In this document: one piece after another, positions 1 through 23,934 of the stretch
How positions within the stretch are numbered: position 1 is the stretch's first letter
Layout: each line of letters starts with the position of its first letter
Source of the DNA: a virus
Reading direction: 5' to 3' (one strand)
Virus record (IMG/VR): IMGVR_UViG_3300018428_000180
Coordinates: 1-23,934 of that record
DNA: 23,934 nucleotides
Notes under the pieces: generated by a model
Databases searched by the model: none
What the model saw: the letters and a program-made list of their open reading frames with translations, nothing else
Told to the model about the DNA's origin: nothing
Translations under genes and position numbers: made by a program

Positions 1-8
1 CACACACG

Positions 9-140
9 TCACCCCAGATGTCTTAATGAATATGTAAAACTTCCCGCGGCTGAGCTTGTATAAGTGATACTCACCACGTTTCCTGATTGGCTTGCTGATA
101 AAACTAAACCAGAGTTGTTATTCTCAATAAAGTCATAATA
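9..140 (-). pseudogene. Out-of-frame C-terminal end of the tail spike (probable -1 frameshift)
   Basis: Past about position 140 (reading the minus strand) the spike frame soon stops at 104-106. The frame shifted by -1 stays open to a TGA at 9-11 and reads DFIENNNSGLVLSASQSG, then VVSITYTSSAAGSFTYS, then LRHLG. Alternating beta-strand residues with Gly/Ser turns and a short C-terminal strand are typical of the ends of T4-type marine phage fibre proteins. This frame has no ATG, so it is unlikely to be a separate gene. No canonical X-XXY-YYZ slippery site is visible near the junction, so a one-base deletion or an assembly error fits better than programmed frameshifting. Bases 1-8 are too short to interpret. 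Confidence 0.6.
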
Positions 141-1606
141 AAGCCAAGACTTCCAGTACTGTCGCCTGGATCTTCTGCCGCAACCACTGTCATTGTTCCT
201 GTTCGTACCACAGCATTTGATCCGTCTTTAAATGTGTAACGTAAATCAAATCCTTCTGTCACATTTATATTCACAGTGGTAATGGTTGTATCGGTTGCTG
301 TTTCATTAATTGTAGCAATTTGCCCGGCTTTACGCACATAACTGCCAAACTTAATACGTTCGCCCTTGTCAATAGCAAAAACTTTTTTGTCGTTTGTGTC
401 AATTCGAGCTAGAACAGCATTTTGCGATTCGCTTCTTTCGAACATATCGCCTACACTACAGTTATTATCAGAAGCAATTTCAATAATATTACTTACAGGA
501 GCACCATCACCTCCACCGAAGTTTGTTGCCACGTCAAGGAATATGTTGCAGGCACTCACGTTATTACTAACGTCTGCAATTTTAATACCTTCAAATGCAA
601 TCTCATCAAAAAGGTTCTGTACCACTCTGAATCCAACTGGGCCGCCGGCTACAACTGTGCCTTGTCCAAGTAATACACCTTGATAAAGTGTTTTGAATTG
701 ACTATTTTGTACAGTGATACCTTGTATTTGTTCGTCGGCATCAAATGCATAAGTCCAGTTACTAAATTTACAACTTGTAAAATTAACCTGTTTAGTAATC
801 AATGCACTGGTGCTATCAAATCTCACAGCCGCTAAATCTGCTGTGGCACTTGTAAGATCGGTACGAGCTAGCGGACCCTTAAAGTTACAACTGTCGAAGA
901 GAACTTGCTCTGCGTCTTCAATTAACACTCCATCTGTCTGTTCTGCAGATTCAAATGTAATACCATAAACTTCAATGTTTTGAGGTGCTGTTGCGCTATT
1001 ATCACCAATTGCCGCGCCAGTTTGTTGTAAACTATCAGCAGTCCTTGCAATGTAGTCTCCCACAGTACTATCAGCACTAACGTCCAGTTTAATAATAGTG
1101 CTTTCAGCACCTTCCCCATAAAGTTTAGCAAACGGAGGAATGTTAATAGAATCGGTGATGCGATATGTGCCAGCAGGGAAGAATAAACTACGGCGGATAG
1201 TTGTCTGGGTTTCGCGGCAGAACAATTGATTCAATGCTCTGTTAATTGCTACTGTATCATCGGTACTTCCATCACCTACTGCACCAAAGTCAATTACGCT
1301 TGCAAAATCATCGAGCTTTCTTTGGAGTGTGCGTTGCACTGGATCGCCAAGCGTTGGTCCTGTTTGAACCGTGTAACCAGCCGCTTCACCTTTGTATGTA
1401 TAATTGTCTGCAATGTTTAGAATATCTGAATATTCAGTAAGTATTTCTGTGTTACCTACAGCAGGAGCACCCTCTGTGAGTGTGCCGTTACCAATGTAAA
1501 GTCGACGCTGATCAATTACCCAACCAAACTCTGCGCCAGCCAGTTGAGGCAAATTTTCACTCAAACCTTTACGATGAGTGATCTGTGAAATCTGAACTAT
1601 AGCCAT
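104..1606 (-). CDS. Tail spike / tail fibre with pectate-lyase-like beta-helix
   Basis: Probable receptor-binding or glycan-degrading virion protein, 500 residues as read. Residues about 1-45 carry the phage fibre N-terminal pattern (Q-x-K/R-x-G-L-S-E-N-L-P...AGAEFGW...DQRRLYIGNG), known from tail proteins that attach through a short conserved domain. Residues about 104-130 have the start of a pectate-lyase/GH28-type beta-helix (DFGAVGDGSTDDTVAINRAL), followed by a long Asn/Val-rich repetitive region that suits a right-handed beta-helix. The ATG at 1606 has a GGAG ribosome site and a CATAAATA late-promoter box just upstream. The last residues (about IMTLLRITTLV) do not look like the rest; a beta-rich continuation lies in another frame down to a stop at 9-11, so the annotated C-terminus is probably the product of a frameshift. 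Catalytic activity is not shown. Confidence 0.8.
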   Translation of the reverse strand: MAIVQISQITHRKGLSENLPQLAGAEFGWVIDQRRLYIGNGTLTEGAPAVGNTEILTEYSDILNIADNYTYKGEAAGYTVQTGPTLGDPVQRTLQRKLDDFASVIDFGAVGDGSTDDTVAINRALNQLFCRETQTTIRRSLFFPAGTYRITDSINIPPFAKLYGEGAESTIIKLDVSADSTVGDYIARTADSLQQTGAAIGDNSATAPQNIEVYGITFESAEQTDGVLIEDAEQVLFDSCNFKGPLARTDLTSATADLAAVRFDSTSALITKQVNFTSCKFSNWTYAFDADEQIQGITVQNSQFKTLYQGVLLGQGTVVAGGPVGFRVVQNLFDEIAFEGIKIADVSNNVSACNIFLDVATNFGGGDGAPVSNIIEIASDNNCSVGDMFERSESQNAVLARIDTNDKKVFAIDKGERIKFGSYVRKAGQIATINETATDTTITTVNINVTEGFDLRYTFKDGSNAVVRTGTMTVVAAEDPGDSTGSLGFIMTLLRITTLV

Positions 1607-1627
1607 CTAAATTTATCTCCGATAGCG

Positions 1628-1635
1628 TATTTATG
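1628..1635 (-). promoter_or_regulatory. Late promoter box CATAAATA for the tail spike
   Basis: The minus strand reads CATAAATA, one base from the T4 late consensus TATAAATA and matching the relaxed form NATAAATA. It overlaps the stop codon of the exonuclease gene and lies 22 bases upstream of the spike ATG, with GGAG between them. Confidence 0.55.
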
Positions 1636-2341
1636 TGTTTGTGTAGTATAGTTCAACTCGTTTCCACCACTCCTGTCTCCAGTTTTCAAACTCGTCGCCT
1701 TCGATTACAAACTCTTGATACTGTGGCTCACCTGTGATAAGTCCTGCTTCGTCCATTTCGGGTTTTACACACATCAACACAACGCCTTTGCGAATGCTAG
1801 TGCCGTAGACTTCATTGTGTGCTTCTGCGTAGGCACACAGTTGCAGTTTGTAGTCTTCAATCCACTCTTCTTTTTTGGGCTTGTTGCTCTGTTTAAAGTC
1901 CAGTATGCTCTGCTCACCTTTATGCACACCTACGCAATCAGTGGTGCCGGCGTACACGTCAGGAAAGTACAGTGGTACTTCAACACCCCAGTACTCGTCT
2001 ACGTTGCACAAACCTTCACGAATAACAGTTTCTGCCATCATATGACTTGCCCAACTAAATGGATTACTACCTCTTGGTTTTATTTCTCCATCCAACACAT
2101 AGTGTTCAAGATAGCTGTGCATCCTTGTACCACGGCTTGCGGCTTCTGTAGTGATCTGTTGCGCACGTTGATGTCCAACACGACGTTTCCAGTTCTCTAG
2201 TGCAATCTTTTTCTCCTCAGGTTTGGTTTTGTCCAAGATTGTTGTAACACTAGGAACTGGATTTCCGTCCGGTGTGTTGTAATGACGTTTGCCGTTGATG
2301 TTTGTTCGTGAAAGTTTGTGATATTGGAATTTTTCAATCAT
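1631..2341 (-). CDS. PD-(D/E)XK exonuclease (Cas4/RecB-like)
   Basis: Probable DNA exonuclease of the PD-(D/E)XK superfamily, 236 residues, of the type carried by many T4-like marine phages and usually linked to recombination or host-DNA breakdown. Motifs in order: RGTRMH with a following Glu near residues 70-80, AGTTD with Asp135, LDFK with Asp148 and Lys150 (the D...(D/E)xK core), and a Q-x3-Y motif at Q167/Y171 typical of the RecB/Cas4 branch. No four-cysteine iron-sulfur cluster of the Cas4 type is seen. The ATG at 2341 lies only 7 bases after the radical SAM stop and has no clear ribosome site, so translation may be coupled to that gene. Confidence 0.8.
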   Translation of the reverse strand: MIEKFQYHKLSRTNINGKRHYNTPDGNPVPSVTTILDKTKPEEKKIALENWKRRVGHQRAQQITTEAASRGTRMHSYLEHYVLDGEIKPRGSNPFSWASHMMAETVIREGLCNVDEYWGVEVPLYFPDVYAGTTDCVGVHKGEQSILDFKQSNKPKKEEWIEDYKLQLCAYAEAHNEVYGTSIRKGVVLMCVKPEMDEAGLITGEPQYQEFVIEGDEFENWRQEWWKRVELYYTNT

Positions 2342-2348
2342 TTATGTA

Positions 2349-3269
2349 TTATACAGTAAAAACTTTCTTGCCTTTAATATTCGGTGAAATAGCAATTAAA
2401 TCACGGTTTTCTAAATTAGGACAGAATTTGCATTGTGGGAGTACATTGTCAATTTTAGCAAAAAATTCTAGTCCCCGGTTATCCCAATCTTGCATAGTCA
2501 AAGGAGCATATTGCCCTATTAGGTTTTTGTCTTCTGCACTAATGTCCAAATCATGTTGTGTCAAAAATTCAGGAAACAAAGCAACAGGCCCACATTTGTA
2601 AACTTTTCCATTCACAATGTGGTAATTCTTGTTGTTAGCCTGTCCGCAATGACGATGTGCATCCTCTGGCTTGTTGTTTCTTAATGTTAAATTACCTGCT
2701 TGGTTTCGATACACTGCCGCTGGTTCAAATTTATCCTGTATCCACACACGCACCTGCACACCATTTTTGTCTACCCAAGAGTAATCACAAAAATCTTCAT
2801 TTAAGGCGTCTCTTTCGTGGTGCATAAAACTGGCAATTTGATCAAAAAGTTCTTCTAATGGACTTGCGTTGTGCCAACTTATACCTATCCAATTTGGCCA
2901 CCCATTGTATAAATTGTGTTGAAAAGCAAATTCTTCTGTGAATAAATCATACACATTTTTTCTTTTGTTCAGCAAGGTACCGTTTGTAAGGGTTTGACAT
3001 TGTCGTTGCCAGTTTGTGCTCACACCGGTTATCCAGTCATTCAATGAAGGATTAAGAAACGGTTCTCCCCCAAGGATGGTCATTTGCGGTGCGAATAATT
3101 TTGTTGCCCAGAATTCAATTTGTGTTCGCAACGTGTTATAATCTTGCCAGCCTTTAAAATTATAATTGTTAAAACGATTGCAATTCTGACAGGTTAGATT
3201 ACAGGTGTTGTTGATATAAAATTCAAGTTTTGGCAGTGCCAGTCGGCCATCATCGGCTATTGTTTGCAT
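2349..3269 (-). CDS. Radical SAM protein with extra C-terminal cysteines
   Basis: Radical S-adenosylmethionine enzyme, 306 residues. CxxxCxxC at C23, C27 and C30 binds the catalytic 4Fe-4S cluster in this superfamily; ILGGEP at about 65-70 is the SAM-binding GGE motif. The C-terminal third has C208, C226 and a CxxC at C280/C283 in an arrangement like a SPASM or twitch auxiliary-cluster region. SPASM-type members commonly modify peptides or proteins, or activate partner enzymes, but the substrate cannot be read from sequence. Just downstream is the exonuclease; just upstream (7 bases) is a 113-aa unknown protein. Its own ribosome site is weak. No precursor-peptide gene with an obvious leader/core structure was seen next to it. 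Confidence 0.8.
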   Translation of the reverse strand: MQTIADDGRLALPKLEFYINNTCNLTCQNCNRFNNYNFKGWQDYNTLRTQIEFWATKLFAPQMTILGGEPFLNPSLNDWITGVSTNWQRQCQTLTNGTLLNKRKNVYDLFTEEFAFQHNLYNGWPNWIGISWHNASPLEELFDQIASFMHHERDALNEDFCDYSWVDKNGVQVRVWIQDKFEPAAVYRNQAGNLTLRNNKPEDAHRHCGQANNKNYHIVNGKVYKCGPVALFPEFLTQHDLDISAEDKNLIGQYAPLTMQDWDNRGLEFFAKIDNVLPQCKFCPNLENRDLIAISPNIKGKKVFTV

Positions 3270-3276
3270 GTATTAG

Positions 3277-3618
3277 TTATTTTAGGTTCGTTGGTAAGGC
3301 TCGATTTGCCATCTTCTTGACAACATCTTGTGCTTGTGTCACTGTCATAGTGTCGCTTACTTTCGTTGTTTGACCTGCACCTGCAAAAACTACTTCTTCG
3401 TCAGTTACATTGACTATGATGTTTTTGAGTGGTGGTTGTTGCGCTAGATTTCGTAGCTCGTTGTCTGTAATATTCAACCCCATGTCTTTTGCCAGACCGA
3501 GAAAGGTTGGAATACTTACAGTTTTTTGGGTGTTTGAATCGTCGGCACTGCCAAGCAGGAATTCGCTGAGAGCGTAAAGTTTTTGTGCTTCAACATCGGC
3601 GAATTCCCAAAGGCGCAT
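3277..3618 (-). CDS. Conserved-type phage hypothetical protein, 113 aa
   Basis: Function not recognised. A soluble mixed alpha/beta protein beginning MRLWEFADVEAQ, with no membrane segment, metal motif or nucleotide-binding motif. The middle part (SIPTFLGLAKDMGLNIT...LRNLAQQPPLKNIIVNV) resembles, from memory, small proteins in T4-like marine phages that follow the acidic coiled-coil protein encoded upstream. The ATG directly follows the TAA of that gene (TAAATG), so the two are probably translated together. A structural or assembly role is a guess from position only. Confidence 0.7.
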   Translation of the reverse strand: MRLWEFADVEAQKLYALSEFLLGSADDSNTQKTVSIPTFLGLAKDMGLNITDNELRNLAQQPPLKNIIVNVTDEEVVFAGAGQTTKVSDTMTVTQAQDVVKKMANRALPTNLK

Positions 3619-4311
3619 TTATCTACGAGCTCGACCCAAGCTCGCCTCTAGATCTGATTGTGTGTCATCGTCCGCATCAGCATCCATATCAACATCCATT
3701 TCAGCATCAGCAGTGTCGCCATCTACATCCATAGACATGTCTACGTCCATTTCGTCTTCACCAGGTACAACTGGCTCTTGCCCGGTTAAGATACCCTGTG
3801 CTGACTCAAGTTGTGATTTTGCATTTTGCAGTGCTTCTACTAAGCCTTCAAGACTTGTGGTTGCTTGCTCACGGTAGCTCTGTGCTTGACTAGTACCAAT
3901 CTCATTGCGAATACTTTCAACTAAGGCAGGCAGATCTTTGTATTCCATTTCCGTAATATCTTCAATCATTCCTTGCACACGATCAACCATGTCCTGAGCC
4001 GCAAGCACAACCTGTGCTTGTTGAACTTCTGCTTCCATTACAGGTACCGTGTTTACTGTTGGCTTACTGCCGTGAAGCCAAGACTCAAGAGCTTGTTCTA
4101 GAAAAATAGCTCGTAAGTAAGATGGATTTTTTTCGCTTGTGTGCAAACCTTTTGTAGAACGTGCTTCTTCTACTACTCCCTTTACCTTTTTAAGCATCGC
4201 CAGTGCTTGCTCTTGGGTAAGGGTGCTTACATCAATTTTCTTTTCAAAATAGCTTTCCAAAACTTTCTGTGATTTTTGTAAACTACTTGATTCCAAGTCT
4301 TGAAGTTTCAT
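3619..4311 (-). CDS. Coiled-coil protein with acidic MDVD-repeat tail
   Basis: About 230 residues from the ATG at 4311. I prefer this start to the in-frame ATG at 4353 because an AAAGGG ribosome site lies at suitable spacing and the shorter form overlaps the previous gene less. Residues about 1-180 are strongly helical (LQKSQKVLESYFEKK; AQDMVDRVQGMIEDITEM; LEGLVEALQNAKSQLES) and suggest a coiled coil. Residues about 183-220 are an acidic low-complexity tail of repeated MDVD and DADAD units, followed by a short basic end (GRARR). An acidic alpha-helical protein in a structural neighbourhood could be a scaffold or prohead core protein (inference from composition). No enzyme motif is visible. 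Confidence 0.7.
   Translation of the reverse strand: MKLQDLESSSLQKSQKVLESYFEKKIDVSTLTQEQALAMLKKVKGVVEEARSTKGLHTSEKNPSYLRAIFLEQALESWLHGSKPTVNTVPVMEAEVQQAQVVLAAQDMVDRVQGMIEDITEMEYKDLPALVESIRNEIGTSQAQSYREQATTSLEGLVEALQNAKSQLESAQGILTGQEPVVPGEDEMDVDMSMDVDGDTADAEMDVDMDADADDDTQSDLEASLGRARR
3662..3760. repeat. Degenerate short repeats coding the acidic MDVD tail
   Basis: Imperfect repeats of about 12 to 18 bases (plus strand CATCCATATCAACATCCAT, ACATCCATAGACATGTCTA and similar) encode alternating Met/Ala-Asp-Val-Asp units at the C-terminus of the coiled-coil protein. Unit length varies, which suggests slippage or unequal exchange during its history. Confidence 0.6.
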
Positions 4312-4789
4312 TATTGAATCCCTTTTGTTGCCAGTATTTAGCCAAATTAACACATTTATCCAATTGTTTCTTGATTAGCACTGCTTGACTTTTGCTGTTG
4401 TAGAGTCGGTCAAATAAAACGCCTTTTTGAAAACTATCTGTTGATCCTTTAATGCAATTAACAAAATGAACAATTTCCATTTGTTTGTAGCCAAGTTGTT
4501 TATCACATTCGATAATGCTGTGCTTGAGATTGTGTATTTTATACTTGTCAAAGATGCACCAACTGAGTGCGTTCTTTGTGTTGTTTAGTACAACCTGTTC
4601 TACCTTATTCTTATAAACAACGCATTCTTCAGAATGCTTTACAATGGTGTATTCGCCAAATACACTGATACTGTTGCCAGCATCGATGATAGCATTGGGA
4701 TTGTCAATGAGATGTTTTTGTGCTAGCCTTGCAAGTGCGTCTGCGGCTTTCTTTTTGTTTTTTATAGAACGTAGTTTGCGAGAAGCCAT
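4283..4789 (-). CDS. Phage hypothetical protein with basic N-terminus, 168 aa
   Basis: Function not recognised. The start is taken at the ATG at 4789 (MASRKLRSIKNKKKAADAL) because TAGGAG lies about 7 bases upstream; the in-frame ATG at 4831 would give a longer overlap with the gene before it. Residues 3-14 are very basic and could contact nucleic acid; the rest is mixed, with VFGEYTIVKHSEECVVYKN near residues 38-56 and helices towards the end. It overlaps the 86-aa membrane protein gene upstream by 28 bases and the coiled-coil gene downstream by 29 bases, so it is in the same operon, probably read from the box at 5042-5049. A virion or assembly role is an inference from context. Confidence 0.65.
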   Translation of the reverse strand: MASRKLRSIKNKKKAADALARLAQKHLIDNPNAIIDAGNSISVFGEYTIVKHSEECVVYKNKVEQVVLNNTKNALSWCIFDKYKIHNLKHSIIECDKQLGYKQMEIVHFVNCIKGSTDSFQKGVLFDRLYNSKSQAVLIKKQLDKCVNLAKYWQQKGFNNETSRLGIK

Positions 4790-5022
4790 CCTATTACTCC
4801 TACCAGTGTGAGTATTATTCCGCCGCCCCATTGCATAACTTGATCATTGCGTCTTGTGGTTAATTTGTGTACGCAGTTATGCACTTCGTCTACTACTTCT
4901 TCAATTTTGGTGATCTTTTCGTCCAACGTTTCAAGTTTTGCTTCCATAAACTTGTAACGTTCGGCACACAGCTCAACGTGGCTTTCGAGGCTCTTCTTTT
5001 CTATTGCTGTGGTTTCAACCAT
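4762..5022 (-). CDS. Small coiled-coil protein with C-terminal membrane segment
   Basis: An 86-residue protein. Residues about 5-58 form a charged amphipathic helix (MEAKLETLDEKITKIEEVVD), likely a coiled coil. Residues about 66-85 are hydrophobic (GGGIILTLVGVIGWLLANYV) and should span a membrane, leaving almost no tail behind. This tail-anchored design resembles small phage membrane proteins such as holin- or spanin-like proteins, but it is not diagnostic, and no endolysin is seen nearby. The ATG at 5022 has a GGAAGGA ribosome site and an AATAAATA late-promoter box 20 bases upstream, making it the first gene of a late unit running through the 168-, 230- and 113-aa genes. Confidence 0.75.
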   Translation of the reverse strand: MVETTAIEKKSLESHVELCAERYKFMEAKLETLDEKITKIEEVVDEVHNCVHKLTTRRNDQVMQWGGGIILTLVGVIGWLLANYVL

Positions 5023-5041
5023 GTTATTCCTTCCAATGATG

Positions 5042-5049
5042 TATTTATT
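5042..5049 (-). promoter_or_regulatory. Late promoter box AATAAATA
   Basis: The minus strand reads AATAAATA, matching NATAAATA, between the stop of the 163-aa gene (5050) and the 86-aa gene (start 5022). An initiation point about 6 bases downstream leaves a short leader holding GGAAGGA. Confidence 0.5.
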
Positions 5050-5541
5050 TTACACAACGCCGAAGGATATGTTAGCACTTATACCCTCAGTGATGAGATA
5101 TGGGTGAAAGAAGCCGTCTTTGTAGGTTTCGTTAAGCCCTACAATCATTGGTACACCTTCGCAATCGCTTTTGAGTATGCCCACTGGATCGTTGTCCTTC
5201 CAAAATATTGCTTCCTGTTCGGTTTCAAATTGAAAACACCATACCTTTTGATCCTCAATGTAAAATGTTGTAACAGGTGTAATGTTCATTGGTTGGCAAC
5301 GTAAACTAATACACTGCAATATGGTTTCAAAGTTGCGTTGTTGGTTGCGTTGATAGTTCCAATCTGCGTCGCTTAGTTCACTGTTACGTCGATAACTTTT
5401 TACACCAGTTGGTGTTATATCAAATTGTGTTATTACTTCTACACCACTGCTCATAAGATGTCTCTGTTTTGCATCAAACAAACGACGGTAAACTGTTTTG
5501 CCGCCGTCTGGTGATTCATATATGTATTTAGGCGTCGGCAA
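5050..5541 (-). CDS. Phage hypothetical protein, 163 aa, probable TTG start
   Basis: Function not recognised. The N-terminus (PKYIYESPDGGKTVYRRLF) resembles, from memory, a small conserved protein of T4-like marine phages. The rest is mixed alpha/beta, with FYIEDQKVWCFQFETEQEAIFWKDND in the middle; no catalytic motif is apparent. There is no ATG before residue 30, and the conserved-looking N-terminus lies upstream of it, so a TTG at 5541 is the likely start; it overlaps the end of the oxygenase gene by 14 bases and has a weak GGAA upstream, suggesting translational coupling. It could act with the two oxygenases before it in the same operon, but nothing in the sequence proves that. Confidence 0.65.
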   Translation of the reverse strand: MPTPKYIYESPDGGKTVYRRLFDAKQRHLMSSGVEVITQFDITPTGVKSYRRNSELSDADWNYQRNQQRNFETILQCISLRCQPMNITPVTTFYIEDQKVWCFQFETEQEAIFWKDNDPVGILKSDCEGVPMIVGLNETYKDGFFHPYLITEGISANISFGVV

Positions 5542-6046
5542 CCTTAAGTTTCCATGCTACTGTTACACGAAGTTCTGTGCAATGACGGCTTGGTTCCATA
5601 CCAGCATGTAGTATCGTGCTATCAAACATCACTGCTGTGTTCGGCGTTGGGTATTGTTGACGTATTTCCAATCCGTCTTTGTCAAACCACACAGTATTTC
5701 CGCCCCAAACTGGATTCCAAATTTTGTTTGCGTAGTAAAGTACAGTAAAGTATTTGCCTTCTGGAGCATCAACTACGTCCTGATGTAAACTACCACAGAG
5801 TCCTGTGGTTTGTCCATTGGCATACACCCTGCTGAGTTCAAACTTTTTGCCGGTATCAGATTCAATTTGTTTTAATAGTGTGTCGGTGAACAACGGATCA
5901 TCGTCGAGGTCCAGCATCCAAAAGCCAAGCCCACTGCTAACACTACGCTGTCCAAAGTGCCAACCTTTTGCATATCTTGTTTTTACAAACACTTCCTCGG
6001 CTTGCTCTGCACTTAGCCAATTATCTGCTACATCAATCTCAATCAT
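5528..6046 (-). CDS. 2OG-Fe(II) oxygenase (prolyl-4-hydroxylase-like)
   Basis: Probable non-haem iron dioxygenase using 2-oxoglutarate and O2, 172 residues, a compact single jelly-roll domain. The iron ligands fit HxD at H88/D90 (GSLHQDVVD) and a distal His147 (TILHAGMEPS); Arg160 (ELRVTVAWKL), 13 residues further on, is placed to bind 2-oxoglutarate. WGGNTVWFD in the middle is the usual strand pairing of the fold. Such genes are common in T4-like marine phages, and their substrates (protein, DNA base or small molecule) are mostly unknown. The ATG overlaps the end of the preceding oxygenase by 8 bases, so the two are probably co-translated. Confidence 0.8.
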   Translation of the reverse strand: MIEIDVADNWLSAEQAEEVFVKTRYAKGWHFGQRSVSSGLGFWMLDLDDDPLFTDTLLKQIESDTGKKFELSRVYANGQTTGLCGSLHQDVVDAPEGKYFTVLYYANKIWNPVWGGNTVWFDKDGLEIRQQYPTPNTAVMFDSTILHAGMEPSRHCTELRVTVAWKLKVADA

Positions 6047-6677
6047 TTTTTACCTCTACAATTTTGCTGTTTGCCGCTACCACATAACGGTTTTTGCCTT
6101 CTTCGCTGGTGTATGGAAGTTGGCTGTGGTATATGAAACTGGGAAATACCAATAACAAGCCATCCTTATTGTTGATGTCAATACTGCTTTTTGCAGTCAT
6201 CCACATTGTGCCCATGTCAAAGTAACTGCTGTTCAAAGCATTGTAAAATCTTGTAAGACCGTTTTTGGTTTCGTTGTCGCTGTCGCCTACATCAATATAG
6301 TAGATGCAACTCCAACTGCTGTTACCATGTATGTGCTTGTCATGATGAGCACCAGGACGGCAAATGTGGCACCAACTTTCGTGGACTTTTACAGCAAGTT
6401 GCATACCTGCGTCCCACTTGCCTTCATTGGCCTTGCTGGCACTTTTCCATATACTTTGGTTTACAAAATTAGCCAGGGCTGTTACACTGGAATCTTCAAG
6501 ATTAAGAAAGTTAAAAGCACTCTCATACAGCCCATGTTTTGCACCCGGAGCAACTCCACTGGTGCTGTTGTTCTGCTCAAGTAGATGGCAAATTTCTTTC
6601 AGTCGGTCTTTGTGTTTGTCAGCATCTTCCCATTCAAAGCCATAAAAAGGGACGCTGAATTCATTGATTTCTAACAT
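6039..6677 (-). CDS. Putative 2OG-Fe(II) oxygenase, second family
   Basis: 212 residues, resembling the TIGR02466-like branch of 2OG-Fe(II) oxygenases. His115-x-His117 (DKHIHGNSSWSCIYYIDV) is the proximal metal motif in HxH rather than HxD form; His184 (LVFPSFIYHSQLPY) is the distal ligand and Arg197 (KNRYVVAANSKI) the probable 2-oxoglutarate contact. The jelly-roll pattern (SCIYYID; LLLVFPSF) supports the fold. It is not close in sequence to the oxygenase downstream, so the pair is not a simple duplication. It lies just after a strong terminator and must have its own promoter or rely on read-through; ATTAAATA in the 17-base gap is a weak late-box candidate. Substrate unknown. Confidence 0.7.
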   Translation of the reverse strand: MLEINEFSVPFYGFEWEDADKHKDRLKEICHLLEQNNSTSGVAPGAKHGLYESAFNFLNLEDSSVTALANFVNQSIWKSASKANEGKWDAGMQLAVKVHESWCHICRPGAHHDKHIHGNSSWSCIYYIDVGDSDNETKNGLTRFYNALNSSYFDMGTMWMTAKSSIDINNKDGLLLVFPSFIYHSQLPYTSEEGKNRYVVAANSKIVEVKND

Positions 6678-6694
6678 GACCTTATTTAATCCAT

Positions 6695-6727
6695 AAAAAA
6701 ACCCCAGTTAAGAAAACTAGGGTTTTT
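6695..6727 (-). terminator. Rho-independent terminator after the 142-aa late gene
   Basis: The minus strand forms AAAAACCC-T-AGTT, loop TTCTT, AACT-G-GGGTTTTT, then more T. This is an 8-bp plus 4-bp stem joined by a T/G wobble, with a T-rich tail. The complement also ends in T, so it might work in both directions. Confidence 0.85.
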
Positions 6728-6747
6728 ACGGTATAAGTTATTAAAAC

Positions 6748-7176
6748 TTATGATAGTGCTAGTTTGAAGCCTTCGTCTGTAGCCTGTGAACCAGATACGT
6801 CAACGCTGTTTGAACCAACACTTGAACCAAGACCAGTAATAGCCTGAGTAAGTGTAGTATTTGTGTAAGCACCCTGTGGATAAACAGCTAGGCTGATTTG
6901 TCCAGTAGTATCGTCTTCAACTTGGTAAACTGCAACTGTAGCAGTCTGTTGAATTTCACGAAGGATAGCTTCAACAGCTTCACCTGCGTCTAGTTCGTTC
7001 TGAAGGTCAATTGCTTGGTTTGAACCATTTTCAACTACTAGAGCGAAAAAGTCAAGAGCTGGACCTGCTGAGTTAACAAGAGCGTCTGCTGTTAGAGCTC
7101 CACTTGGATGTCCGTTACCAGTATCCATATGCATAACTTGTTGTGCATCACCGTTTGAGCGAGTAAAACTTGCCAT
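6748..7176 (-). CDS. Small late protein, probably abundant structural protein, 142 aa
   Basis: No known enzyme motif. The sequence is rich in Ala, Gly, Ser, Thr and Asn, with alternating strand-like stretches (TATVAVYQVEDDTTGQISLA; FFALVVENGSNQAIDLQNEL) and no Cys, as in many virion proteins. It stands alone as a one-gene transcription unit: a perfect TATAAATA late promoter, a possible 5' stem-loop, a strong AGGAG ribosome site 10 bases before the ATG, and a strong terminator just after the stop. This layout suggests very high late expression, as for a capsid-decoration, tail or internal protein. The exact role is inference; mass spectrometry of virions would settle it. Confidence 0.75.
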   Translation of the reverse strand: MASFTRSNGDAQQVMHMDTGNGHPSGALTADALVNSAGPALDFFALVVENGSNQAIDLQNELDAGEAVEAILREIQQTATVAVYQVEDDTTGQISLAVYPQGAYTNTTLTQAITGLGSSVGSNSVDVSGSQATDEGFKLALS

Positions 7177-7198
7177 TTTTAATATCTCCTAATATAGT

Positions 7199-7213
7199 AG
7201 GACTTGTTGTCCT
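7199..7213 (-). promoter_or_regulatory. Stem-loop at the predicted 5' end of the 142-aa mRNA
   Basis: AGGAC-AACAA-GTCCT on the minus strand is a perfect 5-bp stem with a 5-base loop. If transcription starts about 6 bases after the TATAAATA box, near 7214, this hairpin occupies bases 2-16 of the mRNA, where 5' stem-loops are known to slow decay. Confidence 0.45.
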
Positions 7214-7219
7214 TACTTT

Positions 7220-7227
7220 TATTTATA
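7220..7227 (-). promoter_or_regulatory. Perfect T4-type late promoter TATAAATA
   Basis: An exact match to the T4 late promoter on the minus strand, 43 bases upstream of the 142-aa gene, in the gap after the 186-aa gene (stop at 7253). Confidence 0.75.
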
Positions 7228-7252
7228 CCAAAATGCAAATATCGGATGGTAC

Positions 7253-7813
7253 CTAACGGATAATAGTGTTTAGCTTTTCAAAGAAATCGCTCTGTATGCC
7301 TACTTCACGCATGTTGAATCTTAGACGTTTGAGCACGGTTTGTTTGTCAGATGCACTTAGAAACTTCCATCTACTGATTTGACGTCTAAGAGTTTTAAGT
7401 TGATCGGGAATAAAGTCTGTAAAACGATTCTGCAGAATGATCATCATGCGACTAAAATCGTCATTGTTGAATCTCTTTTGCGCAATGTAGCCAAGATTCC
7501 TACGCAAGATTAGATCTGGTATTGAAATTACTGTATCAGTTTTCTTAGTGAGATCCGGAAAGCGATCAGCGTGATGTGTAAGCACAATTAAGTTATACAA
7601 GTCAGGCATACTAGTGCGAAAGCCTGCAAAATCTCTATGACGTAAAATTTGTTCGCTGTAGTTTGCGGCTGCCTTTGGATCTACATTTGCTAGAACCTGT
7701 AACACAAGTAGATGTTCAAATAATTTTTCAACAAGAGCTTCGACTGACTTACCATTTGTTTGGCTTAATCTACGATACAATCTGCTTTCGTCAAGTTCTT
7801 GTAAAAATTTCAT
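7253..7813 (-). CDS. Helical phage hypothetical protein, 186 aa
   Basis: Function not recognised. Almost entirely helical by residue pattern (ALVEKLFEHLLVLQVLANVD; LKTLRRQISRWKFLSASDKQ), basic towards the end (LRRQ, KRLRFNMRE), with no membrane segment or metal motif. The ATG shares its A with the TAA of the 626-aa protein gene upstream (TAATG), so the two are translationally coupled. It is the last gene of the operon starting at 10611. It may be a partner or virion companion of the 626-aa protein; this is inference from coupling only. Confidence 0.75.
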   Translation of the reverse strand: MKFLQELDESRLYRRLSQTNGKSVEALVEKLFEHLLVLQVLANVDPKAAANYSEQILRHRDFAGFRTSMPDLYNLIVLTHHADRFPDLTKKTDTVISIPDLILRRNLGYIAQKRFNNDDFSRMMIILQNRFTDFIPDQLKTLRRQISRWKFLSASDKQTVLKRLRFNMREVGIQSDFFEKLNTIIR

Positions 7814-9693
7814 TAAAGTTCCGGATTGTTTTTAGCAAAGTTTGCTTGGCTGAAACGCATTCTATCCACAAACTTGAGATCCTGTCCTACATAGCCTTCG
7901 TGCCCAGGCTCGTCGTCAATGCTTGCTTCAATCTCGTGTGCGTTTTGATCTAATTGGCGTATCATATCATTCTTAACAGCACTGAGCAGTAGGAAGGTGT
8001 TTACCAGTGCCGCTGTTCCTTGGCTGTTTTCTTTCATCCACTCAATCATGCGTGGTGCTTGTGTGGGCACTTTTTCGCTAACCCAATCAACAAAGCCCTT
8101 GATCATGTTATCGTAATTTCCAGCACGAACTTTGGTGTTAATATATTGCTTGAACAGTTTAGGGAAATTGCTGATGCGTCTGTTGCGCAACTCACTAGGG
8201 TTGAACAGTGCATCAATTTGTGAACCATACTTGCTTTTTAACTGCTTGAGTTGTGAAATATTCTTCTCGTCAAGTTGTACGCCAGCCACACTGTCTTTGA
8301 TGTTTTGATCAGCAACAAACAAATCAGGTATATCAGAAACTGTTGCACCACTTACGGGTTCGACGTCAGCACCTGGTGCATCTAACTTGCTGTGAATAAC
8401 AAGACCAAACGTGCTACCGGCAATACGCTTGCCAAGATCACTGTTTGCATCCACACTGTACTTCACAGTGTTTGGTTCAAATACGAGTTTGCCGTCCTGC
8501 TCTGCATAAGGCTTTTGTGGATGGAACAGCAGGTCTGCTTGTAGGTATCCTTTGAGATTCTTGGGTGTCGCCTTTTCTAGCACAGGCCAAAGATCAGCAT
8601 ACAGTTGTGCTAGTTCTTCTCTACCGCCACCTTTACGTTGTGCCAGTACATCAGCCATTTGCTTGGGACTGGTTGCCAGTCCAACACCGCCTGCTTTTAG
8701 GAATCCGCCTTTGTCCGTGAGTACAAATTCACCTTTGGGGTTGCGTCCAAATATAATTGCTGGCTTGCCGTCCCACTTTACTGTTGCTGTTGTGGGCTGT
8801 TGTGCTGTACGCTCAAGTCCTTGTATAGCAGTATCAATACCTGCACTACCACGATCAAACACTAGGTCTTCTGGATGTTCTATGCGCACACCTTCCTCCA
8901 GTATGTCGCTTTCGACGATAACTTGGTAACCCTGATTGACAACTCTGTCTCTCAGTCTAGCTAACCAGTGTACACTATTTGGATCCTCTGTGTCAACCGT
9001 TTCTTCAAGAGTGATGCCTTGCTTTGCGGCATAGTCACGGAAGTCTGCTAACTTAGCATCTCGTTTAGGATCTTTTTTAAGAGCGGCTAATATTTTTTCA
9101 ACACTGCCCAATGGTGTTCTGTCTGTGGCACCCGGTATAAACAGTTTTGCAACTTCGTCTGGATTGTCAGTGACCAGCTCGTTGGTAGCTCTGTTAACCA
9201 ATCCAACGTTTTGATTGATCTTGTAACCCATGCTTTTTGCAATGCTTGCTAACAGTATAGCTCGTGTCACACCTTTGAACTTGCTGTCGTCATCCTGTGT
9301 CAGGTACCATTTCTGAAAGTCAGGCTTTTGTAAAAACATAAAGTCTGTTTGTACATAGCCATTATCAGGACGTCCAGCAATAGGTGTTTTAAGATGAATA
9401 TTAATTCCAGTAGCAGAAACCCATTCTTTTGGATCTAGTCCGTGGCTGGTTGCCCACTGTTCCAGTTTTGCTCTAAACTGACCTTTGTCTATTTTGTTTG
9501 CATCTACTGCTAGATCCAAATCACCTGACGTAGGTGTCTTGCCCGTACTTCCTAGCATGTTGTTAAGCAATTCAAGTCCAGTTAGTTGTTCTAGCCAGTC
9601 TACCGTGGGTTTTACATCTGTTTGATTGATACGTTGGGTAACAGGCTTACCCTCAGCGTCTTTGAATTCATTGCCGCCTTCATTCACAATCAT
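7813..9693 (-). CDS. Two-domain protein: Pol-beta-type nucleotidyltransferase plus ligase-like KxDG domain
   Basis: A 626-residue protein. Residues about 35-165 carry the Pol-beta-fold nucleotidyltransferase signature: GS at 48-49, a DxD at D58/D60 (SGDLDLAV), and a third Asp at 117 (VQTDFMF) after a strand. Residues about 300-440 resemble the covalent nucleotidyltransferase (DNA/RNA ligase) core: K306-W-D-G309 (TVKWDGKPAIIFGR, motif I), a following strand pair and DKGGF, LQADLL at 384-389 (motif III-like, Asp replacing Glu), and GLVIH at 430-434 (motif IV-like). About 180 further residues are helical. No OB-fold is evident. Large proteins with this KWDG motif occur in cyanophages as unknowns (from memory). 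The ATG overlaps the previous stop (ATGA), within a four-gene late operon, so a packaged or late-acting enzyme is possible. The biochemical activity is inference. Confidence 0.65.
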   Translation of the reverse strand: MIVNEGGNEFKDAEGKPVTQRINQTDVKPTVDWLEQLTGLELLNNMLGSTGKTPTSGDLDLAVDANKIDKGQFRAKLEQWATSHGLDPKEWVSATGINIHLKTPIAGRPDNGYVQTDFMFLQKPDFQKWYLTQDDDSKFKGVTRAILLASIAKSMGYKINQNVGLVNRATNELVTDNPDEVAKLFIPGATDRTPLGSVEKILAALKKDPKRDAKLADFRDYAAKQGITLEETVDTEDPNSVHWLARLRDRVVNQGYQVIVESDILEEGVRIEHPEDLVFDRGSAGIDTAIQGLERTAQQPTTATVKWDGKPAIIFGRNPKGEFVLTDKGGFLKAGGVGLATSPKQMADVLAQRKGGGREELAQLYADLWPVLEKATPKNLKGYLQADLLFHPQKPYAEQDGKLVFEPNTVKYSVDANSDLGKRIAGSTFGLVIHSKLDAPGADVEPVSGATVSDIPDLFVADQNIKDSVAGVQLDEKNISQLKQLKSKYGSQIDALFNPSELRNRRISNFPKLFKQYINTKVRAGNYDNMIKGFVDWVSEKVPTQAPRMIEWMKENSQGTAALVNTFLLLSAVKNDMIRQLDQNAHEIEASIDDEPGHEGYVGQDLKFVDRMRFSQANFAKNNPEL

Positions 9694-10361
9694 ACATTAA
9701 TGCCCAAGGCCGCAAGAAACTCTCGTGGACCTACTTGCCTAATAAAATTGGCCATTTGTTTTTGCTGTTGAGGTGTTATACCTAGTCCGTCGGCAATTGC
9801 CTTCTGCACTGACGCTGGATCGGATTGTAATGGTTCTTGTTGTGCTTGTGCTTGTGTGCCTTGCGCCGCTTGTTTTGCGGCTTTTTGTTTTTGTTTTTGT
9901 TTTATTGTGGGCGGCTTACCAAGTGCCTTGGCAGCGATCATTGTGGACATTAAACTTTTAAAATATGCTTTTACTGTGTTTGGTCGATTTCTGTTTGAAA
10001 CAATAGTCGACATAACTGCTTTTATCCTGCCGGCCTCAACGTTGTCAACATCGACGTCGTTGATGTTAAAACCAATTATTTGCTGAACAAAGTTGTTTAA
10101 TACCCTTGTATATTCGTTTGCTTCTATTTCGCCCGACTCACCGGCGGCTACTTTTGCCTGTGTATACTGTCCTACCTGTTGTGCAAATGTGGTATACAGT
10201 TGATCTGCAAGAGCTTGCATATTGCGATCTTTTTCAATTTGAGCGGCACGTTGAGTTATTGGCATTTTACTGAGTGAGCCTGTTCCGCTGGGATCACTTT
10301 GTTGTAGTGCGCGAATGTAGTCTAAGAAACCTACTTCGTTTAAAATTTGATCATGTCTCAT
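9690..10361 (-). CDS. Phage hypothetical protein with KQ-rich linker, 223 aa
   Basis: Function not recognised. Residues about 1-150 are helical, with IGFNINDVDVDNVEAGRIKA in the middle. Residues about 153-180 are low complexity (KQKQKQKAAKQAAQGTQAQA), a flexible basic linker. The final 40 residues form a small helical domain (ADGLGITPQQQKQMANFIRQ) that could be a docking module. It overlaps the 86-aa gene upstream by 11 bases and the 626-aa gene downstream by 4 bases, so all are one operon. A virion or internal protein is plausible from the late promoter and linker, but unproven. Confidence 0.75.
   Translation of the reverse strand: MRHDQILNEVGFLDYIRALQQSDPSGTGSLSKMPITQRAAQIEKDRNMQALADQLYTTFAQQVGQYTQAKVAAGESGEIEANEYTRVLNNFVQQIIGFNINDVDVDNVEAGRIKAVMSTIVSNRNRPNTVKAYFKSLMSTMIAAKALGKPPTIKQKQKQKAAKQAAQGTQAQAQQEPLQSDPASVQKAIADGLGITPQQQKQMANFIRQVGPREFLAALGINV
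9882..9903. repeat. TTTTTG hexanucleotide repeat
   Basis: Three TTTTTG units followed by TTTT on the plus strand, coding the KQKQKQ stretch of the 223-aa protein on the minus strand. Since each unit is 6 bases, slippage by whole units would change linker length without breaking the frame. Confidence 0.7.
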
Positions 10362-10611
10362 CTGTGCGTCTCACCGATCTAAAAAACTTGCGAGGGTCTT
10401 TTGTGCGAATTGCATTTAACAGTTTTCTTTGAAGATTTTCTGCCTGATCAGCGTCATACATTTCTTCTATTTGTTCAATTAATCGAATAGCACTTGATAT
10501 AACATTATCGGCTCTACTTTCAACAATGTACTTGCGTTCCCGTTGAACACTGTAACGCTCATTGTAGATAGTATCCAATTCCTCAAGAATACTGCGAGTT
10601 TTCTTTTGCAT
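10351..10611 (-). CDS. Small helical phage protein, 86 aa
   Basis: Begins MQKKTRSILEELDTIYNERY and is highly charged and helical throughout (SAIRLIEQIEEMYDADQAEN), ending in a basic segment (RTKDPRKFFRSVRRTDET). It resembles, from memory, a small conserved protein of T4-like cyanophages of unknown role. I use the ATG at 10611 rather than the upstream in-frame TTG at 10656, because a CATAAATA late-promoter box at 10634-10641 would lie inside the longer form. It is the first gene of the late operon with the 223-, 626- and 186-aa proteins. Confidence 0.75.
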   Translation of the reverse strand: MQKKTRSILEELDTIYNERYSVQRERKYIVESRADNVISSAIRLIEQIEEMYDADQAENLQRKLLNAIRTKDPRKFFRSVRRTDET

Positions 10612-10633
10612 TTCAATATAAATCTCTTTTTGA

Positions 10634-10641
10634 TATTTATG
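10634..10641 (-). promoter_or_regulatory. Late promoter box CATAAATA for the four-gene operon
   Basis: The minus strand reads CATAAATA (NATAAATA form) 22 bases upstream of the 86-aa gene ATG. The gap from 10612 to 10714 otherwise holds only the leader of the plus-strand polymerase gene; a TATACT at 10660-10665 on the plus strand has no well-spaced -35 box. Confidence 0.55.
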
Positions 10642-10714
10642 GCAATCAGTAAACAAAATTATACTTTGTTGTTACCCAATAGTAAATACCAAAAGGCACA
10701 AATAGGCACACATT

Positions 10715-12415
10715 ATGGCAAACGAAATAGAACAGATACAGAGTTTATTAGATGAATTTAGGCGACCAGTACCAAACGGTGAACAATATCAAGATAGACT
10801 TGCTGAAGAGTTTGAAATCATACTACAGCAACGTTTCACAGACTACTTCTTAAAGATACGCAAAATATTGGACCTCAATGAGGACATACCACACATGACC
10901 CGCGGTAGTGCGGGTAGCAGTTTGGTGTGCTATCTCATGGGTATAACGGATGTGGATCCAATAGAGTGGAAGATTCCATTGGCACGTTTCTTAAATCCAC
11001 ACAGGGACGACTTACCTGACGTGGACATTGACGTACCGCATCACAAACAAGAACTAGCAATGCAACGGGTGTTTGACACTTGGCCCAATCAAAGTGCTAG
11101 GATATCAAACTATGTGTTATATAGAGAAAAGAGTGCAAAAAGGGAAGCGGCAAAACGTTTGGGTGCAAAAGGACGCTTGCCCAGAGATATAGACTATGAA
11201 AAACTGGGTGTGGATGTTAAAGAAGCAACCCGCATAGAACGTAAACTGCTAGGCAAGAAGCGTTGCATCAGCAAACACTGCGGTGGTGTACTAGTATTTG
11301 ACAGGGCACTTCCTAAGAGCTTGTTCCGTGAAGACAACCTAATACTGTTGGACAAAAACGAAGTAGAGGATTTGGAACACCTGAAAGTGGACATACTAGC
11401 CAACAGAGGACTCAGCCAACTGCTAGAAATAGATCCCAATACTCCACTGCATGAATATCCTAAACAGGATGATGCCACTGCTGACTTGCTATGCCGCGGT
11501 GATGTACTGGGTGTTACACAAGGCGAAAGTCCTACAATGAAAAGATTATTCCGTGCCTTGCAACCCACAGGTGTAGAGGACTGTGTGTTTGCCAGTGCAT
11601 TGGTGCGTCCTGTTGCCATGGAAGGCAGACGCAAAGCAAGTTGGTTCCGCGATTGGACAGAAGAAGGCATCAAGAAAAACGCCATTGTGTATGAGGATGA
11701 TGCTATAGACAAAATTATGAAACTGATTGGCATAAGTCCATACGAAGCAGACATGTATCGCAGAGCGTTTGCCAAAAAGAATGAAGAAAAGATGATGGAG
11801 TTCATGGGCAGGCTAGGTGATCATCCTGACAAGTATGACATCTATGATCAAATGCAAACACTATCAGGCTTTGGCTTGTGTAGAGCACACGCTGTAAACT
11901 TGGGCAGGCTCATATGGGCACTGGCATATCACAAGGTACACAATCCTAAACAGTTTTGGCGTGCCTGCTTGATGCACTGTCAAGGCAGTTATGCACGTTG
12001 GGTGTATCGCAATGAAGCAAAACGTGCTGGCTGGGACTTGCGTGACCTAGGCTTTGACAACTGGGTAACTGAAGATCCTGTACAAAGTTTCCTAGACAAG
12101 GGTGCTTGGAACAGCCCTGGCTTTTTACCAGGCATGGGCTTGCAAAAACTTTACTTGGATAAGTTTCAGTTTGCTGGCATAGTTGCAAACAGCAGAGTGT
12201 TCAAGTGCGATGCTAAAAGTTACATACATTTTATCACACTTGGTGTAGGCGAAGGCAAGTATGTAGACATAGTTGTGGACAAACCTGTAAAGTATTCAAA
12301 TGGCAGTGTGGTGTTGGGTGAAGGAGAACTGCATCACAAGGACAACAGCGAATACCTAAAGGTAAAACGCAAAAGTGTTAAGGTTATGCCTATAACAGAC
12401 TATGTTACTTGTTAG
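10715..12415 (+). CDS. Family C (DnaE-like) DNA polymerase core lacking the PHP domain
   Basis: 566 residues matching the catalytic core of bacterial Pol III alpha. In order: a helix ending FTDYFLKIRKILDL (36-54), RGSAGSSL (63-70, palm), FLNP (92-95), PDVDID (101-106) giving D104 and D106, a reduced thumb (about 115-185), HCGGVLVF (188-195), KVDIL with D226, TQGESPTMKRLF (268-279), RPVAMEGRR (298-306), ADMYRRAFAKK (345-355), and GFGLCRAHAVNLGRL (385-399), the counterpart of FNKSHxxxYA. Residues about 500-555 look OB-like. The PHP domain (normally about 270 residues), the helix-hairpin-helix and the tau-binding tail are missing, so it is about half the usual length. T4-like phages normally replicate with a family B enzyme, making this unusual. 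It is alone on the plus strand and converges on the helicase gene with an 11-base overlap. Activity is inferred from the conserved triad. Confidence 0.85.
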   Translation: MANEIEQIQSLLDEFRRPVPNGEQYQDRLAEEFEIILQQRFTDYFLKIRKILDLNEDIPHMTRGSAGSSLVCYLMGITDVDPIEWKIPLARFLNPHRDDLPDVDIDVPHHKQELAMQRVFDTWPNQSARISNYVLYREKSAKREAAKRLGAKGRLPRDIDYEKLGVDVKEATRIERKLLGKKRCISKHCGGVLVFDRALPKSLFREDNLILLDKNEVEDLEHLKVDILANRGLSQLLEIDPNTPLHEYPKQDDATADLLCRGDVLGVTQGESPTMKRLFRALQPTGVEDCVFASALVRPVAMEGRRKASWFRDWTEEGIKKNAIVYEDDAIDKIMKLIGISPYEADMYRRAFAKKNEEKMMEFMGRLGDHPDKYDIYDQMQTLSGFGLCRAHAVNLGRLIWALAYHKVHNPKQFWRACLMHCQGSYARWVYRNEAKRAGWDLRDLGFDNWVTEDPVQSFLDKGAWNSPGFLPGMGLQKLYLDKFQFAGIVANSRVFKCDAKSYIHFITLGVGEGKYVDIVVDKPVKYSNGSVVLGEGELHHKDNSEYLKVKRKSVKVMPITDYVTC

Positions 12416-13811
12416 CCTTGAGTCCTGCTAGCATCTGCTTGAGCTTGGTGCTTTCAACATCTGCTCGTATCTTTCCTGGTTCATTTTCAACTGCGGCACT
12501 GTCTTCCTCGCCAGTCATAGTGCTCTTGCTCTTGATGCTTTCATAGATACTACTGCTACGCTTCTTGAACTCTTGGTAATCTTGATCTTCGCCTAAGTCA
12601 CGAATACGCAGGCTCTCCATGTCAAACTCCAAGTCTACCTTTTGCCCTACACCCGAACTTGAACGTGTCTTCATTGCTTGTATCTGATAGCGTCCGCGCT
12701 CACGCATTGCTCTGCTTGTAAAGATACCAAACACGTTGTCAGCAGTGTTGATCTTGGATATACCGCCTGCAATGTGGCTGTGATCAAACTCAATTTCTTC
12801 TACTGCACTACGGTTCAACTGCGATGCTGTTACAAACAGTATGTTCATTTCCCTAGCCAAGTTGCGTAGTTCTTCTGAAACATACTTGTCTTTTACAAAC
12901 TGATCATTTGGGCTTACCTTTGCACTCACCGGCATCAACAAGTCCAAGTAGTCAACACACATAAAGTCAATACCGCGTCCAGTTTTAATTTGTAACTCTT
13001 TGCAGAATGCACGAACATCATTTACGTTGCTCTGTGCTGGCATGTATTTGATCTGCAGGTTACCGGCTTTCTTCTTCATCATCTTGACTTTCATTTCCAC
13101 AGTGTCAAGATCCTTAAACAGTTGCTTTGCGGCTGTGTTAGTCAGCATACTGTCAATACGCATAGCAGTCAAGCCTTCACTGAGTTCTAGCGTAATGTAC
13201 GCACCGTTAAGTCCTGCTTCCAACCAATTCACAGCCAAGTTCTGCATGAACAAACTCTTACCCGAACCTGATCCACCTGCAAAGATCTGTAGTTCGCCTC
13301 TGTTGAATCCTCCATAAAGTAGTTTGTCTAGTGCAGGCCAACCTGTGCTATTCTGTCCGTTGTTGTCTTTGAGTGCCGCAAGTCTGCCACGCGGATCCTC
13401 AAAGTAGTCTGTACCCAAGTCCTTTGTCAAACTAATCTGTACAGCATCCTTGATCAGTTTTTCAACAGGATCATATGTGCCTTTCTCCAACAGGTCAGCA
13501 CTCTTGAGGATAGCACGTTCTAGTTCTTTGCGTCGGGTAAAGCCTTCAAACTCCTGCAAACACCAATCCAAGTGTCCTTCATTTAGCTCTGGAATCTCTT
13601 GCAGTGTAACACCAGTTACTGCTTTTATCTGTGCCCTGTCAGGCAATGTTTTGTGTTCGTTGGTATGTTCATAGATAAACTGTGCAGTCTCTCTCAAGTG
13701 CCTGTCAAAGTTTTCACTGTTGAATATGTTCTGCACACGCAGGAAACTCTGTGCATCCTGCATCATGATTTCTAAAAATAGTTGCTGTACTTCAGGTGAA
13801 TAATCTTTCAT
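12405..13811 (-). CDS. 41: Replicative DNA helicase, gp41/DnaB type
   Basis: Hexameric replicative helicase that would unwind the fork and work with the primase encoded just upstream. Start taken at the ATG at 13811 (MKDYSPEVQQLF), with TAGG 6 bases upstream; in-frame ATGs at 13817 and 13859 would overlap the SGNH gene further. From this start, residues about 1-140 are the helical N-terminal domain; the RecA-like domain follows with Walker A GGSGSGKS at about 179-186, an acidic Walker B strand (IDFMCVDYLDLLM), the Gln-containing VTASQLNRSA motif, and an arginine-rich IQAMKTRSSSGVG strand. About 469 residues, usual for gp41. The stop overlaps the end of the convergent DnaE-like gene by 11 bases, leaving no room for a terminator. 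Confidence 0.92.
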   Translation of the reverse strand: MKDYSPEVQQLFLEIMMQDAQSFLRVQNIFNSENFDRHLRETAQFIYEHTNEHKTLPDRAQIKAVTGVTLQEIPELNEGHLDWCLQEFEGFTRRKELERAILKSADLLEKGTYDPVEKLIKDAVQISLTKDLGTDYFEDPRGRLAALKDNNGQNSTGWPALDKLLYGGFNRGELQIFAGGSGSGKSLFMQNLAVNWLEAGLNGAYITLELSEGLTAMRIDSMLTNTAAKQLFKDLDTVEMKVKMMKKKAGNLQIKYMPAQSNVNDVRAFCKELQIKTGRGIDFMCVDYLDLLMPVSAKVSPNDQFVKDKYVSEELRNLAREMNILFVTASQLNRSAVEEIEFDHSHIAGGISKINTADNVFGIFTSRAMRERGRYQIQAMKTRSSSGVGQKVDLEFDMESLRIRDLGEDQDYQEFKKRSSSIYESIKSKSTMTGEEDSAAVENEPGKIRADVESTKLKQMLAGLKANK

Positions 13812-14500
13812 TGCCATCCTAAATTTTGTGTCATTGGTTTTATCACTTGTGTGTACCATTCATTGTTACCAGCCTCGCCATGGTGTCCTTGCCATTCCCA
13901 TTGGTCGAAATCAACTGGTTTGTGTTTGCCCTTGTTTACACTGTAATAGGTATCCTGCAGATTAAAATTATTTCTGTTTTGTATTTTATCTAATACTGCT
14001 TTCAATGGCGTCCACTGTGTATCATTGAGGAAAGGCGCACTAGCATTTACCACAGCAATATCTTGTGTAAAATATTCACACAGCAACAACATGTTTCTTA
14101 TTGTCACTGCTTGGTTATAACTCATGTTCCAACCCATTAAATGATATTTGCCGATATCGGTAATACTAACATTGATCATACCGCTATGACTGTCTACTGG
14201 TATGTGCTCTTGTAAATCTAAATCGTTGTTAAATATTTGTGCATGCTCAAGTGTGCTTGTTTTTTCATCGTATGCTACGGTACGTCCAATTGGCGGTAGA
14301 GCAATAATAATTTTATCTTGTTGATTGATACGTTGTTGATTACAGAACAGTGTATGCACAATGCATTCAACACTGTTGGTAGGCCAACTCCAATTTGTTA
14401 CAGGAGTATCCATATCCTGTGCTAGTCTTCCCCACCAACTGTGTGCCTTTTCTACACAATAATCTGGAGTGCTATAACTATCGCCAAAAACGTGTAACAT
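13808..14500 (-). CDS. SGNH-hydrolase-like protein between primase and helicase
   Basis: 230 residues. The N-terminus MLHVFGDSYSTPDY has the block I GDS motif with Ser8 as the possible nucleophile of the SGNH/GDSL fold; IIIALPPIGR at about 64-73 suits the strand carrying block III-type residues. Near the C-terminus WQGHHGEAGNNEWYTQVI is a plausible equivalent of block V with its His. Family members are esterases, lipases or glycan deacetylases; similar GDS proteins occur in marine phages with unknown substrates. The ATG shares one base with the primase TAA (TAATG) and the stop overlaps the helicase start, so it is translated within the replication operon. Whether it is an enzyme is uncertain. 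Confidence 0.6.
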   Translation of the reverse strand: MLHVFGDSYSTPDYCVEKAHSWWGRLAQDMDTPVTNWSWPTNSVECIVHTLFCNQQRINQQDKIIIALPPIGRTVAYDEKTSTLEHAQIFNNDLDLQEHIPVDSHSGMINVSITDIGKYHLMGWNMSYNQAVTIRNMLLLCEYFTQDIAVVNASAPFLNDTQWTPLKAVLDKIQNRNNFNLQDTYYSVNKGKHKPVDFDQWEWQGHHGEAGNNEWYTQVIKPMTQNLGWQ

Positions 14501-15471
14501 TAACTTAACTTGCTCCGCAAACGTTTTTTAGCCATTTCAATTTTGATCTTGCCGCTTACACGGCTTTCCATTATCATCAGCAGTGTAGTTATCTCTCCAT
14601 AACGACAAACAGCATCATTGACGTCTTTTATGTCTGCTGGCCAGTCAGGTATGCTTACACTATAGTTGTATTCCAGTGCGCTGTCAATCAATTTGAGTCC
14701 AGCCTCATCCTGGTCAGGCACCACAATGATTTCTTTTTCCAAACTGCGTATCAGTCTGCTTTGTGCTTCATTGATGTTGTTGTGTAACACTGCCAAGCCA
14801 TTGATGCACAGTGCATCAATTACACCTTCGACCACAATAGCGTACTGCCAATCAGGCTGTTGCAGGTCTGTACCAAACACATAGCCTGGTTGTATGTCCT
14901 GTATATACTTGGGTATCCTGCCATCAATGTATCGTGTGGCATGTCCTACTATGGTGTTGTTGTGTGTGAAGGGTATTATAAATCCTACACGGGCACTGTG
15001 TTCTACATCCTGCGTCAAGTACGGATAGTCTTCAGGCAAACACCTATCCTCTATGTACTTCCACAATACTGTGTCTTTTTCAATCTTGTATGCACGGCTG
15101 GGCAATTCACGTTCTTCAAACTCAATGTTCATTAAACGTTGTTGGATTTGTTGACGTTCTAGTGCAAGTCCTTCAATGCTACGATGACGGAGACTTTCAA
15201 GATTGATGCGTTCTATTTCTTCCTGCGGTACGTTGAACCAGCCCAGCAAACGTTTGGCTTTGAAACTGAGATTGCGTCCCAACATAAAACTTGCAGTGAA
15301 GCCACAATTAAAACAGTGGTAGCTCCACGAGTCTTCGTTGAACTTGATGCCGCCACGTCCACGCTTGTCTTGGCTTTCGCCATTGTGTACACAACAGGGT
15401 GCATTGAATGAGATCCATCCGCCTGAGGTTTGTTTGCGTTTTGCTGGCAAGTAAGTTAGAAGATCAATCAT
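14500..15471 (-). CDS. 61: DNA primase, gp61/DnaG type
   Basis: Makes the RNA primers for lagging-strand synthesis with the gp41-type helicase. An N-terminal zinc-binding domain is visible: C26/C27, H29 and C53-x2-C56 (SYHCFNCGF). The TOPRIM core has the glutamate motif VVEGVIDAL (E215) and the acidic pair in VPDQDEAG (D253, D255). Total 323 residues, close to gp61. The ATG at 15471 gives MIDLLTYLPAKRKQ, which fits the family N-terminus. No ribosome site is visible; instead the start lies in the loop of a perfect 11-bp inverted repeat beside a TATAAT box, which suggests special control. Confidence 0.9.
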   Translation of the reverse strand: MIDLLTYLPAKRKQTSGGWISFNAPCCVHNGESQDKRGRGGIKFNEDSWSYHCFNCGFTASFMLGRNLSFKAKRLLGWFNVPQEEIERINLESLRHRSIEGLALERQQIQQRLMNIEFEERELPSRAYKIEKDTVLWKYIEDRCLPEDYPYLTQDVEHSARVGFIIPFTHNNTIVGHATRYIDGRIPKYIQDIQPGYVFGTDLQQPDWQYAIVVEGVIDALCINGLAVLHNNINEAQSRLIRSLEKEIIVVPDQDEAGLKLIDSALEYNYSVSIPDWPADIKDVNDAVCRYGEITTLLMIMESRVSGKIKIEMAKKRLRSKLS

Positions 15472-15500
15472 GTTATATATTATATGCTATGATCTTCTAA
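15456..15500 (-). promoter_or_regulatory. Perfect 11-bp inverted repeat around the primase start
   Basis: TTAGAAGATCA at 15456-15466 is the exact reverse complement of TGATCTTCTAA at 15490-15500 (plus strand), with 23 bases between. The loop holds the primase ATG (15469-15471) and a TATAAT box. On DNA this could be an operator; in RNA made from further upstream it would form a hairpin presenting the start codon in the loop. The palindrome is read directly; its function is inferred. Confidence 0.65.
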
Positions 15501-15507
15501 ATTGCAA
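15479..15507 (-). promoter_or_regulatory. Sigma70-type promoter for the primase-helicase operon
   Basis: On the minus strand TTGCAA (15507-15502) is followed after exactly 17 bases by TATAAT (15484-15479), a full -10 box with a 4/6 -35 box. Initiation would fall about at the ATG at 15471, giving a leaderless or nearly leaderless mRNA. A host-type early promoter is expected for replication genes. Confidence 0.5.
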
Positions 15508-15510
15508 GAC

Positions 15511-16500
15511 TTATCGGTAAGATATACTGGTAATACTTCCTAAATTAATTTTAACATTTGGTGCTTGTACATAACCTTGCCCACCATCTGTGAGTGTTAA
15601 GCCTGTTACGCTGTCACTGGTAACAGTTGCAGTTGCTTCTGCTCCGGTGCCTAGCCCAATGATTTCAACATTAGGGCTACCAGTTCCTAGATATTCATCG
15701 CCTCCGTTGGCTACCGAAATACTGGTAACTGCACCGCTGGACACATTAGCAGTAGCGGTTGCATTATTGCCGTACTGGTTAAGTTCAAATCTAAGGTAGT
15801 TGTGGTTACCCGCAATGTTGACATGCGCTCTATCAGTTTGATTGGTATATACGATTTGACTACCAACATCATACCAAGGGCCTAGTTGTGTATCACTGGC
15901 TTGCGCTTTAACGTTGCCAGTAAAATTATCGAAATCGAATTGAAATGTGGTATAGTTGCTTTCGCCGATATAAACAATTCCACTGTGTACGCGATTTGGA
16001 TTGTCAATATCTCTACCATCCATATGATCTGGAATATTCATTTGTTTGCTTTGTACAAAATCTGGATAAGTGCCGTCAACAATATCTGCATTGCCTCTAC
16101 TGCCAACATAATCATCAACGTAAACTGACTCCCACAGGTCGCCACTACCACGTTCAAGGCTCCATCCAACAACACCAGCTTCTAAGGTGCTCACATCAGC
16201 TTCTGTTAGTGTTACCTTAGCTCGGCCGTATGTAGAATTCAATGCTACAAGGTCCTTGCTTAACAGCAGTTTTTCACCGCTTTGATCAACAAGACGAAAA
16301 GTAATTGTACTGCCCGAAATATTTACGGGCTTCTGGTCTTGATTGATAAATTCAAATAGTATTACATTATCAACACCGAGGTTGATCTTTAGATTTTTTG
16401 CGTACACTGGTTGCCATCTCCGATCAAAGTATGCACCACTGGTGTCGACAGAAACTACTGTCAATATTTGTTGATATAAATAGGCAGTGGTAGAATACAT
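15511..16500 (-). CDS. Baseplate / fibre-type structural protein
   Basis: 329 residues. Residues about 35-125 (INLGVDNVILFEFINQDQKP...GSTITFRLVDQSGE...AKVTLTEADVSTLEAGVVGW) resemble the N-terminal immunoglobulin-like domain of phage baseplate upper and receptor-binding proteins. The middle is strand-rich. The C-terminus has two copies of a Gly-rich strand unit (about residues 252-288: SISVANGGDEYLGTGSPNVE, and 290-325: LTLTDGGQGYVQAPNVKINL), with a GGxxY motif common in marine phage virion proteins. No Cys is present. The ATG at 16500 has GGAG 8 bases upstream and a CATAAATA late box 21 bases upstream. A virion role is well supported; its place in the particle is not. Confidence 0.7.
   Translation of the reverse strand: MYSTTAYLYQQILTVVSVDTSGAYFDRRWQPVYAKNLKINLGVDNVILFEFINQDQKPVNISGSTITFRLVDQSGEKLLLSKDLVALNSTYGRAKVTLTEADVSTLEAGVVGWSLERGSGDLWESVYVDDYVGSRGNADIVDGTYPDFVQSKQMNIPDHMDGRDIDNPNRVHSGIVYIGESNYTTFQFDFDNFTGNVKAQASDTQLGPWYDVGSQIVYTNQTDRAHVNIAGNHNYLRFELNQYGNNATATANVSSGAVTSISVANGGDEYLGTGSPNVEIIGLGTGAEATATVTSDSVTGLTLTDGGQGYVQAPNVKINLGSITSISYR
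16475..16482 (+). promoter_or_regulatory. Perfect late promoter TATAAATA for the plus-strand pair
   Basis: An exact TATAAATA on the plus strand, 44 bases upstream of the ATG at 16527. It lies inside the first codons of the minus-strand structural gene. Confidence 0.6.
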
Positions 16501-16521
16501 TTATTAAACTCCATTATAGAG

Positions 16522-16529
16522 TATTTATG
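16522..16529 (-). promoter_or_regulatory. Late promoter box CATAAATA for the structural gene
   Basis: The minus strand reads CATAAATA; the box overlaps the ATG of the plus-strand gene. Its leader carries TATAAT and GGAG before the ATG at 16500. Confidence 0.55.
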
Positions 16530-16904
16530 GGCCCAGAAGTATTTGAAAAATTAGCAGAGCGTTACCCTTTTATAACATTTTGCACCTACGCAGGTAACGA
16601 GTATGTAGGTGTTATACAAAATCAAGACGATATTGTTACAACCATCTACGACTTTGGCAACATTCAAAGTGCCGAGTTAAAAACATTATTCCTTGATCTA
16701 GCCAACGTATGGTGGTGGGAAAGCAATCGTAGCATACCAATAAACATCTTCCTCAAGGGTGAATGGGATCCATTTAAGCCTTACTTGAAAACATTTATCA
16801 ACAAGGATCTTGACATACTGCATGGTCCTTGCACAAGCCTTGCGGAACTTAGCCGCAAAAAAACAAAACGCAAAAGCATCACACTAGTACGGAAAATTGA
16901 TTAA
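16527..16904 (+). CDS. Conserved-type phage hypothetical protein, 125 aa
   Basis: Function not recognised. Mixed alpha/beta, with an unusual run of aromatic residues (NVWWWESNRSIPINIFLKGE, about residues 60-80) and a basic end (RKKTKRKSITLVRKID). The WWWESNR...PINIFLK pattern resembles, from memory, a small protein of T4-like marine phages. No catalytic motif, signal or membrane segment. The ribosome site is weak (AGAG). The stop TAA overlaps the next gene's ATG (TAATG), so it forms a two-gene late unit with the SGNH-like protein. Confidence 0.75.
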   Translation: MGPEVFEKLAERYPFITFCTYAGNEYVGVIQNQDDIVTTIYDFGNIQSAELKTLFLDLANVWWWESNRSIPINIFLKGEWDPFKPYLKTFINKDLDILHGPCTSLAELSRKKTKRKSITLVRKID

Positions 16905-17647
16905 TGAATACTCTGTTGGTTAACGGTTGTAGTGCCACTCGCAGCAAACCAGATGAAACCACTTGGGCAGATCATTGTTGCAAGCACTTTGGATTTACCA
17001 ACTACAAAAATATGGCAATGCGAGGTGCAGGAAATCAGTACATTTGCGACAGCACAATCTATATATTAGAAACAGAACAGCACTCTCCAGTGGATACATT
17101 TGTGCTCATACAATGGACCTCCATCACACGAAAAGATGTTACCGTCAGCGGCGAATGGTACTACAACATCAAAGATGAATATACATGCGTAAAAGAGACA
17201 GCATCTGACCTTTACCATGTACACAGTGGCGGATGGTTGAATTACAGTTGGGAACACAATCGAGTTACTAAAAAATTGTTTGATCAGCAATATAAAATGA
17301 TTGATCCTCGAGGTATGGGCATAGATAGCTTGTTGTGTTTTATAAAACTGCAACACTATCTCGAATCCAAAGGGTTTAGCTACGCTGTAACCACAAACAA
17401 CTATCATTTCGACGAGTTGGAACCTACAAACATTCACGGAGAGTTTCACCTTGGGTATTTTTGTAAAGACTTAGATTTGTACAAAAATTTTGCATGCAAA
17501 AATTGGTTTTATGCAAACAAAAACCAAGGCATCAACGATTATGCTTTCAGCATGAACCAATTACATAACAGACATGCGACTGAATTAGCACACAAAAAAT
17601 TTGCAGAAGATGCGGCTATTCCGTACTTGCAAAAATTTATCCACTGA
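16904..17647 (+). CDS. SGNH-hydrolase-like protein, 247 aa
   Basis: The N-terminus LLVNGCSATRS has a G-C-S in place of GDS, with Ser10 in the block I position. MAMRGAGNQYICDS (about 40-53) fits block II/III with its Gly and Asn, and FVLIQWTSITRKDV (about 66-79) fits the strand after it. Near the end LHNRHATELAHKKFAED resembles block V, where His follows an acidic or Asn residue (DxxH). Proteins with GCS-x-T and W-T/S-S-x-x-R motifs are widespread in marine phages; their substrates are unknown. Late promoter and coupling to the 125-aa gene suggest a late or virion-related role. The last 11 bases overlap the end of the opposite-strand mini-DnaE gene. Confidence 0.6.
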   Translation: MNTLLVNGCSATRSKPDETTWADHCCKHFGFTNYKNMAMRGAGNQYICDSTIYILETEQHSPVDTFVLIQWTSITRKDVTVSGEWYYNIKDEYTCVKETASDLYHVHSGGWLNYSWEHNRVTKKLFDQQYKMIDPRGMGIDSLLCFIKLQHYLESKGFSYAVTTNNYHFDELEPTNIHGEFHLGYFCKDLDLYKNFACKNWFYANKNQGINDYAFSMNQLHNRHATELAHKKFAEDAAIPYLQKFIH

Positions 17648-18197
17648 GTAGGTTGATGTGTAGTGCAACCAACCTGGCATAGCTGATGCTGTGGCTTTTC
17701 TTAAAAGTAAACCCAGCACTGTCATCTCCATCCCATACACTTGCAAACACAGTTTCCCAAGGCTGTCGCTGTAGGTGTGCCTTGCCTGGACGAATGATAG
17801 CAATAAAAGCCGCCATTCTGGGAATACTATCCGGACGCATGTCACACACTAAATCATGATAGTTGCTGATGTGTACAACCTGTTCACAGAACTGTTTATC
17901 TAATAATAAATCCCAATTTGGTTCTTGAGCAAGCATGGCGTCATAATGAGCTTGGTCACGCACTAGTGTGTACACACTTTGATTTAAGAAGTCAATCTTG
18001 AAGTATCCACGATCCTCGGCTTCGCGATAATCAATGCTTGCACAGTTGTGGATTGGATCAATGGGAATAGGAGTTACATACACACCCGAGTTGTGTTTAC
18101 GAACTTCCCCATTATTTTCTTGACGTGCAGGTACATGCTTGATTAGTTCAAGTATGCGATTACGATCTGCAAAGTCTATATCTACATCAGCACTCAT
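17637..18197 (-). CDS. Miniature DnaE-like (family C polymerase palm/fingers) protein, 186 aa
   Basis: Motifs of Pol III alpha appear in the correct order in only 186 residues. ADVDIDF at residues 3-9 matches PDxDIDF (D6 and D8 as catalytic-type Asp); RKHNSGVYV at 33-41 matches the HAAGVVI strand; EDRGYFKIDFLNQSVYTL at 61-78 matches the KxDFLGLxTL motif with D69; RPDSIPRMAAFIAIIRPGK at 121-139 matches the RPDxxxDIxALxALxRPGP fingers segment; FKKSHSISYA at 165-174 matches FNKSHAxAYA. The PHP domain, the upstream palm, the thumb (between residues 9 and 33) and everything after the fingers are missing. All three aspartates survive, so it is not simply decaying. Similar small proteins occur in T4-like cyanophages as unknowns, from memory. 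The ATG overlaps the preceding TGA by 11 bases. Polymerase activity is doubtful; a regulatory or binding role is possible. Confidence 0.75.
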   Translation of the reverse strand: MSADVDIDFADRNRILELIKHVPARQENNGEVRKHNSGVYVTPIPIDPIHNCASIDYREAEDRGYFKIDFLNQSVYTLVRDQAHYDAMLAQEPNWDLLLDKQFCEQVVHISNYHDLVCDMRPDSIPRMAAFIAIIRPGKAHLQRQPWETVFASVWDGDDSAGFTFKKSHSISYARLVALHINLLSG

Positions 18198-19389
18198 TGA
18201 ATTTACTATTATAGTGTTGCTTGATTATTTTGTCAAACTTTTCGACTGCTTGTTTTCCATTCTGTTCTGTAAAGAACTTATGGAAATTAGAAAGTATCAT
18301 TTCTTTGCATTTATCTTCTGCGAATACCCATTGATTATCATATAACCATGCAACTGCGTCGGCTTGTGCAATGTGACGCAGTTGATGATCGCACTCATTA
18401 TCCCACTGTTTTAACTCGTCTGGCAAAAGACTCCATGCTGAGTAGTATCCATAATCATGCATCATCTGATGAAAATGCGCACCAGCAACCGGAAAAGGCA
18501 TGACTCCTGCTATGAAACATTTCCAACTTTTTTCTGTCAATGCAAATTCATCGTTGATCCATACTGTTTCAGGATAAACAATACAATTATTTTCATAATA
18601 GTATGGCAGTAGAAAACATCCTGGATTTATATCACCTCTTGTATTGTTGACATCCGGTGTTTGTCTACCTGGCAATATACTATCAGCATAATAGGTCCAA
18701 TCTTGTTGGCTTTTAATCGTGTAGATTGTATTGCACAAATCTTTAAACTCTGTATCCTCTACAGTTTCAATTACGCTGTCAAAGGTTTCATATACTCCAC
18801 TGCTCAATACATTATGAAGATTCACACCAGGGCACTGTTGCCCAATACATAAAAAGAAATGTTGTCTTACACTTTTGTTTCTGCCATTGATATAGGTAAT
18901 ACCATTTCGTGTGTCATTGGCATTCCGTTGACTGTAAAAAGTTGGATAAAACGGACTACAGTAAAATTCTTTAAACATTTCATGGAATGCTTGTCTTTCC
19001 CACAATATGTTGTTGTTCCAATCAGGTCGGTTATAAAAGTAACTGTGCAACTGAAAATATACATTAGGTTGTTTATTGTTTAGAAGATCACCAATGGTTT
19101 GTGTGCTACACACACTGAGTGGTTCTGTGCCATTGTCAATGAACACCACATCAAAAGTATCCAACAGTTGAAGTATGCTATCGTCAGGCAAGTGATGCAG
19201 AAGAACATTAAACTCAGTCTGATCAAGATCCTGCCCGGTGTATTCAGATACAGTGATGTCACAGGTGACACGATAATTAGGCTGATCGAGGTATTGCAGA
19301 TATGCCGCCCACTGATCAACTATTTGATGAGTAACAACACCCTGATTAGGTGGTGATTCATTGATTGTATAAAAATTAACTTTGTGCAT
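18187..19389 (-). CDS. Glycosyltransferase-like protein, copy 2 of a tandem pair
   Basis: About 400 residues. The second half has ENNCIVYPETVWINDEFAL, TEKSWKCFIAGVMPFPVAGA and HFHQMMHDYGYY (about residues 260-315), which resembles the acceptor/donor loop of GT-B fold glycosyltransferases of the fucosyltransferase/exostosin type (TEK...AxxAGxxPVxxG). YINGRNKSVR lies mid-protein and VFIDNGTEPL in the first third. It shares these blocks, in the same order, with the gene directly upstream, so the two are tandem paralogues. Likely role: glycan or DNA-base glycosylation; inference only. It starts 14 bases inside the end of the upstream copy and overlaps the mini-DnaE start downstream. No signal peptide. 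Confidence 0.6.
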   Translation of the reverse strand: MHKVNFYTINESPPNQGVVTHQIVDQWAAYLQYLDQPNYRVTCDITVSEYTGQDLDQTEFNVLLHHLPDDSILQLLDTFDVVFIDNGTEPLSVCSTQTIGDLLNNKQPNVYFQLHSYFYNRPDWNNNILWERQAFHEMFKEFYCSPFYPTFYSQRNANDTRNGITYINGRNKSVRQHFFLCIGQQCPGVNLHNVLSSGVYETFDSVIETVEDTEFKDLCNTIYTIKSQQDWTYYADSILPGRQTPDVNNTRGDINPGCFLLPYYYENNCIVYPETVWINDEFALTEKSWKCFIAGVMPFPVAGAHFHQMMHDYGYYSAWSLLPDELKQWDNECDHQLRHIAQADAVAWLYDNQWVFAEDKCKEMILSNFHKFFTEQNGKQAVEKFDKIIKQHYNSKFNEC

Positions 19390-20554
19390 AAAATTTCTTT
19401 GCGTAATGTTGTTCTACGACGTTATAGAATTTTTCAATTGCCTGTACACTGTCCCGACTTGTAAAAAACTGTGTATAGTTTTGTTTCCGAATGTTTACAC
19501 ATTCTGCACTGTTAAAAACTTCTTCTTGATGCTCGTAGAGCCACTGAATGGCTTCAATTTGCTGTTTCATTCTTTGTTCATGATCTAACACAGTATCAAA
19601 GCTTCGAAGCGCATGCGGTAACAAGTGATAAGCTGTGTGGTAGCCCTTTTGTGAAAACATTTGATGCAAGTTTGCGCCACCGACGGGAAAAGGAATACTA
19701 CCACTTATGAAACATTTAGCACTTTTTTCAGTGATACACAGCTCATTGTTGATCCATGTTGTTTCTGGGTACACCACACAATTATTTTCGTAATACAAAT
19801 CTAACATTTGCATACCCGGTGGCACATTACCAAACTTACCGTTTGCTCCGATCTCAAACCCTTGATCGTAATAATCCCATTGTTTTTTTCCATTGGTGCA
19901 CTTCTGATTGCATGCATCTCTAAATTTGGTATCGTCGGGGGTTTCAAAAAAACTGGTCATGGTTTCCCAAACATGTTGACCACTTAGTGCATTATAAATA
20001 GGCACACTAGTATTTTCTGCCAGCATGCTTAAAAAATAGTTACGAACACTCTTGTTTCTTCCATTTATATAACTCATCCCATTACGTTGTTTGGAAGAAA
20101 ATCTATCCTTGTAATAAAACGGATAGAAGGGACGTGTATAACAGTCTCGTACAAGATCATTCCACGCATTGCGTGAAATCAGTTTGTCCGAAAACTTTTG
20201 TGTATGATAAAACCTACTGTCACATTGTACTAGTATATTTTTCCGATCACTTGTGATCAGATCGTACAGCACCGTCGAACAAACTATCCCAAGTGGTTCA
20301 ACTCCATTATCTAACAAAACTAAATCAAACTTATCTATGTAATCATAAATTTGTTCATCAGGATTGACCCAATGTAGGATATTAAATTTATCTGGATCTG
20401 GATCTTTGTCGAATTGGTTGTAAACTTGTTCGTACTGATCATCGACTTGAAAATTTTCACTTACGCTTTGCACATAGGCATACCAGCAGTCAAATATTTG
20501 ATTGCCAAGATCGTGATCGTTTATTGAGTAAAATTTAAATTTACGAATTACCAA
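19376..20554 (-). CDS. Glycosyltransferase-like protein, copy 1 of a tandem pair
   Basis: About 392 residues from a TTG at 20554 that overlaps the preceding stop (TTGGTAA) and has AGG upstream. A longer in-frame TTG at 20623 would overlap the zinc-finger gene by 76 bases and adds residues with no match to copy 2, whose Met aligns near FKFYSIND here. Shared blocks: LLDNGVEPLGI, YINGRNKSVRNYF, YYENNCVVYPETTWINNEL, and TEKSAKCFISGSIPFPVGGA with HQMFSQKGY. The last is the GT-B-like TEK...AG...PFPVxG segment. The copies differ much in between, so the duplication is not recent. Substrate unknown. Confidence 0.6.
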   Translation of the reverse strand: MVIRKFKFYSINDHDLGNQIFDCWYAYVQSVSENFQVDDQYEQVYNQFDKDPDPDKFNILHWVNPDEQIYDYIDKFDLVLLDNGVEPLGIVCSTVLYDLITSDRKNILVQCDSRFYHTQKFSDKLISRNAWNDLVRDCYTRPFYPFYYKDRFSSKQRNGMSYINGRNKSVRNYFLSMLAENTSVPIYNALSGQHVWETMTSFFETPDDTKFRDACNQKCTNGKKQWDYYDQGFEIGANGKFGNVPPGMQMLDLYYENNCVVYPETTWINNELCITEKSAKCFISGSIPFPVGGANLHQMFSQKGYHTAYHLLPHALRSFDTVLDHEQRMKQQIEAIQWLYEHQEEVFNSAECVNIRKQNYTQFFTSRDSVQAIEKFYNVVEQHYAKKFYAQS

Positions 20555-21234
20555 CCTGCCTGTTTTAATATTTCTTCGGCGTATGCTTGATCCGCTGGAT
20601 AGTCCCGAAACTTCTTCTGCCAAAAATCACTGTCTATCCACGGCCACACTATTTGTATCTGCTCTGTGTTCATGTTGTTAAGGAACTGTTGTCCACTGGC
20701 ACAGTTGTAGATGATCCATGGGCTTATCTTACCTGTGCTTATAGCATAGGTTACCGTGTTGCTGTTGCCATAGCGTAGCACATCATGTGGCTCACAACCC
20801 TTTTCCTCACCCCAGGATATAGAGTAGTTTATAGCACGTTGTAGTGCGTCTGTGAGTGCTTCTGTGCGCAGATACTGTTGCAAGTATTCATCATACATGC
20901 TGTCCTTAGCCCAGTGATCCAGTTTCTTGTTATTTTTTAGCAACCAATCAATGTAGCGTTCTATGTTGATTGCGTTGATGTTCACACACTGTCTGCCAAA
21001 TTTTACAAACGCATTATAGTAAGGGCTCTTGGCAAAGTCATCATAGCTCTTGAACTTGGCTGATCCTTGTGTCATTTCATAGAAACGCAGATAGGCGTTC
21101 AGTCCGATCTGAACACCCTTTTCATTTTGCTGTTGATGTCTGCGTTTAGGTTCGCAAAGGTGTACTGCTAGTGTGCTTTCTTTCTTGAAACCTTTCTCAC
21201 AGTATTTGCAAACATGACTACTTGTCGTTTCCAA
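20548..21234 (-). CDS. Zinc-finger phage protein of unknown function, 228 aa
   Basis: The N-terminus has a single zinc-finger-like motif: C-x2-C, 12 residues, then H with a Cys two residues on and a further His (VCKYCEKGF...STLAVHLCEPKRR), so C2H2 or C2HC type. The rest (about 35-228) is helical, with aromatic-rich stretches (GVQIGLNAYLRFYEMTQ; IERYIDWLLKNNKKLDHWAK; IQIVWPWIDSDFWQKKF), and is a conserved domain I do not recognise. No ATG lies near the finger, so a TTG at 21234 with GAAGG upstream is the likely start; it overlaps the clamp-loader candidate by 17 bases. The finger and the replication neighbour suggest nucleic-acid binding, by inference. Confidence 0.7.
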   Translation of the reverse strand: METTSSHVCKYCEKGFKKESTLAVHLCEPKRRHQQQNEKGVQIGLNAYLRFYEMTQGSAKFKSYDDFAKSPYYNAFVKFGRQCVNINAINIERYIDWLLKNNKKLDHWAKDSMYDEYLQQYLRTEALTDALQRAINYSISWGEEKGCEPHDVLRYGNSNTVTYAISTGKISPWIIYNCASGQQFLNNMNTEQIQIVWPWIDSDFWQKKFRDYPADQAYAEEILKQAGW

Positions 21235-21658
21235 GATCCTTCATCATCTCCCGTAGTTCTGCCTTGGTAATTACCTTGCTGAGTGTGTCAATGTCACTCA
21301 TTTTTGCTGATGGCATGAGTTCCATCAGTGTCTTTTTAACTTCGTTGTTGCCTTTGTCTTTCTTTTTTGGTGCAATCCATTGGTGTCTGTGCGAGCCCAT
21401 ACCAGGACTTATAGTGGTTGCTAACAACCATTGTAGCTTAGGATGTTTACTCAAGTCAAAGAAGTGTTTGTTCAATCTCTCGTTGCAAGCGACCAAGTAG
21501 TATTCTTGCAGTTCGCTGGGTCCTTGCACCGCACTGCCCCAACGTATCATTAAAAAGTTGCTAAACTTTTTGCGCTCTTCATCAGTGAGGCTGTCATAAA
21601 AGTCTCTGCTTTTACGATCCAGTTGTGCCATTTCATTCTGTATACTTAGTTTTTCCAC
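21218..21658 (-). CDS. Probable clamp-loader small subunit, gp62-like
   Basis: 146 residues. The central block (RDFYDSLTDEERKKFSNFLM, IRWGSAV, LQEYYLVACNERLNKHFFDL, LQWLLATTISPGMG, HRHQWIAPKKK) matches, from memory, proteins annotated as gp62 clamp-loader subunit in T4-like cyanophages; the layout of helices followed by a P-G-x-G-x2-R/K loop also fits T4 gp62. With gp44 it would load the sliding clamp. gp44 and the clamp are not in this window, so the call rests on recollection of the family. Start is a GTG at 21658 directly after a TAA, with AAAGG 8 bases upstream; an ATG nine codons further in is possible. Confidence 0.45.
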   Translation of the reverse strand: MEKLSIQNEMAQLDRKSRDFYDSLTDEERKKFSNFLMIRWGSAVQGPSELQEYYLVACNERLNKHFFDLSKHPKLQWLLATTISPGMGSHRHQWIAPKKKDKGNNEVKKTLMELMPSAKMSDIDTLSKVITKAELREMMKDLGNDK

Positions 21659-21676
21659 TTAAACGGCCTTTTTAAA
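21640..21676 (-). repeat. Imperfect direct repeat, copy at the gp62-like start
   Basis: On the minus strand AAGG then AGTGGAAAAACTAAGTATAC carries the ribosome site, the GTG start and the first codons (MEKLSIQ). A near copy flanks the other end of the methyltransferase gene at 22240-22277. Within the first 21 bases from AGTGG 18 match; two of the three differences are third-position. Confidence 0.65.
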
Positions 21677-22261
21677 TATGTTGATAGGTCTGCCAGCACA
21701 GTAAGCTGATTGAGGATGGTAAATTTTTATTATACATTCATATCCAAGATTGTGCATAGCTTGTTTAAGCACTGTTTGATCTATGTGCGAAACAATATTG
21801 CATGTTTTTTTACCAGCAAGGGCATAACGCATACCAGGGCAATTAGCAATCTCATCGGTAAAGTTTAGAGAATCCTCGCAAGCATCAGTTATTATATAGT
21901 CAGGATCGCAATTATTTACAGTTTCTTCAAGAACATGTAGCGGAGCATGACTGTGATACAAAACTCCAAGCAATAGTACAACATCGTGTTTGCCTGCAAG
22001 ATTTAAGTCTTTGTGCATATCTCCGTGTATTATTTTTATGTTTTTTGACGCTGGCCAATTAATTGTTTCTAAGATGTCACATGCATTTTCACTTGCCTCA
22101 ATGAGTGTCAAGTTTTTAATATTAATTTGCACCAATACTTTACTATAGTGTCCATTTAATGGACCTACTTCTAAAACTGATCTATTTTCACAGACATGAA
22201 ACACATGGTTTTGCATCCATCTATAATGTTCTTGGTTGTCTTGTGTACTGAGCTTTTCCAC
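21659..22261 (-). CDS. SAM-dependent methyltransferase (class I), 200 aa
   Basis: Motif I is VLEVGPLNGHYSKVL at residues about 29-43 (E-x-G-x-x-x-G). LTLIEAS carries the acidic ribose-binding residue of motif II, IIHGDMH fits motif III, and VVLLLGVLYHSHAPLHVLEE fits motif IV with the helix after it, as in small-molecule or sugar methyltransferases. No NPPY/DPPY motif of DNA amino-methyltransferases is seen. The start is a GTG overlapping the previous stop (TAGTG), with AAGG upstream. Its first codons and ribosome site are nearly repeated at the start of the next gene, which suggests insertion between UvsW and the clamp-loader candidate. Target unknown. Confidence 0.75.
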   Translation of the reverse strand: MEKLSTQDNQEHYRWMQNHVFHVCENRSVLEVGPLNGHYSKVLVQINIKNLTLIEASENACDILETINWPASKNIKIIHGDMHKDLNLAGKHDVVLLLGVLYHSHAPLHVLEETVNNCDPDYIITDACEDSLNFTDEIANCPGMRYALAGKKTCNIVSHIDQTVLKQAMHNLGYECIIKIYHPQSAYCAGRPINIFKKAV

Positions 22262-22277
22262 TAGAATGCCTTGTTGT
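22240..22277 (-). repeat. Imperfect direct repeat, copy at the methyltransferase start
   Basis: The minus strand reads AAGGCATTCT then AGTGGAAAAGCTCAGTACAC. It gives MEKLSTQ, matching MEKLSIQ of the next gene. The pair of repeats brackets the methyltransferase gene. Confidence 0.65.
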
Positions 22278-22761
22278 AGTCAACTACTTCGCAGTTGCGA
22301 CTAATGTCCTTAACAAAGTATGCGCATCGTGGTGTGCCATTGTCGTTAAAGGGAACCGCTAACATTTGTCCATTCTTTAATTTAGGTGCATACCAACTTA
22401 CATCTTGATACACATCCTCAATTTCCACGTCGTGGTAGGTTGGCGAAAAACTATTCAACGGATTATACTCAAATACTTTGAATCCTCTGTCATTGATACT
22501 GGTCAGTGGTAACATTTCTAAATCGCCTACATCAGGTTCGCCAATTAGTACCTGCCAGTCAATGGGCATTTTTATTCTGCTGTCACCAATTTTGAGTACC
22601 AATGCAGGACTGTTGAAACTTTCTAAAAAAATCAATGGTATGAAAAAATAGTCAGGATCACTTGGGTCACTGTTGTCAAATATAGCAAACCGCATGTCAT
22701 CAATTTCTTCTGGTAATTGATCCAGATCAAATACTGTGTTGTCTAATGTTAATATTCTCAT
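22261..22761 (-). CDS. Phage hypothetical protein, 166 aa
   Basis: Function not recognised. An acidic, mostly beta protein. The first 100 residues have strand-like blocks (RILTLDNTVFDLDQLPEEI; ALVLKIGDSRIKMPIDWQVL; DLEMLPLTSINDRGFKVFEY), and the C-terminus has a second beta part (PKLKNGQMLAVPFNDNGTPR). No catalytic motif, signal or membrane segment. ATG start at 22761 after a 9-base gap from the methyltransferase stop; its own stop TAG shares a base with the next GTG. It could be a regulatory or structural protein; I have no basis to decide. Confidence 0.75.
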   Translation of the reverse strand: MRILTLDNTVFDLDQLPEEIDDMRFAIFDNSDPSDPDYFFIPLIFLESFNSPALVLKIGDSRIKMPIDWQVLIGEPDVGDLEMLPLTSINDRGFKVFEYNPLNSFSPTYHDVEIEDVYQDVSWYAPKLKNGQMLAVPFNDNGTPRCAYFVKDISRNCEVVDYNKAF

Positions 22762-22770
22762 ACTATTATT

Positions 22771-23361
22771 TTATTTCCTTTTTAGTATTACGCCAACATC
22801 TTTGGGTGATTTGATGTTCTGCACAATATCGAATCCTTTTGCCAGTAACCATACAACCACCGGGCCGCACTTGCCTACCCAACAGTCATTGAGTGTGTAA
22901 GTATCATCGAATGCTACAACAGCATCGTCAGATAGAAAAGGAAAGATATAAACCATCTGCTTCATGTGTTCAACTTGGCAGTTTTGATTTGTCATTTTTA
23001 TGCCTAATTTTTCACTGTAGAAACTTTGCTGTTTACGAAATTCATCATCGTGGCCGCCAATGACGCTCCAGTCATAATCAAAGTTATCTAAGTAAACAAA
23101 ACCAACTGTTTTATCCAACAAGGGCAAATCGTCTTTGCACCAATCACTGCCATTTTTTATGTGCCAGTGGGTTGCCAAATGCGGTAGACGCCTTTTGGCA
23201 TGGGGTATTACATCCACACTATGAAACTCTGTTGAGTATTTCCGTGCCAGATTATCAATATACTCGGTACTGCCCTCATATCTATCACTGCCAATTTCTA
23301 AAAAAATACTCTTTGACATGTCACCAAGATATGGTTCAATGTCTCTAAAAACTTGACCCAC
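22771..23361 (-). CDS. SAM-dependent methyltransferase-like protein, about 196 aa
   Basis: Motif I IFLEIGSDRYEGST (about residues 19-32) fits the SAM-binding loop; FHSVDVIPHAKR carries the acidic motif II residue; VGFVYLDNFDYDW fits motif IV, and DDAVVAFDDTY is the following strand with an Asp pair, as in the Methyltransf_24-type class. I take a GTG at 23361 as start because GGAG lies 8 bases before it; a GTG at 23370 adds three residues but its ribosome site is too close. It overlaps the uvsW stop. It is distinct from the methyltransferase further down. Substrate unknown. Confidence 0.65.
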   Translation of the reverse strand: MGQVFRDIEPYLGDMSKSIFLEIGSDRYEGSTEYIDNLARKYSTEFHSVDVIPHAKRRLPHLATHWHIKNGSDWCKDDLPLLDKTVGFVYLDNFDYDWSVIGGHDDEFRKQQSFYSEKLGIKMTNQNCQVEHMKQMVYIFPFLSDDAVVAFDDTYTLNDCWVGKCGPVVVWLLAKGFDIVQNIKSPKDVGVILKRK

Positions 23362-23934
23362 TATTTCCACTCCATGCGTTCTTGCGTGAATGGATAATTT
23401 GCTTCTTTGTAGAACTGTTTGCGTTTGGTGAGATGACGTTTTGCGAACTTGCAGGTACTGGTTACGTCCCAGATTTGGACATAGTCTTTGTCTTCAGCTT
23501 TGCGAATGCCGCGTCCAATGCTTTGAATTACGCGAACAAAACTTTTGCCAGGCTCAATGAGAACAAGATTGAATATGCGAGGAATATTAATCCCAACAGC
23601 CGCAACTCCGTAGGTCGCAACAATGATCTTGCCTTCCGATATTTGTACTTCATCATAGTGGTCTTGACGCTCGCCGGCTTTGGTAGCACCGGATATGAAC
23701 ACACTGTTAGGCAGACGTTTTACCAACTCCTTACCGGCGTTTACCCGGTCGACCAGTATCAGTGTGTTGCCTGTTTTGTTAACCTCATCAACAAGGCTAG
23801 CAATAGCGTCCAGTCTGCCTTCTTCTTCTAACAAGTATTTAAGTTCGCTTTGATAGTTATTATGTTCCACGTGATCGACCAGTTGCACAACGTTCACATG
23901 ACACTGTGCTAGCACACCCTTGTCTTGTAGTTCG
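23361..23934 (-). CDS. uvsW: UvsW-type DNA/RNA helicase, C-terminal part (continues past the window)
   Basis: C-terminal RecA-like domain of a superfamily 2 helicase; the frame is open to the window edge, so the N-terminal part with the Walker A and DEAD-box motifs lies beyond it. Visible motifs: TLILVDRVNAGKELVKRLPN (motif IV region), IIVATYGVAAVGINIP (motif V), and FVRVIQSIGRGIRKAEDK (motif VI Q-x2-G-R-x2-R with arginine fingers). T4 UvsW unwinds branched DNA and R-loops and controls the switch from origin-dependent to recombination-dependent replication. It ends ...ERMEWK-stop and overlaps the methyltransferase start. Assignment to UvsW rather than another SF2 helicase rests on the T4-like context. 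Confidence 0.8.
   Translation of the reverse strand, partial: ELQDKGVLAQCHVNVVQLVDHVEHNNYQSELKYLLEEEGRLDAIASLVDEVNKTGNTLILVDRVNAGKELVKRLPNSVFISGATKAGERQDHYDEVQISEGKIIVATYGVAAVGINIPRIFNLVLIEPGKSFVRVIQSIGRGIRKAEDKDYVQIWDVTSTCKFAKRHLTKRKQFYKEANYPFTQERMEWK

Follow-up and report, generated by a model that had tools for sequence, protein, structure and literature searches.

The locus studied here raises the question of why a phage with gp41- and gp61-type replication genes should encode a family C DNA polymerase core, and whether this enzyme replaces or accompanies gp43, the family B polymerase that T4-like phages normally use. The preliminary description of the locus had noted a protein of this kind on the strand opposite to the helicase and primase genes, and had taken the virus for a T4-like phage. 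The window analysed is the entire IMG/VR record IMGVR_UViG_3300018428_000180, of 23,934 bases, and genome-wide questions were answered via relatives. The features located in the window are collected in Table 1.

Table 1. Positions in the window of the compact polymerase gene, its proposed control elements and its neighbours.
Feature	Position	Strand	Basis or remark
GTAAATA element, T4-late-promoter-like, weak	10682..10688	+	upstream of the repeats; consensus resemblance only
AGGCA-repeat leader (AGGCACAAAT AGGCACACAT T-ATG), proposed translational operator	10694..10714	+	124/138 orthologous leaders
Compact family C DNA polymerase without PHP domain (predicted), 566 aa, ATG start	10715..12415	+	PF07733, PF17657, phrog_405
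Catalytic motif DVDID: D102, D104, D106	11018..11032	+	aligned with family C cores including E. coli DnaE
K224-V-D226, third catalytic Asp	11384..11392	+	equivalent to E. coli K553, D555
C-terminal OB fold, residues 480-559	12152..12391	+	VIA-align Z up to 9.8, SSB/PriB OB folds
101-aa conserved neighbour, divergent from the polymerase	10351..10656	-	adjacent to it in 78 loci
gp41/DnaB-type replicative helicase, convergent with the polymerase	12405..13859	-	phrog_19 4.5e-67
DnaG/gp61-type primase	14500..15471	-	phrog_47 5.7e-31
Split minimal Pol III alpha C-half, 186 aa, begins MSADVDIDF	17637..18197	-	phrog_11778 7.2e-60
UvsW-type helicase, C-terminal part, off contig end	23361..23933	-	Pfam Helicase_C 1.5e-8

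Domain architecture and fold

The 566-aa protein is matched by the Pfam family DNA_pol3_alpha (PF07733; 1.8e-40, profile positions 18-260 of 260), followed after the palm by the finger domain PF17657 (1.3e-16), and by phrog_405 (1.4e-62), and a sequence search of solved structures with it returned essentially only bacterial Pol III alpha. The alignment to the E. coli alpha subunit starts at about residue 284/315, past the PHP domain. An AlphaFold model built with 43 relatives (pLDDT 82.6) was superposed by VIA-align on DnaE structures with Z-scores of 29.9 (5lew), 29.3 (2hpi) and 25.9 (E. coli 2hnh), its residues 3-447 corresponding to residues 284-833 of the 2hnh chain, that is, to palm, thumb and fingers, with the thumb reduced to the helices at 161-178. 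The C-terminal OB fold is also covered in the alignments to the alpha subunits of E. coli (5fku) and Taq (2hpi). The division into palm, reduced thumb, fingers and OB-like end given in the preliminary description is thus borne out by the Pfam matches, by Z-scores of 25-30 against DnaE and by an OB fold at residues 480-559, and the similarity is not a partial one lacking the catalytic residues, the palm profile being covered nearly end to end and the metal ligands being present.

The regions that surround this core in the bacterial enzyme were looked for by profile search and by structural alignment, which agree in supporting the earlier statement that they are missing. Neither the window nor any of 10 related records gave a match to the PHP domain (PF02811), and the polymerase itself starts at the palm. 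The helix-hairpin-helix and beta-clamp-binding region is absent, only about 30 residues lying between the end of the fingers (447) and the OB fold (480), compared with more than 100 in E. coli, and so is the tau-binding domain, the protein ending with the OB fold and a few further residues. No match to PF00136 (family B, T4 gp43) was found on the compact polymerase. Membership of DnaE2 was considered and rejected, since the best NCBIfam match, PRK05672, reached 171.7 bits against a cut-off of 939. A C-terminal clamp-binding peptide of the gp45/PIP type was likewise discarded, the ends of some members (RLDKYL, SIDDYL) being replaced by KLQELV or KLKSIAS in others. Taken from sequence and model together, the reading frame encodes an intact family C polymerase core.

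Catalytic and finger residues

In E. coli DnaE, the metal ligands are D401, D403 and D555. The alignment equates D102, D104, D106 and D226 of the compact polymerase with D401, D403, D405 and D555, respectively, and its predicted metal-binding set is therefore D102/D104/D226. The triad originally proposed, D104/D106/D226, was shifted by one aspartate: D104 and D226 stand, and D106 gives way to D102. All four aspartates are invariant in 43 diverse aligned members, as are K224, the RGS loop, R349 and H392 in the alignment of the compact family. Several finger positions that are invariant in other family C enzymes are changed throughout the clade (F609 to T268, G641 to V300, F756 to L388, N757 to C389 and Y764 to L396, E. 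coli numbering first), so that the predicted activity of the compact polymerase could be altered.

A family confined to phages

A first scan for relatives returned 83 stretches, of which 80 were kept, and a scan seeded with the 484-kb huge phage LR756508 extended the count: the compact polymerase is encoded in at least 336 IMG/VR stretches and in LR756508 itself. Full-length reading frames of 554-574 aa were present in 73 of the 75 far members inspected. In a maximum-likelihood tree of cores, in which 15 compact members were set against bacterial DnaE and nine phage DnaE proteins, all 15 form one clade (support 100/98), which is deep, phage-only and apart from bacterial DnaE, although its sister-group placement is affected by long branches meeting. 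For near pairs at 86-88% protein identity, dN is about 0.10 and dS 1.3-2.9, giving dN/dS of about 0.04-0.09; the compact polymerase is under strong purifying selection.

These results bear on the idea that the gene is a recent capture of a host DnaE whose outer domains were lost. Homology to bacterial DnaE is what such an origin would predict, and another phage DnaE, gp54 of Streptomyces phage Itza, does group with the bacterial proteins. The compact clade, however, is deep, restricted to phages and uniform in architecture, and does not branch from within host DnaE; when 84,980 species genomes were scanned, no more than 11 DnaE-like matches came up, ordinary or weak ones with 24-35% identity; and the genome place of the gene is conserved among relatives that are only 55-64% identical. 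We consider recent host capture to be highly improbable.

Phage identity and the other polymerases

Two long relatives that encode the compact polymerase, G001 (328 kb) and G002 (316 kb), were used to establish the genomic context. Their major capsid protein is 62-64% identical to that of the RaK2-type phage CBB, and their matches to CBB further include portal, terminase, gp44, gp32, UvsX, UvsW, sigma55 and ribonucleotide reductase; the CBB UvsW matches the 328-kb relative at the place equivalent to that of the UvsW-type helicase in the window. On this gene content, G001 and G002 are assigned to the RaK2-type jumbo phages. The description as a T4-like phage is accordingly right about the gp41/gp61-type neighbours and has to be amended as to the virus, whose long relatives are RaK2-type rather than plain T4-like.

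The search for gp43, run by profile in the long relatives, found a PolB as a separate gene in both. The PolB of the relatives possesses an exonuclease domain (identified in G001), a YGDTDS motif and a C-terminal tail, NTFNTLFEFE, which resembles a gp45-binding one. Both phages also encode gp44, gp32 and UvsX/UvsW. No match to PHP, PolA or the PF00929 exonuclease was found in G001 or G002, nor was one to the DnaQ-like protein of CBB, of which a divergent homologue could be missed. PF02916 (gp45 clamp) scored above its cut-off neither in the relatives nor in any of 14 control genomes. Ten shorter contigs with the compact polymerase, all of them fragments, gave no PolB match. The huge phage LR756508 has PolB and the compact enzyme; its PolB match, at 260623-266900, is divided between one open frame of 1022 aa and another of 625 aa, separated by about 4 kb, and its family B polymerase thus appears to be split or interrupted.

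A second family C enzyme accompanies the compact one. Iyer et al. 2021 (PMC7824862) reported a split minimal Pol III alpha from group 2.2 jumbo phages (CBB_328 and CBB_287), and G001 and G002 carry both of its halves in addition to PolB and the compact polymerase. The C-half, which is also encoded in the window, opens directly with the DxD motif. It has homologues in RaK2, PA5oct and Atu_ph07 phages, and residues 401-777 of DnaE are matched by its model (Z 7.9). Among the names under which its homologues have been deposited is 'putative membrane protein' (CBB_287). The split enzyme resembles the compact polymerase in being a phage-specific reduced family C catalytic module alongside PolB. It differs in consisting of two proteins (157-172 aa and about 186-216 aa) that are encoded far apart and lack an OB fold, with the break just before the DxD motif, whereas the 566-aa protein is a single chain with complete fingers and an OB fold, and is additional to it. 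Descent of the compact enzyme and the split C-half from one ancestor was considered and not retained, a comparison of the two alignments by hhalign giving a probability of 2% and no confident match.

It might be supposed that the compact protein is derived from a polymerase but is not catalytic, and that it has a regulatory or scaffolding function instead, possibly together with the halves of the split Pol III alpha. The replacement of finger residues that are invariant elsewhere is compatible with this, as is the presence of the split C-half in most of the long relatives that carry the compact enzyme. Against it stands the invariance of all metal ligands and of the RGS loop, K224, R349 and H392, and LR756508 has the compact enzyme without a split C-half. 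A non-catalytic role seems to us quite unlikely.

The presence of PolB and of a split second family C enzyme in G001 and G002 runs counter to the notion that the compact polymerase stands in for gp43. We propose instead, at what we judge to be even chances, that it is a catalytically competent compact family C polymerase which is accessory to a gp43-type replicase, and not a replacement for it, in a large clade of aquatic jumbo phages. From its architecture and neighbourhood, its role would be gap-filling, repair or lesion tolerance.

Gene neighbourhood and strand

The gene does lie beside the helicase and primase genes and on the opposite strand, as first described, with the primase nearby and the polymerase and helicase overlapping tail-to-tail by 11 bp. 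A helicase gene is near the compact polymerase in 133 of 160 loci, and throughout the family the genes recur in one order: compact polymerase, helicase, primase, split C-half, UvsW. Polymerase and helicase are convergent in the window's clade and in loci L210, L231, L233, L254 and L257; in another large lineage, the two are co-directional, with the polymerase after the helicase and usually an endonuclease III gene in between; and in a third (e.g. L194, L247), the polymerase is located away from the helicase. The intervening endonuclease III (HhH-GPD, 9.2e-19) was seen in L221 at 9257-9937, with equivalents in L191, L195, L203, L208, L217, L222 and L264. Elsewhere in the window, a DUF6267 protein (2.9e-45; 7813-9693, minus strand) is kept near the compact polymerase in 56 loci, and two adjoining genes of the 2OG-Fe(II) oxygenase type occupy 5528-6677 (minus strand).

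The opposite strand had been read as a sign of later acquisition or separate timing. Since orientation varies among lineages and the place is conserved, the strand says little about acquisition, and that part of the reading is contradicted by the synteny with helicase and primase that is kept across divergent lineages and is co-directional in one. Separate timing may apply, and the conserved leader of the gene lends it mild support. CBB has the same order UvsW, C-half, primase, helicase, after which there is no compact polymerase, so that the gene was either gained in the present lineage or lost from the RaK2 isolates. CBB also encodes a DnaQ-like epsilon protein (CBB_280), and G001 and G002 show the reverse combination; this alternation of DnaQ-like protein and compact polymerase may be complementary or coincidental.

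The neighbourhood also invites the view that the compact enzyme is the principal replicase, working with the adjacent helicase-primase, and that the family B polymerase carries out repair or strand-specific work. That most contigs of the clade have it close to both of these genes would fit, as would the strong purifying selection. The relatives nevertheless keep a gp43-type PolB with exonuclease, YGDTDS motif and gp45-binding-like tail, together with gp44 and gp32; the compact enzyme has neither a clamp-binding region nor an identified proofreader; and CBB has the same helicase-primase block with no compact enzyme after it. This assignment of roles is therefore unlikely in our estimation.

A leader shared with the SSB gene

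Directly before the ATG of the compact polymerase, AGGCA repeats stand in tandem about 10 nt apart. Two to four AGGCA occur in 124 of 138 compact-polymerase leaders of 50 nt, and two or more in 0.73% of random background windows, the 138 leaders being related by descent and hence no set of independent trials. Two or more are found in the leaders of all 63 near members and in 12 of 22 representatives under 85% identity. Of 131 start codons examined in the window, that of the compact polymerase is the only one with two AGGCA within 80 nt. When approximately 1,500 start codons were examined in each of G001 and G002, the compact polymerase ranked first in AGGCA count (3), and the SSB gene was among the few other starts with 2, the rest of which mostly look like matches within the upstream ORF.

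A separate scan of SSB (gp32-type) genes found two to four AGGCA in 69 of 75 leaders, and in G002 a block of about 41 nt is identical between the SSB and polymerase leaders. In the SSB leader, the repeats flank a hairpin (G001 257651, minus strand; G002 196074, plus strand; L327-L406): a perfect stem of at least 6 pairs is present in 77% of 35 distinct segments between repeats, compared with 3% of shuffles. The stems differ in sequence (GAGTAG/CTACTC, GATGAG/CTCATC, ATCTAA/TTAGAT) and pairing is kept, so that the SSB hairpin covaries. The repeats and hairpin of the SSB leader are a candidate for a new family of RNA operators. In addition to the AGGCA repeats, an AGGAG of its own is often present in an SSB leader. 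A hairpin was also sought in the compact-polymerase leader and set aside, since it occurred only in a G002-like subclade and its MFE was not clearly better than that of shuffles. LR756508 lacks the AGGCA leader, as does the CBB gene for gp32.

An element similar to the GTAAATA of the window, (G/T/A)TAAATA, is present in most orthologous compact-polymerase leaders. The leaders of early-type genes in G001 (gp44, UvsW, sigma55, FEN) have sigma-70-like TTGACN/TATAAT sites, and the (G/T)TAAATA element of the compact polymerase is closer to the T4 late consensus than they are.

A precedent for such control is provided by T4, in which gp32 is the repressor of the mRNA that encodes it, acting by way of a folded element and of repeats that cover the ribosome-binding site, and binds ssDNA in preference to the operator RNA (PMC535899). 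The arrangement found here is similar to the T4/RB69 operator in combining folded RNA with repeats over the SSB ribosome-binding site, and different in that the repeats are AGGCA rather than UUAAA and are also placed on a polymerase gene (PMC535899). The shared AGGCA leader suggests that the compact polymerase and the SSB are controlled together.

Alternatively, AGGCA may be only a lineage-specific ribosome-binding signal that implies no shared control of the two genes. AGG, which AGGCA contains, is the core of the Shine-Dalgarno sequence, and the last repeat is close to the ATG; the repeats might serve in part for ribosome binding. Such a signal would sit less easily with the polymerase ranking highest, and the SSB among the few with two copies, out of about 1,500 starts per relative, with the other two-copy starts being mostly chance-like and inside upstream coding sequence, or with SSB leaders that often have an AGGAG of their own and a conserved hairpin between the repeats. 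We hold this simpler account to be possible but doubtful.

Proposed role

Under the accessory role preferred above, the compact polymerase would be an enzyme of low processivity and without proofreading, because no PHP or DnaQ partner was found and the beta-binding region is missing. By analogy with T4 gp32, the AGGCA repeats over the start codon may act as a translational operator, at which free SSB would repress the compact polymerase; exposed ssDNA would titrate SSB away and thereby release its translation. Control by a protein other than SSB is also possible. Gap filling or repair is favoured because of the putative SSB control, the lack of a detectable proofreader and the endonuclease III neighbour in one lineage. 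We tentatively extend this to a scheme, to which we would give a minority chance, in which the phage lineage has up to three polymerases of two families and the compact one is translated only when ssDNA titrates SSB off the two-gene AGGCA operator, so that gap filling would be SSB-gated.

Relation to known systems and implications

PHP-less family C cores, the split minimal Pol III alpha together with PolB, and the abundance of PF07733 in marine jumbo phages are already known. Mycobacterium phage Leopard gp84 and Microbacterium phage Haunter gp57 also have a family C core that begins past the PHP domain, but they are 762-766 aa long, keep helix-hairpin-helix-like segments and lie elsewhere in the tree, and a second gene annotated as DnaE-like is found just upstream (gp82 and gp56, respectively). 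Bacterial DnaE and DnaE2 share palm, fingers, OB fold and catalytic aspartate set with the compact polymerase; the bacterial replication enzyme has about 1,160 aa, in contrast to 566 aa with no PHP, beta-binding or tau-binding regions and with the finger changes described above. A PF07733 gene (51.9% of phages) has been noted as distinguishing the PGC_A marine jumbo phages (PMC9123017); in the portion of that source consulted, the domain alone is given, and the compact full core is not separated from the N-half of the split enzyme. In a literature search, which covered few subscription journals, no description was found of the AGGCA leader or of a third polymerase that consists of an unsplit 560-residue core with an OB fold.

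The compact polymerase is a free-standing family C core of about 560 residues that has apparently long been kept, beside a T4-type replicase, without PHP, clamp-binding or tau domains. As a natural compact enzyme available for study, it allows a direct test of how small a working Pol III alpha can be. The leader that it shares with the SSB gene leads to the hypothesis that a phage could sense exposed ssDNA and answer with an extra polymerase.

What the first reader, a model, noticed from the sequence alone, without database searches (positions are those of the whole stretch)
17637..18197. A 186-aa miniature DnaE: palm and fingers motifs with thumb and PHP removed
Family C polymerase motifs occur in the right order and include all three catalytic-type aspartates (D6, D8, D69), the HxxGVxV strand, the RPDxxxxxAxxAxxRPG segment and FKKSHxxSYA, yet the protein is less than a fifth of normal Pol III alpha length. 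The N-terminus begins exactly at the catalytic loop, and the thumb is replaced by about 24 residues. Retained aspartates argue for selection. It may be a minimal nucleotidyltransferase, a decoy or inhibitor of host Pol III, or a clamp/template-binding remnant.
Basis: partly seen in the sequence, partly recalled or inferred. Interest (0 to 1): 0.8.

Follow-up and report, generated by a model that had tools for sequence, protein, structure and literature searches.

The report
Half of a split phage DNA polymerase
The 186-amino-acid protein is not a shrunken stand-alone polymerase but the metal-binding half of a bacterial-type replication polymerase that large phages encode as two small separate proteins, an arrangement already described in 2021 for which I found no bench test.

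Summary
The ORF (minus strand, 17637-18197) is real, under purifying selection, and homologous to bacterial Pol III alpha (DnaE). It is not a complete 'mini DnaE'. It is the C-terminal half of a split, thumb-less, PHP-less Pol III alpha. The N-terminal palm half (about 160-180 aa, invariant GxGRGS, normally ending at EFL[KR]) is a separate gene elsewhere in related genomes: 11/11 isolate phages and 13/15 IMG/VR contigs of at least 200 kb carry both. The break always falls just before the PDxDxD catalytic strand, so the 'N-terminus at the catalytic loop' is a gene split. Iyer et al. 2021 already described this split Pol III in jumbo phages, so the window is a new member of a known kind. Two things I did not find there: a convergent gene of unknown function (PHROG 11637) flanks the C-half in 116/116 loci with room, and this marine clade also encodes a separate 566-aa PHP-less single-chain DnaE. 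The window's own N-half lies outside the contig and was not seen.

The parts
17637..18197 (-). C-terminal half of split Pol III alpha (186 aa; PHROG 11778): catalytic palm strands plus reduced fingers; no thumb, PHP, clamp-binding or OB domain
18174..18188 (-). Codons 4-8, DVDID: D4, D6, D8 = E. coli D401, D403, D405
   Evidence: Invariant in 87/87 distinct sequences; register from members with PDxDID; role of D401/D403/D405 in PMC3919608
18096..18173 (-). Residues 9-34: short helix and hairpin in place of the roughly 80-100-residue Pol III alpha thumb
   Evidence: Alignment A1; predicted H12-18, E22-28, E31-40
17991..17999 (-). Codons 67-69, K-I-D: D69 = E. coli D555; K67 also invariant
17691..17702 (-). 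Codons 166-169, KKSH: start of the fingers O-helix; H169 = E. coli steric gate H760, S168 = S759
   Evidence: H760 role in PMC8485763
16527..16904 (+). Convergent neighbour, 125 aa, PHROG 11637, function unknown; candidate partner of the C-half
   Evidence: Family match E=8e-34; convergent next to the C-half in 116/116 loci with room
14500..15471 (-). DNA primase (T4 gp61-like); same replication cluster as in RaK2/121Q/Phosso
   Evidence: phrog_47 E=6e-31; gene order
12405..13859 (-). DnaB-like replicative helicase (T4 gp41-like)
   Evidence: DnaB_C E=1.6e-20, phrog_19 E=4.5e-67
10715..12415 (+). Second, single-chain PHP-less DnaE (566 aa) with palm and fingers and all catalytic motifs; a separate enzyme, probably not a piece of the split one
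   Evidence: DNA_pol3_alpha E=1.8e-40 and DNA_pol3_finger E=1.3e-16; present in G001, G002, G005, G006, G026

Best explanation
The 186-aa protein is the Mg2+-, primer/template- and sugar-contacting half (C-half) of a minimal family C DNA polymerase that is permanently split into two polypeptides. The partner N-half (about 160-180 aa, encoded 11-230 kb away) supplies the palm segment with GxGRGSS, which in Pol III alpha holds the incoming triphosphate. The C-half supplies the three metal-binding Asp (D4, D6, D69), K67 and the O-helix KKSH with the steric-gate His. I infer that the halves associate to rebuild one active site and add dNTPs. Without a thumb or clamp-binding domain the enzyme should be distributive, so it more likely fills short gaps, repairs or helps one strand than copies the genome; the T4-type family B polymerase in the same phages is the likely replicase. 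Shown: homology of both halves to adjacent stretches of DnaE, the conserved breakpoint, co-occurrence, invariant catalytic residues, purifying selection, placement in the uvsX/uvsW/primase/helicase cluster. Inferred: physical assembly, polymerase activity, and the repair or accessory role. The confidence given is for the split-enzyme identity; for templated polymerase activity I would say about 0.65.
For: Both halves in 11/11 isolate genomes and 13/15 IMG/VR contigs of at least 200 kb. The N-half profile maps to E. coli DnaE 322-392 and no other PDB family (E 3e-4); the C-half profile maps weakly to 402-421, 600-641 and 741-767 of the same protein and to no other family (E 0.06). Each half's AF2 model matches only Pol III alpha at high probability. 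N-halves end at EFL[KR] with 0-2 further residues in nearly all cases, and C-halves begin 2-14 residues before DxDxD. Invariant: D4, D6, D8, H35, G38, K67, D69, R136, P137, K139, H169, Y173 and, in the N-half, GxGRGS. dN/dS 0.094. N and C distance matrices correlate, r=0.84 over 19 genomes. Family B polymerase in 25 of 26 of these genomes and contigs. Same anatomy described by Iyer et al. 2021.
Against: No complex, activity or structure has been measured. The window is a 24-kb fragment and its own N-half was not seen. Two contigs of at least 200 kb (G027, G031) carry only the N-half; they may be incomplete. The fingers segment with the usual RR...KK dNTP-contacting motif is missing, and so is the thumb. 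C-half sequence similarity to DnaE is weak on its own (Pfam: no hit; PDB profile E 0.06). Correlated distances are expected from shared descent.
Confidence: 0.85

Rival explanations
1. The two halves form an active enzyme that is not a templated DNA polymerase: a Pol beta-superfamily nucleotidyltransferase that adds a nucleotide to an end, a protein or another acceptor.
For: The thumb and the middle fingers, including the usual dNTP-contacting segment, are missing, while the bare nucleotidyltransferase core (GxGRGS plus three Asp) is invariant.
Against: The fingers O-helix FKKSH with the steric-gate His, which discriminates deoxyribose in Pol III, is invariant, and so is the RP[GAS]K segment. 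The gene sits in the replication/recombination cluster.
Confidence: 0.2
2. Decoy or inhibitor of host Pol III: the fragment binds host clamp, epsilon or DnaE and does no chemistry.
For: It resembles part of host DnaE, and phages do make replication inhibitors (general knowledge).
Against: Invariant catalytic Asp and steric-gate His across very diverse hosts, a co-occurring partner carrying the matching active-site half, and no clamp-binding or PHP domain to act as bait.
Confidence: 0.04
3. Decaying gene fragment left from a full-length phage DnaE such as the 566-aa one.
For: A full single-chain DnaE is encoded about 5 kb away in this clade.
Against: Intact ORFs in many loci, dN/dS 0.094, invariant active site, and co-occurrence with the N-half in phages that have no single-chain DnaE at all (0/11 isolates).
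Confidence: 0.01
4. Halves joined after translation by a split intein, as in cyanobacterial DnaE.
For: A split DnaE rejoined by trans-splicing exists in cyanobacteria (general knowledge, not a tool result).
Against: N-halves stop 0-2 residues after EFL[KR] and C-halves start 2-14 residues before DxDxD, leaving no room for intein fragments; as I recall, the cyanobacterial break is also at a different position.
Confidence: 0.01

Closest known systems
Split minimal DNA polymerase III alpha of group 2.2 jumbo phages (Iyer et al. 2021, PMC7824862)
   Same: [quoted passage not shown] Atu_ph07, named there as a group 2.2 phage, carries both halves here.
   Different: The window clade is uncultured and mostly marine and also carries a separate single-chain PHP-less DnaE, whereas that paper says such phages contain no other Pol III domains. 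Alishewanella phage Slicko01 (141 kb) shows the split is not confined to jumbo genomes. The text passages I read do not mention the constant convergent neighbour PHROG 11637.
Bacterial DnaE (Pol III alpha, family C)
   Same: D401/D403/D405/D555 equivalents, GRGS, RPG and KSH with steric-gate His, palm topology.
   Different: Two polypeptides totalling about 350 aa against about 1160; no PHP, thumb, clamp-binding or OB domain; middle fingers deleted.
CBB_328, 'truncated Pol III alpha' of Pectobacterium phage CBB (PMC5259590)
   Same: It is the N-half of the same enzyme.
   Different: The passage on it notes only the N-half; the CBB C-half is annotated 'putative membrane protein' in the record.

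Membership tests
Split minimal Pol III alpha of jumbo phages (Iyer et al. 2021) | C-terminal piece with Mg2+-binding Asp beginning at the DxDxD strand | tested here: met
   PHROG 11778 E=7e-60; alignment A1
Split minimal Pol III alpha of jumbo phages (Iyer et al. 2021) | Separate N-terminal NTP-binding piece in the same genome | tested here: met
   Met in 11/11 isolates and 13/15 large contigs of relatives; not testable in the 24-kb window itself
Split minimal Pol III alpha of jumbo phages (Iyer et al. 2021) | Family B DNA polymerase in the same genome | tested here: met
   25 of 26 genomes or contigs of relatives; not visible in the window
Split minimal Pol III alpha of jumbo phages (Iyer et al. 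2021) | No other DNA polymerase III domains in the genome | tested here: not met
   The window and G001, G002, G005, G006, G026 also encode a 564-585 aa single-chain DnaE; met in all 11 isolates. This concerns genome content and is a remark of that paper, not a property of the protein, so I still file the protein in the family.
Family C DNA polymerase (DnaE) | Three metal-binding Asp (D401, D403, D555) plus DnaE-specific D405 | tested here: met
   D4, D6, D69 and D8, invariant 87/87
Family C DNA polymerase (DnaE) | Pol III alpha palm fold | tested here: met
   AF2 models of both halves match only Pol III alpha at high probability; TM-score mostly 0.3-0.5 of the query
Family C DNA polymerase (DnaE) | Thumb, complete fingers, PHP | tested here: not met
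   Absent from both halves; hence a minimal variant of the family, not a canonical DnaE
Family C DNA polymerase (DnaE) | Templated DNA synthesis | not testable with these tools
   Needs purified proteins

The most novel reading that the evidence does not exclude
A three-part enzyme: C-half, N-half and the constant convergent neighbour PHROG 11637 (WWW-SNR core, basic KRIKRR tail) form a thumb-less two-chain family C polymerase, with the neighbour acting as a DNA-holding substitute for the thumb. In this marine clade it works beside a family B replicase and a second, single-chain PHP-less DnaE.
Probability: 0.2. Interest if true: 0.7.

Novelty: new member of a known kind. Interest (0 to 1): 0.42.

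Why it matters
If the two halves work together, they would be among the smallest family C polymerases known (about 350 aa) and would show which parts of the bacterial replicase are dispensable for chemistry, a question that can be tested with two small proteins. The C-half is annotated 'hypothetical' or 'membrane protein' in many phage records, so the enzyme is easily missed. The marine clade with a split Pol III plus a single-chain PHP-less DnaE (and, in its near-complete relatives, a family B polymerase) raises the question of how replication work is divided in large phages.

Tried and rejected
Stand-alone 186-aa polymerase: rejected, because the palm half with GxGRGS is a separate gene in the relatives. 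Frameshift or assembly split: rejected, because the halves lie 11-230 kb apart in many independently sequenced genomes. Split intein: rejected from the termini. Natural N+C fusion: none among 124 C-half and 60 N-half ORFs. Single-sequence PDB search: only chance CD1a hits; profiles were needed. Viral scan with the CM1 C-half: nothing. A recurring 'SSIRRRNxKTGRLV' peptide upstream of the C-half in some relatives proved to be the other reading frame of the upstream gene's end.

Full report
OBSERVATION. Pfam sees nothing, but PHROG 11778 'DNA polymerase' matches at 7e-60 and the long DnaE family phrog_405 at 2.7e-5. tblastn finds it in 63 phage records at under 60% identity, nearly all jumbo phages: RaK2, K64-1, 121Q, GAP32, CBB, PA5oct, Atu_ph07, Phosso, SCTP-2, XacN1. 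In IMG/VR, 407 stretches encode relatives. AlphaFold2 gives pLDDT 89.5, and Foldseek against the PDB returns Pol III alpha chains for the first 13 ranks and only chance matches after that.

WHY THE N-TERMINUS STARTS AT THE CATALYTIC STRAND. PHROG 11127, about 170 aa, ends where PHROG 11778 begins. I searched for it in six large genomes that have the C-half, and all six have it. Sequences show N-halves ending ...WGVGRGSSVASYVLYLLGVHKIDSMYYDLDPGEFLR-stop and C-halves starting MSADVDIDF.... By profile the N-half aligns to E. coli DnaE 322-392 (E 3e-4). The C-half aligns to 402-421, 600-641 and 741-767 of the same protein, with E 0.06 but no other family hit. The N-half's AF2 model also matches only Pol III alpha with high probability. 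Against the profile of the single-chain phage DnaE, both halves align to the expected neighbouring regions (hhalign probability 93 and 96).

CO-OCCURRENCE. Both halves are present in 11/11 isolate genomes tested: RaK2, Atu_ph07, Phosso, Paride, CM1, XacN1, SCTP-2, Vibrio phage 2.275.O, CBB, 121Q and Alishewanella phage Slicko01. In INPHARED the C-half query hits 63 records and the RaK2 N-half query hits 63, with nearly the same organism make-up. Of 15 IMG/VR contigs of at least 200 kb fetched through one half or the other, 13 carry both; G027 and G031 have only the N-half. The halves lie 11-230 kb apart. Their distance matrices correlate over 19 genomes (r=0.84, Mantel p=1e-4), which shared descent alone would also give. 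I found no fused form. The window is a 23,934-base virus record, so its own N-half cannot be seen.

ACTIVE SITE. In 87 distinct C-halves D4, D6, D8, H35, G38, K67 and D69 are invariant, and R136, P137, K139, H169 and Y173 are invariant in the 86 that cover them. In 38 distinct N-halves GxGRGS is invariant. Timinskas et al. state that E. coli D401, D403 and D555 are absolutely conserved in family C and that D405 is an extra Asp conserved in all DnaE groups (PMC3919608). (The weak HMM alignment is shifted by two residues there; I trust the PDxDID register.) H169 corresponds to H760, modelled as the steric gate that excludes ribonucleotides (PMC8485763). Its strict retention favours a dNTP-using enzyme. 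Median pairwise dN/dS is 0.094 (range 0.03-0.22), and the Asp codons vary only between GAC and GAT. That the deleted fingers stretch normally contacts the dNTP triphosphate through RR...KK is from my own knowledge; the single-chain 566-aa enzyme keeps such a segment (YRRAFAKK).

SURROUNDINGS. In isolate phages the C-half lies between uvsX/uvsW and the gp61 primase and gp41 helicase. The window keeps this order, with primase at 14500-15471, helicase at 12405-13859 and a helicase-like end (UvsW-like by eye) at 23361-23933. A protein of PHROG 11637 (window 16527-16904, plus strand) faces the C-half convergently. Among 124 C-half loci (including duplicate records), 116 have it, always convergent and usually overlapping or within 0.8 kb; the other 8 end too soon to tell. 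Nothing in Pfam explains it; its tail is basic. In the window a 247-aa ORF (16904-17647) lies between the two, and two paralogous ORFs (18187-19389 and 19376-20623) lie between the C-half and the upstream gene that directly abuts it in relatives such as L002 and L012.

SECOND FAMILY C POLYMERASE. The window also encodes a 566-aa DnaE (10715-12415, plus strand) with no PHP domain. Homologues of 564-585 aa occur in G001, G002, G005, G006 and G026 and within 10 kb of the C-half in many relatives, but in none of the 11 isolates tested. Family B polymerase is found in 25 of 26 genomes or contigs. The nearest INPHARED match of the 566-aa enzyme is a 484-kb uncultured phage (LR756508, 36% identity) that shows no separate halves.

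COMPARISON WITH THE LITERATURE. Iyer et al. [quoted passage not shown] That is this gene. The CBB paper had noted only the N-half as a truncated alpha subunit (PMC5259590). What I add: the exact conserved breakpoint, residue assignments including the steric gate, selection estimates, co-occurrence counts including a 141-kb phage, the constant convergent neighbour, and the exception, in the marine clade, to their statement that these phages hold no other Pol III domains. I found no later paper on it in the held library; most subscription papers are not held.

VERDICT. Real, functional by every sequence measure, and already described as a kind. The mechanism (two chains, one active site) is strongly implied but unproven; the polymerase role is likely and the repair or accessory role is inference.

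Noticed in passing
10715-12415 (+): 566-aa PHP-less single-chain DnaE with intact catalytic motifs, frequent next to the split C-half in marine relatives, present in 5 of 15 large IMG/VR contigs and in none of 11 isolates; the KSH motif reads RAH here.
   Followed up: partly
16527-16904 (+): PHROG 11637 protein of unknown function, convergent with the C-half in 116/116 loci with room; WWW-SNR core and basic tail.
   Followed up: partly
18187-20623 (-): Two tandem paralogous ORFs (400 and 415 aa, sharing YINGRNKSVR) lying exactly between the C-half and the upstream gene that abuts it in close relatives L002 and L012.
   Followed up: partly
16904-17647 (+): 247-aa ORF without a significant PHROG or Pfam match between the C-half and its convergent neighbour, overlapping the C-half's 3' end by 11 bases.
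   Followed up: no
L199 (Alishewanella phage Slicko01, 141 kb): Both Pol III halves about 11 kb apart in a non-jumbo phage; its N-half ends differently (FAELSKEM) and its convergent neighbour ORF (108 aa) does not match PHROG 11637.
   Followed up: partly
L087, L091: The N-half gene seems to have a neighbourhood of its own, with a short ORF that reads like a GroES/gp31 co-chaperonin two genes downstream in Atu_ph07 and G001.
   Followed up: no
2349-3269 (-): 306-aa ORF with a CNLTCQNCNRF motif that reads like a radical SAM enzyme (by eye).
   Followed up: no
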